NCBI RefSeq assembly: GCF_002556545.1
Contig: NZ_CP022685.1
Location: 1-64,000, forward strand
Reading direction: 5' to 3'
Length of the DNA: 64,000 nucleotides
DNA from: Streptomyces formicae
GTDB taxonomy: Bacteria; Actinomycetota; Actinomycetes; Streptomycetales; Streptomycetaceae
Part shown: piece after piece, positions 1 to 64,000 of the stretch
Layout of the letters: each line of letters begins with the position of its first letter
Position numbering within the stretch: position 1 is the stretch's first letter
Program-made: the position numbers and the translations under genes
The notes under the pieces: model-generated
Database searches by the model: none
Told to the model about the DNA's origin: nothing
The model's input: the letters and a program-made list of their open reading frames with translations, nothing else

Positions 1-90
1 ATCAATGCCCTGCCAGCGTACAGGGTAACCGGCTGTTCGTGGGGGAGATTGAGTCATGTGCACACTCGGGTGTGAAGTTTGGTGGGCAGG

Positions 91-121
91 TGATGCATCA
101 CGAGTCACGGCTGTGTAGGAT
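91..121 (+). promoter_or_regulatory. Candidate promoter and palindrome upstream of helicase
   Basis: A TAGGAT hexamer at 116-121 matches the streptomycete vegetative -10 consensus, and a perfect 10-bp palindrome TGATGCATCA at 91-100 sits where the -35 would be, with no good TTGAC match. A palindrome overlapping the -35 would suit a repressor site. Nothing else is seen in bases 1-207, which are clearly less GC-rich than the genes that follow. Confidence 0.3.
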
Positions 122-207
122 CTGGGACCAGATGCTACACCCATACCGCCGCGCACCTTTGTGCCTGTTATTACGCGCTGTATTCCGCGAAAGGGAGAAC
201 ACGGGGC

Positions 208-2628
208 ATGTCCGTGAAGCTGCGTGATCACCAGATCGAGGCCGTTGCCGCCATTGTGCGGGGTCTCGATGTTCCGCCGGGTGGTATTCCCTGGAATGGT
301 CTTCGTGGGCAGGTGCACGCGGCGTGTGGGACGGGGAAGACCATCATGGCTGCCGCGTCGGCGAGGCGGCTTGTGCCCAGGGGGCGTGTGCTCGTGTTGG
401 TGCCGACGCTGGATCTGCTGGCGCAGACGGTGAGGGCGTGGCACGAGGCCGGTCACAAGGGGCCGGCGGTGGCGGTGTGTTCGCTCCAGGACGATCCAGG
501 GCTGTGGTCGTTGAAGGTGCGCTCCACGACGAACCCGATCCAGTTGGCGCTGTGGCACGGCTCCGGGCCCGTGACTATCTACGCCACCTACGCGTCTCTG
601 GGTGTCCTGGCGGAGGCCTTCGAAGGTGTCTACGGTCAGAAGCTTGACCCAGTAGACCTCGCGGTAGTTGATGAGGCCCACCGGACAAGTGGCTCGATGG
701 GGAAGGCGTGGGCCGACATCCACGACCAGACCGTCATCCCTGCCTACCGACGGCTGTACTTGACGGCCACACCACGGATCTGGGAAGAGCGGCTCAGTCG
801 GGAGGTCGTCGAAGGAGTCCGTGACCCGCTGCCGAGGGAGATGGCAGCTTCCATGGACGACGAGAAGGTCTTCGGGCCTGTCCTGTACAAGCTCTCGCTC
901 GCCTCTGCCGTCTCCCGAGGTTTGCTGGCGCGATACCAGATCATCGTGTTGGAGCTGAAGGACCCTGTCGTCACTCCTGAGCGGCTGATGGGCGAGGAGC
1001 GGCGCAGCGAAGAGGTCCGCGGGCAGCGTCTTGGGGCCTTGCAGACTGCGCTGTTGCACACGATGGCGCAGCACGACCTGTCGACGTGCATCACCTTCCA
1101 CCACCGCACCATCGAGGCGCAGGCGTATGCGGAGGGCCTGGAGCGCGTCGCGGCCAAGCTGCACGCGGATCAGCCCGAGACGTACGCCGCTCGGATCTGG
1201 GCGGACTGGCTGTGCGGCGAGCACGTCCCCGAGCACCGGCAGGAGGTCCTGGGTTCGTTCGGGTCGACGGCGCGGCGGGCCGTGCTCTCGAACTGTCGTG
1301 TTTTGGGCGAGGGTGTCGACATCCGCGCGGTAGACTCGGTTGCCCTCCTGGACCCGAAGGGGGCACCGCACGACATCGTCCAGGCTATCGGCCGGGCACT
1401 CCGCCAGAAGCCCGGACAAGGCAAGCTCGCCTCCCTGATCGTGCCCGTCTTCCTCCAGCCCGGAGAGCAGCCCGAGGACATGTTCACCTCCGGCTCCTAC
1501 CGGCCCCTGGTGAAAGTCCTGGAAGGACTGCGGGCCCACGATGAAGAGGCGGTGGAACTCCTCGCCATCCCCCAGGAACCGCAGAAGGACGTCGCCCAGC
1601 CGTCCGTGAACATCGGTGTCGCACCAGAAGACGGCGAGGAGGAATCCCGCCTGCTGCTCCGTTTTGCCGCTCCGCGTGATCCGGTGATGGTCGCGGACTG
1701 GGTTTCGTTCAACGTGATCGATACCGAGCGGCAGGACTGGGCGCGCGGTTGGGCGAAGTTGAAGGCGTACGTCGAGCGGGTCGGGAACGCGAGGGTTCCC
1801 TACGGGCACAGGGAGGGTGCGACACCGCTTGGGCAGTGGGTCGCAGAGCAGCGACGGGCGTACGGAGCGGGGCAGATGAGCGGCCAGCGTGCCCGGCGGT
1901 TGGAGAAGCTCGGCATGGTGTGGTCGCTGGCCGATGAGCGGTTCCAGGAGAACCTGGCGGCTGCCAAGGCGTACTACGGCCAGCACTGGACACTCTGCGC
2001 GCCCCGCTCCGCCAGCATGCTGGACCGGCCGTTGGGGATGTGGCTCGCGAATTTGCGGCGACAGGGTGCGCTGGAGGGCCACCCCGAGTGGGAGATGGCG
2101 CTCAGGGAGGTCGACGAGGACTGGAACCCGGCCTGGCCGGCGGAGTGGCAGCGGCACTACGCCGCACTGCGCGAGCTCGTGCGCGACGAAGACGGCCAGG
2201 CTGGCGCGGTGAAGGTCCTGCCCGGGGTCACGGTCCACGGCATGGACATCGGGAAGTGGCTGGCCCGGCAGCGGAAACCCGAGGTATGGGCGGCCCTGAC
2301 GGACGGTCAGCGCGAACGCCTGGAGGCTGTCGGTGTCACCCCGCTCCCCGCAGCCCCCGCCCCGGTGCCGGAGGTGTCCGCCGGGGCGTCCACGGCGCCC
2401 GTGAGCGCCTTTGAGAGGGGCGTCGCGGCCCTGACCCAGTACAAGGCCCGGGAAGGCTCTGTGACCGTCCCCAGAGCCCACGTAGAGACGGTCGAGCTCA
2501 GCGGTCAGGAGCACCCCGTCAAGCTCGGAGTCTGGATCATGAATCAGAAAGGGCGCCGCGCGAAGCTCACCACCGACAAACTCGCCACGCTCGCTGCCCT
2601 TGAGCTGGAATGGGCACAGGAAGGTTAA
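208..2628 (+). CDS. DEAD/DEAH-type helicase with helicase-associated (HA) repeats, terminal-helicase type
   Basis: 806 aa superfamily 2 helicase. Walker A ACGTGKT lies near residue 40, the DEAH box (VVDEAH) near 150, motif III TATPR near 190 and motif VI QAIGRALRQ near 395. After about residue 500 come several helicase-associated repeats of about 65-70 residues with the pattern LGxWxxxQRxxxxxGxL, the last one at the C-terminus. Helicases with this architecture are typical of the ends of Streptomyces linear replicons (TtrA-like). The ATG has an AAAGGGAG ribosome site. The gene lies 57 nt before tap, same strand, so cotranscription is possible. The precise role (telomere processing, transfer or defence) cannot be read from sequence. 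Confidence 0.85.
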   Translation: MSVKLRDHQIEAVAAIVRGLDVPPGGIPWNGLRGQVHAACGTGKTIMAAASARRLVPRGRVLVLVPTLDLLAQTVRAWHEAGHKGPAVAVCSLQDDPGLWSLKVRSTTNPIQLALWHGSGPVTIYATYASLGVLAEAFEGVYGQKLDPVDLAVVDEAHRTSGSMGKAWADIHDQTVIPAYRRLYLTATPRIWEERLSREVVEGVRDPLPREMAASMDDEKVFGPVLYKLSLASAVSRGLLARYQIIVLELKDPVVTPERLMGEERRSEEVRGQRLGALQTALLHTMAQHDLSTCITFHHRTIEAQAYAEGLERVAAKLHADQPETYAARIWADWLCGEHVPEHRQEVLGSFGSTARRAVLSNCRVLGEGVDIRAVDSVALLDPKGAPHDIVQAIGRALRQKPGQGKLASLIVPVFLQPGEQPEDMFTSGSYRPLVKVLEGLRAHDEEAVELLAIPQEPQKDVAQPSVNIGVAPEDGEEESRLLLRFAAPRDPVMVADWVSFNVIDTERQDWARGWAKLKAYVERVGNARVPYGHREGATPLGQWVAEQRRAYGAGQMSGQRARRLEKLGMVWSLADERFQENLAAAKAYYGQHWTLCAPRSASMLDRPLGMWLANLRRQGALEGHPEWEMALREVDEDWNPAWPAEWQRHYAALRELVRDEDGQAGAVKVLPGVTVHGMDIGKWLARQRKPEVWAALTDGQRERLEAVGVTPLPAAPAPVPEVSAGASTAPVSAFERGVAALTQYKAREGSVTVPRAHVETVELSGQEHPVKLGVWIMNQKGRRAKLTTDKLATLAALELEWAQEG

Positions 2629-2685
2629 GGAGTGGGATAAATTTCTGGTTAATCAGTATCAAGTCCCGATGTGAAGGTGCAGGGA

Positions 2686-4788
2686 ATGGCATCTGAGGAA
2701 GAGCTGTTCGCGTCCGTCGACGCTCTGTTGAACGAGGAGCCGCATCTCCCGCCTCCGGCGGAGCGTGCCCGGTTGCGTGAGGCCGCCGGCATCACCCAGG
2801 CCCGCCTCGCGACCGCGTTGAAGACGACGACCCAGTCGGTGAAGAACTGGGAGAACGGCCGCTCGGAGCCGAAGTCGCCGCGTCTGGATGCCTACCAGCG
2901 GCTGCTGAAGGGGTGGGCCGCAAAGCATCCCGCACACGGCGCATCCTCGGCTGCCGCCACGGCACTGTCGGCGATGTCCAGTGAATCGGCCGCGTCCGAG
3001 GTGGAGACGGCAGATGCCCCGCAGGCTCCCACCGCTCCAGCCACCGGGCCAGCGCGTCCCGCCACCCGGCCGGCGGCGGCATCGCGCCGCCCGGCTGCGA
3101 GGAAAGCAGCTCAGCCCGCAGCCGATCCGCGCTTCCCGCACGGTCCGCTCGCGGTCCTGGACGGCGACGGGTCCGCGTACGGCACGGGCGGCATCGTGCT
3201 CGACTGCCCTGCGACCACTGTGGTGGAACTGGTGGAGTGGACGCTGCGCGAGTCCGGTCTCGGCGCGCCGAAGCTCAACCGGTACGGCAAGGACAGCGAC
3301 CCGCTGATCGTGCTCACCGCGGCCGCCGCGGTGAAGCTGGGGCTGCCCGAGCGCCTGGAGGGCCACGAGCAGCGCCGCTCCCTGCGCCTGCCGGAGGACC
3401 ACCCAGTGGTCAAGCAGGTGGTGAAGGCGAAGTGGCAGTTGACGCAGCGCGGGTTCGGGCCGTGGGCGCGGATCTACCGCAAGGCGCAGGGCCGCGACCG
3501 GCAGTGTGTGCAGCTGGCGATCCTGTCCTGGGACGCCCTCGATGAGCGGTCCTGGCCCGGCGTGAGCGGGATGGAGTCGGCCGACATCGCCCGCGTGCTG
3601 GGCGTGTACGCGACCCGGGTCATCACCCCGCGCGGCTCCACCGCCGTCTCCGGCCTCGAGCTGATGACCGCGCTGCGCCCGCCCACCAAGGCCGTGCAGG
3701 ACCCGCAGACCGGGAACTGGGTGTCCGGCTACAACGCGGGCAGCCTCGGCACCGAGCCGATGGACCCGGCGCCGCCGGAGGCCACCCCGGAACACCCTGT
3801 CGTCGTCAACAGCGGCTGGACGGGCGGGTTCCTGAACGAGGAGGCGTACCAGTGGGTGCGATCGGTGGACATGCTCTCCGATGAGGAGTGCACGCTGCCC
3901 TTCGCGGTCGGCCTGGACCTCAATACCGCGTTCCTCGCCGCCGCGGCCCGCTTGGTCGTCGGCCTCAGCGCGCCGGACCACTTCCACACCCCGGTGTTCA
4001 ACCCGAAGATCCCCGGATCCTGGCTGGTCGACCTCTCGCACATCGAGGTGGACCCGCGGCTGCCCAGCCCGTTCACGCCGGACGGCTACCGCCCGACGGG
4101 CCCGGCCTGGTATCAGACGCACACTCTCGCCTACGCCCAGGAGCTCGGCTACGACGTGCACCCGATCGAGGCGTACCTGCGCCGCGAGACCGGTGCGTAC
4201 CTGGACCCGTGGCACGACCGGCTCAAGACCGCCTACGTCGACACCCTCGCCGACCTCGGCGTCACCAAGGACCTGGACGATGCGGCGTTCCTCGCCGCGA
4301 TGGAGCAGCACAGGCAGGCCGACCCGGCGATGGCCGCCGTCTTGTCCGCGATCAAAGCCACCGTGAAGGGCGGCATCGGCAAGCTCCGCGAGCGCCCCCA
4401 GGGACGGCACTACAAGGAGGGCGAGCCGTGGCCCGCTCTCCTGCGGCCGACCTGGCGCCCCGACATCCGCGCCGCCGTCATCAGCAAGGCCCGCGTCAAC
4501 ATGCACCGCAAGCTGCTCAACATGTCCCGGATGACCGGGCTGTTCCCGCTCGCCGTCCTCTCCGACTGCGTCGTCTACCCCAGCCCCGGCGACAGCCCGC
4601 TGAACTTCCTGCCGTACGCAGCCTCCGGCAAGCCGCAGCCCGGCGGCTTCCGCCTCGGGCCCACGCCGGGCCTGGCGAAGCTGGAGGGCGTCCAGCCGAT
4701 GCTGTGGGCGGTCGACCTCATGGAGAAGGGCCTCAACCCGGCCCGCCACATCAAGGGCGGCGACGCCGTCCTGGACGAAGGGGAGTAA
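2686..4788 (+). CDS. tap: Telomere-associated protein Tap
   Basis: 700 aa. The N-terminus (MASEEELFASVDALL) and the helix-turn-helix region at about residues 30-62 (GITQARLATAL...VKNWENGRSEP) match what is known of Streptomyces Tap, which binds the 3' overhang of the telomere and recruits the terminal protein. The middle is an Ala/Pro-rich linker (about 85-145), followed by a long conserved globular part without an enzymatic motif I recognise. ATG at 2686 is chosen over the in-frame GTG at 2671 because AAGGTG sits 6 nt upstream and the family begins MASEEE. tpg starts 3 nt after the TAA stop, giving the classic tap-tpg operon. Confidence 0.92.
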   Translation: MASEEELFASVDALLNEEPHLPPPAERARLREAAGITQARLATALKTTTQSVKNWENGRSEPKSPRLDAYQRLLKGWAAKHPAHGASSAAATALSAMSSESAASEVETADAPQAPTAPATGPARPATRPAAASRRPAARKAAQPAADPRFPHGPLAVLDGDGSAYGTGGIVLDCPATTVVELVEWTLRESGLGAPKLNRYGKDSDPLIVLTAAAAVKLGLPERLEGHEQRRSLRLPEDHPVVKQVVKAKWQLTQRGFGPWARIYRKAQGRDRQCVQLAILSWDALDERSWPGVSGMESADIARVLGVYATRVITPRGSTAVSGLELMTALRPPTKAVQDPQTGNWVSGYNAGSLGTEPMDPAPPEATPEHPVVVNSGWTGGFLNEEAYQWVRSVDMLSDEECTLPFAVGLDLNTAFLAAAARLVVGLSAPDHFHTPVFNPKIPGSWLVDLSHIEVDPRLPSPFTPDGYRPTGPAWYQTHTLAYAQELGYDVHPIEAYLRRETGAYLDPWHDRLKTAYVDTLADLGVTKDLDDAAFLAAMEQHRQADPAMAAVLSAIKATVKGGIGKLRERPQGRHYKEGEPWPALLRPTWRPDIRAAVISKARVNMHRKLLNMSRMTGLFPLAVLSDCVVYPSPGDSPLNFLPYAASGKPQPGGFRLGPTPGLAKLEGVQPMLWAVDLMEKGLNPARHIKGGDAVLDEGE

Positions 4789-4791
4789 CAG

Positions 4792-5349
4792 GTGGGCGAG
4801 ATCGACGACGCGATCGAGCGGGCCGACCGGGAGTCCTTCACCCGCCAGCCGCCGAAGACATTGAAGGGTCAGATCGGCTACCTGCTCAAGCAGATGGGCA
4901 GCGCGAAGGCTGTCGCGCATGAGCTCGGGGTCACCGCCGACTCCGTCAACCGCTACCGCCGCGGCGCCCGCAAACACGCCCGCGCCGATGTCGCCGCGAA
5001 GATCGACGACGCGGTCCGGGCCCGCTGGCAGCCGCAGGTCCGCAGGCGCCGGCAGAAGCAGGCCGCCACCGCGACCGGGGTCACGGTCGAGACGAGGGCC
5101 CGCTTCGGGTACACCGCACCGGTCGGCACAACCGACGACGGACGCTTCCGGCGCCTGACCGTCCACCTCCCCCCGGCCTATGCGCAACGCCTCTTCGACG
5201 CCCGCAACGCCGGTGCGGGCGACCAGGAGATGCGCGGCATCATCGCCGAGGGATTCAAGGAGATCTACTTCCAAGACGGCGGAGGCCGCGCTATGGGACT
5301 CTCCGACGTCACCCTCAACGACATCGACTACCTCGACCTCGACTACTGA
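4792..5349 (+). CDS. tpg: Terminal protein Tpg
   Basis: 185 aa, the usual Tpg length (184-185). Tpg is covalently attached to the 5' ends of linear Streptomyces DNA and primes end patching. Visible features: a DNA-binding helix-turn-helix at about 36-60 (AVAHELGVTADSVNRYRRG), a basic stretch at 84-90, the conserved block ETRARFGYTAP (100-110) and the acidic C-terminus DIDYLDLDY. Thr114 (GTTDD, 112-116) falls at the residue number reported in the literature as the deoxynucleotidylated threonine of the S. lividans protein; the alignment here is by eye. GTG start with GGGAG 6 nt upstream, 3 nt after tap. Confidence 0.93.
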   Translation: MGEIDDAIERADRESFTRQPPKTLKGQIGYLLKQMGSAKAVAHELGVTADSVNRYRRGARKHARADVAAKIDDAVRARWQPQVRRRRQKQAATATGVTVETRARFGYTAPVGTTDDGRFRRLTVHLPPAYAQRLFDARNAGAGDQEMRGIIAEGFKEIYFQDGGGRAMGLSDVTLNDIDYLDLDY

Positions 5350-5717
5350 CCCGACACCAGCCGCAGGCTCTGGTTCTGCTTGTGTGACTGAGCGCTTCGG
5401 AGGGCGAGGGCTGACACAAGGGCCTGCAATGGGAACGTGGAAGTGCGGGACTCTGCGCTGACACCGGTGCCCGGGCGCGGCACCCTAGGTGCCGCGCGCC
5501 GCCCAACATCCGGCGGTTGCACCGATGTTGCGGTTTCCGGCCGGTTCTCCTGCGCGGCAGGTCAGGCATGGCGTTGTGTGGGGTGCGTGATCAGCGATAG
5601 CAGCCAGGAGGCCGCATCGTCCGCGGTGCCCGGGTGATGGGGCTCTTTGAATTTCGTCGAAGGTGCTCTTGGTCGCCACTTTGTTGTGCTTTGAAATGAG
5701 TGGTGGGGGTGGCGAGC

Positions 5718-6044
5718 ATGAGCGGAGGCAGGAGTGCTCGAGTTGCTCTGCCACGTGAAGGTCGCGGATGGTGTGATGTTGGGATGCGGCCGGAGCGCTG
5801 TGTCACCAGGAAGCACATAGATGTGTGGAATGAACGAGCGTTGCCGAGCGAGGCTGTGCCGATTCCGGTTAGGGCTGTTCTGCGCGGTTCGCTTGTGCCG
5901 CTCCTGATATGGGCTGGCATCGCCGCGTTCATCGCGATCGTCTACTCCCCGTGGGGGAGACGACGTCCGGATGGTACGGTGCAAATGCCTCTCAACACGC
6001 CATCTCTCAGGGAGGATTCAGCATGGCAGGTCAGTAACGGATGA
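5718..6044 (+). CDS. Doubtful small single-TM protein
   Basis: 108 aa if started at the ATG at 5718. The only suggestive feature is one hydrophobic stretch (about residues 65-85, PLLIWAGIAAFIAIVY) followed by WGRRR, which would be a membrane anchor with positive-inside flank. Codon use is less GC3-biased than neighbouring genes, the ribosome site is poor, and the 3' end overlaps the good ribosome site at 6011, so it may be only an open frame or a decayed gene. Confidence 0.25.
   Translation: MSGGRSARVALPREGRGWCDVGMRPERCVTRKHIDVWNERALPSEAVPIPVRAVLRGSLVPLLIWAGIAAFIAIVYSPWGRRRPDGTVQMPLNTPSLREDSAWQVSNG
6011..6037 (+). promoter_or_regulatory. Strong RBS plus four-codon minigene (Met-Ala-Gly-Gln-stop)
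   Basis: GGAGGA at 6011-6016 is followed 6 nt later by ATG GCA GGT CAG TAA (6023-6037). It lies 230 nt before the ABC-F start. Several ABC-F resistance genes are controlled by short translated leaders, so this could be an attenuation leader; it could equally be the stump of a deleted gene. No clear terminator/antiterminator pair was found between it and 6268. Confidence 0.3.
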
Positions 6045-6267
6045 CCACCCGGCCGAGGCCCGCCGCGACGCGTCGTTGACGCAGGTCGCCGCGAGGCCCG
6101 TTCACCGACTCATCCACGCTGGCCTGGCACGCATCGATTCCGTACGGCCGAATTCGGTTCTTCGCCGTTCTCGGTTCTTCGCCGTATTCGGACCTTCGGT
6201 CGCACCCTTCTTCCGGTCTTTCGACTGTCGCTACACCGGGTCAGCGGTGACACCCCACGGGAATCTC

Positions 6268-7902
6268 ATGACTGACGCAACCGTCGTCTGCACCGGTTTG
6301 TCCTTCTCCTGGCCCGACGAGACCTCGGTCTTCGACGAGCTCACCTGGTCCCTCGGCGTCGGGCGGCACGGCCTGGTGGCCCCCAACGGCGCGGGGAAAA
6401 GCACACTGTTGCGGCTCGTCGCCGGGGAGCTCACCCCGACCTCAGGGTCGGTCGGCGTCCAAGGGCAGCTCGGATATCTGCCGCAGTCCCTGCCCCTGGC
6501 CGAGGGCACCGTCGACGAGGCGCTCGGCATCGCGCCGATCCGGGCGGCCCTGCACGCCATCGAGTCCGGCGATGTGGACGAGGCGCACTTCACCGCCGTC
6601 GGCGACGACTGGGACATCGAGGAACGGACCGCCGCCGTCCTGGACCGCCTGGATCTGGGCAGCGTCGGCCTCGACCGGCCGCTCGGCTCCCTCAGCGGCG
6701 GCCAGGTGCTGTCCATCGGCCTTGCGGCGCAGTTGCTCAAGCGGCCGGACGTGCTGCTTCTCGACGAGCCCACCAACAACCTCGATCTGGCGGCCCGGCG
6801 CCGGTTGTACCAGGTGGTCGAGGAGTGGAAGGGCGCTCTTCTGGTCGTCAGCCACGACCGCGCTCTCCTGGAGCGCGTCGACGGCATCGCCGAGCTGCAC
6901 CCCGGTGAAATCCGCTGGCACGGCGGCAACTTCACCGCGTACACCGAAGCCGTCGAGCGCGAGCAGGAGGCCGTGCAGCGTTCGGTGCGAGGCGCCGAGC
7001 AGGAGGTACGACGCCACAAGCGCGAGGCTCAGGCCGCGCAGGAACGCGCCCAGCGCAGGGCGAGCAACGTCAAGCGCACCAAGGGCTCTCTCGGAGTGCC
7101 CAAGATCCACGCGGGCACTCTGCAACGGCAGGCCCAGGAATCGGCCGGGAAGGCCTCGGCAGTACATGAGCAGCGGCTTCAGGAGGCCAAGGCGAAGCTG
7201 GAGCAGGCCGGTCAGGGGCTGCGCGAGGAGGCGAAGCTCGCGATCGCCCTGCCGCGCACCCGGGTGCCCGCCGGACGCACCGTCCTGGAATGCGAAGGGG
7301 CCCAAGTCCGCTACGGTGACATGCCGTTGTTCGCCCGTTCCGGGGTCGACCTGCACGTTCGAGGGCCGGAGCGGATCGCGCTGCTCGGGGCCAACGGCTC
7401 CGGGAAGTCGACGCTGATGAAACTGATCGCCGGGCAGCTCGCGCCCGCGTCGGGGACCGTGCGGACGCCGGTCGAACGGGTGGCGTATCTGTCGCAACGC
7501 CTCGACCTGCTCGATCTGAACCGGAGCATCCTCGACAATCTACGGGCCTTCGCACCGCAGCTGCGCGACGAGCAGATGCGGCACTGGCTGGCGCAGTTCT
7601 CCTTTCGCGGCGCGCGGGTCCACTCGGCGGCCGGGGCGCTGTCCGGCGGCGAGCGGCTTCGGGCGACCCTCGCGTGCGCCCTGGCCACCGACCCCGCGCC
7701 GCAACTGCTGCTCCTGGACGAGCCCACGAACAACCTCGACCTCGCCAGCGTCGCCCAGTTGGAGAACGCCCTCGGCGCCTACGAGGGCACCTTCGTCGTC
7801 GTCAGCCACGACGAGCCGTTCCTGCGGGCGATCGGTGTGACCCGCTGGCTGCGGCTTGAGCGCGGCGCGGTCACGGAGATTCCCGGGCCGCAGGACGGAT
7901 GA
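6268..7902 (+). CDS. ABC-F ATPase (ribosome-protection/translation-factor type)
   Basis: 544 aa soluble protein with two ATP-binding cassettes and no membrane segments. Cassette 1: Walker A PNGAGKST (about 39-46), signature LSGGQ, Walker B LLLDEPTNNLD. A charged coiled-coil linker follows (about 230-330, rich in E, R, Q, A). Cassette 2: Walker A GANGSGKST, signature LSGGE, Walker B LLLLDEPTNNLD. ABC-F proteins act on ribosomes, and several give antibiotic resistance; no substrate can be named. ATG at 6268 is chosen because cassette homology begins there and the 99 codons upstream in frame look non-coding. It ends tail-to-tail with a second ABC-F gene. Confidence 0.88.
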   Translation: MTDATVVCTGLSFSWPDETSVFDELTWSLGVGRHGLVAPNGAGKSTLLRLVAGELTPTSGSVGVQGQLGYLPQSLPLAEGTVDEALGIAPIRAALHAIESGDVDEAHFTAVGDDWDIEERTAAVLDRLDLGSVGLDRPLGSLSGGQVLSIGLAAQLLKRPDVLLLDEPTNNLDLAARRRLYQVVEEWKGALLVVSHDRALLERVDGIAELHPGEIRWHGGNFTAYTEAVEREQEAVQRSVRGAEQEVRRHKREAQAAQERAQRRASNVKRTKGSLGVPKIHAGTLQRQAQESAGKASAVHEQRLQEAKAKLEQAGQGLREEAKLAIALPRTRVPAGRTVLECEGAQVRYGDMPLFARSGVDLHVRGPERIALLGANGSGKSTLMKLIAGQLAPASGTVRTPVERVAYLSQRLDLLDLNRSILDNLRAFAPQLRDEQMRHWLAQFSFRGARVHSAAGALSGGERLRATLACALATDPAPQLLLLDEPTNNLDLASVAQLENALGAYEGTFVVVSHDEPFLRAIGVTRWLRLERGAVTEIPGPQDG

Positions 7903-7918
7903 CGACGGGACACGACGA

Positions 7919-7952
7919 CTGGTGGGGGCGGCGGGCCCGCCGCCCCCACCAG
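7919..7952. terminator. Perfect 34-nt palindrome, bidirectional terminator
   Basis: The two 17-nt arms CTGGTGGGGGCGGCGGG and CCCGCCGCCCCCACCAG are exact reverse complements with no spacer. The palindrome lies in the 80-nt gap between the stop codons of two convergent ABC-F genes. It has no T-tract on either side, as is usual for streptomycete terminators. Confidence 0.8.
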
Positions 7953-7982
7953 AGTGCCGGAGTGTCGAAGTGCTCGCGGAGT

Positions 7983-9716
7983 TCAGGCGGGGCGGTGCAG
8001 CGTGCCGTCGGTCAGCTCCAGCACACGCTCGGCGTAACGTGCACGCAGGGCGCGGTCGTGGGTGACCAGGAGCTTCGGACCGGAGAACTCCTCGATGGCT
8101 TCCTGGAGTTGTTCCACCAGGGGCAGGCTGAGGTGGTTGGTCGGCTCGTCGAGGAGCAGGAGGTCGGGGCGGCCCGCGAAGAGTTCGGCGATGCTCAGGC
8201 GGCGGCGCTGGCCCGTGGAGAGTCGGTCCACCGGCACCTGGAGGTCGCCGCGCCGGAACAGCCCGAACCGGCCGAGTTCGGCGTACGCCGTCTCGAGGTC
8301 GAGGGCCCGGCGCCGGGCGTAGATGTCCAGGAGGCTGCAGTGGCCGTCCTCGTAGACCGTCTCCTGCGGCAGGTACCCCACCCGCACGCCCTCCCCCAAG
8401 GTGACGGTGCCGCGATCGGCGGTCAGGACACCGGCGAGGACCCGCAGGAGGGTGGACTTGCCCGCGCCGTTCGGGCCGACGATCACGGTGAAGTCGCCCG
8501 GCTTGAGGGCGAGTTCGATGTCACTGAGGACGTCGCCGAGTGCGATGTGGGCGGCGTGCAGCAAAGGCTGATCGGTGGCTGTCGGCGCCGCGGGCCGCTC
8601 GGCGGACGGGCCGGGGCTAAAGCGCAGCGGCTCGGGTGGGCGTGGCACGGGGTCGTCGAGGAGGCGTTGCAGGTCGAGGCGGGCCGCCCGCGTCCTGCGG
8701 GCCATCGCGGCCTGGACCTTGCCGCCCGTGCGGTCGTAGCCCATCCTCTCGTTGTCGGACGGCAGGCCGCCCCCGTCGTCGGCGGCGGCCGCCCGGTCAA
8801 CGCGGCGGCGCACCCGGTCGATCTCCTCGCGCCACTGCGCGTACTGGCGTTCCCAGCGGGCCCGCGCGGCGCGCTGCTCCGAGAGGTACTCCAGATAGCC
8901 GCCGCCGTGACGGACGGCAACGGCGCGCGGGCCGTCCAGGTCGACGATGTCGGTGACCGCCGCGGCGAGCAGACCGCGGTCATGGGTGGCGACCACGCAC
9001 GGGCCGCGGTAGCCGCGCAGCCAGTCGGTCAGCCAGTCCGCGGCCCGGTCGTCCAAGTGGTTCGTCGGCTCGTCGAGGAGCAGCGCTGACGGCTGTGCCA
9101 AGACGAGTTCGGCGAGCGCAAGACGGGCCCGCTGGCCGCTGGAGAGCCGGGCCACCGGGTGGGTGGGAGCCAGCGAGCCGAGCCCGAAGACGGCGAGGAC
9201 CTCACCGGTACGTGCCTCGCGCTCCCAGCCGCCGCGATCGGTAAACGCGTCCTGGGCACGCCCGTACTCGGCCAACAGCTCCTGCAGTTCGGACCCTTCG
9301 GACTCCGCGGTTCCCTGCGTCCCTTCGGCGTGCGCCATCCGCTCTTCGAGGTCCTCCAGCCGCGCGCCGAGCGCGTCGAGTTCGGCATGCGCCCGGTCCA
9401 GTACGTCAGTGATCGTCCAGGCGGCCGGGAAGCCGGGCTCCTGCGGCAAGAAACCGACCCTTCCCGTCACGGCACGCAGCACATGGCCGCGTTCGGGAGC
9501 CAGATCGCGGGCCAGGATCCGCAGCAGCGTGGACTTGCCCAGGCCGTTCTCGCCGATCAGGCCGATGCGTTCGTCCGCGGCGACGGTCAGGGAGATGTCC
9601 CGCAGCACCGGCCGCTCGCCCAGCGTGTGGGACACGCCGTCGGCCGCCAGATGGGCAGCGCCGCGGCTGCCCGCCAGGACGTCGGCACTGTCGGGAAGGT
9701 GAACGGTGTACTCCAT
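7983..9716 (-). CDS. ABC-F ATPase, second paralogue
   Basis: 577 aa, two cassettes: Walker A GENGLGKST at 55-63, LSSGQRARLALA signature and LLLDEPTNHLDD; then Walker A GPNGAGKST, LSTGQRRRLSIA signature and LLLLDEPTNHLS. The linker between cassettes (about 280-350) is Arg/Glu-rich. It resembles actinobacterial ABC-F proteins linked to macrolide-type self-resistance (TlrC-like architecture), but identity was not tested. It differs enough from its convergent neighbour, in signature and linker, not to be a recent duplicate. The ATG at 9716 is the only upstream start giving the usual short N-terminal extension. Confidence 0.87.
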   Translation of the reverse strand: MEYTVHLPDSADVLAGSRGAAHLAADGVSHTLGERPVLRDISLTVAADERIGLIGENGLGKSTLLRILARDLAPERGHVLRAVTGRVGFLPQEPGFPAAWTITDVLDRAHAELDALGARLEDLEERMAHAEGTQGTAESEGSELQELLAEYGRAQDAFTDRGGWEREARTGEVLAVFGLGSLAPTHPVARLSSGQRARLALAELVLAQPSALLLDEPTNHLDDRAADWLTDWLRGYRGPCVVATHDRGLLAAAVTDIVDLDGPRAVAVRHGGGYLEYLSEQRAARARWERQYAQWREEIDRVRRRVDRAAAADDGGGLPSDNERMGYDRTGGKVQAAMARRTRAARLDLQRLLDDPVPRPPEPLRFSPGPSAERPAAPTATDQPLLHAAHIALGDVLSDIELALKPGDFTVIVGPNGAGKSTLLRVLAGVLTADRGTVTLGEGVRVGYLPQETVYEDGHCSLLDIYARRRALDLETAYAELGRFGLFRRGDLQVPVDRLSTGQRRRLSIAELFAGRPDLLLLDEPTNHLSLPLVEQLQEAIEEFSGPKLLVTHDRALRARYAERVLELTDGTLHRPA

Positions 9717-9862
9717 GATTCCAGTATCAGGTCGGGGTGAATGGGGTCGCTGGGGCGGGCGTGGATCGGGTACCAGGCGGCCGTGGCTTTCGTGTTCGCA
9801 GTGCTGCTGGTTGTTGCCCCTGGCCGCCGGGTGCCGGGGGCCGGGTGCTCGATCATGGGCAG

Positions 9863-10318
9863 ATGACTGCCTTCTATCACGTGTGCTTTGTGGTCCCGGA
9901 CATCGAGCAAGCGATGCGGGACTTTCAGCGTTCGGCCGGGGTCCAGTGGAGTGCCCCTCTGGCCGACCGGCTCGGCGAGTGGGACTACCGCATCGTCTTC
10001 AGCGCGGGCGGACCGCCGTTCATCGAGCTCATCGAGGGGCCTGCGGGCAGTGCCTGGGATGCGTCGGAGGGAGCCAGGTTCGATCACATCGGATTCTGGT
10101 CCAGCGACGTCCGCCAAGGCTCCCGACGTCTGGCGGAAGAGGGCATGCCCACGGACTTCTCCGGTTGCCCCTACGGCCGTCCGTTCGCCTATCACCGCAT
10201 GGACAGCATCGGGGCACGCATCGAACTCGTCGATGTCAGCCGGCAGAGCGAGTTCCTCAGCCGATGGCATCCGGGCGGGGGGCCGATGCCCGCCATAGAC
10301 GAAAGCTGCGGAGACTGA
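9863..10318 (+). CDS. VOC-fold (glyoxalase/bleomycin-resistance) family protein
   Basis: 151 aa. It starts MTAFYHVCFVVPDIEQAMRDF, the usual first strand and helix of a VOC module, with His6 as a likely first metal ligand. A second half-module begins at FDHIGFWSSDVRQGSRRL, and a Glu (RIELVD) near residue 125 ends it, so the H/E metal ligands of a glyoxalase-like enzyme are present. ATG at 9863 is preferred over the GTG-rich extension to 9737 because homology begins exactly there. Substrate unknown; it could be a lyase, isomerase, dioxygenase or binding protein. Confidence 0.75.
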   Translation: MTAFYHVCFVVPDIEQAMRDFQRSAGVQWSAPLADRLGEWDYRIVFSAGGPPFIELIEGPAGSAWDASEGARFDHIGFWSSDVRQGSRRLAEEGMPTDFSGCPYGRPFAYHRMDSIGARIELVDVSRQSEFLSRWHPGGGPMPAIDESCGD

Positions 10319-10359
10319 GCTTGTTCCGCGCGGCCCGGCCTCGCTTGCTCCGCGCGGCC
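10319..10359. repeat. 17-bp direct repeat after VOC gene
   Basis: Copies at 10319-10335 and 10343-10359 share GCTTG-T/C-TCCGCGCGGCC with one mismatch. They lie in the 265-bp convergent gap between the VOC gene and gmd. No terminator with a long stem was recognised here. Confidence 0.5.
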
Positions 10360-10583
10360 TCGAACAACGCCCCGAACGTGATCCCCTATCGGGAGTTTCC
10401 GGGACGCGGGGACGGAGAACGGGTGGGCTGCGGAAGGCGCTGACCGTACTCGTTCGTCGCAGCCCCGGAGACGGGCCGCACCTCGTGGTGTCAGCTGCTC
10501 GACGCCGCCCATGACAGCCGAGCCCGGAACGGCGGCGGCCTCCGCATCCGGCGTGCGGGCCCGACCGCCGCCCCTTCCCTGGC

Positions 10584-11615
10584 TCACCAGTCATGCACGT
10601 CCCCCGGCGCCGAGGGATGGCGCAGCTCGCGGAGCCCCCTCTCCAGGTCGGCCTCGACCATCGTCCGCATCAGCTGCTCGAAGCCGACCTCGGGCTCCCA
10701 GCCGAGGTCGGTGCGGGCCTTCTTGGGGTTGGCGCACAGCAGGTCCACCTCGGCGGGCCGTACGAGTCGGTCGTCGCTGACGACGTGGGCCTGCCAGTCC
10801 AGGTCCACGGCTTCGAAGGCGATGCGTACCGCGTCGCGCACAGAGTGCATGTGCCCGGTACCGATGACGTATTCGCCGGGTTCGTCCTGGGTGAGCATGA
10901 GGTGCATGGCGCGTACGTAGTCGCCTGCGAAGCCCCAGTCCCGTACGGCGTCGAGGTTGCCGAGGCGCAGTCCGCTCTGCAGGCCGAGGCTGATCCTGGC
11001 CGCCGCCCTGGAGATCTTGCGGGTGACGAACTCCCGTCCGCGCCGCGGGGATTCGTGGTTGAAAAGAATGCCCGCGGCGGTGAACATGCCGAAGGATTCA
11101 CGGTAGTTGCGGGTGATGAGGTGCCCGTACGTCTTGGCGACCCCGTAGGGGCTGCGTGGCCGCGGCGGGGTGTCCTCGTCCTGCGGCACCTCGCTGACCT
11201 TGCCGAACATCTCGGAGGACGAAGCCTGGTAGAAGCGGATGGTGCCGGGCGGTGCGGCGCCGGACTGGCCGAGGCCGCCGACGATGCGGAGGGCCTCCAG
11301 CATGCGCAGGACACCCATGCCCGTGACCTCGCCGGTGAGTTCGGCCTGCTGCCACGACATGGGGACGTAGGAGATGGCGGCGAGGTTGTAGACCTCATCG
11401 GGCCTGACCCGGTCGACGGCGGCGACCAGGCTGCTCTGGTCGAGCAGGTCGCCCTCGACGAAGCGCAGTTCGGAGGCGATCCGCTCGATGCGGGGGCGGT
11501 ACGGGTTGGCCTGGCCGCGCAGCAGCCCCCACACCTCGTATCCGCGCTCCAGGAGGTGCTCGGCGAGGTAGGAGCCGTCCTGCCCCGTGATGCCGGTGAT
11601 CAGTGCGCGCCTCAT
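10584..11615 (-). CDS. gmd: GDP-mannose 4,6-dehydratase family (possibly GDP-heptose 4,6-dehydratase)
   Basis: 343 aa extended SDR. Rossmann motif [15 protein letters not shown] at 8-22, catalytic SSSEMFG (132-138) and YGVAK (Tyr157, Lys161), and the GMD-specific NHESPRRG and FVTRKI blocks. GMD converts GDP-mannose to GDP-4-keto-6-deoxymannose; homologues (WcbK/DmhA type) do the same on GDP-manno-heptose. With GmhA, GmhB-like and HddC-like genes in the same locus the heptose substrate is plausible but unproven. It is the last gene of the long minus-strand unit. Its ATG overlaps the stop of the upstream HAD gene (ATGA), implying translational coupling. Confidence 0.9.
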
Positions 11616-12322
11616 GGCCTCGCCCCTTCCTTCTTGCGGGCGGCGCCCGGACCCGGATGTCTGCCGTCCGGCCGGGGCAGCGGCGGTCGCCGCCAGTCCG
11701 TCGTGGCGAACGCCGCCACCAGCTCCGCCGCCTCCCGGAGCGCGGGCACGCTACCCAGGCAGCCGGGCTGCGCGGCGGGTGGTCCGCCGCGGCCGCTGCG
11801 GACGTGCAGCGACCAACAGCCCGCAGCCGTGGCGGCCATCATGTCCGTCTCGTGGTCGCCGACCATCAGCGTCTGGGCCGGGCGCACCCCGAGCCGGTCC
11901 AGGGCCCCGGTGAGGAGTCCCGGCCGGGGTTTGCGGCAGGGGCAGCGGGCGGCGGACGGATGCGGGCAGTGCAGGATCACCGGTCGTGGCACGCCGACGG
12001 CCGCCAGGTCGGCGGCCATGTGGTCGTGAATGCGGTCGAGTTCATGCGCGGTGAGCAGGCCGTTCCCGATCGCGGCCTGGTTCGTCACCACGGCAAGGCG
12101 CAGGCCGAGACCGGTGAGCCGGGCGCAGGCGTCGAGCGCACCTGGCAGCCACCGCCACTGCTCGGCGCGGGTCACATGGTCGGGGCGATTGACGTTGAGG
12201 ACGCCGTCGCGGTCGAGGAGCACGGCCTGGAGCTGCCCGTCGGGGCGCGCGGTGGGTGCCCGCTGGGCCAGGCACCCCTCGGGAGCCAACCGGGCCGGGC
12301 GCCCCGCTCGGTGGTCAGCCAT
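11612..12322 (-). CDS. GmhB-type HAD phosphatase (heptose-1,7-bisphosphate 7-phosphatase family)
   Basis: 236 aa. HAD motif [10 protein letters not shown] (nucleophile Asp near residue 37), motif II VVTNQ, the GmhB zinc loop [15 protein letters not shown], Lys in RKPRPG, and motif [12 protein letters not shown]. In ADP- and GDP-heptose synthesis GmhB removes the 7-phosphate of heptose 1,7-bisphosphate; the closely related histidinol-phosphatases are the main alternative. The residues after about 190 are a variable Pro/Arg-rich tail. ATG at 12322 overlaps the stop of the SDR gene by 8 nt. Confidence 0.85.
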
Positions 12323-13454
12323 GGTGCTGCCCGAAGAACGCGGAGGATCCGTGGCGGTGTACGGGGCTGTGTCCGCTGGCGCCGCCCGTGGCGGGTTCGG
12401 CGGGTTCGGGCGGGGTGGCCGGTTCGGGCGGGTCTTCGGCGATGAGGTCGCGGACCGTGGTGCGGACGGCGGCCGTCGAGGTCAGCCGCGGCTGCCAGCC
12501 GAGGTCGAGCAGGGGCTGCGGGCTGACGCGCACGGTGGGGATGTCGCCCTTCCAGCCGTGCTCCCCCGAGCCGAACTCGATCTCGCCGTCCTCGCCCGGG
12601 AATTCGGCGACGGTGATACGGGCGATGTCGGCGGCCGAGGTGGAGTCGGTGTTGCACACGTCGTACGTCTCGAACGCCGCCCCGGTGTCGGAGGTGGCCT
12701 GCTCCGCCGCCCGCCCCGGTGCCGCCAGTGTCATCAACGCGGCCGCGCAGTCGGCGGCATGGAGGTAGCTGCGGGTCTGGCTGCCGTCGCCGAGCACCGT
12801 GAGCTTGCCCGGATCCTGGCGGAGCTTGCCGACGAAGTCATGGATGATGCCGCGGCGCATGCCCCCGCCGACGATGTTGGAGAGCCGCGCGGACACGGCG
12901 CGGAATCCCGTCTCGTGGGCGGCGGCGCACAGGAACGCCTCGGCCGCCGCCTTGCCCGCGCCGAACCGGGTCGTGGGCCGCGTCGGCCGATCGGCCGACG
13001 ACACCTCGCGTGTGGCCTGATCACCGTAGACGAGTTGGCTGGAGGTCATCACCAGGCAGCGCGGGGGGTGTTCGGCGAGGGCTTCGAGGAGGGCGACGGT
13101 GCCCGCCACCGTGGTGTCCAGGTCGGCGCGGCCCGAGTGGGCCCACGAGCGGTTCTCGGTGTTGGCGCCCAGGTGGAAGACCCAACGGGCGCCGCTGGTG
13201 AGCTGCCGCAGCGTCCGGGTGTCGCGCAGGTCGGCCTCGTGGTAGTGCAGTTCGGGGTGAGGGGTGGCACCGCGCAGGCGGTGCGCGGCCGACCACGGGA
13301 CGATGTCCACGGCCGTCACCCGGCAGCCCGCGGACAGGAGCCTGGTCACCAGGTGTGAGCCGATGAATCCGGCGGCTCCGGTGACGACGGCGCGCGGGGT
13401 GTCGCCGGACGTGTCGCCAGGTGTGTCTCCGGGAGTGTCTCCTGGTACATCCAT
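12315..13454 (-). CDS. NAD-dependent epimerase/dehydratase (extended SDR)
   Basis: 379 aa. After a repetitive N-terminus (PGDTPGDTPGDTSGDTP) the Rossmann motif VTGAAGFIGSHLVTRL begins near residue 24. The catalytic region is TSSQLVYGD. The expected YxxxK appears as FGAGK, so the usual catalytic Tyr is Phe here, which is unusual. Sugar-nucleotide epimerase or 4-keto-reductase is the most likely role, downstream of the 4,6-dehydratase. ATG at 13454 has AAAGG about 12 nt upstream; frames upstream read as non-coding. The C-terminal 40 residues are Pro/Glu/His-rich and probably disordered. Confidence 0.82.
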   Translation of the reverse strand: MDVPGDTPGDTPGDTSGDTPRAVVTGAAGFIGSHLVTRLLSAGCRVTAVDIVPWSAAHRLRGATPHPELHYHEADLRDTRTLRQLTSGARWVFHLGANTENRSWAHSGRADLDTTVAGTVALLEALAEHPPRCLVMTSSQLVYGDQATREVSSADRPTRPTTRFGAGKAAAEAFLCAAAHETGFRAVSARLSNIVGGGMRRGIIHDFVGKLRQDPGKLTVLGDGSQTRSYLHAADCAAALMTLAAPGRAAEQATSDTGAAFETYDVCNTDSTSAADIARITVAEFPGEDGEIEFGSGEHGWKGDIPTVRVSPQPLLDLGWQPRLTSTAAVRTTVRDLIAEDPPEPATPPEPAEPATGGASGHSPVHRHGSSAFFGQHHG

Positions 13455-13510
13455 GTCTGTTCCAGACCTTTCGTCGCGGGTGGTCCCCGCCAGTTCGCCT
13501 ACAGAGTGAA

Positions 13511-14256
13511 CTAGTGGGTGAGGTCGAGGAGTTGGGACAGCTTGCGGATACGGACGTAGCGCGCGGCGTCGTCCGGGTAGATGCCGAGGGGGTCGTAGAG
13601 GACCGTGAAGGGGAGCTCGCGCGGGGCGCCGTCGAGGGTGTCGCCGACATAGCGGCACTGCTCCAGGGGGCGGCCCAGGGCGACGGCCGCCATCCGGAAG
13701 ATCCTCGGGTCGGGTTTGGCGATGCCGACGGCGGACGAGTCGAGGACGCCGTCGAGGAGGTCGAGCAGCCCGGCCTGGGCCAGTTCGGCGTGCGCGCGGC
13801 CGTCGGCGTTGCTGACGACGTAGCGCTGCACCTGCGTGGGCAGGGCGTCCAGGAACGGGACGGCCTCGGGGTTGACGATGCTCCACAGCACCGTGTCGTC
13901 CACTTCCCGGTGGACCGTCCGCCACAGCAGGTCGGCGGCGTCGGGCGAACAGCCTGCGTGCGCGGACCAGCGGTGCGCGAAGGGGCGCGGCCCGGTGCCG
14001 GGCTCGCTCTCCAGATCGTGGTCGCGGGCCGCCAGGGCCACGGCGCGGCGTGCGGTGACGGGGTCGACACGCAGTCCGAGCCGTCTGCCGTAGTGGGCGA
14101 GCACCTCGCCGTCGAGCAGGATCAGGACGCCTCCGGAGTCCAGGAGCAGGGCCGGGTGCTGCGCGCCTGTGCGCGCGGCGGGGGGCGTCGGGGCGGGCTC
14201 GGGCCGGGGGTGGTGGCGCGGGGCTGTGCGGGGCTGCGGGACTGTGCGGTGCTCAT
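13511..14256 (-). pseudogene. HAD-family hydrolase interrupted by one apparent frameshift
   Basis: The ATG at 14256 has an excellent ribosome site (GGAAGGAG, 5 nt spacing), but its frame stops after 44 codons. The frame one base away carries motif I LLLDSGGVLILLDG, motif II VVSNADG, Lys in IAKPDPRIF and motif IV YVGDTLDG through to the stop at 13511, and has no ATG/GTG start before motif I. Adding one base to the six-G run at 14180-14185 joins the two frames into a 248-aa HAD phosphatase. Either a one-base error or deletion in that homopolymer, or a real null allele. Starting instead at the GTG at 14104 would lose the nucleophile Asp. Confidence 0.75.
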
Positions 14257-14352
14257 GGTGGCTCCTTCCCGCCGGGCCCGGGCGGCTCGGCGGCGGAGGG
14301 CCGGGCGCGACCGCCGGTACGGCTCACGGCGGTCGCGTGCGGCACCGGGCGG

Positions 14353-15321
14353 CTACTCGGGGGCGGGGGTCAAGAACAGGTTCACGAACTCCCGTTCCGT
14401 GCTCTCCGCGGCCCTGACGAACTCCTCGTCGGGCAGCTTGGGGTCGATGTCGAGGTCGTCGACGATGTCGCGGGTGAAGCCGAGCGAGGCGTAGATCCGC
14501 AGCACCTCCACCGGGTCACCGCCGCGCTCGCGGATGCCCGGCGGCCAGAACTCGACGAGCATCCGCGGGCGGCAGCGGCGCAGCGTGCGCTGCATGCCGA
14601 GGATCGCGAGATGGTCGCCGCCCTGGGTGTCGACCTTCACGAAGTCGATCTCGTGCACGTCGTCCAGGATGTCGTCGAGGGCGATCACCGGTACCGGGTG
14701 GCCGAGGTCGCTCGACTCTTCGAGGACCCGGTGGTCGCCGGTGTTGCCGTCCTTGTCGCGGCGCAGAAACGCGACGCCGGGCCGCTCACCGGCCGCGGCG
14801 AACACCGGCGTGACATTCGACGCGCCGTTGCGCAGCACGTTCTGCACGAGCATCTGGTGATTCCAGGCGTCGGCCTCGATGGCGATGACCCGGCCGTGCG
14901 GCTGCACCAGTTGGGACATCAGGAGGCTGAAGTAGCCGATGTGCGCGCCGATGTCGAGGACGGTGGTGCCCGCGGTGACGGTCTTGCGGATCGCGGCGTC
15001 CTCGTCGACCTCCCAGCGGCGGGTCTCGGCGAGTTCGGGCCGGATGATGGTGTCGTCGCCGTCGATCTGCAGGACCCCGACGTCGGAGTCGACGTGGGCG
15101 GGCAGGCGCCATTGCGGCGCCCCGGTGCCGGATACGGCGAAGGCCGCGCCGACGATGGGCCGCCACAGCCGCGCGGTGCTCTCCCCCGCCTCCTGTTCGG
15201 CCGGAGCGGAAGAGCCGTTCGCGAGGGTGGCGACCGCCGCGGCAGCGGCACGCTGGACCGTCAGCGCGTAGTCGGCGGGCGAGGGACCGCCGTAGGGTGC
15301 GCGGTGCTCTGCTTCGGGCAT
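14353..15321 (-). CDS. FkbM-family SAM-dependent methyltransferase
   Basis: 322 aa. The SAM-binding motif VLDIGAHIGYFSLLMS lies near residues 130-145, followed by GRVIAIEAD, and FVKVDTQGGDHLAILG near 240 is the FkbM signature. Family members O-methylate sugars or polyketides. About 90 residues precede the fold, Ala/Glu-rich at the start and then a small conserved-looking segment. It sits between a classical O-methyltransferase (74-nt gap) and the HAD gene (96-nt gap) in the same orientation, consistent with tailoring of a sugar-containing product. Confidence 0.87.
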   Translation of the reverse strand: MPEAEHRAPYGGPSPADYALTVQRAAAAAVATLANGSSAPAEQEAGESTARLWRPIVGAAFAVSGTGAPQWRLPAHVDSDVGVLQIDGDDTIIRPELAETRRWEVDEDAAIRKTVTAGTTVLDIGAHIGYFSLLMSQLVQPHGRVIAIEADAWNHQMLVQNVLRNGASNVTPVFAAAGERPGVAFLRRDKDGNTGDHRVLEESSDLGHPVPVIALDDILDDVHEIDFVKVDTQGGDHLAILGMQRTLRRCRPRMLVEFWPPGIRERGGDPVEVLRIYASLGFTRDIVDDLDIDPKLPDEEFVRAAESTEREFVNLFLTPAPE

Positions 15322-15395
15322 GCGGATGTCTGTCCCTTCTGGGTGAATGGATTCGGCAGGACGGAAGAAACGAAGGAAGGAGGACGTGCGGCGGG

Positions 15396-16568
15396 TCAGG
15401 CAGGTACGCCCTCGATGACGCTGTGGTACTGGGCCTCGAGATAGCCGTGGTCGGCGAGCTTGCGCGTCATCGTGTGCTGGAACCCGGCATCCGCGAACAG
15501 CTGCGCGAACTCGGCCTCGGAGCGCACGCGACCGCCCGTGGTGACCAGAAGGTCCATGTCGGTGGTGACGATGCCGTGGGCGGGCCCGAGCTCCTCCGAG
15601 CGCTGCGGCATCAGCGGTTCCATGACGAGGATGCGACCGTCGTCGGCGATGGCGGCACGGCAGTTGCGCAGGAGCCGGAGCACGTGGTCGTCGTCCCAGT
15701 CGTGCAGGACGCTCTTCATCACGTACAGATCGCCGCCGCGCACCACTTCCTTGAAGGCGTCCCCCGCGACCGCCGAGCAGCGCTCGGCCAGACCGGCTTC
15801 GGCAAGAGCCGCGCGTGCCTGCGCCATGCCTTCCGGCTGATCGAACACGATGCCCTCAAGGTGAGGGTGGGCGGCGAGGACACAGCCGAGGAGGGCGCCG
15901 TTGCCACCGCCGATGTCCACCACGGTCCTGCACCAGGAGAAGTCGTAGCCCTGGGCGAGGGCCGGGCCCACCGCCTTGGTGTCCTCGCCCATCGCCGCGT
16001 TGAACATCGCGTATTCCTCGGGTCGTTGGGCGTAGTACGTGAAGTAGGGCACCCCATGGATACGTTCGAAGGCGTTGGCGCCGGTGCGTACCGTCTCGGC
16101 GAGGTCGCCCCAGCTGCGCCACATGGCCTCACCGGCGAAGAGCAGCACCATGGCGCGGAGCGAGTCGGGCACGTCCGAGCGGAGCGGTCGGCCCATGGGA
16201 GTGAGGGCGTAGCGGTCGGGGCCGCCGTCGGGGTCGGGAGCGACGATGCCGGTACCCGCCATGCCGCGCAGCAAACGGCGCAGCGCGGTCTCGTCGGCGC
16301 CGCTGGCGCGGGCGAGTTCGGCGCTGGTGCGCGGCCCGTCGGCCAGGGCGTCGGGCAGTCCGAGCCGGACGGCGGCGTGGATGATCTGGGCGGGCATGGA
16401 ACCGAAGGCGAGCTCCCACAGGCGGGCTGTCGACTCCTGCTCGGCCGTCTCCTCCTGTGCCTCGGATCCCTCGGATGTCTCGGATGCCTCGGGTGTCTGC
16501 GCCTTTGCCTGCGCGGCCGGGTCGTCGGTGCCGGTGGCGGCCCGGTCATTGCTGTCGAGGGTCGTCAT
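15396..16568 (-). CDS. Methyltransf_2-type O-methyltransferase
   Basis: 390 aa. An N-terminal acidic, low-complexity leader (about 1-45, rich in Glu, Ala, Ser, Thr) is followed by the winged-helix dimerisation domain (RLWELAFGSMPAQIIHAAVRLGLPDAL) and a SAM domain with VVDIGGGNGALLG near 217 and the catalytic-region LHDWDDDH, where His is the usual general base. This is the acetylserotonin/hydroxyneurosporene O-methyltransferase class common in natural-product clusters. ATG at 16568 is preceded by GGAG and starts 17 nt after the phosphomutase stop. Confidence 0.88.
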   Translation of the reverse strand: MTTLDSNDRAATGTDDPAAQAKAQTPEASETSEGSEAQEETAEQESTARLWELAFGSMPAQIIHAAVRLGLPDALADGPRTSAELARASGADETALRRLLRGMAGTGIVAPDPDGGPDRYALTPMGRPLRSDVPDSLRAMVLLFAGEAMWRSWGDLAETVRTGANAFERIHGVPYFTYYAQRPEEYAMFNAAMGEDTKAVGPALAQGYDFSWCRTVVDIGGGNGALLGCVLAAHPHLEGIVFDQPEGMAQARAALAEAGLAERCSAVAGDAFKEVVRGGDLYVMKSVLHDWDDDHVLRLLRNCRAAIADDGRILVMEPLMPQRSEELGPAHGIVTTDMDLLVTTGGRVRSEAEFAQLFADAGFQHTMTRKLADHGYLEAQYHSVIEGVPA

Positions 16569-16585
16569 CTGCTGATCGCTCTCCT

Positions 16586-18013
16586 TCAGTGCGCCGGAGC
16601 CGCAGGCACGGGCGCGTGCGGCGGGACGGACGGGCGGGAAGGTGCTGCCTCCTCGAGCAGGGCCAGGACCTCGGCGCGCAGGCACCGCGCGGTCTGCGCG
16701 TCCAGGGCCTCCACGTTCAGCCGCAGCAGGCCGCGGCTCTCGGTCTGGGAGGGCCTGAGGTTGAACCAGGCGCCGTCGCCGCGCCGCGCCGTGAGCCCGT
16801 CGAGCCAGTCGCAGGTCGTGTCGGCGCGCGCCCCGGCCACGCGGGCGACCTCATGCAGGCGTTCCTCGGGGTCGCCGACGCGTACGGCGGTCTCCGGCAG
16901 GGTGGTGTAGCGGGTGCGGCGGCGGATGAGCTCGGACACCGGCACGGCGGTGGCGACCGAGGCGGCGAGTACGTGCAGCGCCGCGAGGAGACCGGAGTCC
17001 GCGTTCCAGAAGTCGCGGAAGTAGTAGTGCCCGGAGTGCTCGACACCGAGTACGGCCCGGTGCCGCGCCATCTCCCGCTTCATGTACGAGTGGCCGACCC
17101 GCGAGCGCGTCGTGCGACCGCCCAGCGCGTTCACCGCCTCGACCAGCGACTGGGAGGTGACCGCGCTGTGCACGACGGCGGCGCCGGGCTCGCGGGCCAG
17201 TGCCCGCTCGGCGAGGAGCGCGCCGACGGCGCTCGGGGGCACGGTCTCGCCACGTTCGTCGACGACCACGCAGCGGTCCGCGTCGCCGTCGAAAGCGAAG
17301 CCCACGTCGGCGCCCATCTCACGGACACGGGCGCGGAGCTCGACGGTGTAGCCGGGCTTCATCGGGTCGGAGTCGGGCTGCGGGACGTTCCCGTCCACGG
17401 CGAAGTTGAGGCCGATCACCTCGACGGGCAGCGCACCGAGTACGGCGGGGACGGTGAGCCCGGCCATGCCGCCGCCCGCCTCGACCACGGCCGTCACCCG
17501 CCGCCGCGGCGCCGCATCAGGTACGGCGAGGGCGAGCAGGTGGTCCCGGTAGCCAAGGAGCACTGGATGGTCCCGGACGTCCCCGGCACGCACCGTCGGC
17601 CCCGGCCCCGGCGTCGCGGTGCGCGCCATCCGCAGCAGCGTGCTCAACCCGGTGTCCCAGCCGATGGGTTCGGCATGCGCGCGGCACAGCTTGATGCCGT
17701 TGTAGTGGGGCGGGTTGTGGCTCGCGGTGATCATCGCGCCGGGTCGGGCGAGTGCGGCCGACGCGTAGGAGACCATGTCGGTGCTGGCCAGGCCGATCCG
17801 TACGACATCGCTGCCCTGGCCGCGCACTCCCCTGATGAACGCGCGGGCCAGGCGCGGCGACGAGGCCCGCATGTCGTGCCCGACGACCACTTCGGGTTCG
17901 GGCACCAGGCGCGCGAAGCACGCCCCGAACGTCTGGGCCAGGCCCTCGTCCAGTTCGTCGTCCACCACTCCTCGGATGTCGTAGGCCTTCACCACGGCGG
18001 CGGGGTCGCGCAT
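16586..18013 (-). CDS. manB: Phosphomannomutase/phosphoglucomutase (phosphohexomutase family)
   Basis: 475 aa. KAYDIRG near the N-terminus, the phosphoserine loop ITASHNPPHYNGIK, the metal loop FAFDGDADRC, the sugar-specificity loop GVEHSGHYYF, and the phosphate-binding loop RPSQTESRGLLRLNVEA near the C-terminus are all intact. It interconverts hexose 6- and 1-phosphates, giving mannose 1-phosphate for GDP-sugar synthesis. Because no heptose kinase gene is seen in the locus, it might instead move phosphate on a heptose phosphate; that is speculative. ATG has GAGGAG 6 nt upstream; the ferredoxin gene ends 26 nt before it. Confidence 0.92.
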   Translation of the reverse strand: MRDPAAVVKAYDIRGVVDDELDEGLAQTFGACFARLVPEPEVVVGHDMRASSPRLARAFIRGVRGQGSDVVRIGLASTDMVSYASAALARPGAMITASHNPPHYNGIKLCRAHAEPIGWDTGLSTLLRMARTATPGPGPTVRAGDVRDHPVLLGYRDHLLALAVPDAAPRRRVTAVVEAGGGMAGLTVPAVLGALPVEVIGLNFAVDGNVPQPDSDPMKPGYTVELRARVREMGADVGFAFDGDADRCVVVDERGETVPPSAVGALLAERALAREPGAAVVHSAVTSQSLVEAVNALGGRTTRSRVGHSYMKREMARHRAVLGVEHSGHYYFRDFWNADSGLLAALHVLAASVATAVPVSELIRRRTRYTTLPETAVRVGDPEERLHEVARVAGARADTTCDWLDGLTARRGDGAWFNLRPSQTESRGLLRLNVEALDAQTARCLRAEVLALLEEAAPSRPSVPPHAPVPAAPAH

Positions 18014-18039
18014 CGTCGGCTCCTCTGTCTCGGCCACGC

Positions 18040-18489
18040 TCACCAGCGGCGTATCCGGGTCGGCTGTCCGGAAGGACGGCGGGTGCCGTCGTCCTGGACG
18101 TAGGGGTCCTGCGGGCCGAACGGCTCCTGCCACCACTGCTCGGGGGCGGGCTGCCAGTCCTCGTCCGGATAGATGCAGTCCACCGGGCACACCGGCGGCA
18201 GGCATTTGCCGCAGCCGGAGCAGAGTTCGGGCAGGATCGCCATGCCGCCGGCTCCGAGGTTGAAGACCGCCCCGAACTGGGACGGGCATGCCTCGACGCA
18301 GGCGTCACAGCTGATGCACTCGCTCTGCTCGATGCGCAGCGGCGCCTGGCGCCACTGCGGGGGGCGGGAGCGGTCGGTGGTGCGCTGGGCCCGTGGGCTC
18401 TCCGTGGCCGGGCGTTCGGCCGCCGGGCGCCGGTCCTGGCGTCGTGGTGGGCGGTGCCGGGCGGAGCTACCGGAGCGGTCGTCGGTCAT
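18040..18489 (-). CDS. Ferredoxin with two 4Fe-4S-type cysteine sets
   Basis: 149 aa. An Arg/Pro-rich, probably disordered leader (1-50) precedes two cysteine groups: C58-x2-C61-x2-C64-x3-C68-P, and C90-x2-C93-x2-C96 with further cysteines at 101 and 105. The hydrophobic core between them is normal for a bacterial-type ferredoxin. It probably supplies electrons to the radical SAM protein encoded four genes upstream in the unit. ATG overlaps the end of the double hydrolase gene by 23 nt. The second set has four residues rather than three before its fourth Cys, so cluster type (3Fe or 4Fe) is uncertain. Confidence 0.85.
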   Translation of the reverse strand: MTDDRSGSSARHRPPRRQDRRPAAERPATESPRAQRTTDRSRPPQWRQAPLRIEQSECISCDACVEACPSQFGAVFNLGAGGMAILPELCSGCGKCLPPVCPVDCIYPDEDWQPAPEQWWQEPFGPQDPYVQDDGTRRPSGQPTRIRRW

Positions 18490-20281
18490 GAGCGGGTACC
18501 TCCAACGGGGGTGGGGGCAGGGTCGGTTGAGGTGTCGCCGGGGCCGAGGGCGGTTGGTGTGCCTCGCCGGAGCCGCCGCGTCCGAAGGTGGTGGCCGTCC
18601 ACGCGGTCGTGGCCCGCACGGCCCCGGCCAGGCCGCTCGCGGAGAAGCCGTGGCTGCCGTCGACGACGCGCAGCTCCCACCCGCGGCGGCGGCCGGTCTC
18701 GTCGAGGAGGAGGCGGGTCGCAGTGTCGGGGTGCTCCACTTCCTCGGTGCCGTAGACGACGCAGACCGGGACGTCGCTGTCGCGCAGCAAGGCCGGGTAG
18801 TCGCGGCCGCGGTCGTCACGGGTGTAGGCGACGCCGAGCCACAGTCCGCACCAGGCGGCGGCCAGGGTGCCGTCGACGCGACGCAGCCGGGGCGCGGGCC
18901 CCTCCCCATCTTCGCTGAGGATCGGCCCCCACAGGACGGCACCACAGACGGCGGGCAGGTCGTGCGCGGCCATCGCGGCGAGCCGGGCGCCCGCGCTGTT
19001 GCCCACGACCACGAACCGTTCGGCCACTCCCTGGGCGCGCAGCCGCTCGACGGCCACCCGCAGGTCCGCCAGGCGGCGGCTCCACGTGGTGTGCGTGAAG
19101 CAGCCGTCGCTCACTCCGGTGCCCCGGCTGTCGTACCGGAAGACAGGCAGCCCGCTCTGGGCACCGGCGTGCGCCAGGAGGGTGCCGCACTCGTGGATGT
19201 CCACGCGCTGCCCGGGGTTGCCGGGTTCGTAGATCAGACAGACGGGCCAGGGGGCGGAGCGGGGCGGGGGCGTGTGCAGGATGCCGAGCAACTCCTCGCC
19301 GTCGGAGGTGAATCGCACGGAGCTGATGAGAGAGCCGTCGGCTCCCGGGACGGTGTCCGCGGTGTGACCGGTGTACGGGCCCGGGGGCGCGGCACGATCC
19401 ACCGCTCCGGCCGCCGACGTCCTGCGGCCCGGCAGGGAGCCCCCCGCCGCCTGGCCGTCGGCGCCATTCGTCAGGAAGTCGACCGCCGCCGCCATGACGG
19501 TCTCGCGGGTCTCGTGCTCCCAGTGCCAGCTGGGCGCCCATCCGTCCGGCTGGTGGGTGAGTTCGCGTAGCGGAAGCCCGATGTCGCGGGCCCACCTGCG
19601 GTCCTCGTCGGTGACGGCGACGACGAGAGTGCGGGTGCCGTCGAGCGCGGCGAAGGCCCGTTCGGCGGCCGGAGCCGCCGCCGCGAGCAGCCCGGCGTCG
19701 AGGGGGCCTGCCGGTTGCGGCGGCTGGTACGGCTCGCCGACGGCCGCGTCGACGAGGGCGGCGGCCACCCGGCTGTCCTGGAGTTCGTCGGGGACCGCCC
19801 GGCCCCGCGCGGCGAGGGCGGCCAGTTCCGCAGGGGATGCCGCCCCGGCCCGCCACCGTGCGAGGTCGGGGCAGACGAGCAGACCGGCGCTGGCCGTGCC
19901 GTCCGCGAGGAGTTCGGCGGCGAGGACGTTGCCGATGCCGCAGCCGAGCACCGCCACCTCCTCGCCCCCGGTCTCGCGGGCGTGCTCGAGGACGGCGCGG
20001 GCCGCGTCCCGTGCCCCGGCCCAGGTGGCCGGACGGCCGGTGGCGGCGCTGTCGGCGTGGCCGGGGTGGTCGTACTGCACGACGTTCACGCCGCGCGTCC
20101 GCAGCCTGCGGGCGAGGATCGACCACAGGTAGCGCGGCTCGCTCATCGACAGGGCGAGCCCGGTCAGGAGTACGACAGTGGGGGCCGTGTCGTCATGGTG
20201 GTGACGCACCACGCACACCGGGTCCGTGTCCGACGGGGTGCGGGACGTCAGGAAGTACTGGCTCAGGCGTGGCTGTCGCAT
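18467..20281 (-). CDS. Double alpha/beta-hydrolase; N-terminal half lacks its nucleophile
   Basis: 604 aa made of two alpha/beta-hydrolase domains. The first (about 1-275) has VVLLTGLALSMSEPRYLW and YDHPGHADSA, but its elbow reads LGCGIGN, so the nucleophile position of GxSxG is Gly. The second (about 320-560) has PVCLIYEPGNPGQR, YDSRGTGVSDG, an intact elbow GNSAG and a C-terminal DGSHGF His. So one active serine hydrolase or acyltransferase domain plus one likely structural or binding domain. It could release or transfer the acyl group made with the ACP and ligase encoded in the other transcription unit of this locus. ATG at 20281 overlaps the GT2 gene by 19 nt. Confidence 0.83.
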   Translation of the reverse strand: MRQPRLSQYFLTSRTPSDTDPVCVVRHHHDDTAPTVVLLTGLALSMSEPRYLWSILARRLRTRGVNVVQYDHPGHADSAATGRPATWAGARDAARAVLEHARETGGEEVAVLGCGIGNVLAAELLADGTASAGLLVCPDLARWRAGAASPAELAALAARGRAVPDELQDSRVAAALVDAAVGEPYQPPQPAGPLDAGLLAAAAPAAERAFAALDGTRTLVVAVTDEDRRWARDIGLPLRELTHQPDGWAPSWHWEHETRETVMAAAVDFLTNGADGQAAGGSLPGRRTSAAGAVDRAAPPGPYTGHTADTVPGADGSLISSVRFTSDGEELLGILHTPPPRSAPWPVCLIYEPGNPGQRVDIHECGTLLAHAGAQSGLPVFRYDSRGTGVSDGCFTHTTWSRRLADLRVAVERLRAQGVAERFVVVGNSAGARLAAMAAHDLPAVCGAVLWGPILSEDGEGPAPRLRRVDGTLAAAWCGLWLGVAYTRDDRGRDYPALLRDSDVPVCVVYGTEEVEHPDTATRLLLDETGRRRGWELRVVDGSHGFSASGLAGAVRATTAWTATTFGRGGSGEAHQPPSAPATPQPTLPPPPLEVPAHDRRPLR

Positions 20282-21216
20282 GTCCACCTCTCCTTCTTCT
20301 CGTCCGCCCCCCGGGCCGTCTCCTGGGGCGTCTCCCGCTCGTGCTCCCGGGCGACCTCCCGTACGGACTTCTCGAACTCGGCCACGGACAGGCCGCCCAG
20401 CGTCAGGCCGAGCAGCGACTCGGCCGCTACCTCTGGGTGTTTGCGCGCGAACTCCGCGGCCGATCCGGCCAGTGCCCTGCGGTAGAACCCGTCGGGTCTG
20501 CCGTGTGCGAAGTGGTCGTTGCGGGCGGCGGCGCAGTGCCGGAACTCGGCGCCCGCCGCGACGAGCCGGTAGCCGAGCTCCAGGTGTTCCAGGCCCCACT
20601 CGGTGAAGTCCTCGTCGAATCCGCCTACTTGGTCGAACAGGACGCGGGCGAGGGAGACGTTGCCGGACAGGAAGCTGAGCCAGCGCACTGGTGAGGCGGT
20701 GTGCCCGGACGCGTCGTACACGCCGCAGACCTTCTTCACGAACGCGGGGGTACGTGAGCGCCGGCGCAGCGACCGCCCGTCGGTGGCGAGCAACTCCTTG
20801 ACCTCGGCAAGGCGTTCGTCGAAGGCGCTGAGGTACAGCTCCTTGACGTCCCCGACCACCACGCGCCGGGCCGCGGAGCCGTCGGCGTAAGCGCGGGCGT
20901 GGGCCCGTACGTAGCCGGGCACCGGCGCGCGGTCTCCGTCGCAGAAGACCACCACCGCTCCTTGGGCGGCCGCGACCCCGGTGTTCCGCGCGGCGGCCCG
21001 GCCCCTTGCGGGCGTGTGCACCGCGCGCAGGGGCAGTGACGGCGGGGCGGTGTCCAGTACGCCGGGGGTGGTGTCGCGCGACCCGTCGTCCACGACGACG
21101 AGTTCCCAGGAGCCCGGCGGTGCGTCCTGGCGGGCGAACGCGTGCAGCGTCGCCTCCAGGCGTGCCGCCTGGTCGCGGGTGGGCACGACCACGCTGATGT
21201 CCGGCACGGCAGGCAT
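20263..21216 (-). CDS. Family 2 (GT-A) glycosyltransferase
   Basis: 317 aa. Begins PDISVVVPTRDQAARLEATL, then ELVVVDDGSRD and AAARNTGVAAAQGAVVVFCDGDRAP (the DxD-like metal site), and GGFDEDFTEWGLEHLELGYRL, the ED-containing acceptor-side motif of GT2 enzymes. No membrane segments. It transfers a sugar from a nucleotide donor to an unknown acceptor, plausibly the GDP-sugar made in this locus. ATG at 21216 is preferred to the adjacent GTG because GGAGG stands 5 nt before it. Confidence 0.88.
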   Translation of the reverse strand: MPAVPDISVVVPTRDQAARLEATLHAFARQDAPPGSWELVVVDDGSRDTTPGVLDTAPPSLPLRAVHTPARGRAAARNTGVAAAQGAVVVFCDGDRAPVPGYVRAHARAYADGSAARRVVVGDVKELYLSAFDERLAEVKELLATDGRSLRRRSRTPAFVKKVCGVYDASGHTASPVRWLSFLSGNVSLARVLFDQVGGFDEDFTEWGLEHLELGYRLVAAGAEFRHCAAARNDHFAHGRPDGFYRRALAGSAAEFARKHPEVAAESLLGLTLGGLSVAEFEKSVREVAREHERETPQETARGADEKKERWTCDSHA

Positions 21217-21230
21217 CACGCCCTCCGATC

Positions 21231-21297
21231 GGGGGTCGGGGTTCAGGGGTGCGGGTTCGGGGGGGGGCGGGTTCAGCGGGTTCGGTTCAGGGGGTCG
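21231..21297 (+). other. G-rich tract with potential G-quadruplex
   Basis: Eight or more runs of three to nine G are packed into 67 nt on the plus strand, separated by loops of 1-6 nt; the longest run is nine G at 21259-21267. It fills the gap between two minus-strand genes, so the G-rich strand is the template strand and the mRNA is C-rich. It may slow RNA polymerase between the radical SAM and GT2 genes, or may only be a hard-to-sequence gap. Confidence 0.55.
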
Positions 21298-21300
21298 GGC

Positions 21301-22569
21301 TCAGATGACGACGAGGTCCTTGCCCAGCCAGTAGTTGCGGCCGGTCAAGTCCGCCTCGGCGAAGCGCCGTTCGACGTCCAGGTAGCCGTCGACGAGCTGC
21401 TTCGCCGTCATGAGCTTGGGTTCGAAGGTCACGGCCAGGGGGTCGTCGATGCCCTGGGGGCGCTTTTCGAGAAGCCGTCCCTCCCGGCCCAGGTGCTCGT
21501 ACAGGGGTGTGCCGGGGATGGGGTAGAGGACGCTCAGGAACAGCCGGGAGACCTTGGTGCGCAGGGCGAACTCGTAGGTCTCCTCAAAGACGTCCGGGTC
21601 GTCCCAGTCGAAGCCGAAGATGACGTTGACCTGCGTCTCCACTCCGGCTTCGTGCAGTTGGAGCAGCAGGTCCTCGGCCTCGGGGATGGTGAAGAAGGTC
21701 TTCTCGGTGAACTCGCGGTTCTTCTCCCGCACGCTCTCCACGCCGAAGGAGACCACCCGCATCCCGCCATCGAGCGCCGACGTGACGACGTCGGGGTGGC
21801 GGGAGAGGTTGAAGTCGGTCTGGCAGCCCCATTCGATGCCTTCTCCCGCCATGCGTCCCAGGAGTTCCTTGGAGCGCTTGGGGAAGACGAGGAAGTCGTC
21901 GTCGCGGAAGACCACACGGGGGATGTGGAACCGGTCGCGGTAGGCGATGAGTTCGTCGTACACGTCGCCGACGGGGCGGTAGCGCCACTTGCTGTAGAGG
22001 AACTCGCTGCAGAAGGTGCACCTGCGCGGGCAGCCCCGCGCGGTGAACGACGGCAGGACGTACGGCTCCTCGATCTTGCTGAAGTCGACGAGGTCGAAGC
22101 GGGGCAGGGGGTGGCCGTTCATGGGGACCGGCAGTTCGGTCTGGTAGATCTCCTTGAGTTCGCCGCGGGCCAGGTCGTCCAGGAGGTGCTGCCACAGGAC
22201 GTCGGCCTCGCCGACCACGACGGAGTCGCTGAAGCGGCTGATCACCGGCACCAGGCTGTGGTCGTCCTCGATGGTGGCGGGGCCGCCGACGACGACGCGG
22301 GGCCCCAATCGGCGGATCATGCGGGCGAGTTCCAGGGTTCGTTTGAGCTGGATGGTCTGGGTGGTGATGCCGACGACGTCGTAGGAAGCGAGGTCGTACT
22401 CGCGTTCCAGGTCCTCGCAGACTTCGTACGCGAGGTCGACCTCCCAGTCGGACGGGATCATGGCGGCCAGGTAGGGCAGCGTGAGGGAGATCAGCTGCGA
22501 GGGCCGCATCTCGCGTTTGTCCAGGCCCTCCGGGGTGTAGACGGCGGGTTCGACCAGCAATATGCGCAC
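21301..22569 (-). CDS. B12-binding-domain radical SAM protein
   Basis: 422 aa. The N-terminal part (1-130) has the fold pattern of a cobalamin-binding domain (ILLVEPAV, VVGITTQTIQLKRTLELARMIRR, RVVVGGPATIED), but no DxHxxG motif is visible, so cobalamin binding may be base-off or absent. The radical SAM site is C180-x3-C184-x2-C187 (GCPRRCTFC). Then come GVESVREKN and the TIM-barrel C-terminus. Relatives perform methylations, ring contractions or cyclisations in natural-product pathways. The cotranscribed ferredoxin is a likely reductant. The reaction is not predictable. Confidence 0.88.
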   Translation of the reverse strand: MRILLVEPAVYTPEGLDKREMRPSQLISLTLPYLAAMIPSDWEVDLAYEVCEDLEREYDLASYDVVGITTQTIQLKRTLELARMIRRLGPRVVVGGPATIEDDHSLVPVISRFSDSVVVGEADVLWQHLLDDLARGELKEIYQTELPVPMNGHPLPRFDLVDFSKIEEPYVLPSFTARGCPRRCTFCSEFLYSKWRYRPVGDVYDELIAYRDRFHIPRVVFRDDDFLVFPKRSKELLGRMAGEGIEWGCQTDFNLSRHPDVVTSALDGGMRVVSFGVESVREKNREFTEKTFFTIPEAEDLLLQLHEAGVETQVNVIFGFDWDDPDVFEETYEFALRTKVSRLFLSVLYPIPGTPLYEHLGREGRLLEKRPQGIDDPLAVTFEPKLMTAKQLVDGYLDVERRFAEADLTGRNYWLGKDLVVI

Positions 22570-22625
22570 GTGGCTCCTCGGGTCCGTGGGGGCGATCGGG
22601 CTCCTGCGGGCAGGTGCACGTCCCG

Positions 22626-23444
22626 TCAGGGAGCGGGGGGTTGTTCGCGGCGTTCGTGGTGTTCACGGTGTTCGTGGTGTTCGCGCCCGTCTCGAAAGCG
22701 GGTGTAGCGCTCGGGTGTGCCGATGTCGGTGAAGGGGCGGTCGACCAGGTGGGCGGCGAGCGCCCGGCGCCGGATGAGCGCGCGGAACAGCACGCCGAGG
22801 TCCACCGGGTCCTCGTGCTGCGCCAGGTGGCGCAGGGCATCGCGGCGCAGCACGCACACGCCGGTGTCGGTCGTGAGAGTGCTGCCGTCGGGGTCGGTGG
22901 CGTTCTGGGCGTGTGCGTTCTTGTCGTATGCGCTCACCCGGCCGTCCTGAACACGGGTGTTGGGGTGTACGCCGGTGTCGGCGGAGGTGACGACCATGGC
23001 GGCCTCGTCCCGGCGGCCCGGCCAGCGGGCCGCGTCGGCGTACGGGATGTCGAGCAGGGTGTCGCCGAGGACCAGCAGGAACGTCTCGTTCAGGTACGGC
23101 GCGGCGGCCCGCAGCGCGCCGCCCGTGCCGCGCGGGACGGTGTCGATGTGGGAGGTCGCCTCGATGGGCTCGGGCAGCCGGTGGAGGTGTTCGAGGACTG
23201 GATCCGCGAGATGCCCCAGGCAGAAGTGGAAACGGCTCAGTCCGGCGTCGAGGAGCGGCGCGAGGAGCAGGTCCAGGAAGGGGCGACCGGCGACGGGGAG
23301 CAGGATCTTGGGCAGGTGGGTGCCCAGTTCGCCGAGGCGGCTGCCCAACCCGCCCGCGAGGACGACCACTTGGAGGCCGGAGGGGGTCGGGCGGGGCTGC
23401 TCACCAAGGCGCCGGTCGAGGTGCCGGCCGGGTGCGCCACTCAT
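22626..23444 (-). CDS. Nucleotidyltransferase, HddC-like (heptose/mannose 1-phosphate guanylyltransferase family)
   Basis: 272 aa. VVVLAGGLGSRLGELGTHLPKILLPVAGRPFL carries the G-rich nucleotide loop and the signature Lys; LLVLGDTLLDI provides the metal-binding Asp; TDTGVCVLRRD and FTDIGTPERY complete the sugar-nucleotide pyrophosphorylase pattern. Sequence style is closest to D-glycero-D-manno-heptose 1-phosphate guanylyltransferases, but glucose or mannose enzymes cannot be excluded. The tail after RFRDGRE is a His/Glu/Arg repeat of no obvious function. ATG overlaps the NUDIX stop in ATGA. Confidence 0.85.
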   Translation of the reverse strand: MSGAPGRHLDRRLGEQPRPTPSGLQVVVLAGGLGSRLGELGTHLPKILLPVAGRPFLDLLLAPLLDAGLSRFHFCLGHLADPVLEHLHRLPEPIEATSHIDTVPRGTGGALRAAAPYLNETFLLVLGDTLLDIPYADAARWPGRRDEAAMVVTSADTGVHPNTRVQDGRVSAYDKNAHAQNATDPDGSTLTTDTGVCVLRRDALRHLAQHEDPVDLGVLFRALIRRRALAAHLVDRPFTDIGTPERYTRFRDGREHHEHREHHERREQPPAP

Positions 23445-24061
23445 CGCGGCTCCCCTTGGGCCAGCGGCACCGAGGCCGCACCATGAGCCGGGGCGGGCAG
23501 CAGTCCCCGGCGGTGGGCGCGGAGCAGGGCGAGCGCGGTGGGAGCGTCCTGGAGTTCGCCGCCGGTGGCGAGTTCCAGCGCCTCCTCGACAGGGAGCGGG
23601 CCGGGGAGGATGACCTCGCCGTGGTCGAGGCGCGGCTGTCCGGGAGCGACGGAGGGCGCGAGGAACAGGTGGACCTCTTCGTTGGAGGAGCCGCTGGAGG
23701 GCCAGACGCTGCCCAGCGGATGCAGCACCTCGGCGCGGGCTCCGGTCTCCTCGGCCAGTTCACGCACGGCCGTCTCACGCGGGGTCTCACCCGGCTCGCA
23801 CCGTCCGGCCGGCGCCTCCAGGCACCACCGGCGCACCGCGATCCGCCAGGACCGGATGAGCAGCAGCGTGCCGTCGGCGGTCACTGGAAGCACCAGGGCA
23901 CAGCCCGGGTGGTCCACGTAGTACCAGTCGCGCCCGGGGCCGCCGGGCTCCGGCACGTGTGCCTCGCGGACGGTGAGCCAGGGGGTGTGGAAGGCGGTGA
24001 GCGAGGAACCGTGCCGCTGCGCGGAGGGCTCCGTCCCGGGTGGGTATTGGGCTGCCGTCAC
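23441..24061 (-). CDS. NUDIX hydrolase (ADP-sugar pyrophosphatase-like)
   Basis: 206 aa. The NUDIX box is complete: G-x5-E-x7-RELAEETGA, starting in EAPAGRCEPGETPRETA near residue 85. The preceding WYYVDHPGCALVLPVT strands fit the ADP-ribose/ADP-sugar pyrophosphatase subgroup. It may hydrolyse an off-pathway nucleotide sugar. GTG start with GGAGGTGA 7 nt upstream; the GTGA overlaps the aminotransferase stop, and its own TGA overlaps the next ATG, so three genes are translationally coupled. Confidence 0.87.
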   Translation of the reverse strand: MTAAQYPPGTEPSAQRHGSSLTAFHTPWLTVREAHVPEPGGPGRDWYYVDHPGCALVLPVTADGTLLLIRSWRIAVRRWCLEAPAGRCEPGETPRETAVRELAEETGARAEVLHPLGSVWPSSGSSNEEVHLFLAPSVAPGQPRLDHGEVILPGPLPVEEALELATGGELQDAPTALALLRAHRRGLLPAPAHGAASVPLAQGEPR

Positions 24062-25182
24062 CGTGTACTCACCTCCGCCAGACACTCGCACAGGCTCTGC
24101 ACGACGTGGGTCAGGCGCTTCTCGTCCAGGCCGGGATAGATCGGCAGGCACAGCTGTCCGGCGCAGGCCCGTTCGGTCCCGGGCAGCCGCACGCCCTGGT
24201 GGCGCTCGGCCAGTACCGGCTGATGGTGCAGCGGGGTCGCGTACACCTCGCCCGCCGCCTGTACGGAGCACTCCCGCAGGGCGGCCTTGAGGGCATCGCG
24301 GTCGGTGCCGGGCGGGAGCAGCAGCATCGCTTTGTAGCCGCTGTAGGGGTGCTCGGGCAGCAGGAAGTCACCGACCGGGAGGTCACGCAGGGCGTCGGCG
24401 TAGTCGGCGGCGACCGCGCGGCGCGCCGTCAACACATCTGGGAGCCGGGCGAGTTGGGCGCGCCCCAGGATGGCGGCGAGCTCCGGTAGCCGGGCGTTCC
24501 AGCCGGGGCGGGTGTGCCTGCTCACCCAGGCTTCGGGCTTGCCGAGGTTGCGTAACAGCCGTATCTCTTCGGCGAGTTGGGGGTCCGCGGTGATCACCAT
24601 GCCGCCTTCGCCGGTGGTCATGACCTTGGTGGCGAAGAACGAGAAGGCCCCCGCGACGCCGAACGTGCCCGCGTGCCGCCCGTCGCGCTCGCTGCCGTGG
24701 GCGTGTGCGCAGTCTTCGACGAAGGCGATGCCGCGCTGCTCGCACCAGGCCGCGATGGCCGCGGTCTCGGGGCTGATCAGACCGCCGGTGTGGACGATCG
24801 TCACAGCGGCGGTGCGTTCGGTGCACACCGCGCGGACGTGTTCGAGGGTGGGCGCCATGGTCGTCGGGTCGGTGTCGGCGAGGCGGACGGTGGCGCCCGC
24901 CCGTTCGGCCGCGACGTACGTGGCGTAGTTGGTGCCGCCCGGCACGACGACTTCACGGCCGCCCACGTCCACGGCGCGGAAGATCAGCTCGAGGGCGGTG
25001 GTGCCGCTGGCGGCGGCGACGGCGTGCGGGGCCCGGGTGAAGGCCGCGAACTCCTCCTCGAACGCCTCGACGTTGACGCCCTGGGAGAACCTCCCGGCGC
25101 GCAGCAGCCGGTCGACCTCGTCGAGGACCTGGCGACGCTCGGCGTCGGACACCTCGATCTCGACGGCCGGAACGAATGGCAT
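24058..25182 (-). CDS. DegT/DnrJ/EryC1/StrS aminotransferase
   Basis: 374 aa PLP enzyme. GTTALELIFRAVDVGGREVVVPGGTNYATYVAAERAG is the usual entry, VEDCAHAHGSE contains the PLP-ring Asp, and FSFFATKVMTTGEGG carries the Schiff-base Lys. It would aminate a nucleotide-linked keto-sugar, the obvious substrate being the 4-keto product of the dehydratase encoded at the far end of the same unit. First gene of the DegT-to-gmd unit. A 15-bp direct repeat lies just upstream of its start. Confidence 0.9.
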   Translation of the reverse strand: MPFVPAVEIEVSDAERRQVLDEVDRLLRAGRFSQGVNVEAFEEEFAAFTRAPHAVAAASGTTALELIFRAVDVGGREVVVPGGTNYATYVAAERAGATVRLADTDPTTMAPTLEHVRAVCTERTAAVTIVHTGGLISPETAAIAAWCEQRGIAFVEDCAHAHGSERDGRHAGTFGVAGAFSFFATKVMTTGEGGMVITADPQLAEEIRLLRNLGKPEAWVSRHTRPGWNARLPELAAILGRAQLARLPDVLTARRAVAADYADALRDLPVGDFLLPEHPYSGYKAMLLLPPGTDRDALKAALRECSVQAAGEVYATPLHHQPVLAERHQGVRLPGTERACAGQLCLPIYPGLDEKRLTHVVQSLCECLAEVSTR

Positions 25183-25197
25183 GCCAACCCTCTCTCA

Positions 25198-25227
25198 TTC
25201 ATCGGGTTCAGCTTCATCGGGTTCAGC
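25198..25227. repeat. 15-bp perfect tandem repeat upstream of the aminotransferase
   Basis: TTCATCGGGTTCAGC occurs twice in tandem at 25198-25212 and 25213-25227, 16 nt upstream of the DegT start codon. On the transcript it would lie in the leader just before the ribosome site (AGAGGG). Its role is unknown; it may be a slippage product. Confidence 0.7.
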
Positions 25228-25371
25228 GCACGATGAGCATGAATCATGAATACCGGCTCCCGAGGCCGCGGCAGCGATGACCGGGGCACATTCGGGGCGG
25301 TCATTCAACAACGTAGCAGTGTTTTCCGTTCACACAACACCCTATTTCGAAGTCCTTCACATCCGGCCCAC

Positions 25372-25401
25372 TTGACGGCCGCTCGCACGCTGGCTTATCA
25401 A
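25372..25401 (+). promoter_or_regulatory. Candidate vegetative promoter for the plus-strand methyltransferase-like gene
   Basis: TTGACG at 25372-25377 and TATCAA at 25396-25401 are 18 bp apart, a good fit to the streptomycete housekeeping consensus. Initiation would fall near 25408, giving a leader of about 57 nt ending in GGAGGTGA before the ATG at 25465. The 280-bp interval is AT-richer than the genes and should also hold the promoter of the divergent DegT unit, which I could not place. Confidence 0.5.
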
Positions 25402-25464
25402 TGCAAGGCGAACCAAGCCCAGTGAATACTGAGCCGAGCTCATTCACTTCGGAGGTGAAGTTCC

Positions 25465-26229
25465 ATGGCACTCATCGACCTCGCCAAGCAGACGACTGGC
25501 CTCCTGGCCCGGACCTACGACTCCCTTTCCCGCCCTCTGCACCCTTCCGTCGCCGAGTTGATCGGCCGGAATCTGCCCTCGCTCGACGGCCCCTGGCTGG
25601 AACCGTTCAACGGTCAGCACGCCCGGCAGCGCATGTTCCGCTCCCTGGTCAGCGCGGTGCGGCCAGCATCCCTCTTCGAGTCGGGCAGCTACCGGGGAGC
25701 CTCGACACGCTTTCTGTGGCATGTCTCGGGAAAGCCCGTCTACACAGCGGAGAAGAATCCCAACTTCGCCCGCTACGTGGCCCGAGAATTTCGCCACGTA
25801 CCCGAAGTCAAAGTCCTCAACCACGATTCACGGGACGCCTTGCGGATCTTGCACACGGGCGCACACATTCCCTCCTCGAAACCTTTCCTGTGCTATTTGG
25901 ACGCGCACTGGGACGCCGATCTTCCCCTGCGCGACGAGGTGGCCTTCATTCTTCAGAAATGGCCGCTGTCCGTCATCGTCATCGACGACTTCAAAGTCCC
26001 GGACGACAGCGGCTACGGATTCGACGCGTACGGCCCAACCGAACTGTCCGTCGACTATCTCGGGCAGAGCGCTCTGGCCGAGAGCCACATTCTGTGGCCG
26101 AGCTGCCCCGCACGGGAGGAGACCGGATACCGGCGCGGCTGCGTCGTGCTCGCCTCGCCCCAACTCGCGGATGCCGTCGGGGAACTGCCCGAGCTGCGCC
26201 GGATCCCCGGCCTGACGGTCACGGGCTGA
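25465..26229 (+). CDS. SAM-methyltransferase-fold protein of unknown substrate
   Basis: 254 aa. ASLFESGSYRGASTRFLWHVSG then VYTAEKNPNFARYVAREF looks like motif I and the acidic motif II of a class I methyltransferase of the Methyltransf_24/cephalosporin-hydroxylase-like group. FLCYLDAHWDADLPLRDEV and VIVIDDFKVPDD supply Asp/His pairs that may bind metal. Strong ribosome site (GGAGGTGA). It is the only plus-strand gene inside the 20-kb minus-strand locus, splitting it in two, and its stop overlaps that of the glycosyltransferase by 11 nt. Perhaps a sugar tailoring enzyme. Confidence 0.7.
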   Translation: MALIDLAKQTTGLLARTYDSLSRPLHPSVAELIGRNLPSLDGPWLEPFNGQHARQRMFRSLVSAVRPASLFESGSYRGASTRFLWHVSGKPVYTAEKNPNFARYVAREFRHVPEVKVLNHDSRDALRILHTGAHIPSSKPFLCYLDAHWDADLPLRDEVAFILQKWPLSVIVIDDFKVPDDSGYGFDAYGPTELSVDYLGQSALAESHILWPSCPAREETGYRRGCVVLASPQLADAVGELPELRRIPGLTVTG

Positions 26230-27464
26230 CCTCGGCCCCGGCCCTGGCCTCGGCAGGCGCCGCCGCCCCCACCGGAGCCGGGGCCTGGGCGCGGGCCGCG
26301 CGCAGTCGCTCGTACACCGCCAGGTACCCGTCCACCATCGACTCGGCGCCGAACTCCCGCCGTGCCGCCTCCTGGGCCCGGCGCGCTTCCTTGGCCGCGG
26401 CCGCCGGATCGTCGAGCAGCCCGCAGACCGCACGGGCCAGCGCCTCGGGGTCGCGCGGAGGTACGGGAACCGTTCCCGGGCAGCACTCCAGGACCTCCGA
26501 CAAGCCCGACACGGAGGCCGCCACCAAGGGGCGGCCCGCGGCGATCGCCTCGATGGCGGAGAGGCCGAGGCCCTCGGCGTGGCTCGGCTGCACCACCACG
26601 TCCGCGGCGCCGTAGAGGGCGCGCATCGAGCCGAACGGCCGGTCGGACGAGCGCAGGAGCACGTGCTCGCCCAGCCCGAGCGCCTCGACGTCGTCCTCCA
26701 ACTGCCGTTTGTACGCGGCCGACGCGGAGTTGAGGGAGCCCACGAGGGCGGCTCTGGCCGTGGGGTGGCGTGCCACGATCCGGGCCATCGCCCGCACGAG
26801 TTCACGCTGCCCCTTGCGTTCCTTGTACCGGCCCACGAGCAGCACCAGGGGATCCTTCGGCGCGACCCCGAGCCAGCCGCGGGCGTGCCGGACTTCACCG
26901 CTCGCCCGCGCCGCCGTACAGGTCGGTCTCGATGCCATAGCGCGCGATGTGCACCCGGTCCGGGTCCGCGCCGTAGCCGATGGCCTGTTCCCGGTAGGCG
27001 CGGCTGCCGGTCACCCATCCGCGTCGTGCGGCAGCCCTCCGAAGACGAGCCGGGATCGGGAGCGCCGAACGGGTCGGTGTCGGGGGTGGTCTCGTTCATC
27101 CGTCACGACCAGGGGCAGCCGAGGGTGTCCCGCATCATCGCCCCCCAGTACGGCGCCCACTTGGCAAAACGTCTGCAGGATGTCGATCCGGCCGGGGTCG
27201 ATGAGGCGTTCGGCATCCCCGAGCAGCCCGAAGACCCGCTCCTCCACGGCACCCGGTCGGGCTCGGACCAGCGCGCGGCGTCGGTGCGCACCCGGTGCAC
27301 CCGCACGCCGAGCAGGTCTCGAACTCCTCGGTGCCCGGGTAGCGCTCGGTGAGCACGTCGACCTGGTGGCCGCGCCGTACCAGCCCGGCCGCCAGGGTGT
27401 AGATCTGTGTCTCCGACCCGCCGTGGACGGGCGGGAAGGTGGGGGTGAGAAACCAGAGGTGCAC
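26219..27464 (-). pseudogene. GT4-type glycosyltransferase broken by about seven frameshifts
   Basis: The start is clear (MHLWFLTPTFPPVHGG, residues 1-16, the GT-B opening Gly-rich loop), and the C-terminal half (26219 to about 26905) reads intact: VLLVGRYKERKGQRELV and PSHAEGLGLSAIEAIAAGRPLVA. Between about 27320 and 26905 the recognisable protein hops between the three frames near 27318, 27245, 27145, 27115, 27097, 27050 and 26910. Pieces include RIDILQTFCQVGAVLG, TTPDTDPFGAPDPG and VTGSRAYREQAIGYG. Few amino-acid changes or in-frame stops are seen, so sequence errors are at least as likely as decay. A functional version would add a sugar in this pathway. Confidence 0.75.
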
Positions 27465-27479
27465 GGCGCTCCCTTTCGT

Positions 27480-28222
27480 CGGCGGGCCGTGTCGGTCGTT
27501 CTGCCAGTCCTGTCAGCCTGCCTGTCCTGTCGGCCCTGCCTGTCCTGTCGGCCCTGTCTGCCCTGTCCGTCCTGTCGGCCGGTCCGCCAGAGCTGGGCGA
27601 GGTATCGGTCACCGACGTACGTCAGTTCCTCCACGGCCGTGCGCTCGGCGACCGCCGCCAGGTCCTGGTAGGCGGCGAGCGGCCGGATCACGGTCGAGGT
27701 GGTGGGGCTGGAGACGTCACGGCGCTCGGCGGCGGGGTTGTGACCGTCCACGACGAGCAGGCGGCCGCCGTCCGGCGCCACCGATCCGGCCCATCTCACG
27801 CAGGCGGCCCCCAACTCCGCGTCGTCCGTGAGGTGTTGGAGGGTGAAGACGGCGAGGACGGTGTCGAAGGAGCCGTCCTCGAAGGGCAGTCGGTCGATGC
27901 CGGAGCACACCGCGCGGGCCGGTTTCCCCTCCAGCGCGTGGGTCGCCCCTGCGCACCATCTCCGGCGACCGGTCGACGCCCACCGTCCAGCGGGCCCGTC
28001 CGCTCAGCCAGGTGGTGAGCCCGCCCGACTCCGCAGCCGAGATCGGCCACCCGGTCCTCGTCCAGGCCGGGAAGGAGCCGCGCGATCAGCGCCTTCTGCT
28101 CCTGGTCGACCTGGGCGCACTGCTCAAGGGTCCATCCGGCCGGAGAGTACCGCGTAGAGGCCGGGGCGCCCGGCCCGCTCGTCCCAGCTGTCCGTCCCGG
28201 CACGGGCCGTGCCGCCGCTCAC
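27480..28222 (-). pseudogene. Class I SAM methyltransferase with about three frameshifts
   Basis: The GTG at 28222 overlaps the GmhA stop (GTGA), and its frame reads GTARAGTDSWDERAGRPG before losing frame near 28140. The next segment reads WTLEQCAQVDQEQKALIA and VADLGCGVG (SAM motif I). Frame changes again near 28023, giving GLTTWLSGRARWTVGVD, and near 27955, giving GIDRLPFEDGSFDTVLAVFTLQHL (motif IV region) to the end. The true stop is obscured because the last frame runs through a Gly-Arg-Gln-Asp repeat into the next gene, so the left boundary is approximate. Methyltransf_11 type; likely sugar or lipid tailoring. Confidence 0.72.
27501..27580. repeat. GC-rich minisatellite at a gene junction
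   Basis: An 18-nt unit CCTGCCTGTCCTGTCGGC is repeated twice exactly (27518-27535 and 27536-27553) and flanked by degenerate 9-nt subunits (CCTGTCxGC) over about 80 nt. On the minus strand it encodes a Gly-Arg-Gln-Asp-rich string. It lies where the methyltransferase should end, just before the glycosyltransferase start. It is not a CRISPR: there are no spacers. Confidence 0.75.
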
Positions 28223-28833
28223 CGCGCACCGCCCACGACCGGCGGGGCCGCGCTCACCGCGGCCGCTCCCCCGACGGCACGGGCGCCCGTCCGGGCGCCG
28301 AGCTGTTCGGTGATCATGTGGTTGACGGCGAGGTGCAGATCCTCGACGACCCCGTAGTGGTCGGCGGGCACCATGATCACCTTGTCCGCGAGGGACCGCG
28401 CCGTACCGCCGTCGAAGCCGAGGAGCGCGACGGTCTCCACCCGGTGGGCGCGGGCGGTGGTCAACGCCTGCACGATATTGGGCGAGTTGCCGCTCGCGCT
28501 GATCACGACGAGGACGTCACCGGCTCTCGCCTGGGTGGCGAGCTGGGCGGCGAACACCGCTTCGTAGGAGACGTCGTTGGCCCAGGCTGTCAGCACCGAC
28601 GTATCGAGCAGCGGGACGACCCGCACCCCCGCCGCCAGTCCTGGGGTCGCCGTCTTCGCCAGATCGCACGCCATGTGTGAGGCCGTGGCGGCGCTGCCGC
28701 CGTTCCCGGCCACGAAGACGGTGGCGCCGCGGGTCCAGGCCGCCGCGATCCGGTCGACGGCAGCGGTCACCTGGCCGGTCTCGATGCCGCGTACGGCGTC
28801 GACCAACATGCGGAGGTAGCTGTCGGGTTCCAC
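28219..28833 (-). CDS. gmhA: Sedoheptulose 7-phosphate isomerase (GmhA)
   Basis: 204 aa SIS-domain protein. FVAGNGGSAATASHMACDLAK carries the phosphate-binding Ser/Thr loop, ISASGNSPNIVQAL is the second SIS motif, and VEDLHLAVNHMITEQL carries the Glu and His expected near the active site. GmhA converts sedoheptulose 7-phosphate to D-glycero-D-manno-heptose 7-phosphate, the entry to heptose-nucleotide synthesis. The Ala/Val-rich last 20 residues are extra. GTG start with ACGGAG upstream; 53 nt after the ACP gene. Confidence 0.9.
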   Translation of the reverse strand: MEPDSYLRMLVDAVRGIETGQVTAAVDRIAAAWTRGATVFVAGNGGSAATASHMACDLAKTATPGLAAGVRVVPLLDTSVLTAWANDVSYEAVFAAQLATQARAGDVLVVISASGNSPNIVQALTTARAHRVETVALLGFDGGTARSLADKVIMVPADHYGVVEDLHLAVNHMITEQLGARTGARAVGGAAAVSAAPPVVGGAR

Positions 28834-28886
28834 TGAGTGCTCCGTTCTGCTGGGTCGCCCGGGCCGTCCGGCGGGTCGGGCGGTAG

Positions 28887-29147
28887 TCAGCTGGTACGGG
28901 AGTCGCGCAGATAGTCGGCGAGGTCCTGGACCTTGGCGTACGAGGAAAGCAGCAGCCGGTCCTCGTCGAGCCGCACGCCGAACTTCTCCTCGAAGGAGAC
29001 GAGGGCCTCGATGAAGGCCAGCGAGTCCACTCCGAGGTCCTCGGTCAGCGACTGCTGCGCCGTGATCTCCTCCGCCGGGCGTGGCGGAATGCTCAGCACG
29101 GCCAGCTGGCGCACGACCCAGTCGTCCACTTCGTCCACGGGTGTCAC
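28887..29147 (-). CDS. Acyl carrier protein
   Basis: 86 aa, acidic. LTEDLGVDSLAFIEALVSFEEKFGV contains the phosphopantetheine attachment Ser42 in the DSL motif, followed by the typical helix II and a short C-terminal helix (SSYAKVQDLADYL). It would carry an acyl group loaded by the adjacent adenylate-forming enzyme; the GTGA overlap with that gene (29144-29147) strongly suggests stoichiometric partnership. Confidence 0.92.
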   Translation of the reverse strand: MTPVDEVDDWVVRQLAVLSIPPRPAEEITAQQSLTEDLGVDSLAFIEALVSFEEKFGVRLDEDRLLLSSYAKVQDLADYLRDSRTS

Positions 29148-30889
29148 CGCACTGCCTCCTCGACATCGGGCGCGCCCCGACCGGGCGCAGCTGGCTCCCC
29201 GGGAACGTTCCGGCTGCGGGCGAGCAGCGCGGACCGGTCGATCTTGCCGGTCCGGGTACGCGGGAGATCCGCCACCGTCGCGATGCGGCGCGGAAGCTTG
29301 TGGGCGCTCAGGCGCTCTCGGCAGAAGCCGGTCAGCTCCTGGAGGAGGGCGGCTTGTCCGGCGGGGGCCGCGATCTGTTCACCCGGGCCCGCGCCCGGTC
29401 CGTCGGCGGCCAGGCGTACCCAGGCCACCAGCGTCTCCCCCGCGCGGTCGTCCGCGCGCACCCCGCACACGGCCTCGGCCACCGCCGGGTGCGCCGTCAG
29501 GCATGCCTCCACCTCTTCGAGGGAGACGTTCATCCCGCTCACGATGGCGACGTTGCGCAGCCTGCCGCGCAGATAGAGGAAGCCGTCCTCGTCGAGGCGG
29601 CCGAGATCGCCGGTGAGCAGCCAGCCGTCGCGCAGCACCCGCGCGCTCTCCTCGGGACGGCCGTGGTACCCCGTCATCACGCCGGGCCCGCGTACCACGA
29701 TCTCCCCGGTCGCGCCGGGCGGCAGCGGGCGGAAGTCCCGGTCGCGGATGGCCACTTCGACGCCGGGCAGCGGGCGTCCGACGGATCCCGGGTGGTCCTG
29801 GCGGTCGCGGCGCCGCATGGTGGTGACCCGAGGTCCGGCCTCGGTCTGTCCGTACGTCTCGACCAACTCCACATCGGGCAGGCGCTGTTCGATGCCGGCC
29901 AGGATCTCGGGCGGGGTGGGGGCGCCGCCGTAGACGATGTGCCGAAGCGAGGAGAGGTCGTACGCGCGGTGCCAGTCGCCGAGGGTGAGCAGCCGCAGCA
30001 TGGAGGGCACGAGCAGCGTCGAGGTAACCCGGTGCTCCTGGACGAGGCGCCCGAACCGGCTGGGCAGGAAGTCGCCGTCGAGGAGCACGACATGCCCGCC
30101 GCTGTCCAACTGCCCGACGATCTGCACGGTGTTGCAGTAGCCGAAGTTCAGCGGCACGGCGGCAAGCGTGGTCTCCCCCTCGCCCGTCGTGGCGTCCGCC
30201 GTCGCATCCGTCGCATCCGTCGCGTCCGTCGCGCCGTCTAGCGAGGCGCGGTGCGCGCGGGCGCTGGCGAGCAGGGCGCTATGGGTCAGCACGACGCGCT
30301 TGGGCAGGCCGTACGAGCCGGAAGTGGCGAGCAGCACGGCGGGTTCCGCCGGGTTCGCGCCACGGCCGGGAGCCGGACCGGCACCCTCCGCCGCCCCGCA
30401 GACCGACCGCAGGGACGTCAGATCACCGTCGGCCCGGGCGCGTACGGGAACGTGCACGACCGTGGCCGACGCGCCGCCCCCGCGGTCGCTCGCGGCGGAG
30501 ACACGATGCGGGCGCGCGCCCCGCAAATCCGGATCTTGCAGCAGCAACACCGGTGCGCAGGAGGCGAGTTCGGTGTCGGTCTCCGCCGCGCTCAGGTCAT
30601 GGGCGAGGGGCACCACGGTGGCACCGAGGGAGAGAACGGCGAGATAGGTCACCATGTATTCGGCGCTGCGGGGTAGCTGAAGGGCCACCCGGTCACCGGG
30701 GTTCACCAGAGGCGCCAGGGCGCGGCTGATGTCGTCCGTCTCGTCCTGGAGTTGCTGGTACGTCAGGCCCAACAGGCCATCGGTGAGCGCGGGTGACAGG
30801 GGGCGCGCGAGGGCGGAACGCGCGAACGCCGAGGGAATCGTCAGAGGTGGGGTGTCAACGGCGAGTGAGGTCGACTCACCAGTGGCCAC
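29144..30889 (-). CDS. Adenylate-forming acyl ligase (AMP-binding family)
   Basis: 581 aa. Core motifs in order: LATSGSYGLPKRVVLTH (P-loop A3; Tyr where Thr or Ser is commoner), YGQTEAGP (A5), GDLGRLDEDGFLYLRGR (A7-A8) and RTRTGKIDRSAL with the catalytic Lys of the C-terminal lid. It activates a carboxylic acid as acyl-AMP, probably passing it to the overlapping ACP. Fatty, aryl or amino acid cannot be told apart by eye. An Asp-Ala-Thr repeat (about residue 220-235) lies on a surface loop. GTG start; first gene of the ligase-to-glycosyltransferase unit. Confidence 0.9.
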   Translation of the reverse strand: MATGESTSLAVDTPPLTIPSAFARSALARPLSPALTDGLLGLTYQQLQDETDDISRALAPLVNPGDRVALQLPRSAEYMVTYLAVLSLGATVVPLAHDLSAAETDTELASCAPVLLLQDPDLRGARPHRVSAASDRGGGASATVVHVPVRARADGDLTSLRSVCGAAEGAGPAPGRGANPAEPAVLLATSGSYGLPKRVVLTHSALLASARAHRASLDGATDATDATDATADATTGEGETTLAAVPLNFGYCNTVQIVGQLDSGGHVVLLDGDFLPSRFGRLVQEHRVTSTLLVPSMLRLLTLGDWHRAYDLSSLRHIVYGGAPTPPEILAGIEQRLPDVELVETYGQTEAGPRVTTMRRRDRQDHPGSVGRPLPGVEVAIRDRDFRPLPPGATGEIVVRGPGVMTGYHGRPEESARVLRDGWLLTGDLGRLDEDGFLYLRGRLRNVAIVSGMNVSLEEVEACLTAHPAVAEAVCGVRADDRAGETLVAWVRLAADGPGAGPGEQIAAPAGQAALLQELTGFCRERLSAHKLPRRIATVADLPRTRTGKIDRSALLARSRNVPGEPAAPGRGAPDVEEAVR

Positions 30890-30949
30890 AGGTGGATCAC
30901 CTTCCCTACACGATCAGGTCGTACACTACAGCGGACAACCACACCAAGA

Positions 30950-30980
30950 AGCTTACGCTGAAACGATCGCAGCCTGTCAA
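30950..30980 (-). promoter_or_regulatory. Candidate promoter for the ligase-ACP-gmhA unit
   Basis: On the minus strand TTGACA (30980-30975) is followed after 19 bp by TAAGCT (30955-30950), about 60 nt before the GTG of the ligase gene. The -35 is perfect; the spacer is one base long. The 196-bp gap also holds the start region of the divergent XRE gene, with a TAGACT hexamer on the plus strand at 31011-31016 but no clear -35. Confidence 0.5.
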
Positions 30981-31085
30981 CAGTGGCGAACACGAAGCGA
31001 CTTGGAGCGCTAGACTGCGTCCGCTGCAGCGGACGGGGGACGTCGCCCCGCTTGCGGAGTGACGCGTTCAGCCACGGAGGCACAC

Positions 31086-31583
31086 ATGACGGGCAACCAG
31101 GGCAGGCGGCCATCGAACCGTCAGCTGGCGGGCAAGATCAGCGCACGGCTGACCCACCTCATCTGCACGCTCTACCCGGACGAACGCGCCAGACCCGGCT
31201 ACGCGCGCCTGGCCAAGGAGATCAGGGAGACCACCGGCGGCGCGCTCTCGGGCACCTACCTGTGGGAGCTGGCCACCGGCAAGAAGCACAACGTCACGGT
31301 CGAGCAACTGGGCGTTCTGGCCGACTTCTTCGGCGTCCCCCCCGAGTACTTCTTCAACGAGGAGGTCGCTGGGCGGGTCAACGCCCAGCTCCAACTCGCC
31401 ACCGCACTGCGGGACGCACGGGTCCGCTCCCTGGCGCTGCGCGCCGAAGGGCTCTCCGGCGAAACCCTCGACGCGCTGCTGACCATGGTCGACCAGGCAC
31501 GCAAGCTGCACCGCCTCCCGGCCGTCGAGGAAGCGAGACCCGAGGACGGATCAGCGGACGCCGCGGCCGACCCCCGGTCGTGA
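31086..31583 (+). CDS. XRE-family transcriptional regulator
   Basis: 165 aa to the first stop. The helix-turn-helix spans about residues 35-75 (YARLAKEIRETTGGALSGTYLWELATGKKHN), followed by the characteristic VEQLGVLADFFGVPPEYFF and a helical C-terminal part. This subtype is often found beside ImmA/IrrE peptidases, as here, where the peptidase would cleave or control the repressor. ATG at 31086 with CGGAGG upstream. The TGA stop is followed in frame by a 33-codon acidic extension that ends exactly on the start of the peptidase gene (see next entry). Confidence 0.85.
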   Translation: MTGNQGRRPSNRQLAGKISARLTHLICTLYPDERARPGYARLAKEIRETTGGALSGTYLWELATGKKHNVTVEQLGVLADFFGVPPEYFFNEEVAGRVNAQLQLATALRDARVRSLALRAEGLSGETLDALLTMVDQARKLHRLPAVEEARPEDGSADAAADPRS

Positions 31584-31685
31584 CGCGATGACGAGGACGA
31601 AGGCGACGACGAGGACCCAGAAGAGGAGGACGAGAACTCGGCATCACTGGCCAGCACGACCCGCCGCCCCCCAAAGGACGAGTGA
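31584..31685 (+). other. In-frame acidic tail behind the XRE stop codon (possible readthrough or nonsense allele)
   Basis: After the TGA at 31581-31583 (next base C, the leakiest context known for UGA) the same frame stays open for 33 codons, beginning RDDEDEGDDEDPEEEDE, and ends at a TGA at 31683-31685 that overlaps the GTG of the peptidase gene in GTGA. The acidic run and the perfect coupling suggest the regulator originally, or by readthrough, extends to here. Confidence 0.6.
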
Positions 31686-32209
31686 CCTTGCTGTTCCCTT
31701 ACCGAGCGCTGCGACAGCGGTGCGAATCAGTCCTTGAGGAGCTCGCGCTGCCCCGATCCGCCTCGGCACACGAACTGTGCCGATACGTCGCGCGGCGGCG
31801 CGGCCGCCCCATCCATCTCTATCCGCTGCCCGCCCAAGGCCGCACCGACGGCACCTGCGGCGCGTGGATCGCCACCGACACCGACGACCACGTCTTCTTC
31901 GAACCGGGCACCACCCGCCCCCACCAAGACCACATCATCCTGCACGAGATCGGCCACATACTCCTCGGCCACCACCGCCCCCTGACCGACGACACCGAGC
32001 CGGTGCGCGATGTTCTCCCAGACCTCGACCCCCGCCTGATCCGGCGGCTGTTGCGCCGCGCCTCGCACAGCACGCGCCAGGAACAGGAGGCCGAGATGGT
32101 CGCGAGCCTGATCCTCAGCGGAGTGCTGCGCCCGACGTACCTCAACGCCCACGGCACGGCGAAGACGGTGGAAAGGGCGCTGGGGCTCCATGCTGCTTCC
32201 GGCGACTGA
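31682..32209 (+). CDS. ImmA/IrrE-family metallo-endopeptidase
   Basis: 175 aa. The zinc site ILHEIGHILLGHH (HExxH near residue 80-90) and a downstream EQEAEMVASLIL helix supplying the third ligand (Glu) match ImmA/IrrE/COG2856 peptidases, which cut partner XRE repressors or act in stress signalling. GTG start in GTGA with the acidic XRE extension and AAAGG upstream. Its 3' end overlaps the membrane protein gene by 20 nt. Confidence 0.87.
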   Translation: MTLLFPYRALRQRCESVLEELALPRSASAHELCRYVARRRGRPIHLYPLPAQGRTDGTCGAWIATDTDDHVFFEPGTTRPHQDHIILHEIGHILLGHHRPLTDDTEPVRDVLPDLDPRLIRRLLRRASHSTRQEQEAEMVASLILSGVLRPTYLNAHGTAKTVERALGLHAASGD

Positions 32210-33431
32210 CCTCGCGGCCCTTGGCACCGACGCGCAGGTCGCGGGCACGGTATGCATGTGGACGGCCGTGCTCCTTCGCCTGCCGCACGCTCTGGGCTCA
32301 CGCCAGCAGCGCGAACTGTGGCTGGCCTGCTTGGCTGCGGCAGCCGCCACGACGCTCGACCTGGACGGCGTCGGCGACTTCGTCGACCGGAACTCCGGCA
32401 GCGCGCACAGCGTGGACCTGGTCCGCAACGTATGCGGCCTCATCTCGGCGTTCGCGCTGCTTGAACTGGTCCACTCGCTCGCGGCGGGCTCCCGGAGCCG
32501 GACGCTGCTCCGCTGGTTACGGGTCACCGCGTGCTGCGTCGTGGTGGGCGCCGTCGCCCTGGACACGCTGCACAGCCCCCACGGACGGCACCTCATCCTC
32601 GAAGGCCCCTCCCCCACACCCTCCCCGCCGTACTGGCTGCTGATCATCGGCACACACCTGATCGCCAACACCCTGTGCCTCGCGGTGTGCGTACGCCGCG
32701 GGCGGCGCAGCGGCAACCGCTCCTTGACGGCCGCCCTGCTCCTGCTCGGATCCGGCACCGCCATGGCGGGCGTGTTCTGGCTCGGCGCGCTGTCCCAACT
32801 CCTCGGCTCCGCCTGGTCGGTGCCCATACAACCCTTCGCCCTGGCGCTGCACGGTCTGCTCGTCGCGGCGGCCCTGACCGTCCCCACCACCCGCGCCGCC
32901 CGCCGCGCGCTCACCGACCTCGGACACCTGTGGCGGATCTGGCCGCTCTGGCGCGACCTGGTGGAGGTGTGTCCGCAGGTGCTGCTCGCACCCCGGCGCA
33001 GCCGCCTCATGGAGGCCCTGTGGCCACAGGGCCCGCGCCGCCTCCTGCTGTACCGCAAGCTCATGGAGATCCGTGACGCCATCCTCGTGCTCGACCAGTA
33101 CGCCACCCCCGAACTGCACTCCCGCGCCCGGGCGTTCGCGGACACCGTGAGCGACGGCGTCCCGGCACACCCGTACGACGGTGACACGCGCGCGGCGGCG
33201 CCACCGGCCGAGGAACACTCGGCCGCCGTACTCGCCGCCGTCCTCAAAGGCGCCCGCGCGGCCCACCTGACCGGCGGGGAACCGCGACGCGACACCCCGC
33301 CCATCGCGCCGATCGGCGCCGACACCCTGGCCGACGAGACGACGTTCCTGCTCACGGTGGCCCGGATCTACCGATCGGCCCCCACCTCTGTCCACCCGCA
33401 CACCCCCGTACCAGAGGAAGCACCACGATGA
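32190..33431 (+). CDS. MAB_1171c-like integral membrane protein
   Basis: 413 aa. About seven hydrophobic segments in the first 235 residues, with the loop LDGVGDFVDRNSGSAHSVDLVRNVCGLISAFALLEL, then a long soluble C-terminal region that includes RRLLLYRKLMEIRDAILVLDQY. This resembles the MAB_1171c/DUF6545 family of putative transporters that recurs beside XRE and ImmA/IrrE genes in actinomycetes. Function unknown; a sensor or regulated channel for the peptidase-repressor pair is an inference. ATG overlaps the peptidase gene; stop overlaps the MFS start in ATGA. Confidence 0.75.
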   Translation: MLLPATDLAALGTDAQVAGTVCMWTAVLLRLPHALGSRQQRELWLACLAAAAATTLDLDGVGDFVDRNSGSAHSVDLVRNVCGLISAFALLELVHSLAAGSRSRTLLRWLRVTACCVVVGAVALDTLHSPHGRHLILEGPSPTPSPPYWLLIIGTHLIANTLCLAVCVRRGRRSGNRSLTAALLLLGSGTAMAGVFWLGALSQLLGSAWSVPIQPFALALHGLLVAAALTVPTTRAARRALTDLGHLWRIWPLWRDLVEVCPQVLLAPRRSRLMEALWPQGPRRLLLYRKLMEIRDAILVLDQYATPELHSRARAFADTVSDGVPAHPYDGDTRAAAPPAEEHSAAVLAAVLKGARAAHLTGGEPRRDTPPIAPIGADTLADETTFLLTVARIYRSAPTSVHPHTPVPEEAPR

Positions 33432-35041
33432 CCACCGACACCCCTCCCCTCGCCGGCCGACGGGAGTGGATCGGACTCACCGTCCTGGCCCTGCCGACGC
33501 TGCTGATCTCCATGGACATGACCGTCCTGTATCTGGCGGTACCGCACCTGAGCGCCGACCTGGGGCCGAGCTCCACCGAACTCCTGTGGATCATGGACAT
33601 CTACGGATTCCTGATCGCCGGAGCCCTGGTGCCCGCAGGCGCCCTCGGTGACCGCATCGGCCGCAGGCGCATCATGCTCTTCGGCGCCGCGCTCTTCGGC
33701 ATCGCCTCGGCACTCGCCGCCTACGCCACCAGCCCGCTCATGCTCATCGTCTCCCGCGCGCTGCTCGGCCTGGCCGGGGCCACCCTGATGCCGTCCGCCC
33801 TCTCCCTGGTCCGCGTCATGTTCCAACGGGCCGGCCAACGCAGCTTCGCGGTGGCCGTCGTCATGACGAGCTTCTCCGTCGGCACCACCATCGGACCGCT
33901 GCTCGGCGGCGCGCTCCTGGAGCACTTCTGGTGGGGCTCGGTCTTCCTCGCGGGCGTGCCGGTGATGGTGCTGCTGCTCGCCATCGGCCCCGTCCTGCTG
34001 CCCGAGTACCGCGACCCGCAAGGCGGGCGCCTCGACTGGTTCAGCGCCGCACTCGCCCTGGCCGCCGTGCTCGGCGTCGTCTACGCGGTAAAACACGTCA
34101 GCGCCGCGGGCCCCGACCTGTCCTTCGCCTTGACCCTGGTGGCCGGACTGGCCCTCGGTGTGGTCTTCGTACGGCGCCAGAACCACCTGGACGACCCGCT
34201 GCTCGACCTGTCCCTGCTGCGCGACCGCGTCATCAACACCTCGTTGGGCACCTACCTGCTGGGCCTGTTCGCGATGGGCGGCACCCAGCTCTTCATCGCC
34301 CTCTACCTTCAAGAAGTCCTCGACCTCTCCCCCTTCATGGCCGGTGCCTGGATGGTCCCCGCCTCCGTGGGCACCATCGTCGGCTCCCTGCTCGCCCCGC
34401 TGCTCGCGCGGCGCTTTCGCCCCGCGACGGTCATCACGGGCAGCCTCCTGGTGGCGGCGCTCGGCTTCGCCACCCTCTCCCAAGTCGACGGGGACGACCT
34501 GGCGTTGCTCATCACCGGCTATGAACTCGTGGCCCTCGGCCTGAGCCCGATGATCACCCTCTGCACGGACCTGGTCATCAGCACCGCACCGCCCCAGCGC
34601 GCCGGAGCGGCCTCCGCCCTCTCGGAGAGCAGCGGCGAAATGGGCGTGGCCCTCGGCGTCGCCCTGCTCGGCACGGTCGGCACCGCCGTCTACCGCACCC
34701 AGCTCACCGACCAGCTGCCCGACGGCCTGCCCGAGGCGACCGCGGACGCCGCCCGCTCCGCCCTCGCCGGGGCGACGGAGGCTGCCGAGCCCCTGCCCGA
34801 CGCCCTCGCCACCCCGCTCCTCGCGGCGGCCCACGAGGCGTTCGCCAGCGGCCTCGGCGTCACCGCCGCGGCGGCCGGCACGATCGTCCTCGCCGCCGCC
34901 GTCCTCGCCGCGGTACGCCTGCGCCATCTGCCCACGCACGCGCAGGCCGACGGGGGCCGCGCCGAACAGGGGGCCGGATCGGAGTCGGATCCGAAGGCCG
35001 GTGTGGAGAGCGACGCGGGGGCGCGCTCGGACAGAGCCTGA
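33428..35041 (+). CDS. MFS exporter, DHA2 (EmrB/QacA, 14-TMS) family
   Basis: 537 aa. The opening LISMDMTVLYLAVPHLSADLGPSSTELLWIMDIYGFLIAGALVPAGALGDRIGRRRIMLFG is the DHA2 motif D1/motif A region, and LLGLAGATLMPSALSLVRVMF carries motif C. About 14 transmembrane segments are visible. A drug or metabolite efflux pump driven by protons. It is translationally coupled (ATGA) to the MAB_1171c-like gene, so it is probably controlled by the XRE/ImmA pair. The cytosolic C-terminal tail is Asp/Glu/Ala-rich. Confidence 0.9.
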   Translation: MTTDTPPLAGRREWIGLTVLALPTLLISMDMTVLYLAVPHLSADLGPSSTELLWIMDIYGFLIAGALVPAGALGDRIGRRRIMLFGAALFGIASALAAYATSPLMLIVSRALLGLAGATLMPSALSLVRVMFQRAGQRSFAVAVVMTSFSVGTTIGPLLGGALLEHFWWGSVFLAGVPVMVLLLAIGPVLLPEYRDPQGGRLDWFSAALALAAVLGVVYAVKHVSAAGPDLSFALTLVAGLALGVVFVRRQNHLDDPLLDLSLLRDRVINTSLGTYLLGLFAMGGTQLFIALYLQEVLDLSPFMAGAWMVPASVGTIVGSLLAPLLARRFRPATVITGSLLVAALGFATLSQVDGDDLALLITGYELVALGLSPMITLCTDLVISTAPPQRAGAASALSESSGEMGVALGVALLGTVGTAVYRTQLTDQLPDGLPEATADAARSALAGATEAAEPLPDALATPLLAAAHEAFASGLGVTAAAAGTIVLAAAVLAAVRLRHLPTHAQADGGRAEQGAGSESDPKAGVESDAGARSDRA

Positions 35042-35125
35042 CCAGCTCGGTCCGGTCGTCTCAAGGAGTAATCGCGTTGAGTGGATGGTCACCGCGCGTG
35101 GAGCGGGCTCGGAGAGCCTGGCGCC

Positions 35126-35671
35126 ATGTCCAACAGCACATCCCTCACGCCTCCTTCCAGCACGTCCGAGCCGGTGCCCGATCTCACCGGTATGCGGCTG
35201 AGCCACCGCGCCCTCACCGGCGACATCACGCGGCTCGCCGAGCTCCTCGCCTCGCTCGCCCACACCGACGTACCGGAGCCCCGCGCCCGCGCCGTCGCGG
35301 CGTACATCCATCAGGACAACGCCGCCGTACGGCATCACCACCACAACGAGGACGACACCCTCTGGCCGCTCATCGCCCTCTCCGCGGGGCATACGATCGA
35401 CCTCACGCCCCACGTCGACGAGCACAGCGCCCTCGATCCGCTCCAGGACACCTGCGACGAAGCCGCGGCCCGCTGGAGGACCAGCGCAGCGGCGTCATCG
35501 ACGTGCTCTCCGGCGACGCCAAAGCCTCGGAACCGGAACAGCCACGGCACCACCTGCATAGCCACCCGCGTGAGGCGGATGTGCTGCCCGGCCCGCACGC
35601 ACGCAGCTCTTCCAGAAGCGGCTGCTGCTGATGGGTCAATGCCTCCAGTCGCTGCGCGTCTTCCTCCCTAA
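35126..35671 (+). pseudogene. Hemerythrin-type HHE protein with degenerate C-terminus
   Basis: The first about 115 residues look like an HHE four-helix domain: RLSHRALTGDITRLAELLASLA, RHHHHNEDDTLWPLI and LTPHVDEHSALDPLQDTCDEAA, with the expected His/Glu ligands. After about 35480 the frame turns into Cys/Arg/Pro-rich sequence unlike a coding region, while another frame gives a few plausible helix residues (LEDQRSGVIDVLSGD). The second half of the bundle, with its own HHE ligands, is missing. Probably a truncated or frameshifted remnant. Confidence 0.6.
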
Positions 35672-36267
35672 CCACAGTGCGGCACCCGGGACGTGTGGGA
35701 CTTGGTGAACGAGGTCAGGCGTTCTTGGATGCTGCGGGTCTGTGTGAGTCGTTGGATGGTCCCAGAAGTCCCGCGTCGCCATGGCTGGCCCTGGTTGTCC
35801 CGGAAGAGCAAGGCCGTCACCCCGAATTCACGGTTCCGCTCCACCCCCTCTTTGAGGGCATCCAGCTGAATGGTCATCAAGGTGCAGGGCGGGACCGACT
35901 CTGCGGTAGCGGCGCTGTACTTCTCCCTGCCAACCCCGCCCCACGTGTTGCGGGGATACGTGGTGATCTCCACGGCCCAGACCGGTATGGGGTCGGGCGA
36001 GCGGTTCATGATGAGGACCTTCTTGGCCCTGGTCTCAAACGGCATGAGCTCAGGGTTGGCATCAGTCCAGACAGAGACACGCGCGGCCTGGCGGGCCTGG
36101 GCAGCTTGGCGTTCAGCGGCTGCATCCGCCCGCTGGTCCTGAAGGGTCTGCAGCGCTGCCCATGAGGCAGCACCACTGATCACAAGCCCTCCAGCCGCAG
36201 CGAGGGCCGCACCGAAAGTCCCCCACGACGTAAGCCATTCCGTCGCAGGGGCCTGCTGCTGTCGCAT
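35668..36267 (-). CDS. Hypothetical protein with N-terminal membrane anchor
   Basis: 199 aa from the ATG at 36267. One hydrophobic helix (about residues 14-36, FGAALAAAGGLVISGAASWAALQ) leads into a charged coiled segment rich in Gln/Arg/Ala, then a beta-rich soluble domain (VWTDANPELMPFETRAKKVLIMNRSPDPIPVWAVEITTYP). Similar proteins in actinomycetes are uncharacterised. The open frame extends far upstream to 37197, but that part is Arg/Pro/Ser-rich and not protein-like. Ribosome site weak (AAGG). No functional link to its neighbours is evident. Confidence 0.6.
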   Translation of the reverse strand: MRQQQAPATEWLTSWGTFGAALAAAGGLVISGAASWAALQTLQDQRADAAAERQAAQARQAARVSVWTDANPELMPFETRAKKVLIMNRSPDPIPVWAVEITTYPRNTWGGVGREKYSAATAESVPPCTLMTIQLDALKEGVERNREFGVTALLFRDNQGQPWRRGTSGTIQRLTQTRSIQERLTSFTKSHTSRVPHCG

Positions 36268-36764
36268 CGCCTTACGACGTTGTCGGATGCGGTCCGGCCG
36301 CGGCCGTCGCCGCGCCAGGCGTGTCCTGCGCTCGCGATCTGTTCGCCCCACTGGCCCCTGCCCCCTTCGCTGGCGTGCTACCGACGGATTGAAGGGACAG
36401 CACAGCCCCGGTGCATGGTGGTGACCAGCGGGTGCAGGGCGGGGGCTGGTGGCCCCCTCGCGGCAAACGAGGGGCCCTCTCCCGGACTGGGATCCCGCGT
36501 CGGGGCACTGCGATGTGCCCCTGCCCTCCCTATTGGGCGACGGGGCGGTCAGGCAACGCAAGCGGAATACGGAACCTTGCCCTTTCCGGGCCACGGCGCG
36601 CACTAACGCACCAAACACGACGCCAAATTGCCCGTTCTGCCCCACCTGTTGGCTCTTGCGTTGTTCCCGGATCCCCCATGGGCGAGTCCTGGCGGTTGCC
36701 CGCGCTCCATGCCGGGGCCCGGCTTCTCGACAGGGGGACGCGGCAAACGTCCGAGGAGCTGACC
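36268..36764. other. Interval without a convincing gene
   Basis: About 500 bp, several frames open but none protein-like. It holds an imperfect hairpin at 36451-36476 (GGCCCCCTCG, 7-nt loop, CGAGGGGCC, one bulged C) upstream of the membrane-anchored hypothetical. Probably degenerate sequence joined to the helicase-domain fragment that follows. Confidence 0.5.
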
Positions 36765-37000
36765 CACGGACTCGGAACACTGCCGCGCAGCAGTTCCATG
36801 CCCGGGAAGGACACCTGCGCGTCCCCCGTAAACACGTGGAGGGCCTCGGGTTCGATGCCGGGGCGAACAGCTCCCTCCCGGGCGTGGACGGGCCGGTAGA
36901 GGTGCGGTTGGGGACGTGGCTCGACAACGTCCGGAAACGCGCCGGCAAACTCAGTACAGAACGCCGGGCCGACCTCGACCAACTCGGCATACGCTGGTGA
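36765..37000 (+). pseudogene. Orphan helicase-associated (HA) domain fragment
   Basis: The last about 75 codons of an open frame read AAQQFHAREGHLRVPRKHVE, then VRLGTWLDNVRKRAGKLS and TERRADLDQLGIRW, then stop. This is a canonical helicase-associated repeat (ReGHLxVPRxH...LGxWLxNxRxRxxKLxxxRxxxLxxLGxxW) and resembles the C-terminal repeat of the helicase at 208-2628. Nothing upstream in frame looks like helicase, so it is the 3' remnant of a deleted or disrupted terminal-type helicase gene. Confidence 0.75.
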
Positions 37001-37039
37001 AGAGCGCGGCGGCCGAACTCAGTTTGAGGCGCCCGGATA

Positions 37040-37420
37040 TCCTGCGCGGCCTGGGATCGCGTGCGGTTTCCCGGTGCAGCGCTTCGGACCAGGCGGGGAC
37101 CGTGTGTTCCGCGGTGTTCGCCAGTGGCACACCCGGTCTTTCGTCCCTGGCCGGCAGGTGGTGCGGTCCATCTGCCCGGGCATCCAAGCCGGCCCACAGC
37201 ACACCCTCGGGCAGCACGCCCTCGGGGGGAGCGAGCGGGCGTCTCGGCGTCGTGGGCGAGATCAAGGGCGAGGGCTGTCTTGCCGATGTCTGGCAGCGTG
37301 CAGTGTCAGGGTGCCCGTGCTGCCGCAGCCCGCGGATACGGGCGTGCAGCGCCTCCGCGTCGGGGCGGGCCTCCGGGCTCCGGGCTCCGGGCTCCGGCAC
37401 GAGCCCGGGGTTGTCAGGGA
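37040..37420 (-). pseudogene. Remnant of a P-loop (STAND/NB-ARC-like) ATPase regulator
   Basis: Minus-strand pieces in three frames: DAEALHARIRGLRQHG, then GTLTLH, then LPDIGKTALALDLAHDAE (a Walker A of G-x4-GKT if one base is restored before it), then PPEGVLPEGVLWAGLDARADG. This order matches the start of an NB-ARC module in streptomycete regulators. The rest of the protein is gone. The 490-bp gap before the M50 gene otherwise shows only a 7-bp CTCCGGG tandem repeat at 37372-37399. Confidence 0.5.
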
Positions 37421-37491
37421 CGGCAGGGATCCGGCGCGCGCGTGTTCGGGGTGTTTCCGCGTGCCGCGAGCGGTGCGGCGATGCGGTTGGC

Positions 37492-38703
37492 TCAGGCGGT
37501 TGTGCGGGCCCGGCGGCGGCCGCCGAGGTGCTGCCACAGGGCGATGACGGCGACGGAGCCCAGGTTGAACGTGACGATCGCCAAGAACGCGGCGGCCTCG
37601 GCCTGGCGCAGGGGGCCTGCGGTGGTGAGTTCGTGAAGGGCGCGGCGGCACATCGTGACGACCGCGGGGACGACGAACAGAGCGAGGTCCACCACAGCCG
37701 CCGCGATGCCCGCGGCGTAGAAGGGCAGGTACCAGTGCACGAGGCGGCGTTCCCGCTGCGGGATATGGCTGAGGTCGATCGCGGGGGCGCCCCGCACACG
37801 CCGCCCGTACGCGCGCAGCACCTGTGTGGTGTCCGCCGCGAGGCTGCCCGCGCGCAGCCGGTTCGTGAGCACGAAGTAGAGGTCGGTGCGCAAGAAGATG
37901 GCGCACTGGAAAAGCAGTTGGATGGTGACGATGTAGGCCAGGAGCGCGGGCAGGCCACCGCCCGCGCCTGCCCAGCGCAGCCCCAGACAGCCGAGCAGCA
38001 CGCCCGCCTCCAGCGTCATGCCCGCCAGGTATGGGGCGTAGCGCTCGGCACGTGGCAGAGCCCGCACCCCGCTCATGTCCGTCTGGGCCACCAGGAAGTA
38101 CATGCGGCGGCTCAGTGAGAGAGCACCGATGGCTCCCCGGGCGCGGGCGGCCAGAAGGTGGGCCAGCTCGTGCAGGAAGACCATGGTCCAGGCCAGCAGA
38201 GCCACGATCACCGCGTTGAGGATCACCCCCGACACCACGAGGGTGTCCCTGGCGTGCGGCCACAGGCCCGGACGTGTGATCAGGACGACGGCGAGAGCCA
38301 CCCAAATCGCCCGGTAGGCGATCAGACAGGGCCGGGACAGAAGCCAGCCGAGCCGTTCAGCGGGCAAGGAGGCGAAAAGCCGCCAGCCCCGGGCCGGCTG
38401 CCCGGCTGCGGTCGTTGCCGTGGGCGTGCCGTTGATGCTCTTGATGAAGCCGCATTCCCAGAGCCCTTCAAGGAACTCGTCCAACTCGGGCGCGATACCG
38501 AAGGCGTCCTCGAAACACACCCCCACCTCAGCCAGCGGCATCCCCTGGCCCAGCCACTCGACCAGCGCGACACCCTCTATAGGCAGCGCGATGAACACCC
38601 CCGTCTCGGCACGGCCCACCTCACACAAGCCGTCCTCCGGCGCGCCGATATGCAGCGGATACAACGCGAGACGCGCGCTGCCGGAGAGCGGTGTCCTGGG
38701 CAT
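37492..38703 (-). CDS. M50-like membrane metalloprotease, putative RiPP maturation protease
   Basis: 403 aa. The N-terminal about 95 residues form a small soluble domain (FIALPIEGVALVEWL, LDEFLEGLWECGFIKSING) reminiscent of PqqD-like precursor-recognition domains. Six or so transmembrane segments follow. The first well-defined pair contains VFLHELAHLLAARARG, with HExxH at H178/E179/H182 inside the helix, as in site-2 (M50) proteases. It starts 5 nt after the stop of the ThiF-like gene, so coupled. Likely role: cutting or exporting the modified peptide encoded upstream. No downstream M50 motif (NxxPxPxLDG) is obvious, so the activity is not certain. Confidence 0.7.
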   Translation of the reverse strand: MPRTPLSGSARLALYPLHIGAPEDGLCEVGRAETGVFIALPIEGVALVEWLGQGMPLAEVGVCFEDAFGIAPELDEFLEGLWECGFIKSINGTPTATTAAGQPARGWRLFASLPAERLGWLLSRPCLIAYRAIWVALAVVLITRPGLWPHARDTLVVSGVILNAVIVALLAWTMVFLHELAHLLAARARGAIGALSLSRRMYFLVAQTDMSGVRALPRAERYAPYLAGMTLEAGVLLGCLGLRWAGAGGGLPALLAYIVTIQLLFQCAIFLRTDLYFVLTNRLRAGSLAADTTQVLRAYGRRVRGAPAIDLSHIPQRERRLVHWYLPFYAAGIAAAVVDLALFVVPAVVTMCRRALHELTTAGPLRQAEAAAFLAIVTFNLGSVAVIALWQHLGGRRRARTTA

Positions 38704-38708
38704 CCCCC

Positions 38709-39827
38709 TCACCGCCGCGGTGCGTCGCCGCACACCAGACAGTCCGGCCGCCGCGGTTCCTCTTCGCTGTAAGCGACATCCATACGGGCAAGATCGATCA
38801 ACAAACGCCGACCCAAAGCGGCCGGGGCGGCCACACCCGTCAGGTACTTGACCGTGTCCAGGGCCACGATGCTGCCGAGCAGGCCGGCCACCGGGGCCGT
38901 GCAGGGGTTGAACGTGCCCGTCGCCAGGTTCTCCGCCAGATATCGCGAGGCCGCCTCGTACCAGGGAAGCTCCTCGTGGGTGGTGCGCTGCACACACGCG
39001 AAACACGCGGTACGACCCGGGGCATGCAGGAACAAACTGACCGTCAAACCCGTGTTACCACCACGCACCCAGGGCACACCAGCCCCCACCGAGGCAGCGT
39101 TGAACCATTCGTAGATCCGCACCCGTGGCCGGTCAGCCGCGCAGATCACCAGGTCGCGCCCGGCGAACACCTCGGCGGCGCTCTTGGGCCCGTCGATCTC
39201 CAGGAACAGCGGCGTGACGGACACATGGGGATTCACCTGGGCGAGCCGTTCGACCGCCGCCTCCGTCTTCGCCCGCCCCACATCGGCGTCCGTGTAGAGC
39301 ACCTGCCGGTTCAGGTTGACCGCTTCCACCGTGTCGCAGTCCACGACGAGCAGTTCACCGACCCCCATGGCCGTGAGAGCGAGAGCAGCGTACGAGCCGA
39401 GGCCGCCGAGGCCCACCACCGCGATCCGGGACTTCCTCAAACGCGCCTGGAAGTCGTGGCCGGACAACGGCGGATGGTGGAAATGCGAGAAGAACTCGAC
39501 GTTGCGGCGGTAACGCTCAATCTCCGGCGGAGAAAAGAGCGACACATCAGGGCCCACGGCCGCATCCTCCAAATACCCCGCGGCGGCCAGCTGATCAACC
39601 GCATCGCCGACCTCCTCGTCCCGCACCAGCGGGTCGAACTCTTGCATGAGCCGGGCAATCTCAGGAAGCGTGTGCTCGCCACTGAGCAACTGCAGCAGGT
39701 GCCAGGTGTGGCCCTGCTCGTCGTCATCGAGTTCGCCGGCGATTCCGTAGTCGTACCAGCCGATGCGGATCTTTCCGCCTCCGATGGGAATGGGCGGGAA
39801 TATGGGTTTGACGCGGGGCCGCAACAT
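38709..39827 (-). CDS. E1/ThiF-like adenylyltransferase with N-terminal recognition-like domain
   Basis: 372 aa. Residues 1-95 form a winged-helix-like module (HTWHLLQLLSGEHTLPEIARLM, DAVDQLAAAGYLED) typical of RiPP recognition elements. The E1 core follows: VVGLGGLGSYAALAL (137-151, nucleotide loop), DCDTVEAVNLNRQ (163-175, with the adenylation Arg174), and a zinc site of two CxxC pairs, C275/C278 and C363/C366. Such enzymes adenylate a peptide or protein C-terminus. With the small Cys-ending peptide gene upstream, that peptide is the likely substrate. ATG at 39827 has only a weak ribosome site; a GTG start at 39953 inside the hairpin is less likely. Confidence 0.83.
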   Translation of the reverse strand: MLRPRVKPIFPPIPIGGGKIRIGWYDYGIAGELDDDEQGHTWHLLQLLSGEHTLPEIARLMQEFDPLVRDEEVGDAVDQLAAAGYLEDAAVGPDVSLFSPPEIERYRRNVEFFSHFHHPPLSGHDFQARLRKSRIAVVGLGGLGSYAALALTAMGVGELLVVDCDTVEAVNLNRQVLYTDADVGRAKTEAAVERLAQVNPHVSVTPLFLEIDGPKSAAEVFAGRDLVICAADRPRVRIYEWFNAASVGAGVPWVRGGNTGLTVSLFLHAPGRTACFACVQRTTHEELPWYEAASRYLAENLATGTFNPCTAPVAGLLGSIVALDTVKYLTGVAAPAALGRRLLIDLARMDVAYSEEEPRRPDCLVCGDAPRR

Positions 39828-39918
39828 CCAAGCCTGCTTTCGAGAAGGAACGGTGAGTGCGCGAAGGGTGAGGACATGGAGAGGAATGAACGGGTGCGCC
39901 GCTGCGCGAGCCGAGGCT

Positions 39919-39959
39919 GTTCCGGTGCGGAGGCTAAGGAGCCGCCTCCGCACCGGAAC
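39919..39959 (-). terminator. 16-bp perfect hairpin between peptide gene and ThiF-like gene
   Basis: Arms at 39919-39934 and 39944-39959 (GTTCCGGTGCGGAGGC and its exact complement) enclose a 9-nt loop. It begins 12 nt after the peptide stop codon. Lacking a T-tract, it is probably a partial terminator or RNA stabiliser that makes the peptide transcript more abundant than the enzyme transcripts, as in many RiPP and lantibiotic operons. Confidence 0.75.
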
Positions 39960-39971
39960 GCCGTGCTGGAA

Positions 39972-40043
39972 TCAGCAGTCACACGGGTCACACGTCGGCT
40001 GAGTGGTCTCGATCTTCTCGAGACGACGGATCGCAATCTTCAT
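39972..40043 (-). CDS. 23-residue Cys-ending peptide, putative RiPP precursor
   Basis: The ATG at 40043 has a strong ribosome site (GAGGGGG, 6 nt spacing). The peptide begins MKIAIRRLEKIETT, a basic, amphipathic leader-like segment, and ends with CDPCDC after a short Gln-Pro-Thr, so three Cys and two Asp occupy the last six residues and Cys is C-terminal. It is followed by a hairpin and then an E1-like enzyme and a membrane protease on the same strand. This is the standard order precursor, attenuator, modification, maturation. It is too short for routine gene callers. I know of no characterised family with this exact core. Confidence 0.72.
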   Translation of the reverse strand: MKIAIRRLEKIETTQPTCDPCDC

Positions 40044-40255
40044 CACATACCCCCTCTCGATCTCTCGGTCTCTTGATCTCGCGTTGCTCCCCGGAGAGTT
40101 CACTCGTCGCCGGACGGCGCCGAGACGGGTGCTCGTCCTCCGGAGTGCTCCCGGGCGGATCGACACTGCACCGCGCAGACACGTGTTGTCGCGCTGCGGT
40201 CTGCTGAGCGGACCGGCATCGGCAACTCCGCTATGCGGCAAGCGACTATTTAGTG

Positions 40256-40273
40256 GCCATTCATGCGGATGGC
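40256..40273. promoter_or_regulatory. Inverted repeat in the IclR/peptide divergent region
   Basis: GCCAT-N8-ATGGC lies 55 nt before the IclR start in the 284-bp divergent gap, next to an AT-rich TATTTA/TAAATA core (40248-40253) that could serve as a -10 on either strand. A plausible operator for the IclR protein; low confidence. Confidence 0.25.
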
Positions 40274-40327
40274 TTTTACTGCCCTGGGGGAGAGGCAACG
40301 CGCAAGCGACCTCGGGAAGGGGGCCTG

Positions 40328-41113
40328 ATGGCCGGTTGTCCGTACGAGAAGTCCCATGAGGGGACCCGGGGGCGCGGGGTACTCGAAGGGGCATTTGCCC
40401 TCCTCGAAGCCATCGAGCGGACCGAGGAAGCGGGACTGACCGCTTTGACAGCGGAAAGCGGTTTGCCAAAAACCACCGTGCACCGTTTATTGGAACAAAT
40501 GGTCGACCTCGGCGTCGTTGAACAGAGCGGCACGCGCTATCGGATGGGCCCGCGGGTCTTCCGCCTCGGCCAGGGGTGGCAACCCCACCCACGGCTGCGG
40601 GTCGCGGCGCACGCCCCGATGCGGCGCCTGGCGGAGATGACCGACGCCACGGTGGGGGTCTGCGTCCTGCGCGAGGGCCGGACCCTCGCCGTGCACGGAG
40701 TGCCCGGCATGGTGGACCATCTGGCACCGCTGCGGCCCGGCGCGACCTGGTCGTGGTCCACCGCCGCGGGCAGGCTCCTGGTGGCGACCGCCCCGCCGGC
40801 CATTCCGTTCGACCCGTTGCCAGCATCCTGGCGCCGCGAGGCTGCCGCCATCCGGGAAAGCCGACTGGCCCTGGACCGGGAGGAGTTGATACCGGGCGTG
40901 CACTGTGTCGCGGCGCCGGTGACGGCACCCGACGGCACGGTCGTCGCCGCGCTGTGCGCCATGGTCGACCCCGCGCACGACCTGCGGCACCTGGGCCACG
41001 CGGTCACCCTCGCGGGACGGGCCGTCAGCGCCGGACTGCCCCGCACGGCGCGCCGAGCGCGAGGCTCTGGGGCACGCGGCGTCACCGGGACGAGATCCCT
41101 GCAGCGTGCTTGA
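40328..41113 (+). CDS. IclR-family transcriptional regulator
   Basis: 261 aa. N-terminal winged helix (VLEGAFALLEAIERTEEAGLTALTAESGLPKTTVHRLLEQMVDLGVVEQ, about 18-66) then FRLGQGW and an IclR effector domain (RLAEMTDATVGVCVLREGRTLAVHG, ELIPGVHCVAAPVTAPDGTVVAALC). Transcribed divergently from the peptide operon, so probably its regulator and its own. The ATG has AAGGGGG upstream. The effector pocket ligand is unknown. Confidence 0.88.
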   Translation: MAGCPYEKSHEGTRGRGVLEGAFALLEAIERTEEAGLTALTAESGLPKTTVHRLLEQMVDLGVVEQSGTRYRMGPRVFRLGQGWQPHPRLRVAAHAPMRRLAEMTDATVGVCVLREGRTLAVHGVPGMVDHLAPLRPGATWSWSTAAGRLLVATAPPAIPFDPLPASWRREAAAIRESRLALDREELIPGVHCVAAPVTAPDGTVVAALCAMVDPAHDLRHLGHAVTLAGRAVSAGLPRTARRARGSGARGVTGTRSLQRA

Positions 41114-41169
41114 CGAACTCATCGATCATGCGGCGCGCGTCTGCCGTGGGCTGCTCGTGGCCTCAAGAA

Positions 41170-41213
41170 CCCGTGCGTCTCGACATCCCGTGCGTTTCGG
41201 CATCCCGCGCGTC
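41170..41213. repeat. 17-bp imperfect tandem repeat
   Basis: CCCGTGCGTCTCGACAT, CCCGTGCGTTTCGGCAT and a partial third copy CCCGCGCGTC lie between the IclR and NTF2-like genes. No coding or regulatory meaning recognised. Confidence 0.6.
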
Positions 41214-41324
41214 AGGGGCGTCGCGCTCATGACCTGCGAGGTAATCGACCCCTCTGCGGGCGAGCGGCAGTCTTGAGCCATCACCCCGCAGGACGACCAC
41301 CACCTCACAGGAGGCTGACCCGCC

Positions 41325-41708
41325 ATGACCGCATTCGACACCGCCGCGTACGAGACCGCAGTCGCCCGCTACTTCGAGGCCTGGAACGCCGGGGGCGACG
41401 AGAACGTCATCAAGGCTGTGGCCGCCGCCTGGACCGAGGACGGCAGCTACACCGACCCGCTGGCCGACGTCTCCGGGCACGAGGGCCTCGCCGCCGTGAT
41501 CAACGGGGCCCACGAGCAGTTCCCCGGCTTCGAGTTCCGCCGGACCGGCACGGTCGACGGGCACCACGGCATCGCTCGCTTCACCTGGGAGCTCGTGTCG
41601 ACCGCGGACGGAACCGCACCCGTTGCCGGGGCCGACGTCATCACGCTGGCCGACGACGGCCGGATCCGTACCGTCCACGGATTCCTCGACCGCCTCCCCA
41701 CAGCCTGA
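41325..41708 (+). CDS. NTF2-like/SnoaL-type protein
   Basis: 127 aa. AYETAVARYFEAWNAGGDENVIKAVAAAWTEDGSYTDPLADVSGHEGLAAVI is the usual helix-plus-cone start of SnoaL-like proteins, ending with ITLADDGRIRTVHGFLDRLP. Members may be isomerases or cyclases, or may act as small-molecule binding proteins. Ribosome site AGGAGG 11 nt upstream. Same strand as the AraC gene that follows, separated by a strong hairpin. Confidence 0.82.
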   Translation: MTAFDTAAYETAVARYFEAWNAGGDENVIKAVAAAWTEDGSYTDPLADVSGHEGLAAVINGAHEQFPGFEFRRTGTVDGHHGIARFTWELVSTADGTAPVAGADVITLADDGRIRTVHGFLDRLPTA

Positions 41709-41730
41709 ACGTACCCGGTCAAGTACCCCT

Positions 41731-41763
41731 CCCCCATGAGGCAGAATGTCTGCTTCATGGGGG
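41731..41763 (+). terminator. 15-bp hairpin after NTF2-like gene
   Basis: CCCCCATGAGGCAGA (41731-41745) and TCTGCTTCATGGGGG (41749-41763) pair fully except for one G-U, with a 3-nt loop, 22 nt after the stop codon. It may end the NTF2-like transcript. Because it lies only 20 nt before the AraC start it could also be an operator or affect translation of that gene. Confidence 0.65.
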
Positions 41764-41782
41764 AAGTCGTCTTGGGGGTTGT

Positions 41783-42763
41783 GTGCTGCTCGTCGATCTG
41801 TCCACCGTGGCGCCACGCGAGCGGGCGGACGCGTTTCATCATGCGTTGACCGACTCGCTGGTGCCCAATGAAGTGGTCCACGAGGAGCCGGAGACGGGCA
41901 TCCACGCGCGCATGGAGCTGTGGCAGGTGGGCGGGCTCGGGCTGTTCTCCACCCGCAATTCGGGCTTCGAGGTACGCCGCAACGACCGGCACGTGCGCCA
42001 TCACCGCAGTCGGCCCGTGATCTCGGTTTCGCTCCAGCCCGAAGGCGTCCACCGGGCCGAGATCGCGGGCAGGCAGCAGGTCCTCGGGCCGGACGACATC
42101 TGTGTGTTCCACGAGTTGTCGCCCCGGGTCTACGGCTGGTCGGGCGACGGCGCGTCCCAGTCCATGATGTTCGACGTGGACCGTCTGGACATGCCGGTGG
42201 ACGCCGTGGTGAAGGCCTCGCTGCAGTTGCGCGCCAGTCCCCTGTACGACTTGGTCCTGAACCATCTGCGCGGTGTCTGGCGCGATCCGGGGCGTCTTGA
42301 GGGCGACCCCGGCGCCGCAGCCCTCGCCACGGCCACCACCGAGCTCGTCCGCGCGCTGCTCGTCTCCGCCGCGCACGCCGAGGAGTCCCCCGCCGTCCGC
42401 TCGGCGATGGACGAGACGCTGCTCACGCGGGTCCTGGCGTACGCCCGCCGCCACCTCTCCGACCGCGACCTGACGCCGGAGCGGATCGCGCGGGAGCACG
42501 CCGTCTCGGTGCGCAAGCTCTACGCCCTGCTCAACGACGCGGACATCAGACTGGAGCAGTGGCTCATCACCGAGCGTCTGGCCAGGGCGCGCGAGATGCT
42601 GACCGCGCCCCGCTACGACCGGCTCACCGTCGCGGCGGTGGGCGCGCGGTGCGGGTTCACCAGCCCGAGTCACTTCAGCCGCCGCTTCCAGGCGGCGTAC
42701 GGCACGTCCCCCAGCGAGTGGCGCCGACACCGCGACGTCACGAGCTCCGACGGCGGCGGGTGA
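41783..42763 (+). CDS. AraC-family regulator (AraC-binding-like domain)
   Basis: 326 aa from GTG at 41783. The N-terminal about 190 residues resemble the cupin-like AraC_binding_2 domain (RPVISVSLQPEGVHRAEIAGRQQVLGPDDICVFH). The C-terminal about 100 hold both helix-turn-helix units (DLTPERIAREHAVSVRKLYALLNDADIRLEQWLITERLARAREML and LTVAAVGARCGFTSPSHFSRRFQAAYGTSPSEWRRH). It may regulate the convergent esterase gene or the NTF2-like gene. Confidence 0.88.
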   Translation: MLLVDLSTVAPRERADAFHHALTDSLVPNEVVHEEPETGIHARMELWQVGGLGLFSTRNSGFEVRRNDRHVRHHRSRPVISVSLQPEGVHRAEIAGRQQVLGPDDICVFHELSPRVYGWSGDGASQSMMFDVDRLDMPVDAVVKASLQLRASPLYDLVLNHLRGVWRDPGRLEGDPGAAALATATTELVRALLVSAAHAEESPAVRSAMDETLLTRVLAYARRHLSDRDLTPERIAREHAVSVRKLYALLNDADIRLEQWLITERLARAREMLTAPRYDRLTVAAVGARCGFTSPSHFSRRFQAAYGTSPSEWRRHRDVTSSDGGG

Positions 42764-42785
42764 GGGGCATCCGTCCCGGCCGGGC

Positions 42786-43784
42786 TCACGCCGAGTGCAA
42801 GGCGGCGTGCAGTGTGTCCGTCAGCTGGATGCGGGCCGCCCGGGACGCCTCGGTCCCGCGGAGCAGGTCGAAGAGCACGAAGCCGTGGATGGTGCCCTGG
42901 TAGCGGATCGACACGACGGGCACGTCCGCTTCCCGCAGCCGGGCCGCGTACGCCTCGCCCTCGTCGCGGAGCACGTCGGCCTCGGCCGTCAGGACCAGCG
43001 CCGGAGGCAGATCGCGCAGTCGGCTCACCGATGCGCGCAGCGGCGAGACGGCACCCTGCGCTCGGCTCTCGCGGTCCGGCGCGTACTGCTGCCAGTAGCC
43101 GTGCATGGCGTCGCGGCTGAGGAAGTATCCGTCGGCGAACCGCCGGTAGGACGGGGTGTCCATCGCCGCGTCCGTCACCGGGCAGACAAGGACCTGGTGG
43201 CGGAAGTCCGGGCCGCCGCGCTCGCGCGCCACGAGCGTGAGGGCTGCGGCCAGTTGGGCGCCCGCGCTGGCGCCGACGACCGCCATCCTGGCCCCGTCCA
43301 GGTGGCACTCCGCGCCCTGCCCCGCGACCCAGCGGGCCACCGTGTAGGCGCGCTCCACGGCGTGCGGGTGGCGGGCGTCCCGCGGGGTGTCGTACTCGGG
43401 GACGACCACGGCGGCATCGGCGCCGAGCACGAGGTCGGCAAGCAGTCGCCGGTGCGCGTACGCGTCGGTCAGCATCCAGCCGAGGCCGTGCAGGTACAGC
43501 ACGACCGGCAGCGGTTCGTCGGTGCCGGCCGGGCGCAGGATCCGTACCCTGATGCGGTTCCCGTCGCGCCCCGGCAGCGCCAGCCACTCTTCCTCGATGT
43601 CCGGGTCGTCCGCGCCGCCGCCGTCCCACAGGGCGGCCATGCGGGACCTGGACGAGGCCGGGTCGTCGGACCCGGGCTCGGACGCGGACTCGGGCCAGGA
43701 GGGACAGGCGTACGTTTCGGCGAAGGCCCTCGTGTGCCGTTCGAGCACAGGTCTCTCCCCGACGACTGGAACGTCTGCTTCCAC
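42786..43784 (-). CDS. Alpha/beta-hydrolase, HSL-type esterase
   Basis: 332 aa. Oxyanion motif YLHGLGWMLTDAY (HGLGW for the usual HGGGW/HGAGW), PEYDTPRDARHPHAVE, nucleophile elbow GASAGAQ, acid loop ALVLTAEADVLRDEGE, and His in TIHGFVLFD. A carboxylesterase or lipase of the hormone-sensitive lipase family. GTG start with AGGAG 5 nt upstream. It is 23 nt tail-to-tail with the AraC gene. It closely resembles the hydrolase at 58068-59048 in its C-terminal third. Confidence 0.88.
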   Translation of the reverse strand: MEADVPVVGERPVLERHTRAFAETYACPSWPESASEPGSDDPASSRSRMAALWDGGGADDPDIEEEWLALPGRDGNRIRVRILRPAGTDEPLPVVLYLHGLGWMLTDAYAHRRLLADLVLGADAAVVVPEYDTPRDARHPHAVERAYTVARWVAGQGAECHLDGARMAVVGASAGAQLAAALTLVARERGGPDFRHQVLVCPVTDAAMDTPSYRRFADGYFLSRDAMHGYWQQYAPDRESRAQGAVSPLRASVSRLRDLPPALVLTAEADVLRDEGEAYAARLREADVPVVSIRYQGTIHGFVLFDLLRGTEASRAARIQLTDTLHAALHSA

Positions 43785-44077
43785 GGGGACTCCTGCACAG
43801 GGGACGGATCGCGGGGCCGTTCGCGGCTCCGCCGACTCGGAGTACTCACCCTAGGACGCCATCGGCCGGAAAGGGGACCGGCGGTCCCACTGATTCATGC
43901 CGCTGCGTGCACACTTCGGGCGCAGCCTCTGACGCGTACGCGAAAGGCAGTCATATGACCTAACGCCTCACGCGGTTGTCGGTCCAGACTCACGGTCATG
44001 GGCCGTGGACCAGGGGTGACCGTCCCCCTCTGCCACGCACAGGGCACCGGCCCGGGGACGGTTGAAGGGAGCCCTCC
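43785..44077. other. Divergent intergenic region, esterase and AraC gene
   Basis: 293 bp without a gene. Contains two palindromes, GAGTACTC at 43838-43845 and GTCATATGAC at 43950-43959, either of which could bind a regulator. No clear -35/-10 pair was identified. Confidence 0.4.
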
Positions 44078-45052
44078 GTGAGCGTGGGATCCGGAACGGC
44101 CGTGTCGCCGGGCACCGAGACCTCGACCGACGTGGAGTCCGCCTTCGCGCGCTGGCTCACACCCCTCGTGGCACCCGGCGACGCCGACAGACGGGCGGAC
44201 GGGTCCGTGTCCTTCCGGCAGTTCGGCTACGTCCGCATGCTGACCTGCGCGTCGGGGCCGCTGCGGCTGGTCCGCGGTCCCCGCCCGGGCACGGAGGACG
44301 CGGTCGCGCTGCTCGTCCCGCGCGAGGCGGCGGTGCGGCTGGTCCAGGACGGGCGCGGCGTGTCCGTGGTGCCGGGTGAGTCGGCGCTCATCGACCTGCG
44401 CCGCGCGTTCACCGTCGAGTACGAGGGCGCGGCCCGCGCGCTCTTCCTTCGGCTGCCCCTGCACGCGCTGCACGTTCCCTCGGTCCCCCTGCGGTCCCTC
44501 ACGGCTCGCGCGCTCCCGCCGTCCGCGGGCTCCGCGGCGGTTCTCCCCGCCCTGCTCCGGCACTTGGAGACCGCGGCCCCGCGGGTGTCCGCCCCGCTGG
44601 GCGAACGGCTCGGCGGTCTCGTCACGGATCTGGTCGCCGGGCTCGTCGAGGACCTCGCCGAGGACGCGGAAGGGCCGCCCGAGGACGACAGGCACCCCTT
44701 GGTCGTCACCATCCGCCAGTACATCGACCGTCACCTCGGCGACCCGGACCTATCCGCAGAACGCATCGCCGCGGCGCACCTCATCTCGGTCCGCTATCTG
44801 CACCGCCTCTTCGAGGCCGAGGGCGTCACCGTAGGGAGGCTGATCCAGCGTCAGCGCGTCGAGCGGTGCGCCGGGGAGCTCGCGCGGCGCGGCCGGAGCA
44901 GTCCGTCCATCGCCGTGGTCGCCGCCCGCTGGGGCTTTCGCAGTCCGGCGCACTTCAGCCGCGCGTTCAAGTCCGTCTACGGCCATCCGCCTCAGCAGTG
45001 GCGGCGGATGGCTATGTCCGGGACGGCCGACGCTCCGGGGACGCGTGCCTGA
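44078..45052 (+). CDS. AraC-family regulator
   Basis: 324 aa. N-terminal AraC_binding_2-like half (VSFRQFGYVRMLTCASGPLRLVRGP, VSVVPGESALIDLRRAFTVEY) and C-terminal DNA-binding half (HLGDPDLSAERIAAAHLISVRYLHRLFEAEGVTVGRLIQRQRVERC, IAVVAARWGFRSPAHFSRAFKSVYGHPPQQWRRM). GTG start. Its stop lies 8 nt from the stop of the next, convergent AraC gene; the two proteins share the same layout and look paralogous. Confidence 0.87.
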   Translation: MSVGSGTAVSPGTETSTDVESAFARWLTPLVAPGDADRRADGSVSFRQFGYVRMLTCASGPLRLVRGPRPGTEDAVALLVPREAAVRLVQDGRGVSVVPGESALIDLRRAFTVEYEGAARALFLRLPLHALHVPSVPLRSLTARALPPSAGSAAVLPALLRHLETAAPRVSAPLGERLGGLVTDLVAGLVEDLAEDAEGPPEDDRHPLVVTIRQYIDRHLGDPDLSAERIAAAHLISVRYLHRLFEAEGVTVGRLIQRQRVERCAGELARRGRSSPSIAVVAARWGFRSPAHFSRAFKSVYGHPPQQWRRMAMSGTADAPGTRA

Positions 45053-45060
45053 CGATGCTG

Positions 45061-45957
45061 TCAGCGGCGGCCGGTTCCCGGCCCTTCGGCGGGTCTGGTC
45101 CGGCCGTCGCGCCAGTCGCTGGGCGACATGCCGTATGCCGTACGGAAACTGCGGCTGAAGTGGGTGGCACTGGCGAATCCCCAGCGACTGGCGACCGCCG
45201 CCACCGTGATGTCGTCGCGTGCCGGACGGGCCAGCTCGCGGCGGGCCTCCTCCAGGCGGCGGTGCTGGATCCACCGGCCGACCGTGCTCCCCCGCCCCTC
45301 GAAGAGCTTGTGCAGATAGCGGATCGAGATGTGCTGGGCCTCGGCGACGGTGGCCGGTGTCAGGTTGCGGTCGCGCAGGTTAGCGTCGACGTACGCCCGC
45401 AGTCTGCGGACCAGGGCCTCGCGGTCCTGTCCGTCCTCTGCGGAGCCGGGTCCTGCGTCCTCGACGGCGAGCAGCGCGACGAGGTCGGCGACCGCCCCGG
45501 CCCAGCGCAGCGCGGCGCGTGACGGGGGCCCGGGTTCCGCCGCGGTGATCTCGCGCAGGAGCGGGCCGAGCAACGGCGCCACGGTTCCGTCGGCGAACGG
45601 GGCCCGTCCTGCCAGGTCGCGCGCCTGCCGGTCGGTGAGGGCCAGGGCACGGCGCGGGACGTGCACCAGGTGCAGTTCGAAGTCCTCCCTCTCCTCCAGG
45701 GTGAGGGGACGCGCCCCGTCACGGAGGAAGACGTCTCCGGGCAGGCAGACCTCGGTGCTGCCGGGCCCGCCGAGCGTGGCCCGCCCGGCGGTGTGGAAGC
45801 CCAGCAGGACGTACGGGTCGGTCACGGCGTCCGCGTCGGGAACGTGCCGGACCGGGCGCGCCGTTCCCCGGAACGTGCGGATGCGGAGGAAGCCGAGCGT
45901 GCGGTCTGCGAAGGTGTCCCCCGTGGTGGCGGTGGGGGTGGGCATGGTCGTTGTCAC
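45061..45957 (-). CDS. AraC-family regulator, convergent paralogue
   Basis: 298 aa from GTG at 45957 (an in-frame ATG at 45945 is the alternative; neither ribosome site is strong). Binding-domain half: PYVLLGFHTAGRATLGGPGSTEVCLPGDVFLRDG. DNA-binding half: DRNLTPATVAEAQHISIRYLHKLFEGRGSTVGRWIQHRRLEEARRELA and ITVAAVASRWGFASATHFSRSFRTAYGMSPSDWRDG. It diverges from the large LuxR gene with a gap of about 130 nt, so it may control it. Confidence 0.87.
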   Translation of the reverse strand: MTTTMPTPTATTGDTFADRTLGFLRIRTFRGTARPVRHVPDADAVTDPYVLLGFHTAGRATLGGPGSTEVCLPGDVFLRDGARPLTLEEREDFELHLVHVPRRALALTDRQARDLAGRAPFADGTVAPLLGPLLREITAAEPGPPSRAALRWAGAVADLVALLAVEDAGPGSAEDGQDREALVRRLRAYVDANLRDRNLTPATVAEAQHISIRYLHKLFEGRGSTVGRWIQHRRLEEARRELARPARDDITVAAVASRWGFASATHFSRSFRTAYGMSPSDWRDGRTRPAEGPGTGRR

Positions 45958-46087
45958 GTGATCAGCCTGCTGTGGTCGGGCCCGGCTGACGAGAGCGTGC
46001 GGCCTTCCCTGCGGGCAGGGGCACGAGCCGTGCACGCACAGGCATCGCGGCGATGTCACGGTGGTCGGAGGCGACCAGGGGAGAGTC

Positions 46088-48814
46088 ATGGGCAGCGGAC
46101 AGGGTGACAGGACGCTCGTCGGCCGTCGGCGCGAACAGGCGCTGCTGGAGCGGTCCCTCGATGAGGCGCGCGTCGGGGCGTGCGGTTCGGCGACGGTGTT
46201 GCGCGGCGAAGCGGGCATCGGGAAGACGGCGCTGCTGGAGTGGACGGTCGCGCGCGCGGCGCGCGACGGGTTCACCGTCCTGCGTGTGGTGGGCAGCGAG
46301 TCGGAGTCCGGCATCGCCTTCGGCGCGCTGCACCGAGTGCTGCTGCCGCTGCGGGAAAACTCGCGTGCGCTGCCTCCGCACCAGCGGCTCGCCCTGGAAC
46401 GGGCGCTGGGGCTGCGCGACGAGCTGCCGCCGAAGGGGTTCATGGTGGGCGCTGCCGCGCTGGCGCTGCTCGCCGAACAGGCGCGTCGCGGCCCGGTGCT
46501 GATCGTCGTCGACGACCTTCAGTGGGTGGATCCTTCCAGCGCCGCCGTCTTCGTCTTCCTGCACCAGCGGATCGTCTCTCTGCCCGTGGTGATGGTGTGC
46601 GCGAGCCGGTCCGACGGGTCCGCTCTGGAGGGCTGGCCCGCCCATCCGGTGGATGTCGAGGCGCTGTCGGGCGAGGACGCGCGGACGCTGCTGCGGCGCC
46701 GACAGCCGGGGCTCGCCGCCGGTGCCGTCCGGCGGGTGCTCGCGGAGGCCGCTGGCAACCCTCTCGCCCTGGCCGAGTTGCCCGGTCGGTTTGCGGACGA
46801 GCATCGCAGGGGCGTCGTACCGCTCCCGGAGCGGCTGCCGTTGGGCAGCCGTCTGGAGGAGGTGTTCGCGCGGCGGGTGCGGTCGCTGCCCGGGAGTGCG
46901 GCGCGCGTCCTGCTGCTCGCCGCGCTGGACGACGTGGCGGACGTCGGTGGCGATGCCGTGCGCTCGACGGAACAAGGCGGCGCCGAAGGGGTTCTGGACG
47001 CGATCGAGGCGAGCGGGCTCGCCCGCTGGGACGCCGCGGGACGGCTGGTCTTCCGCCATCCCCTGGTGCGGAGCGCCGTGATCGCCGCCGTCCCGGACGC
47101 CGAACGGCGGTCCGCGCACCGGTCGTTGGCTGAGCGGCTGCGCGAGGACGACCCACGTCGGCTCCTGCACGAGGCGTCCGCCGCCGAGGGCCCCGACGAA
47201 CGGCTGGCCGCCCGGCTCCAGGAGGCCGGCACCCGCATCGCGGGGCGCGGTGGTGACGCGGAGGGCGCCATGCTCCTCGAGCGCGCGGCCGCTCTCGGGA
47301 CCGGTCCCGGCGACCGCGCGCGTCGTCTGACGTGGGCCGCCGTGATGTCGGCGCGGGGCGGGCGGCTCGCGTACGCGGCGGAACTCCTGAGGGAAATCCG
47401 GCGCGGCCCGGTGCCGGAGGACATCGCTCCGCTCTTCGCCTACGCGGTCGTGTACGTCGACCAGAGCCACCACGTGGACTTCGCCTCGTCCTTCGAGCTG
47501 CTGCCCGGGGCGCTGGAGGCGCTGACGGCGCCGGGCGCGCCGGTCTTCGGTGACCTCGTCGAGCAGATGGCGTTCAAGCTGCTGCTCGCGTCGGCCTACA
47601 CGGGTGACCCGCGCGGCTGGGACGTCCTTGAGCGGCATCGCGGGCACCTCTCCCCCGCCGTACGCCTGTGCCACCGCGCGTGGGCGGACCCGCCGCGCAC
47701 GGCGCACGGCGCGGAGAGGGAACTGCGGTCCCTGGTGGCGCGCGTCGCGGCCCGGCGGGAGACCGCCGGAGCCTGGCTGCTGCTCTGGGCGGCGTCGGCG
47801 GTGGACGCGGCCGACGAGGAGCTGCGGCGGCTCTTCGACGACGAGCACACGTACGCCACCCAGGGGTCCGTCGCGAAGGCGCGGTGCCATCAGGCGTTCC
47901 TGCGGGGCCGTTGGGACGCCGCCGAGGAGTGTCTGCGCGAGGCCGACACCGCGGAGGAGCTCGGGTATCACTGCAACGCCCTGCTCTTCCGGCACTATTA
48001 CGCGCACTTCCTGGCGGGCCGGGGCGACGAGCGGGGCCTGCGCGACGTGCGGGCGCGGATCGGGCCGGTGGCGACGTCGGCACGGATGCGGTTCGTCACG
48101 GACCACCTGGACCGTCTGGACGCGCTCGCCGCACTGGCGCACGGGCGGGACGAGGAGGCGTACCTCCTGCTGCGTCGCGTCATGCCGCCGGGTCAACTGC
48201 CGCGCGGCCTCGCGTGGTTCCACCTCGCGTTCTTCGACTTCGTCGTGGCGAGCCTGCGCTGCGGCCGCCGGGCGGAGGCGCGGGCCCACGTCGCGGCGGG
48301 GCGGGCCGCGCGGATGGACTCCGTCTCCGCGCACCACGCCTTCCTGCTGGCGGCCGCGACCGCCATCACGGCGGACGACGCGGAGGCGGACGCGGCGTAC
48401 GCGGCGGCCTGCGCGGTGCCGGGAGCCGGTGAGTGGGTCTTCGACATGGCGCGCCTGCGACTGCTGCACGGGGCTGGGCTGCGCCGTCGGGGCCGCCGCG
48501 CCGAGGCGGTCGACACGCTGCACGCCGCCCTCCGTGCCTTCCAGGGGCTGCGCGCGGATCCGTGGGTGGAGCAGTGCCGGGCAGAGCTTCGGGCCGCGGA
48601 CCGCCCGTCGAACGGCACGAGCGTCCCCGCCGACGGGCTGACCGCGCAGGAGTTGCGCGTCGCCCGCCTGGTGTCCACCGGCCTCACGAACAAGGAGGTC
48701 GGCGCGGCTCTCCAGCTGTCGCCGCGCACGATCGGGGCTCATCTCTACCGGATCTTCCCGAAGTTGGGGGTCACGTCACGGGCGGCTCTTGCGGGGGCGC
48801 TGCCGGATTCCTGA
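46088..48814 (+). CDS. Large LuxR (LAL) ATPase regulator
   Basis: 908 aa. Walker A LRGEAGIGKTALLEW near residue 40-52, Walker B VLIVVDDLQWVDPSS near 145, a long alpha-helical TPR-like middle, and a C-terminal LuxR helix-turn-helix GLTAQELRVARLVSTGLTNKEVGAALQLSPRTIGAHLYRIFPKLGV. LAL proteins activate natural-product or sugar genes in an ATP-dependent manner. ATG at 46088 (GGGGAGAGTC upstream) is preferred to GTG at 46061. The 3' end overlaps that of the next LAL gene by 44 nt on the opposite strand. Confidence 0.9.
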   Translation: MGSGQGDRTLVGRRREQALLERSLDEARVGACGSATVLRGEAGIGKTALLEWTVARAARDGFTVLRVVGSESESGIAFGALHRVLLPLRENSRALPPHQRLALERALGLRDELPPKGFMVGAAALALLAEQARRGPVLIVVDDLQWVDPSSAAVFVFLHQRIVSLPVVMVCASRSDGSALEGWPAHPVDVEALSGEDARTLLRRRQPGLAAGAVRRVLAEAAGNPLALAELPGRFADEHRRGVVPLPERLPLGSRLEEVFARRVRSLPGSAARVLLLAALDDVADVGGDAVRSTEQGGAEGVLDAIEASGLARWDAAGRLVFRHPLVRSAVIAAVPDAERRSAHRSLAERLREDDPRRLLHEASAAEGPDERLAARLQEAGTRIAGRGGDAEGAMLLERAAALGTGPGDRARRLTWAAVMSARGGRLAYAAELLREIRRGPVPEDIAPLFAYAVVYVDQSHHVDFASSFELLPGALEALTAPGAPVFGDLVEQMAFKLLLASAYTGDPRGWDVLERHRGHLSPAVRLCHRAWADPPRTAHGAERELRSLVARVAARRETAGAWLLLWAASAVDAADEELRRLFDDEHTYATQGSVAKARCHQAFLRGRWDAAEECLREADTAEELGYHCNALLFRHYYAHFLAGRGDERGLRDVRARIGPVATSARMRFVTDHLDRLDALAALAHGRDEEAYLLLRRVMPPGQLPRGLAWFHLAFFDFVVASLRCGRRAEARAHVAAGRAARMDSVSAHHAFLLAAATAITADDAEADAAYAAACAVPGAGEWVFDMARLRLLHGAGLRRRGRRAEAVDTLHAALRAFQGLRADPWVEQCRAELRAADRPSNGTSVPADGLTAQELRVARLVSTGLTNKEVGAALQLSPRTIGAHLYRIFPKLGVTSRAALAGALPDS

Positions 48815-51692
48815 GAGAGGCGTCCAGGGCGCGTGCGATTCCCGCCCTGGTGGTGATGTCGAGCTTGGGGAAGATTCGGTAGAGGTGCGCGCCGATCGTC
48901 CTCGGGGAGAGCGAGAGCCGCGCGCCGATCTGCCGGTTGGTGAGGCCTCGGGCCGCGAGCCGGGCTATCCGTGTCTCCTGCGCCGTGAGCAGCGGGTGGT
49001 GCCCGGAAGTCCTGCCTGCGGCCTCGATGTCCGCGTCCGCCGCGGCGAGTTCGCGGGAGGCCCGCGCGACCCAGGGCGTGGCGTCCAGGCGGGTGAAGGC
49101 GGTGAGCGCGGCACGGCAGTGCGCGCTCGCCTCCTGGGTCCTGTGCTGTCGGCGCAGCCGCACGGCGTGCGCCAGGTGGGCCCTGGCCAGCGGGAAGGGC
49201 CAGTTCTCCGCGTCCCGCTGGGCGTACACGGCCGCGTGCCGCTCGTCCGCCTCGTCGTCGGTGGCGGCGATGGCCTCGGCAACGGTCACCAGAAAGGTGT
49301 GGTGCGCCGAGATGCGGGCGAGGCCGGACGCGCGGACCGCCCGCAGATGGCGCCGGGCCTCCTCGGTCCGTCCGCTGTCGACGGCGGCTTGTACCCGGTC
49401 GACGAGCGAGAGATGTGTCCAGGGGCCGCGGTCCGTCACCGCACCGGGCGTAATGAGGTCGCAGGCGTGGAGCCACGCCTCCTCGGCGTCCCCGTGGCCG
49501 AGCGCGCACAGCGTCCGCATCCCGCTCAGCAGGTCGGTGACCAGACGCAGACGGCGTTCTCCCGCGCGGGTGCCGAGCGCCGGTTCCAGTGCGGTGAGCC
49601 CCGCCCGGTCCCCGCGGGCGGCGAGGATGTGTCCCTCGGTCTGCAAGAACAGCGTCTCGGCCAGCGCGTAGCCGTGTTCCGCGGACGTTCGCGCACCGGC
49701 GCGGGCGGCGGCCAGGGCGGTGTCCCAGTTCCCGTGCAGGAAGTCGTCGTGGGCCCGGAGGCTGTCCGTGAACGTCTGGGTGGAGTACGCGTGGCGGCGG
49801 GCGAACGCGCTCCAGAGCGCGCAGTGCTCGCCGAGGGAGTCGACAGCCGCGGCCGTCCAGAGCAGCAGCCATGCCTCGGTGGTCTCGCGGTCCTCGGGCA
49901 GGGCCGCGACCGTTTCGCGCAGCCGCCGTGGTACCTCGTGGACAGCCCGGTGGGGGCCGTGCCAGGCCCGTCGGCAGAGCTCAGCCCCGGTGGGCGCGGC
50001 GGGGTGCGCCGCGTGCCGGTCGAGGGCGTCCCACGCCCGCTCGTCCCCGGTGAGGGCAGCCGCGACGAGGAGGAGGAAGAGGATCGGGCCGATGAGTGCG
50101 GCGTGCTGGTCCCCGGCGTCCGGCGGGACCGGTGCGTCCAGAACGGCGGGCAGCAGCTCGATGGCGGGACGCGGGTCGGCGTCGAGGTGGAGCCGGGTGC
50201 AGGCGACGGCGAAGGCGTACGGGGCGGCGGGTTCGGGCCTGCCGGGGCGTGCCGCGGCCTCGGCCCCGGCGAGGTGTTCCGCCGCCAGGTGGGGGCGACC
50301 GGCGCGTACGGCCAGGGCCGCTGCGGCGACGAGACGGGCGGTCCTGGTCGTCCGGTCGGGGCTGAGTCCGGCCGCGCGCGCCATCAGCACCGTCGCCTCG
50401 GCGTCTCCGCCCTGGGCGGACATGCTGTCGGCCTCGGCGTGCAGCCGCGCGGCGAGTTCGGCGTCGGTGCCGAGCGCGGCGGCCGCGAGGTGCAGGGTGC
50501 GCCGCGCGTCCTTGGCGGGCAGGGCGTCGGCGAGCTGCCGGTGGGCGGCGCGGAGTTCGGCCGGGGAGGCGAGGTGTGTCAGGGAGGCGCGCACCAGGGG
50601 GTGGTGGAATTCCAGGAGTTCCCACTGCGGGTCGAGGTGCGCGAGCCCGGAGCGTTCGATGTCCTCTTCGAGCTGGTGCCAGGGCGGGCCCGCGGCGTGC
50701 TCCGCCAGGGTTTGCAGCACCGTGCGGTGCCGGGTGGAGGCGTCGCCGAGGGCCGCGACGAGCAGGAGGCCGCGGGCGGCGGCGGGCAGGGCGCGCAGCC
50801 TGTCCTCGTACAGCCGCCCGAGGCGCTCCCCCAAGGGCAGCGCGTCGAACAGCTCAGGCATCTCCGGCAGCGCGGGGCTCGCGAGGGATTCGGCACGGTC
50901 GGCGGCCAATCGCGCCACCTGCTGCGGCAGTTCGTGCAGGGCGAGCGGGTTGCCCGCGGCCGCCCGCAGGACCCTGCGGCGCACCCCCTCGGACAGGGAC
51001 GGGTGGCGGGTGCGCAGCAGCAGCTCGGCGTGCGGCGCGTCCAGCGGCGGCAGGTCGATCACTTCTCCCGCCAGGCAGGCGCTGGTGTCGTGCTCCTCGC
51101 GGTCGGCGGGCCGGGCGCGGCCGGTCGCGGCCCCGGTACGCCGGGTCGCCGCGATCGCGACCAGGGGCAGCGGGGCCAAGTGCCGCTGTACGTAGGCGAA
51201 CACGGCGACGCTGGACGGGTCGGCCCACTGCAGATCGTCCAGGAGTACGACCAGGGGGCGGCGTGCGGCGGCGTGCGCGAGCAGGGTGAGGGCGGCGCCC
51301 GCCACCGTGAATCCTCTGGGCGGGGCGCCCTCGCGCACGCCCAACGCGCTTTCCAGGGCGTGCCGCTGGTGTTCGGAGAGACCGTCGGAGTCGCCGAGGA
51401 GGGGCCACAGGACCTGGTGCAGGGCGGCGAACGGCAGCTCCGACTCTGCCTCAGCGCCGGTCATCCGCAGCACCCGCAGACCGGCCCGGCGGGCCGTCGC
51501 CTCGGCCGCTCCCAGCAGGGCTGTCCGCCCCGTGCCGGGGTCGCCGCGCAGGATGACGGACGCCCCGGTGGTGGCGATGTGGGCCAGGGCCGCGTCGATG
51601 ACCGCGCGTTGCGTTTCTCGTCCGGTCAACTCCGGTGCGCCGAGCCCGGCCCGGGTCCCAGTCGCGGCCCCGGTCGTACTCCCCTCGCTCAT
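48771..51692 (-). CDS. Large LuxR (LAL) ATPase regulator, convergent
   Basis: 973 aa. Walker A LRGDPGTGRTALLGAAE has Arg in place of the P-loop Lys (GTGRT), so ATP handling may be altered. Walker B is LVVLLDDLQWADPSS. The C-terminal HTH is LLTAQETRIARLAARGLTNRQIGARLSLSPRTIGAHLYRIFPKLDI, very close to that of its neighbour, so the pair probably arose by inverted duplication. ATG at 51692 is chosen over TTG at 51719. Confidence 0.88.
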   Translation of the reverse strand: MSEGSTTGAATGTRAGLGAPELTGRETQRAVIDAALAHIATTGASVILRGDPGTGRTALLGAAEATARRAGLRVLRMTGAEAESELPFAALHQVLWPLLGDSDGLSEHQRHALESALGVREGAPPRGFTVAGAALTLLAHAAARRPLVVLLDDLQWADPSSVAVFAYVQRHLAPLPLVAIAATRRTGAATGRARPADREEHDTSACLAGEVIDLPPLDAPHAELLLRTRHPSLSEGVRRRVLRAAAGNPLALHELPQQVARLAADRAESLASPALPEMPELFDALPLGERLGRLYEDRLRALPAAARGLLLVAALGDASTRHRTVLQTLAEHAAGPPWHQLEEDIERSGLAHLDPQWELLEFHHPLVRASLTHLASPAELRAAHRQLADALPAKDARRTLHLAAAALGTDAELAARLHAEADSMSAQGGDAEATVLMARAAGLSPDRTTRTARLVAAAALAVRAGRPHLAAEHLAGAEAAARPGRPEPAAPYAFAVACTRLHLDADPRPAIELLPAVLDAPVPPDAGDQHAALIGPILFLLLVAAALTGDERAWDALDRHAAHPAAPTGAELCRRAWHGPHRAVHEVPRRLRETVAALPEDRETTEAWLLLWTAAAVDSLGEHCALWSAFARRHAYSTQTFTDSLRAHDDFLHGNWDTALAAARAGARTSAEHGYALAETLFLQTEGHILAARGDRAGLTALEPALGTRAGERRLRLVTDLLSGMRTLCALGHGDAEEAWLHACDLITPGAVTDRGPWTHLSLVDRVQAAVDSGRTEEARRHLRAVRASGLARISAHHTFLVTVAEAIAATDDEADERHAAVYAQRDAENWPFPLARAHLAHAVRLRRQHRTQEASAHCRAALTAFTRLDATPWVARASRELAAADADIEAAGRTSGHHPLLTAQETRIARLAARGLTNRQIGARLSLSPRTIGAHLYRIFPKLDITTRAGIARALDASLRNPAAPPQEPPVT

Positions 51693-51729
51693 GACTTCGC
51701 CCCTGCCGTCGGCGCTCAATGCTCAGTGT

Positions 51730-52071
51730 TCAGCGCTTCAGGACGCCGTCCAGCCACTCCAGGACCTCGGGCGTCACCGGCTCGGTGACGTCGGCGAACT
51801 CCTCGTGCTTCTTGAGGAACTTCGCCACGTAGGGGCAGACGGGCACGGCGCGCAGGCCCGTGCTCCGCACGTCCTCCAGTGCCTGCCGTACGAGGATCGA
51901 GGCCAGGCCCTGCCCGGCGTAGGCGTCGTCGATCTCGGTGTGGAAGAACACGCGCCGGTCGTCGCGGTCGCGGTACGCGGTGAAGCCCGCGCTCTCGCCG
52001 TCGACGAGGATCTCGTAGCGGTGCCTGGCGTCCACGCGCCGGAGGGTCGGGGTCGTTTCGGGCTGCGTCAT
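51730..52071 (-). CDS. Small GNAT-type N-acetyltransferase (YjdJ/GCN5-related)
   Basis: 113 aa, the single-domain short GNAT family. YEILVDGESAGFTAYRDRDDRRVFFHTEIDDAYAGQGLASILVRQALEDVRSTGLRAVPVCPYVAKFLKKH contains the acetyl-CoA loop (Q/G-x-G-L-A) and the C-P-Y motif of this subfamily. ATG at 52071 has AAAGG upstream. Lies 37 nt after the LAL gene on the same strand. Substrate unknown. Confidence 0.82.
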   Translation of the reverse strand: MTQPETTPTLRRVDARHRYEILVDGESAGFTAYRDRDDRRVFFHTEIDDAYAGQGLASILVRQALEDVRSTGLRAVPVCPYVAKFLKKHEEFADVTEPVTPEVLEWLDGVLKR

Positions 52072-52120
52072 CGTCGTACTGCCTTTCAGGGTCACGTCAG
52101 GAAAGCGTCGGAGGAACGCG

Positions 52121-53053
52121 TCAGGTGCGCGCCGGGTTCTTGCGCGGTGCGATGGTGGCGTTGGGGAGGGCGGGCGCGGGGAGGCGGGCGCCGGGGTAGC
52201 CCTCGACCTCGCCGAAGCGGTCGGAGGCCGCTTCCCACGCCTGTCGGGCCTCGACGATGTCCTCGTGGCTGCGGCCGATGAAATTCCACCACATGACGAT
52301 CTCCTCCTCGAAGGGCGTGCCGCCGAGCAGGATCACGCGCGCCGCGGTGTCCGTCTCGTTCGTCAGCGTCAGGGTGGTGCGGCCGGTGTCGAGGTAGCCC
52401 AGCTCGGCTTGGTCGAGGAGGGTGCCGGCCATGCGGACCCGCCCCTGGTCGACGAGCAGTCCGTGCTCGAACGCGGCGTCCACGGAGAGCGTGATCGTCG
52501 CGCGGGGGTCGAGGACGAGTTCGGCGCCGAGCAGCGGTGTGAAGGTCCGCACCGGTGAGGTCTCCCCCGCCAGGGTGCCGAGGAAGACCCTGGCGCGGAC
52601 GCCGTCCAGGTGGACCGGGGCGGGGGCGTGGTGCTGGAAGTCGCGGGCGGCGTGCCGGTGTTCGTCGGGGAGCGCCACCCACAATTGCACGCCGTGGAGC
52701 ACGGTGGTGCGCGGGGTGGACACCTCCGTGTGGCTGATGCCGTGCCCGCCCGTCATGAGGTTGAGCTCGCCGGGCCGGACCATGGCGTGGCTGCCGAGGC
52801 TGTCCCGGTGCTCGATCTCCCCGCTGAACAGCCAGCTCACGGTCTGCAGTCCGGTGTGCGGATGCGGCGCCACATCCATGCCGCCGGTCTCGGCGACGTC
52901 GTCGGGGCCGTAGTGGTCGACGAAGCACCAGGCGCCGATCAGGGTGCGGGCCCGCTGCGGCAGGGTGCGGCGCACCGTCATCGACCGCGGGCCGCCGAGC
53001 GGGACATCACGCGCGGACAGGATGTCGGCCTCGCTCATCGCGGGCTGGCTCAT
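52121..53053 (-). CDS. Pirin-family protein
   Basis: 310 aa double cupin. GAWCFVDHYGPDD, MDVAPHPHTGLQTVSWLFSGEIEHRDSLGS (His ligands in HPHTGL) and MTGGHGISHTEVS with the iron-binding His/Glu are the pirin signature; ALPDEHRHAAR follows. Bacterial pirins often have quercetinase activity or regulatory roles. Ribosome site GGAGGAG. Divergent from the AhpD-like gene, suggesting a shared redox- or phenolic-responsive control region. Confidence 0.9.
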   Translation of the reverse strand: MSQPAMSEADILSARDVPLGGPRSMTVRRTLPQRARTLIGAWCFVDHYGPDDVAETGGMDVAPHPHTGLQTVSWLFSGEIEHRDSLGSHAMVRPGELNLMTGGHGISHTEVSTPRTTVLHGVQLWVALPDEHRHAARDFQHHAPAPVHLDGVRARVFLGTLAGETSPVRTFTPLLGAELVLDPRATITLSVDAAFEHGLLVDQGRVRMAGTLLDQAELGYLDTGRTTLTLTNETDTAARVILLGGTPFEEEIVMWWNFIGRSHEDIVEARQAWEAASDRFGEVEGYPGARLPAPALPNATIAPRKNPART

Positions 53054-53078
53054 CGCGGGCTCCTCCCACCAAGATATT

Positions 53079-53089
53079 TTGACTTTCAA
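53079..53089. promoter_or_regulatory. TTGA-N3-TCAA operator-like site between pirin and AhpD-like genes
   Basis: TTGACTTTCAA sits in an AT-rich patch in the 123-bp divergent gap. TTGA/TCAA half sites like this are common MarR- or HxlR-type operators in streptomycetes. No matching regulator gene lies adjacent. Confidence 0.3.
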
Positions 53090-53176
53090 CAACTGTGTCC
53101 GATGATAAGCCCTGCGCCCGACCGGGTGCGTACCGGCACGAGCCAGGGCCCTGAGCGGCCCGCGAGGGAGTCCAGG

Positions 53177-53701
53177 GTGAGCGACACGACAGCGGGCATG
53201 GATCGTCGCGGAGACATGGGTACGGATCGTCGCGTCTACGTCGACAAGCAGAGCCCCAAGGCGTACCGCGCACTGGTCGAGACGTCCGAGGCGGTCCGGG
53301 CGACCGCGGCCGAAGCGGGCCTCGACCGCGTCCTCGTGGAACTGGTCAACCTGCGCGTCTCCCAGCTCAACGGCTGCGCCTACTGCCTCGACGTGCACAC
53401 CAGGGCCGCCCTGCGCGTGGGCGAGACCACGCGGCGCCTCGGCACTCTGGCCGCCTGGCGCGACACCGAGTTGTTCACGGAGCGCGAGCGCGCGGCGCTC
53501 GCCCTGGCGGAGGCGACCACCCATCCCGCCGACGCCCGCGCGCAGGAGAGCGCCTACGACGCCGCCCGTCGGCAGTTCACCGACGACGAGATCTCGGCGG
53601 TGGTCTGGGTGGCGATCACCATCAACGCGTTCAACCGCGTTTCGATCCTCAGCAAGCACCCCGTGCGCGAGTCCGCCGTCCGCGAGGCCCCGGCGCGGTG
53701 A
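53177..53701 (+). CDS. Carboxymuconolactone decarboxylase/AhpD-like protein
   Basis: 174 aa. VNLRVSQLNGCAYCLDVHTRAALRVGET carries the CxxC-x3-H redox site of the AhpD-like subgroup, followed by the all-helical ALAEATTH and SAVVWVAITINAFNRVSI elements. Probably a peroxide or disulfide-linked antioxidant protein. GTG at 53177 has GGGAG upstream; in-frame ATGs occur 21 and 39 nt later. Confidence 0.87.
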   Translation: MSDTTAGMDRRGDMGTDRRVYVDKQSPKAYRALVETSEAVRATAAEAGLDRVLVELVNLRVSQLNGCAYCLDVHTRAALRVGETTRRLGTLAAWRDTELFTERERAALALAEATTHPADARAQESAYDAARRQFTDDEISAVVWVAITINAFNRVSILSKHPVRESAVREAPAR

Positions 53702-53725
53702 CACGAGGGGGCCTCGCGGCGCCGG

Positions 53726-54463
53726 TCACCCCGGCGGCCTCGTCCAAGCGGCTCCGGAGGATGCCAGGCGCCGGGCGACCAGCCCCGTCACCGTCAGTGC
53801 CGCGAGCATCAGCCCCAAGGTGAGGGCGAGTTCGGCCTTCGACAGGAGCCAGGCTCCGACGAACGCTCCCAAGAAGATGGCCAGGACGGAGAGGATCCGC
53901 CTTCCTGGCCGGGGCGCCGCACCCCCTGCGGGAGCGGAGTCGGCGGCAAGACCCGTGAGGGTCAAGGTCAGCACGGTCGTGGTCAGATCCGGGACGCCGA
54001 GCCGCCGGGCGACCGCGTTCTGCAGCCCCATGGCGAGGCCGAGCAGCACGATCAGGACGTACTGGACGGGCGTCGTCACCCGGTCGTGCGCGACGATCGC
54101 CGTGCCGAGGGCCGCGGCGACCAGGACCGTCTGCACCGCCGTGCCGAGAGCCAGCAACCGACCGCGGTGCGCCGCGAAGCGGGTGCCGAACCGCCCGCCC
54201 GCCAGCGCGCCCGCGAGGAACGCGGCCATCGAGACGACGGAGGCCGTCGCCGACAGCCCCTCGGCACCTGCCAGGGCGAACGCGAGGAAGACGACGTTGC
54301 CGGTCATGTTCGCCACGAAGACGTGACCGAGCGCCAGAAAGCTCACGGCGTCCACCAGGCCGGTCGCCAAGGTCAGTACGAGTAGGAGCGGCGGCAGCGG
54401 ACCGTGCCGGTCGTCCTTCGGCGGCACCAGTGTGCGGGCCGCGTCAGCCAGCAGCGCGCGCAT
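53726..54463 (-). CDS. YoaK-family (DUF1275) membrane protein
   Basis: 245 aa. TLATGLVDAVSFLALGHVFVANMTGNVVFLAFALAG is the YoaK signature; about six or seven transmembrane segments. Function unknown, often suggested to be transport. ATG overlaps the DoxX gene by 20 nt, so the two are coupled. Confidence 0.87.
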   Translation of the reverse strand: MRALLADAARTLVPPKDDRHGPLPPLLLVLTLATGLVDAVSFLALGHVFVANMTGNVVFLAFALAGAEGLSATASVVSMAAFLAGALAGGRFGTRFAAHRGRLLALGTAVQTVLVAAALGTAIVAHDRVTTPVQYVLIVLLGLAMGLQNAVARRLGVPDLTTTVLTLTLTGLAADSAPAGGAAPRPGRRILSVLAIFLGAFVGAWLLSKAELALTLGLMLAALTVTGLVARRLASSGAAWTRPPG

Positions 54464-54965
54464 GGTCGCTCCTCCCCGCGGCGTACGGGCGGTGCAGCAC
54501 CGCGCGCGTGAGCAGTCCGCTCGCCGGTCCCGCCACGAGGGTCGCGGCCTGCACCCAGGAGGGCCACGGGCTCAGCCCCATGGCGTGGTCGGCCGACCAG
54601 CGGCCCGGTCCGGTCAGCACCAGCACCGCGGCGGCCCCGACGAGGACCAGGGGGTACTCGTATCCGTCGTTCTGCACCCAGAGGCCGTTGTGCCGCTTCA
54701 CGGTGCCGGCGACCGTCATCACTCCCATGGCGGCCATGGCCGCCAGCGGGGTGAGCAGCCCGGCCGCCAGGAACAGGCCGGCCCCGAGCTGACTGCCGCC
54801 CGCGACGAGCGCGGTCAGCCGGCCGCCGCGGAAGCCGTCTCGGCGGAACTCCTCCGTCCCGCCCGCCAGGCCGTTGCCGCCCAGCCGGAAACTCACCTTC
54901 TGCACTCCGTGTCCGGCGATGAGCAGACCCACCACCCAGCGGAGGACCAATAGTCCGGTGTCCAT
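54444..54965 (-). CDS. DoxX-family membrane protein
   Basis: 173 aa. LLVLRWVVGLLIAGHGVQKVSF, then FLAAGLLTPLAAMAAMGVMTVAGTVKRHNGLWVQNDGYEYPLVLVGAAAVLVLTGPG, four transmembrane segments in the DoxX pattern. Members act in thiosulfate oxidation or in redox complexes of the membrane. Upstream gene of the DoxX-YoaK pair and 48 nt after the isochorismatase-like gene. Confidence 0.87.
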   Translation of the reverse strand: MDTGLLVLRWVVGLLIAGHGVQKVSFRLGGNGLAGGTEEFRRDGFRGGRLTALVAGGSQLGAGLFLAAGLLTPLAAMAAMGVMTVAGTVKRHNGLWVQNDGYEYPLVLVGAAAVLVLTGPGRWSADHAMGLSPWPSWVQAATLVAGPASGLLTRAVLHRPYAAGRSDHARAAG

Positions 54966-55013
54966 CGTGTTCCTGCCTGTTCCTGACGTTCCGTCAATGC
55001 TCGGAGGTGCCGG

Positions 55014-55676
55014 TCAGCCCGCCGCGTGGGCGCCGATGACCGTCTGGGCGTAGACCACGCCGAGGCCGTAGGCACCGGCGTGCTCCTTCACCACCTCGGT
55101 GACCGGGACGTACGTCTCCGTCCGTGCCCAGTCGCGCTGGAGCTCCAGGAGAACCTGAACCCAGGTCACGGGCACCGCCCCGGCCTGGACCATGCGCTGG
55201 ACGGCGTGCTCGTGCGCCTGCGGTCTGACGCCACCTGAGGCGTCCGTGACCACGTACACCTCATAGCCCTGGGAGAGGGCGGAGAGCGTGGGCAGGACGA
55301 CGCAGACCTCGGTCCACAGGCCGGCGACGACGAGCTTCGTGCGGCCGGTGGCCTTGACGGCCTCGACGAAGGCGGCATCCTCCCAGGCGTTCATCGAGGT
55401 GCGGTCGATGGGCTCCTGGTCCGGGAAGACCGCCGCGAGCTGCGGCAGGAGCGGGCCCGAGAACGATTCGGCGGCCACCGTGCTCAGTACGACCGGGACG
55501 TCGAAGACCTTGGCCGCCTTCGCGAGACCCACGGTCGAGTTGATGATCGCGGTGCGGTCGCCGCTGCCCGTGGCGAAGAACATCTGCGGCTGGTGGTCGA
55601 CGAAGAGGACGGCGCAGTTGTCGGGGGTCAGCAGGTCGGGGCCGGGGGCGGGGGTGACCTGGGAGATGTCGGTCAT
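55014..55676 (-). CDS. Isochorismatase-like cysteine hydrolase
   Basis: 220 aa. Catalytic triad visible: Asp in VLFVDHQPQMFF (about residue 28), Lys in GRTKLVVAGLWTEVCVVL and Cys in the same block. The family includes isochorismatases, nicotinamidases and biuret hydrolases; YcaC-like hydrolases start the same way (PDLLTPDNCAVLFVDHQPQM). ATG with AAAGG upstream. Confidence 0.88.
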   Translation of the reverse strand: MTDISQVTPAPGPDLLTPDNCAVLFVDHQPQMFFATGSGDRTAIINSTVGLAKAAKVFDVPVVLSTVAAESFSGPLLPQLAAVFPDQEPIDRTSMNAWEDAAFVEAVKATGRTKLVVAGLWTEVCVVLPTLSALSQGYEVYVVTDASGGVRPQAHEHAVQRMVQAGAVPVTWVQVLLELQRDWARTETYVPVTEVVKEHAGAYGLGVVYAQTVIGAHAAG

Positions 55677-55773
55677 GAGTGTGCCTTTCGAGTGGGTTGG
55701 TCGGGACAGCGGGCGGTCGTCGTCCGCGTCACGGTGAGAAGTGAGGAGAGAGGGAGGTCTTGGGTCTTCGGAA

Positions 55774-55841
55774 CCGTGTTCGTGGGCCCGCCGGAACCGA
55801 GTTCGTGGGCTTTCGGGGCCGAGTTTCGTGGGCCTTCGGGG
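55774..55841. repeat. Three imperfect 22-23-bp tandem units
   Basis: Units CCG-A/T-GTTCGTGGGC... at 55774-55796, 55797-55818 and 55819-55841 fill much of the 225-bp gap upstream of the isochorismatase-like gene. Non-coding as far as can be told; may be a slippage-prone spacer. Confidence 0.6.
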
Positions 55842-55901
55842 CCGAGGCGCTCGCGTCGTCAGAGGCCGGAGCATCGGAGCCCAGCTCTCGCGTCGTCAGC
55901 G

Positions 55902-57815
55902 TCACAGGCCGAAGCAGGGATCCAGGATCGGGCCCCCGGTCCGCGGAGCCGGGTCCCGCCGCGTCCGCCACTGCCGGTGCAGCTCGGACTCGGCGACGGC
56001 CTCGCCGAGCAACTCGGCCTGCCGGGCGCCCGACGCGCCGCCGGGCGCGGCCTGATAGCCGCCGAAGCGCGCGACCGGGCTCCACTCCGGGCTGACCGGC
56101 GGCAGCTCCTCGTCGAGGCCCTCGTACTCGGCGGCGGCGTAGACGATCCGTCCTCCGACCACCGTCAGCAGGGACTCGATGCGGGCGATGTCCGGTTCGG
56201 GCACGGTGAAGTAGTCCTCGGACAGTACGGCGAAGTCGCCGAGGCAGCCCGGTCGTAGGACTCCCTTGACGCCCTCCTCGCCGGTGAGCGCGGCGCCCGC
56301 CTCGGTGAACATGGCAAGGGCCGTGTGCCGGTCGACGCGGTTGTGCGGCGGTCGGACCGCCAGGTCGCCGACGGTGCGTCCGGTGATCAGCCAGTGCAGG
56401 GCGATCCACGGGTTGTAGGTGGAGACGCGGGTGGCGTCGGTGCCCGCGCCGACCGTCAGGCCGCGTTCCAGCATGGCCCGGATCGGAGGGGCGTCCGCGG
56501 CGGCGCCGGGTCCGTACCGGCGTACGAACGCCTCTCCTTGGAAGGACAGCCGGTTCTGTACGGACATGGCTCCGCCGAGGGCGGCGATCCGGTCGAGACT
56601 GTCGGCGGAGACGGTCTCCGCGTGGTCGAACAGCCAGCGGTTCCCGGCCGGGAACAGACCGTCCGCGGCGAGTTTCTCGAACACCGCAAGGTCACGCCGG
56701 ATGGTCTCGTCGTAGGTGGCGTGGAGCCTGAACCCCCAGCCGTTCTCCATGAGGAGACGCACCGCGGCCTCGAAATCCCCCTCGTAGTCCGAGGAGAGCT
56801 CAGGGCGCGGCTGCGCGAAGTTCTCGAAATCCGCCGCCGACCAGGTGAGGTTCTCACCGGCCCCGTTGAGACGCAGCCATTCGTCCCCGTCCTCGGGGCG
56901 GGCCATTTCGATCCAGCGTTTGAGGTCGGATATTTCCTGTCCGGCGGTCTGCGGAAAGAGATGATAGGCGATGCGCAGCGACAACTGGCCCGCCGCGGCG
57001 AGTTCGACGACGGTGCTGTAGTTCTCGGGAAAGTTCTGGAATCCCCCGGCCGCGTCGATCGCGGAGGTGAGTCCGAACCGGTTCAGTTCGCGCAGGAAAT
57101 GACGCGTGGACGTCTTCTTGTCCGCACCCTCCAGAACCGGCGCCTTGGCCAGCGTCGAGTAGAGGACCAGCGCGCTGGGGGCGGCGAGCAGCATGCCCGT
57201 GGGCTCCCCGTCCCGGCCCCTGACGATCTGGCCGCCCCGGGGCTCGGGCGTGTCACGGCCGTACCCGGCGGCCTTGAGCGCGGCGCGGTTCAGCACCGCC
57301 GACTGGTACAGGTGCAGGACGAACACGGGAGTGTCCGGTGCCGCCGCGTTGAGCTCGGCGACGGTCGGCAGGCGCCGCTCCGCGAACTGCTCGGCCGACC
57401 AGCCGCCGACCACCCGCACCCACTGGCCCTTCGGGGTGCGCGCCGCCTGCTCGCGCAGCATCGCCAGGCCCTGGCGCAAGGTCGGGACGCCGTCCCAGCG
57501 CAGTTCGAGGACGTAGTTGAGACCGCCTCTGATCACGTGCAGGTGGGAGTCGTTGAGGCCGGGGACCATACGGCGGCCGAGGGCGTCGACCACCTTCGTG
57601 CCCGGCCCGATCAGGTGGGCCACGTCCTTGTCGTCCCCGACGGCCGTGAGCACGCCGTCCCGGACGGCCAGTGCCCCGGCCCGGGGGCGCTCCGGGTCCC
57701 CGGTGTGGATGTTCGCGTTGCGGACGACGAGATCCGCGGCGTCTCCCCTGGAATTTTCCGTGGCGTTTTCCGTGGCGTTTTCCGTGGCGCTGGGAGTCAG
57801 CCCACCGACCGGCAT
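55902..57815 (-). CDS. YtcJ-like amidohydrolase
   Basis: 637 aa. Metal-binding NDSHLHVIRGG, then GGWSAEQFAERRLPTVAELNAAAPDTPVFVLHLYQSAVLNRAAL, the Lys/His region, LHATYDETIRR, FDHAETVSADSLDRIAALG and GAGTDATRVSTYNPW with the final Asp: the ExoIII/YtcJ-like amidohydrolase (Amidohydro_3) pattern. ATG has AAAGGTG upstream. The N-terminus carries an ATEN repeat encoded by 15-bp units. Substrate unknown; may degrade a cyclic amide or formamide. Confidence 0.88.
   Translation of the reverse strand: MPVGGLTPSATENATENATENSRGDAADLVVRNANIHTGDPERPRAGALAVRDGVLTAVGDDKDVAHLIGPGTKVVDALGRRMVPGLNDSHLHVIRGGLNYVLELRWDGVPTLRQGLAMLREQAARTPKGQWVRVVGGWSAEQFAERRLPTVAELNAAAPDTPVFVLHLYQSAVLNRAALKAAGYGRDTPEPRGGQIVRGRDGEPTGMLLAAPSALVLYSTLAKAPVLEGADKKTSTRHFLRELNRFGLTSAIDAAGGFQNFPENYSTVVELAAAGQLSLRIAYHLFPQTAGQEISDLKRWIEMARPEDGDEWLRLNGAGENLTWSAADFENFAQPRPELSSDYEGDFEAAVRLLMENGWGFRLHATYDETIRRDLAVFEKLAADGLFPAGNRWLFDHAETVSADSLDRIAALGGAMSVQNRLSFQGEAFVRRYGPGAAADAPPIRAMLERGLTVGAGTDATRVSTYNPWIALHWLITGRTVGDLAVRPPHNRVDRHTALAMFTEAGAALTGEEGVKGVLRPGCLGDFAVLSEDYFTVPEPDIARIESLLTVVGGRIVYAAAEYEGLDEELPPVSPEWSPVARFGGYQAAPGGASGARQAELLGEAVAESELHRQWRTRRDPAPRTGGPILDPCFGL
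57750..57788. repeat. 12-bp tandem repeat inside the amidohydrolase 5' end
   Basis: TTTTCCGTGGCG occurs three times in tandem at about 57753-57788, encoding an Ala-Thr-Glu-Asn string near the protein N-terminus. Copy-number change by units of 12 would keep the frame, so length polymorphism is likely. Confidence 0.6.
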
Positions 57816-58067
57816 CGTGGACACCTTTCGACAACCTCCTGATATGTCGGCACCGCTCGATCGCTTCGCCGCCACGCTATGCCGGGCGCATTCCGCCGAG
57901 CCTTCCCTCAGTGCACTGCCCGCGGTCCGACAGTGCACTGCGATTCCCGCCGTGCGCTGTGGGTTCAATGCCGGTGCGCTGATGGTCAATCGGGGCGGCC
58001 GGGCGGCTCTTAACGTGATCTCACCGGAAGAACCGGCCACCCTTCACATGACACTCAGGAGAACCAC

Positions 58068-59048
58068 ATGTCCGACGCCGTCGAGCCGATCGAACCCGTC
58101 GAGCCGGTCCTGGAACCGGCGGCCGCCGCCTTCGCCGAAGCGACCAGCCAGCCGCCGTTCCTCTTCGAACTCGCCCCTGCCGAAGGCCGCAAGGCGGTCG
58201 ACGAGGTGCAGTCCGGTGACACGCCCAAGCCGGAGGTCGACGAGGAGTGGATCACCGTTCCCGGCGGCCCGACCGGCGGCGTCCGTACGCGTGTCGTCCG
58301 TCCGGCCGGCGTCCGGGGGAAGCTGCCGGTGATCCTCTACATCCACGGCGCGGGCTGGGTGTTCGGCAACGCCCACACGCACGACCGGCTGGTCCGTGAG
58401 CTCGCCGTGGGCGCCCGGGCCGCGGTGGTCTTCCCCGAGTACGACCTCTCCCCCGAGGCCCGCTACCCGGTGGCCATCGAGCAGAACTACACAGTCGCCC
58501 GGTGGATCGTCCAGGAGGGCGCGTCCAAGGACCTGGACGGGACCCGCCTCGCCGTGGCGGGCGACTCCGTCGGCGGCAACATGACGGCCGCGCTGACGCT
58601 GATGGCGAAGCAGCGCGGCGACGTGCCGCTGGTCCAGCAGGTGCTGTTCTACCCGGTCACCGACGCGCGCTTCGACACCGGTTCGTACCGGCAGTTCGCC
58701 ACGGGGTACTTCCTGCGCCGCGACGGCATGCAGTGGTTCTGGGACCAGTACACGACGGACGAGGCCGAGCGCGCGCAGATCACCGCGTCCCCGCTGCGGG
58801 CCTCCACCGAGCAGCTCACCGGGCTGCCGCCCGCCCTGGTCATCACGGGTGAGGCCGATGTGCTGCGCGACGAGGGCGAGGCCTACGCCAACAAGCTGCG
58901 CGAGGCGGGCGTCCCGGTGACCGCCGTCCGCTTCCAGGGGATCATCCACGACTTCGTCATGCTCGACGCCCTGCGCGAGACGCACGCCGCCGAGGCCGCC
59001 ATCACCCTGGCCACCGGCACCCTGCACGCCGCGCTCCACCGCGACTGA
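58068..59048 (+). CDS. Alpha/beta-hydrolase, HSL-type esterase
   Basis: 326 aa. YIHGAGWVFGNAHTHDRL (oxyanion HGAGW), FPEYDLSPEARYPVAIE, elbow GDSVGGN, acid loop ALVITGEADVLRDEGEAYANKL, and His in IIHDFVMLD. A carboxylesterase of the hormone-sensitive lipase family. Divergent from the amidohydrolase and followed by a second hydrolase 112 nt on. Paralogous to the esterase at 42786-43784. Confidence 0.9.
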   Translation: MSDAVEPIEPVEPVLEPAAAAFAEATSQPPFLFELAPAEGRKAVDEVQSGDTPKPEVDEEWITVPGGPTGGVRTRVVRPAGVRGKLPVILYIHGAGWVFGNAHTHDRLVRELAVGARAAVVFPEYDLSPEARYPVAIEQNYTVARWIVQEGASKDLDGTRLAVAGDSVGGNMTAALTLMAKQRGDVPLVQQVLFYPVTDARFDTGSYRQFATGYFLRRDGMQWFWDQYTTDEAERAQITASPLRASTEQLTGLPPALVITGEADVLRDEGEAYANKLREAGVPVTAVRFQGIIHDFVMLDALRETHAAEAAITLATGTLHAALHRD

Positions 59049-59071
59049 CCGGCCCCGTACGACAACGCACA

Positions 59072-59115
59072 CCCTTCATCCCTACACACCTTCATCCGTA
59101 CACACCTTCATCCGC
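59072..59115. repeat. Short tandem repeat between hydrolase genes
   Basis: The unit TACACACCTTCATCC(G) occurs twice with a preceding partial copy (CTTCATCC) between the two plus-strand hydrolase genes. Probably non-functional. Confidence 0.5.
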
Positions 59116-59160
59116 ACCCGGCACACGACACGTGCACCTCACGAGGAGACCCACCCCACC

Positions 59161-59886
59161 ATGAGCACCTCCCCCACCCCGACCGTCCTGCTCGTCCACG
59201 GCGCCTTCGCCGACGCCGCCAGCTGGACCGGCGTCATCACGGAACTCCAGAACGACGGCATCCCCGTGATCGCCCCGCCCAACCCGCTGCGCGGCCTGGC
59301 GTCCGACGCCGCGTACATCGCCTCCGTGGCATCCCGGATCGAGGGCCCCGTCGTCCTGGTCGGCCACTCCTACGGCGGCGCCGTCATCTCCGTGGCCGGG
59401 ACCGCCGAGAACGTGACCGGCCTTGTCTACGTCGCGGCCTACGTCACCGAAGAGGGCGAGAGCCTCTCCGCGTTGCAGGACCGCTACCCGCACTCGCCGC
59501 TCGGCGACAACCTGGTGCAGTCGACGTACCCCGTCGAAGGCGCCGAGCCCGCCGTCGAGTTCACCATCGAGGCGCAGGCGTTCCCGGAGATCTTCGCCGC
59601 CGACGTCCCGGCCGCCGTGACCAAGGTGCTCGCCGTCGCACAACGCCCGCTGGCCGCCGCCGCTTTCACGGAGGAGGCGTCGGCCGCCGCGTGGCGGACC
59701 AAGCCGTCGTGGGCGCTCGTCGCCGACGCGGACCAAGCGATCAACTCGGATGTCCAGCGGTTCGGCGCGCGGCGTGCCGGTGCGACGACGGTCGAGGTCG
59801 AAGGCGCCTCGCACGCGGTCGCCGTGTCGCGTCCCAAGGAGGTCGCCGACCTGATCCGTGACGCGGTGCGCGGCAGCGCCGCCTGA
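59161..59886 (+). CDS. Alpha/beta-hydrolase (EstC/RsbQ-like)
   Basis: 241 aa. PTVLLVHGAFADAASWTGVITELQNDGI, elbow GHSYGGAVIS, acid in LVADADQAIN and His in GASHAVAVS give a complete triad. The family includes small esterases and perhydrolase-like enzymes of actinomycetes. Ends against a strong bidirectional terminator and the convergent LtrA gene. Confidence 0.88.
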   Translation: MSTSPTPTVLLVHGAFADAASWTGVITELQNDGIPVIAPPNPLRGLASDAAYIASVASRIEGPVVLVGHSYGGAVISVAGTAENVTGLVYVAAYVTEEGESLSALQDRYPHSPLGDNLVQSTYPVEGAEPAVEFTIEAQAFPEIFAADVPAAVTKVLAVAQRPLAAAAFTEEASAAAWRTKPSWALVADADQAINSDVQRFGARRAGATTVEVEGASHAVAVSRPKEVADLIRDAVRGSAA

Positions 59887-59909
59887 CGGTCGACGCCCCT
59901 CAAGAACAA

Positions 59910-59957
59910 CGAGAACTCCCCGGCGGTGTCCGCGAAGACACTGCCGGGGAGTTCTCG
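59910..59957. terminator. 21-bp hairpin, bidirectional terminator
   Basis: CGAGAACTCCCCGGCGGTGTC (59910-59930) pairs with 59937-59957 along its whole length with a single G-U, around a 6-nt loop. It sits between the convergent hydrolase and LtrA genes. Among the strongest stems in the window. Confidence 0.85.
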
Positions 59958-59979
59958 TATGCGTACGTCCGTGCCCTCG

Positions 59980-61107
59980 TCACCTGCGCGGCGCCGTGAC
60001 CACCACGACGAGCACCACCAGGACCGCACCGGCCGCGAGTGCGGGCCACGGGGTGAAGGTCGCCGCCAGGAGGCCGAACACCGCAACCGGATACGGAGCT
60101 CGATCGGCCGCCGTGGTGAGGTGCGGCCGCAGATGCACGGCCCACACGGTGACCAGGAAGACGGCCGCCGGGACGGTGACCGCGGCGCCCGCGGCGAGCT
60201 GCGAGGTGTGCGCGTGGCCGGTGAGGTGATCGGCGTACGCGGCGAGGCCCGCTCCTTCGGCTGCCGCCGAGGCGAAGATCAGGTAGTGGCCGTAGGCCCA
60301 GACGAAGCGGCGGCGGTGTGCCCGGTGGGTGGTGGCGAGCAGGGTGTGCGCGGGCCGGGAGAAGTACAGCCACCACAGCGCGAAGGCCGTCAGGAGGCCG
60401 CCCGCCGCTGTCGCGCAGAGCGATCCTGTGTTCTGGTGCCGGTCGAAGGCGCCGCGCACCGCGACGGTGGCGGCCGCCACGGACTCGCCGAGGACGATGA
60501 GGGTGAAGAGCTCGTAGCGCTCGGCGATGTGCCGCGGGTGCCACGGGGTCATCCCGGCGGACTGGGCCCACACCGGCACGGCGACCTCGGCGAGGATCAG
60601 CGCGGCGACGCCCGGCAGGCGTGCCGCCTCCGGCGCGGCGAGCAGGCCCACCCAGCCGACCTGACAGAGCGTCACTCCGGTGGCGAAGCGCAGCGCGGTG
60701 CTCCGGCGTGCGGGGTCCGAGCGGGCCGCCCGCAGCCACAGGGCGGCCAGCGCGGTGCGCAGGACGACGTAGCCGATGGTGATGGTCCGCAGGTCCCCCT
60801 CCGCGAACGCGTGCGGTACCCCGGCGGCGAGGATGAGCGACCCCGTGATCTGGACCAGGACGGTGAGCCGGTACGGGATGTCGTCCGGGTCGTAGGCGGA
60901 CGCGAACCAGGTGAAGTTCATCCACGCCCACCACACGGTGAAGAAGACCAGCGCGAAGCGCAGGGCCCCGGTGGCGGCCGCGCCCTCGGCCAGCGCCTCG
61001 TGCAGGCTCTCCGAGGCTTGCGCCACGGCGATGACGAAGCACAGGTCGAAGAGGAGTTCCAGTGAGGTCGCGGTCCGGTGCCGCTCCCCGGGGTCACGCC
61101 CCTTCAT
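59980..61107 (-). CDS. ltrA: Low-temperature-requirement protein A (LtrA) family membrane protein
   Basis: 375 aa. HRTATSLELLFDLCFVIAVAQASESLHEAL is the family's N-terminal signature. About ten transmembrane segments, with AERYELFTLIVLGESVAAATVAVRG in the middle, the second family block. Function unknown despite the name. ATG at 61107 preceded by AAAG. Confidence 0.88.
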   Translation of the reverse strand: MKGRDPGERHRTATSLELLFDLCFVIAVAQASESLHEALAEGAAATGALRFALVFFTVWWAWMNFTWFASAYDPDDIPYRLTVLVQITGSLILAAGVPHAFAEGDLRTITIGYVVLRTALAALWLRAARSDPARRSTALRFATGVTLCQVGWVGLLAAPEAARLPGVAALILAEVAVPVWAQSAGMTPWHPRHIAERYELFTLIVLGESVAAATVAVRGAFDRHQNTGSLCATAAGGLLTAFALWWLYFSRPAHTLLATTHRAHRRRFVWAYGHYLIFASAAAEGAGLAAYADHLTGHAHTSQLAAGAAVTVPAAVFLVTVWAVHLRPHLTTAADRAPYPVAVFGLLAATFTPWPALAAGAVLVVLVVVVTAPRR

Positions 61108-61190
61108 GATGTGCGGCTTTCCGGGGCCGCGCCCGTGCACGCTGTGCCGCCACCGGGTCGCCGGGGACCCGGTGGCGGCGGCCCGGGGGC

Positions 61191-62606
61191 TCAGCGGAGC
61201 GCTCCGAGCGCGGCTTCGACCGTACGGTGGAAGGTGGGGTACGTGTAGATCATGTGCCGGAGCCGGTGCACGGGCACTTCGGCGTGGACGGCCACGTTCA
61301 GTCCGTAGAGCACCTCTCCGCCGGCCGGGCCGGCGGAGGTGGCGCCGACGAGTACGCCCCGGTCGGCGTCCTCGACGAGCTTCACGAAGCCCGCGTTGCC
61401 GGGCCCGTGGATCCAGCCGCGGGTGGAGGAGTCGAGCGGGAGCACACCGGTGCGCACCCGCAGTCCCCGCTCCCGTGCCTGTCGCTCCGTCAGGCCGACG
61501 GCGCCGATCTCCGGATCGGTGAAGGTGACCCGGGGCAGGGCCCGGTAGTCGGCGTCGGGTCCCGGCTCGCCGAGGATGTCGCGTACGGCTATCTGCGCCT
61601 GGTACATGGACACATGGGTGAAGGCGCCGCGGCCTGTGAGGTCGCCGACCGCCCACAGGCCGTCCGCCGCCCGCATCTGCCCGTCCGTGGCCACGGCTCG
61701 TGCGGCCGGGTCGAGTCCTACGGTCTCGACGCCGAGCGCGCCCAGGTCGGCAAGGCGGCCCGCGGCGACGAGGAGCCGCTCGGCACGCAGCGGTTCGCTG
61801 TCGCCCTCCGTCGTCCGCACACTGAACACGGTGCCGTCGTGGCCGACGTCGAGCGCGCGGACGCCGGTCAGCACGGTGACGCCGTCGGCCTCCAGTGCCG
61901 CCGCCGCGAGCTCACCGGCCTCCGGTTCCTCCTGCGAAAGGAGCCGGTCCTGACCTTCGATCACCGTGACCGCACAGCCGAAACGGGCGAAGACCTGGGC
62001 GAGTTCGACCCCGATGGCGCCGCCGCCGAGCACGATCATCGACGCGGGCAGCTCCTTGGCCGCCATCGCGTCGCGGTTCGTCCAGTAAGGGGTCTCCCGC
62101 AGTCCGGGGACCGCCGGGATCCTCGGGCGGGTGCCGGTGGCGAGGACGACTCCGCGCCGGGCTTCGATCGTACGGTCGCCGACGGTGACGCGGCGCGGTC
62201 CGGCGAGTCGACCCCTGCCCCGTACGAGACGAGCGCCCTTCGCCACGAGCCGGTCGGCGGCCACCCGGTCGTTCCAGTCGTCGGTGGCCTCGCCGCGGAT
62301 GCGCCCGGCGACTCTCCCCCAGTCCGGGGTCACGACCGCCGTACCGGCCAGCGCGGGCACCCGGCCCGCCTCGGCGAGCAGATCCCCGGCCCGGATCATC
62401 ATCTTGCTGGGCACGCATCCCCAGTACGGGCACTCGCCGCCGACGAGCTCCGCCTCGACCCCGACGACGTCAAGTCCCGCTTCGGCGAGGGCACCCGCGG
62501 CGTATTCACCGCCGGGCCCGAGCCCGACGACCACGACGTCCGCGTGTCCGTCCGCACGCGTCTCGTCCGCACGCGTCTCGTCCGTACGCATCCTGTCCAC
62601 ACTCAT
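61191..62606 (-). CDS. FAD-dependent pyridine nucleotide-disulfide oxidoreductase (class I)
   Basis: 471 aa. FAD motif VVVGLGPGGEYAAGALAEAG, redox pair in GGECPYWGCVPSK (C-x4-C), NAD(P) motif VLGGGAIGVELAQVFARFG, FAD motif LWAVGDLTGRGAFTH, and the dimerisation domain RVTFTDPEIGAVGLTE. The usual C-terminal catalytic HPT is TYPT, so the acid-base His is replaced by Tyr; see findings. Related to mercuric reductase and dihydrolipoamide dehydrogenase; the substrate is uncertain. ATG at 62606 has AAGGAG 8 nt upstream. Confidence 0.88.
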   Translation of the reverse strand: MSVDRMRTDETRADETRADGHADVVVVGLGPGGEYAAGALAEAGLDVVGVEAELVGGECPYWGCVPSKMMIRAGDLLAEAGRVPALAGTAVVTPDWGRVAGRIRGEATDDWNDRVAADRLVAKGARLVRGRGRLAGPRRVTVGDRTIEARRGVVLATGTRPRIPAVPGLRETPYWTNRDAMAAKELPASMIVLGGGAIGVELAQVFARFGCAVTVIEGQDRLLSQEEPEAGELAAAALEADGVTVLTGVRALDVGHDGTVFSVRTTEGDSEPLRAERLLVAAGRLADLGALGVETVGLDPAARAVATDGQMRAADGLWAVGDLTGRGAFTHVSMYQAQIAVRDILGEPGPDADYRALPRVTFTDPEIGAVGLTERQARERGLRVRTGVLPLDSSTRGWIHGPGNAGFVKLVEDADRGVLVGATSAGPAGGEVLYGLNVAVHAEVPVHRLRHMIYTYPTFHRTVEAALGALR

Positions 62607-62909
62607 CCCGTCCACTCCTTCTCGGTGGTCCACCTGCGCCCCGCGGTCGGGGCGGCCCGGCCGAGGCTAGGTCGGCTTGCCGCGCCGTCCCGCTGGTCAG
62701 TGCACGGGTGCTGGCACGAGAGCGAACGGGACGAAAGCGGGAGGTCAGCGCCGTGCACGGACCGGCAGCAGCGTGTGCGCTGCGGGACAAGGAGGGCGCG
62801 GCAAGGACGCATAGCGTCCTGCGGTACGCACAGTTCGGCCAGATCAGCCGGATCGACCCGATCGGCCGGATCAACCCGATCGGCCAGTTCGGCGCCCCAG
62901 GAGGCAACG

Positions 62910-63488
62910 ATGACCAGCAAGTCCCTTCCCCTGCACGGCAGTCAGCCGCGGCTGCACCAGAAGGGCGAGGTGATCCAGGAGTACGGCACGGTGAAGCAGT
63001 TCCCGATCGGCCTGTCGTACGAGGCGAGGATGTACGCCTGCCAGCGCCTCAACCGGGTCCTCGCGGACACCCAGATCCTGTACGGCCTCTACAAGAAGCA
63101 TCACTGGCTGATGCGCGGCGCGACCTTCTACCAGCTGCACCTGGTCCTGGACAAGCACGCCGGTGAACAGCTCGGCCTCGTCGACACCCTCGCCGAGCGC
63201 GTCCAGACCCTGGGTGGCGTCGCGGTCGGCGACCCCCGGCACGTCGCGGAACTCACGTCGATCCCGCGCCCGCCGGACGGTGTCGAGGAAGTCCCGGCGA
63301 TGCTGTCGCGGCTCCTGGAGGCCCACGAGACGATCCTCGTCGAGGCGCACGACGCGGCGGCCAGGACCGCCGAACTGGGCGACGACGGCACGAACGACCT
63401 GCTGGTCTCGCAGGTGATCAGGACGGGCGAGCTGCAGACGTGGTTCCTGGCCGAGCACTTGGTCGACACCCCGCTGGTCCGCGCCTGA
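62910..63488 (+). CDS. dps: Dps-family ferritin-like protein
   Basis: 192 aa. The four-helix core contains KKHHWLMRGATFYQLHLVLDKHAGEQLGLVDTLAERVQTLGG with the inter-subunit ferroxidase ligands (His, Asp, Glu) of Dps. The N-terminal about 40 residues form a longer, Lys/Gln-containing tail that could touch DNA. Protects DNA by storing iron and consuming peroxide. Ribosome site GGAGG; preceded by a 10-bp GATCxxCCGG repeat region (62838-62885). Confidence 0.9.
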   Translation: MTSKSLPLHGSQPRLHQKGEVIQEYGTVKQFPIGLSYEARMYACQRLNRVLADTQILYGLYKKHHWLMRGATFYQLHLVLDKHAGEQLGLVDTLAERVQTLGGVAVGDPRHVAELTSIPRPPDGVEEVPAMLSRLLEAHETILVEAHDAAARTAELGDDGTNDLLVSQVIRTGELQTWFLAEHLVDTPLVRA

Positions 63489-63501
63489 CCCATCCGATGA
63501 G

Positions 63502-63544
63502 GCCAGGGCCGCCTTCTCTCAGACGGGCAGGGGGCGGCCCTGGC
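63502..63544 (+). terminator. Terminator hairpin after dps
   Basis: GCCAGGGCCGCC (63502-63513) and GGCGGCCCTGGC (63533-63544) form a perfect 12-bp stem with a 19-nt loop, 14 nt after the stop codon. The rest of the 63489-63838 interval shows no gene; open frames there look like noise. Confidence 0.75.
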
Positions 63545-63772
63545 GGATGTGACCGGGCCACTGGGCCGCCCTGCCTCCGGCGACGTACCCAACGCCTGCG
63601 GCGGATCCAGCCGCCGAGCACCCACCAGGCACAGCGACTGGAACGGCGGCAGCAACGGGACGGCCAGCCAAAGGAGTTCTCCCTCGTTGATCTACCGGAC
63701 CATGATCGTGTCACGGTGGACTCCTCAGCCGCCGTGTCAGAACCGGTGAAGGGTGGGTGTGGGAGACGCGTA

Positions 63773-63810
63773 GGCGCCCCGCCTGCGTGAGGTTCCGGGG
63801 GCGGGGCGCC
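63773..63810 (-). terminator. Terminator hairpin for the minus-strand gene at the right edge
   Basis: GGCGCCCCGCC (63773-63783) and GGCGGGGCGCC (63800-63810) form a perfect 11-bp stem with a 16-nt loop, 29 nt beyond the stop codon of the calcium-binding-type protein. Confidence 0.75.
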
Positions 63811-63838
63811 GCTGTGGGTTGGTCAGCTGCGGAGTGGT

Positions 63839-64000
63839 TCAGCAGCTGGTGGTGGTGTCGCCAGCGTCGGCAGCGCAAGTGTCGACGCCGTTGCCGCCGT
63901 TGGCGGTGTCGCCACTGACGGTGTCCTGGACGTCGATGCTGTCGTCGCCGTTGTTGCCGTTCAGCGTGTCGGTACCGCTCTGGTCGATGAGGGTGTCGTT
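63839..64000 (-). CDS. C-terminal end of an Asp/Gly/Asn-rich, RTX-like calcium-binding protein (partial)
   Basis: Only the last 53 residues lie in the window. They read as loosely repeated nonapeptide-type units (GTDTLNGNNGDDSIDV, VSGDTANGGNGVDTC), rich in Asp, Gly, Asn and Thr, with two Cys near the end (DTC and SC at the C-terminus) that could form a disulfide. Streptomycetes encode secreted proteins of this type, thought to fold on binding calcium. The N-terminus is off the edge, so export cannot be judged. Confidence 0.7.
   Translation of the reverse strand, partial: NDTLIDQSGTDTLNGNNGDDSIDVQDTVSGDTANGGNGVDTCAADAGDTTTSC

Follow-up and report, generated by a model that had tools for sequence, protein, structure and literature searches.

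A short gene of Streptomyces formicae encodes a Cys-ending 23-residue peptide and precedes genes for an E1/ThiF-like enzyme and a membrane metalloprotease. The locus raises the question of whether the three form a RiPP pathway and, if so, which carboxylate of the peptide would be activated. The stretch analysed, called the window here, comprises 64 kb at the start of a 9.61-Mb single contig.

The operon and its surroundings

The minus-strand operon runs from the peptide gene through a hairpin to the E1 and M50 genes (Table 1), the M50 gene starting 5 bases past the E1 stop. This order, with a ribosome site before the peptide gene, had been predicted originally and was confirmed in the sequence. 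Judged from sequence and structure models, the locus combines a short precursor, whose leader is conserved, with two enzymes that each carry a predicted RRE-like domain.

Table 1. Coordinates of the operon features in the window.
Feature	Position	Strand	Basis
Precursor peptide gene, 23 aa, MKIAIRRLEKIETTQPTCDPCDC	complement(39972..40043)	-	ATG start; leader motif held-out score 36.3 bits
Ribosome-binding site GAGAGGGGG	40050..40058	-	Sequence, upstream of the peptide ATG
Conserved leader block KIAIRRLEKIETT, residues 2-14	40002..40040	-	Conservation over 75 distinct 13-mers
Putative core QPTCDPCDC, residues 15-23	39975..40001	-	C..C(.)DC ending common to L097-L100 and L178; cleavage site putative
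Hairpin, 16-bp perfect stem and 9-nt loop, between the precursor and E1 genes	39919..39959	-	Gap folding z-score
RRE-ThiF/E1-like adenylyltransferase, 372 aa	complement(38709..39827)	-	Pfam ThiF 3.9e-52; models; alignment
N-terminal RRE domain of E1, about residues 1-95	39543..39827	-	
RRE-M50 membrane metalloprotease, 403 aa	complement(37492..38703)	-	HExxH (H178 E179 H182) and RTD (D274)
N-terminal RRE-like domain of the protease, residues 10-91	38431..38676	-	Model match

The 147-nt gap between the peptide and E1 genes folds with a z-score of -2.9 against dinucleotide shuffles. The gaps of four relative loci (L097, L098, L099, and L121) gave z-scores of -3.3 to -4.2; L097 and L098 are alike, the stems of all four differ from that of the window in sequence, and the L121 structure is larger. 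The gap of Calothrix L101 was not significant (z -0.8). No T-tailed terminator was listed by the scan at the hairpin. The hairpin probably lowers the expression of the enzymes relative to the precursor.

The neighbouring genes scanned were assigned by Pfam to IclR, SnoaL-like, AraC (two), alpha/beta hydrolase, hemerythrin, MFS transporter, and DUF6545. The IclR gene noted in the original prediction is real and divergent, but its link to the system was rejected, as no homologue was present at five close relative loci (L058 and L097-L100, with rough ORF calls). YcaO and LanB-type genes, as well as the LanB/PEARL-type N-terminal domain Lant_dehydr_N, had no match anywhere in the window, and the single radical SAM match (21565-22041, minus strand) lies 15 kb off the operon; the predicted lack of a YcaO, LanB, or radical SAM partner therefore holds for the operon's surroundings and, for YcaO and LanB, for the whole window. 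An exact mirror copy of the radical SAM match lies at 9589834-9590310, near the opposite contig end, so the contig ends seem to be inverted repeats that cover the radical SAM part and not the single-copy operon. An ORF at 36449-36997 (plus strand) has a helicase-associated (HA) domain at its end (3.1e-11) and resembles the remnant of a larger gene. The genome contains one protease match at 1e-15 and, besides the operon E1, two further, more distant E1 matches (3.7e-25 and 5.6e-6).

Leader and core peptides at related loci

Within the family, 56 of 394 genomes have ThiF relatives (1e-40), and within the class, 17 of 394 have protease relatives (1e-15), the window genome being counted in both; in a second family, E1 matches came from 19 of 300 genomes (1e-60). 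Across 392 genomes of the genus, the window's own genome was the sole match at 1e-75, and a single-sequence scan of genome contigs gave no relative. Plasmid relatives amounted to 77 records, all below 60% identity; proteins of the ThiF family on Streptomyces plasmids (e.g., NZ_CP107961.1 and NZ_CP109116.1) share about 34% identity with the window E1. At first look, an M50 gene lay at most 1.5 kb away in 14 of 29 relative loci. The relatives kept from one search were the best 80 of 333. Long loci were picked with a preference for M50 (19 of 63 ThiF places besides the window), 11 loci without M50 within 1.5 kb were dropped (L019, L028, and L032 re-entered as L141, L164, and L160), ORFs were called with a rough script, and seven duplicate loci were removed from the counts.

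A leader matrix of 13 columns was built from 34 seeds, leaving the window peptide out, and was run over every small ORF of all long loci on both strands with no ribosome site required. The 105 non-redundant ThiF loci comprised 58 with M50 and 47 in which none was detected; some of those without M50 match the E1 domain only (e.g., L169, L172, L173, L175, and L176), the RRE being uncertain there. A leader-motif peptide of at least 20 bits was present within 2.5 kb in 55 of the 58 ThiF and M50 loci, the window included, and the other three (L095, L152, and L162) each have a look-alike peptide. The precursor was also found in 16 of the 47 loci without detected M50, which indicates that M50 is not obligatory. 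Since the seeds had been drawn from the same loci as those scored, a held-out test and a later draw were used. The window peptide scored 42.0 bits, and 36.3 bits once every seed with at least 9 of 13 letters in common had been removed; under the same removal, all 56 scored loci reached 13 bits and 54 reached 20. The later draw (E1s at 1e-60 or better) contained M50 and the peptide in 20/20 loci, 16 of them new. In shuffled loci, which keep base composition only, 2 of 107,891 small ORFs scored at least 13 bits, the highest 13.5. A search for ThiF-M50 pairs lacking a conserved short peptide found none; the peptide gene expected beside homologous pairs is thus there, and a RiPP-like system of short precursor, RRE-E1, and RRE-M50, as originally proposed, is supported.

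In 26 of the 55 loci, the best peptide is encoded upstream in the same orientation; in 8 it is upstream but divergent, and in 21 it lies between or after the enzyme genes. Taxa with both precursor and M50 include Streptomyces, Micromonospora (precursor MKIQIRRLEKIETTVICACSPCTDC), Microbispora, Nonomuraea, Glycomyces, Calothrix, and Nostoc; in Herbidospora and Planotetraspora, the precursor is present but no M50 was detected. Tandem precursor genes, two to four with similar leaders and different cores, occur at L070, L149, L124, L145, and L159. DUF6879 was considered as a core part and rejected: it occurs in 17 of the 55 loci that have both M50 and precursor, in 11 of the 16 that have the precursor but no M50, and in 2 of the 31 that have neither, is absent from the window clade, and is named in no paper of the literature searched. 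Loci combining E1, precursor, and DUF6879 with no M50 detected include L129, L131, L132, L154, L155, L157, L165, L171, and others.

The leader consensus is I-x-I-R-x-L-[DE]-K-x-E-T-T. Of 75 distinct 13-mers, 73 keep R, 72 keep L, 71 have D or E, 73 have Glu11, 66 have T12, and 62 have T13. The lengths of the 70 distinct cores span 4-16 residues, and their C-terminal residues are of 11 kinds, including Gly (17) and Asn (16); Cys is present in 24 and absent from 46. At least one of C, S, T, Y, K, or W occurs in 68 of 70, a weak regularity because such residues are common in short cores. The C-terminal Cys, noted in the original prediction, did not prove to be a family trait and marks the window clade (5 of 70 distinct cores). 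The window core QPTCDPCDC groups with VICACSPCTDC (L097, L098, and L178), VACACGSCSDC (L100), and AAADGCCGCTDC (L099); the remaining Cys-ending core of the five, KGRDGGCC, is cyanobacterial. In a quick E1 tree carrying a long-branch warning, one side of a branch (SH-aLRT 92) is made up of the five E1s of the window clade, and L058, with the core GATALGTLSDY, adjoins them (SH-aLRT 99). Other clades have endings of their own (SNSxGN; PGCRND[LV]C[GS] in the second family), so the core type largely tracks the E1 clade.

In nine Microbispora-type, three window-clade, and five Herbidospora loci, all small samples, the pN/pS values were 0.10, 0.33, and 0.20 for the leader and 1.6, 0.35, and 0.0 for the core, respectively. 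These values point to purifying selection on the leader codons in the three groups. Two residues at the core start separate the Microbispora-type cores into two groups.

The two enzymes

The match of the E1 model to MccB (22% identity) and to PaaA (26% identity) extends along almost the whole protein and takes in the RRE, and MccB is the closest solved structure. R174, K187, D232, and two CxxC pairs are present in 74/74 aligned E1 sequences, including that of the window, which thereby keeps the counterparts of the ATP-site residues of PaaA (R174 and K187) and EnfB (Arg, Lys, and Asp). The features of an RRE-ThiF RiPP, an RRE fused to the ThiF/E1 domain and an adjacent short precursor with a conserved leader, are both present. 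Cys309 (NPC) was rejected as a catalytic thioester Cys: it is invariant in 23 close relatives but found in only 6 of the 74 sequences of the wider set, it is not aligned with the MoeB Cys in the alignment obtained, and it is retained as a clade mark only. A defence E1-E2 system was also rejected, as the PADLOC matches (best 25 of 32) lie in the shared E1 domain, none starting before residue 127.

The window protease has no Pfam match of its own up to E 1; in 34 aligned relatives, at E up to 0.1, Peptidase_M50 was detected in 14 and PqqD, the RRE family, in 10. The protease model comprises an RRE-like part, residues 10-91 of which have the lasso-peptide RRE TbiB1 as the best match, and a SpoIVFB/RseP/S2P-like part. 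HExxH and RTD are invariant in the 34 sequences, and the window protein, a membrane protein of that fold with HExxH and a downstream Asp ligand, has the features of M50 (site-2) proteases. The winged-helix N-terminus of the E1 and the similar small N-terminal domain of the HExxH protein, both anticipated from the sequence as recognition elements, are RRE-like in the models; signs that they are anything else were sought and not found.

The protease is 94% identical to a protein-collection entry named Streptomyces formicae. A protein of about 1,120 aa, not seen in the window, follows the M50 gene in three loci of the window clade, L097 (8461-11826), L098 (8419-11814), and L100 (8555-11905), with a Pfam subtilase (S8) domain in L098 and L100. 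RRE-M50 proteins with no ThiF neighbour were observed at nine loci (L076, L078, L080, L085, L087, L089, L092, L094, and L096), preceded by peptides such as MKKIKIRKAGPVRLTAAACSIYKKPS with a VRKxG.VRLT or VR[KR]LE..KTS leader; six of these loci also encode a member of a single protein cluster (TPR by Pfam in L080). These loci are perhaps a second RiPP kind.

Relation to known RiPPs and the proposed pathway

Five ThiF-type RiPPs are described in the accessible parts of PMC12250964 and PMC12150305 (microcin C, pantocin A, GRC, enterofaecin, and ind), and the comparisons below follow those parts. The ind system (IndA/IndF/IndP) is likewise a minimal set of precursor, RRE-ThiF, and metalloprotease that closes a ring via an acyl-adenylate, and its core EDTTNWYFI has an acidic start and TT like the window family (PMC12150305); it differs in its host (Streptococcus), M16 protease, transporter, and Trp-Ile bond, the window core having neither Trp nor Ile. 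GRC (GrcA/GrcB) shares the RRE-ThiF and a thiolactone with C-terminal Cys but has two radical SAM enzymes, a stand-alone RRE gene, a transporter, and a 39-aa precursor (PMC12250964); the window has its one distant radical SAM match, and its peptide has both GRC-like residues, Glu12 and C-terminal Cys23. Enterofaecin (EnfA/EnfB) has a similarly short, 21-residue precursor, a (V/I)RKA leader motif, and an RRE-ThiF, together with a WWIVI core and four transporter proteins that set it apart (PMC12250964). The window core resembles neither WWIVI nor the NWYFI of ind. The enzymes of microcin C (MccA/MccB) and pantocin A (PaaP/PaaA) have the same E1 fold over nearly the full length, and in PaaP a leader motif is followed by the modified Glu, akin to the window family (PMC12250964). 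MccA ends in Asn and gains AMP, whereas the window precursor ends in Cys; pantocin A depends on a 2OG-Fe(II) oxygenase, is a bicycle, and has two adjacent Glu (E16 and E17) behind the leader, whereas the window has a single Glu in E-T-T.

An M50 protease or a window-type leader appears in none of the five descriptions as far as these are accessible, and "M50" is absent from the main text of the ThiF RiPP review (PMC12250964). Among the matches listed in the literature searched, no paper on the window gene set was found, and a text search with leader letters listed only "kiett" and none of the longer strings. The modifying enzymes of the pearlin and epipeptide pathways, PEARL and radical SAM, differ from that of the window. 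The M50 proteases of these pathways (TglG, TmoG, and EpeP) are also membrane proteases acting on RiPP precursors, a likeness drawn from the accessible description (PMC10885120). The family may be among the other candidate clusters in Figure S1 of the supplement of the IndF paper (PMC12150305). The best reading is that the system is a variant of ThiF-type RiPPs, new by comparison with these descriptions.

We consider it highly probable that the locus is a minimal RiPP pathway. Both enzymes would dock on the I-x-I-R-x-L leader; the E1 would spend ATP to adenylate a precursor carboxylate; a nucleophile within the same peptide would attack the acyl-adenylate to give a ring; and the membrane M50 would cut near E-T-T, freeing a short modified core. 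A pathway with such intramolecular ring closure at either carboxylate is modestly favoured, and it overlaps with the Glu-anchored alternative below. In the window, Cys attack giving a thiolactone would be the favoured bond, and a thiolactone, for which GrcB is a precedent (PMC12250964, accessible part), is likely in the Cys clade. The core pN/pS of 1.6 in the Microbispora-type loci, the precursors at loci with no detected M50, the variable C-terminal residue, and the low identity to MccB and PaaA count against the pathway reading.

Activation of the C-terminal alpha-carboxylate is given a chance somewhat short of even and that of the border Glu side chain a smaller but appreciable one, the remainder falling to other acids. 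The slight lean to the C-terminus is due to precedent (MccB, EnfB, and IndF), IndF and EnfB being enzymes of the same kind that close rings at that end (accessible parts of PMC12150305 and PMC12250964), whereas conservation leans to Glu. The C-terminal residue of the cores is not conserved, and its 11 kinds, with core lengths of 4-16, would be odd if one enzyme always activated that end. The border Glu (motif position 11) is present in 69 of 71 E1 loci, including 16/16 without M50, while K or R occupies the position in 9/9 M50 loci without E1, and Glu in 0/9; the Glu therefore goes with the E1 and not with the protease, and it may be a docking residue or a modification target. As a second candidate carboxylate, it goes beyond the original prediction.

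A ring anchored on the side chain of this Glu, attacked by a core Cys, Ser, or Thr and released by cleavage before Glu, is a tentative alternative. It accords with the E1-linked distribution of the residue, with its position four residues past the IxIRxL block, and with three precedents in the accessible texts: PaaA first modifies Glu16, five residues past the FxxLxxRI leader motif, GrcB is described as joining an internal Glu side chain to the C-terminal Cys (both PMC12250964), and cleavage by IndP of S. equi leaves a core starting EDTT (PMC12150305). Yet PMC12250964 also has GrcB adenylating the C-terminus, two of the 71 E1 loci carry K (L093) or Q (L063), L095, below threshold, has R at the position, L085 and L087 share one peptide, so that two of the nine M50-only loci are not distinct, and the Glu may be merely an E1-specific docking residue. 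It is unlikely that the E1 instead adds a group at the C-terminus (AMP, an amine, or sulfur giving a thiocarboxylate) and that the M50 then frees a C-terminal piece. AMP is added in microcin C, whose MccB is the closest solved structure and whose MccA ends in Asn like 16 of the 70 distinct cores, amine addition is within the ability of EnfB, and the M50 proteases TglG (pearlins) and TmoG remove C-terminal residues (PMC10885120, accessible part); the window core, however, ends in Cys, Lant_dehydr_N has no match in the window, and neither a sulfur carrier nor a nucleotide-modifying enzyme was named by Pfam among the neighbours scanned (the IclR gene and seven other ORFs).

The C..C(.)DC of L097-L100 and the CxxCxC of the window would fit a metal-binding peptide in the window clade that the E1 merely delivers, but Cys is missing from 46 of the 70 distinct cores while the E1 ATP site stays intact, which makes this very improbable. 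A chance ORF beside two enzymes serving another purpose is scarcely credible in view of the held-out, later-draw, and shuffled tests and the purifying selection on the leader. The most far-reaching proposal, rather unlikely as a whole, is a RiPP class widely distributed in actinobacteria, cyanobacteria, and a few other bacteria, in which the E1 would link the side chain of the near-invariant E-T-T Glu, as a constant ring anchor, to a freely variable core, by a Glu-Cys thiolactone in the window clade, and an RRE-guided intramembrane protease would release and export the product, perhaps a signal.

RRE-ThiF fusions number 27,400 candidates in the accessible part of PMC12150305. Against these tens of thousands stand the five chemistries described above, and the window family is a defined two-enzyme branch. 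Its fixed leader and very variable cores would make testing in E. coli easy and the system attractive for small-ring libraries. The coming and going of the Glu with the E1 offers a direct handle on which carboxylate the E1 takes, and an M50 protease with a visible docking domain bears on the substrate choice of such proteases.
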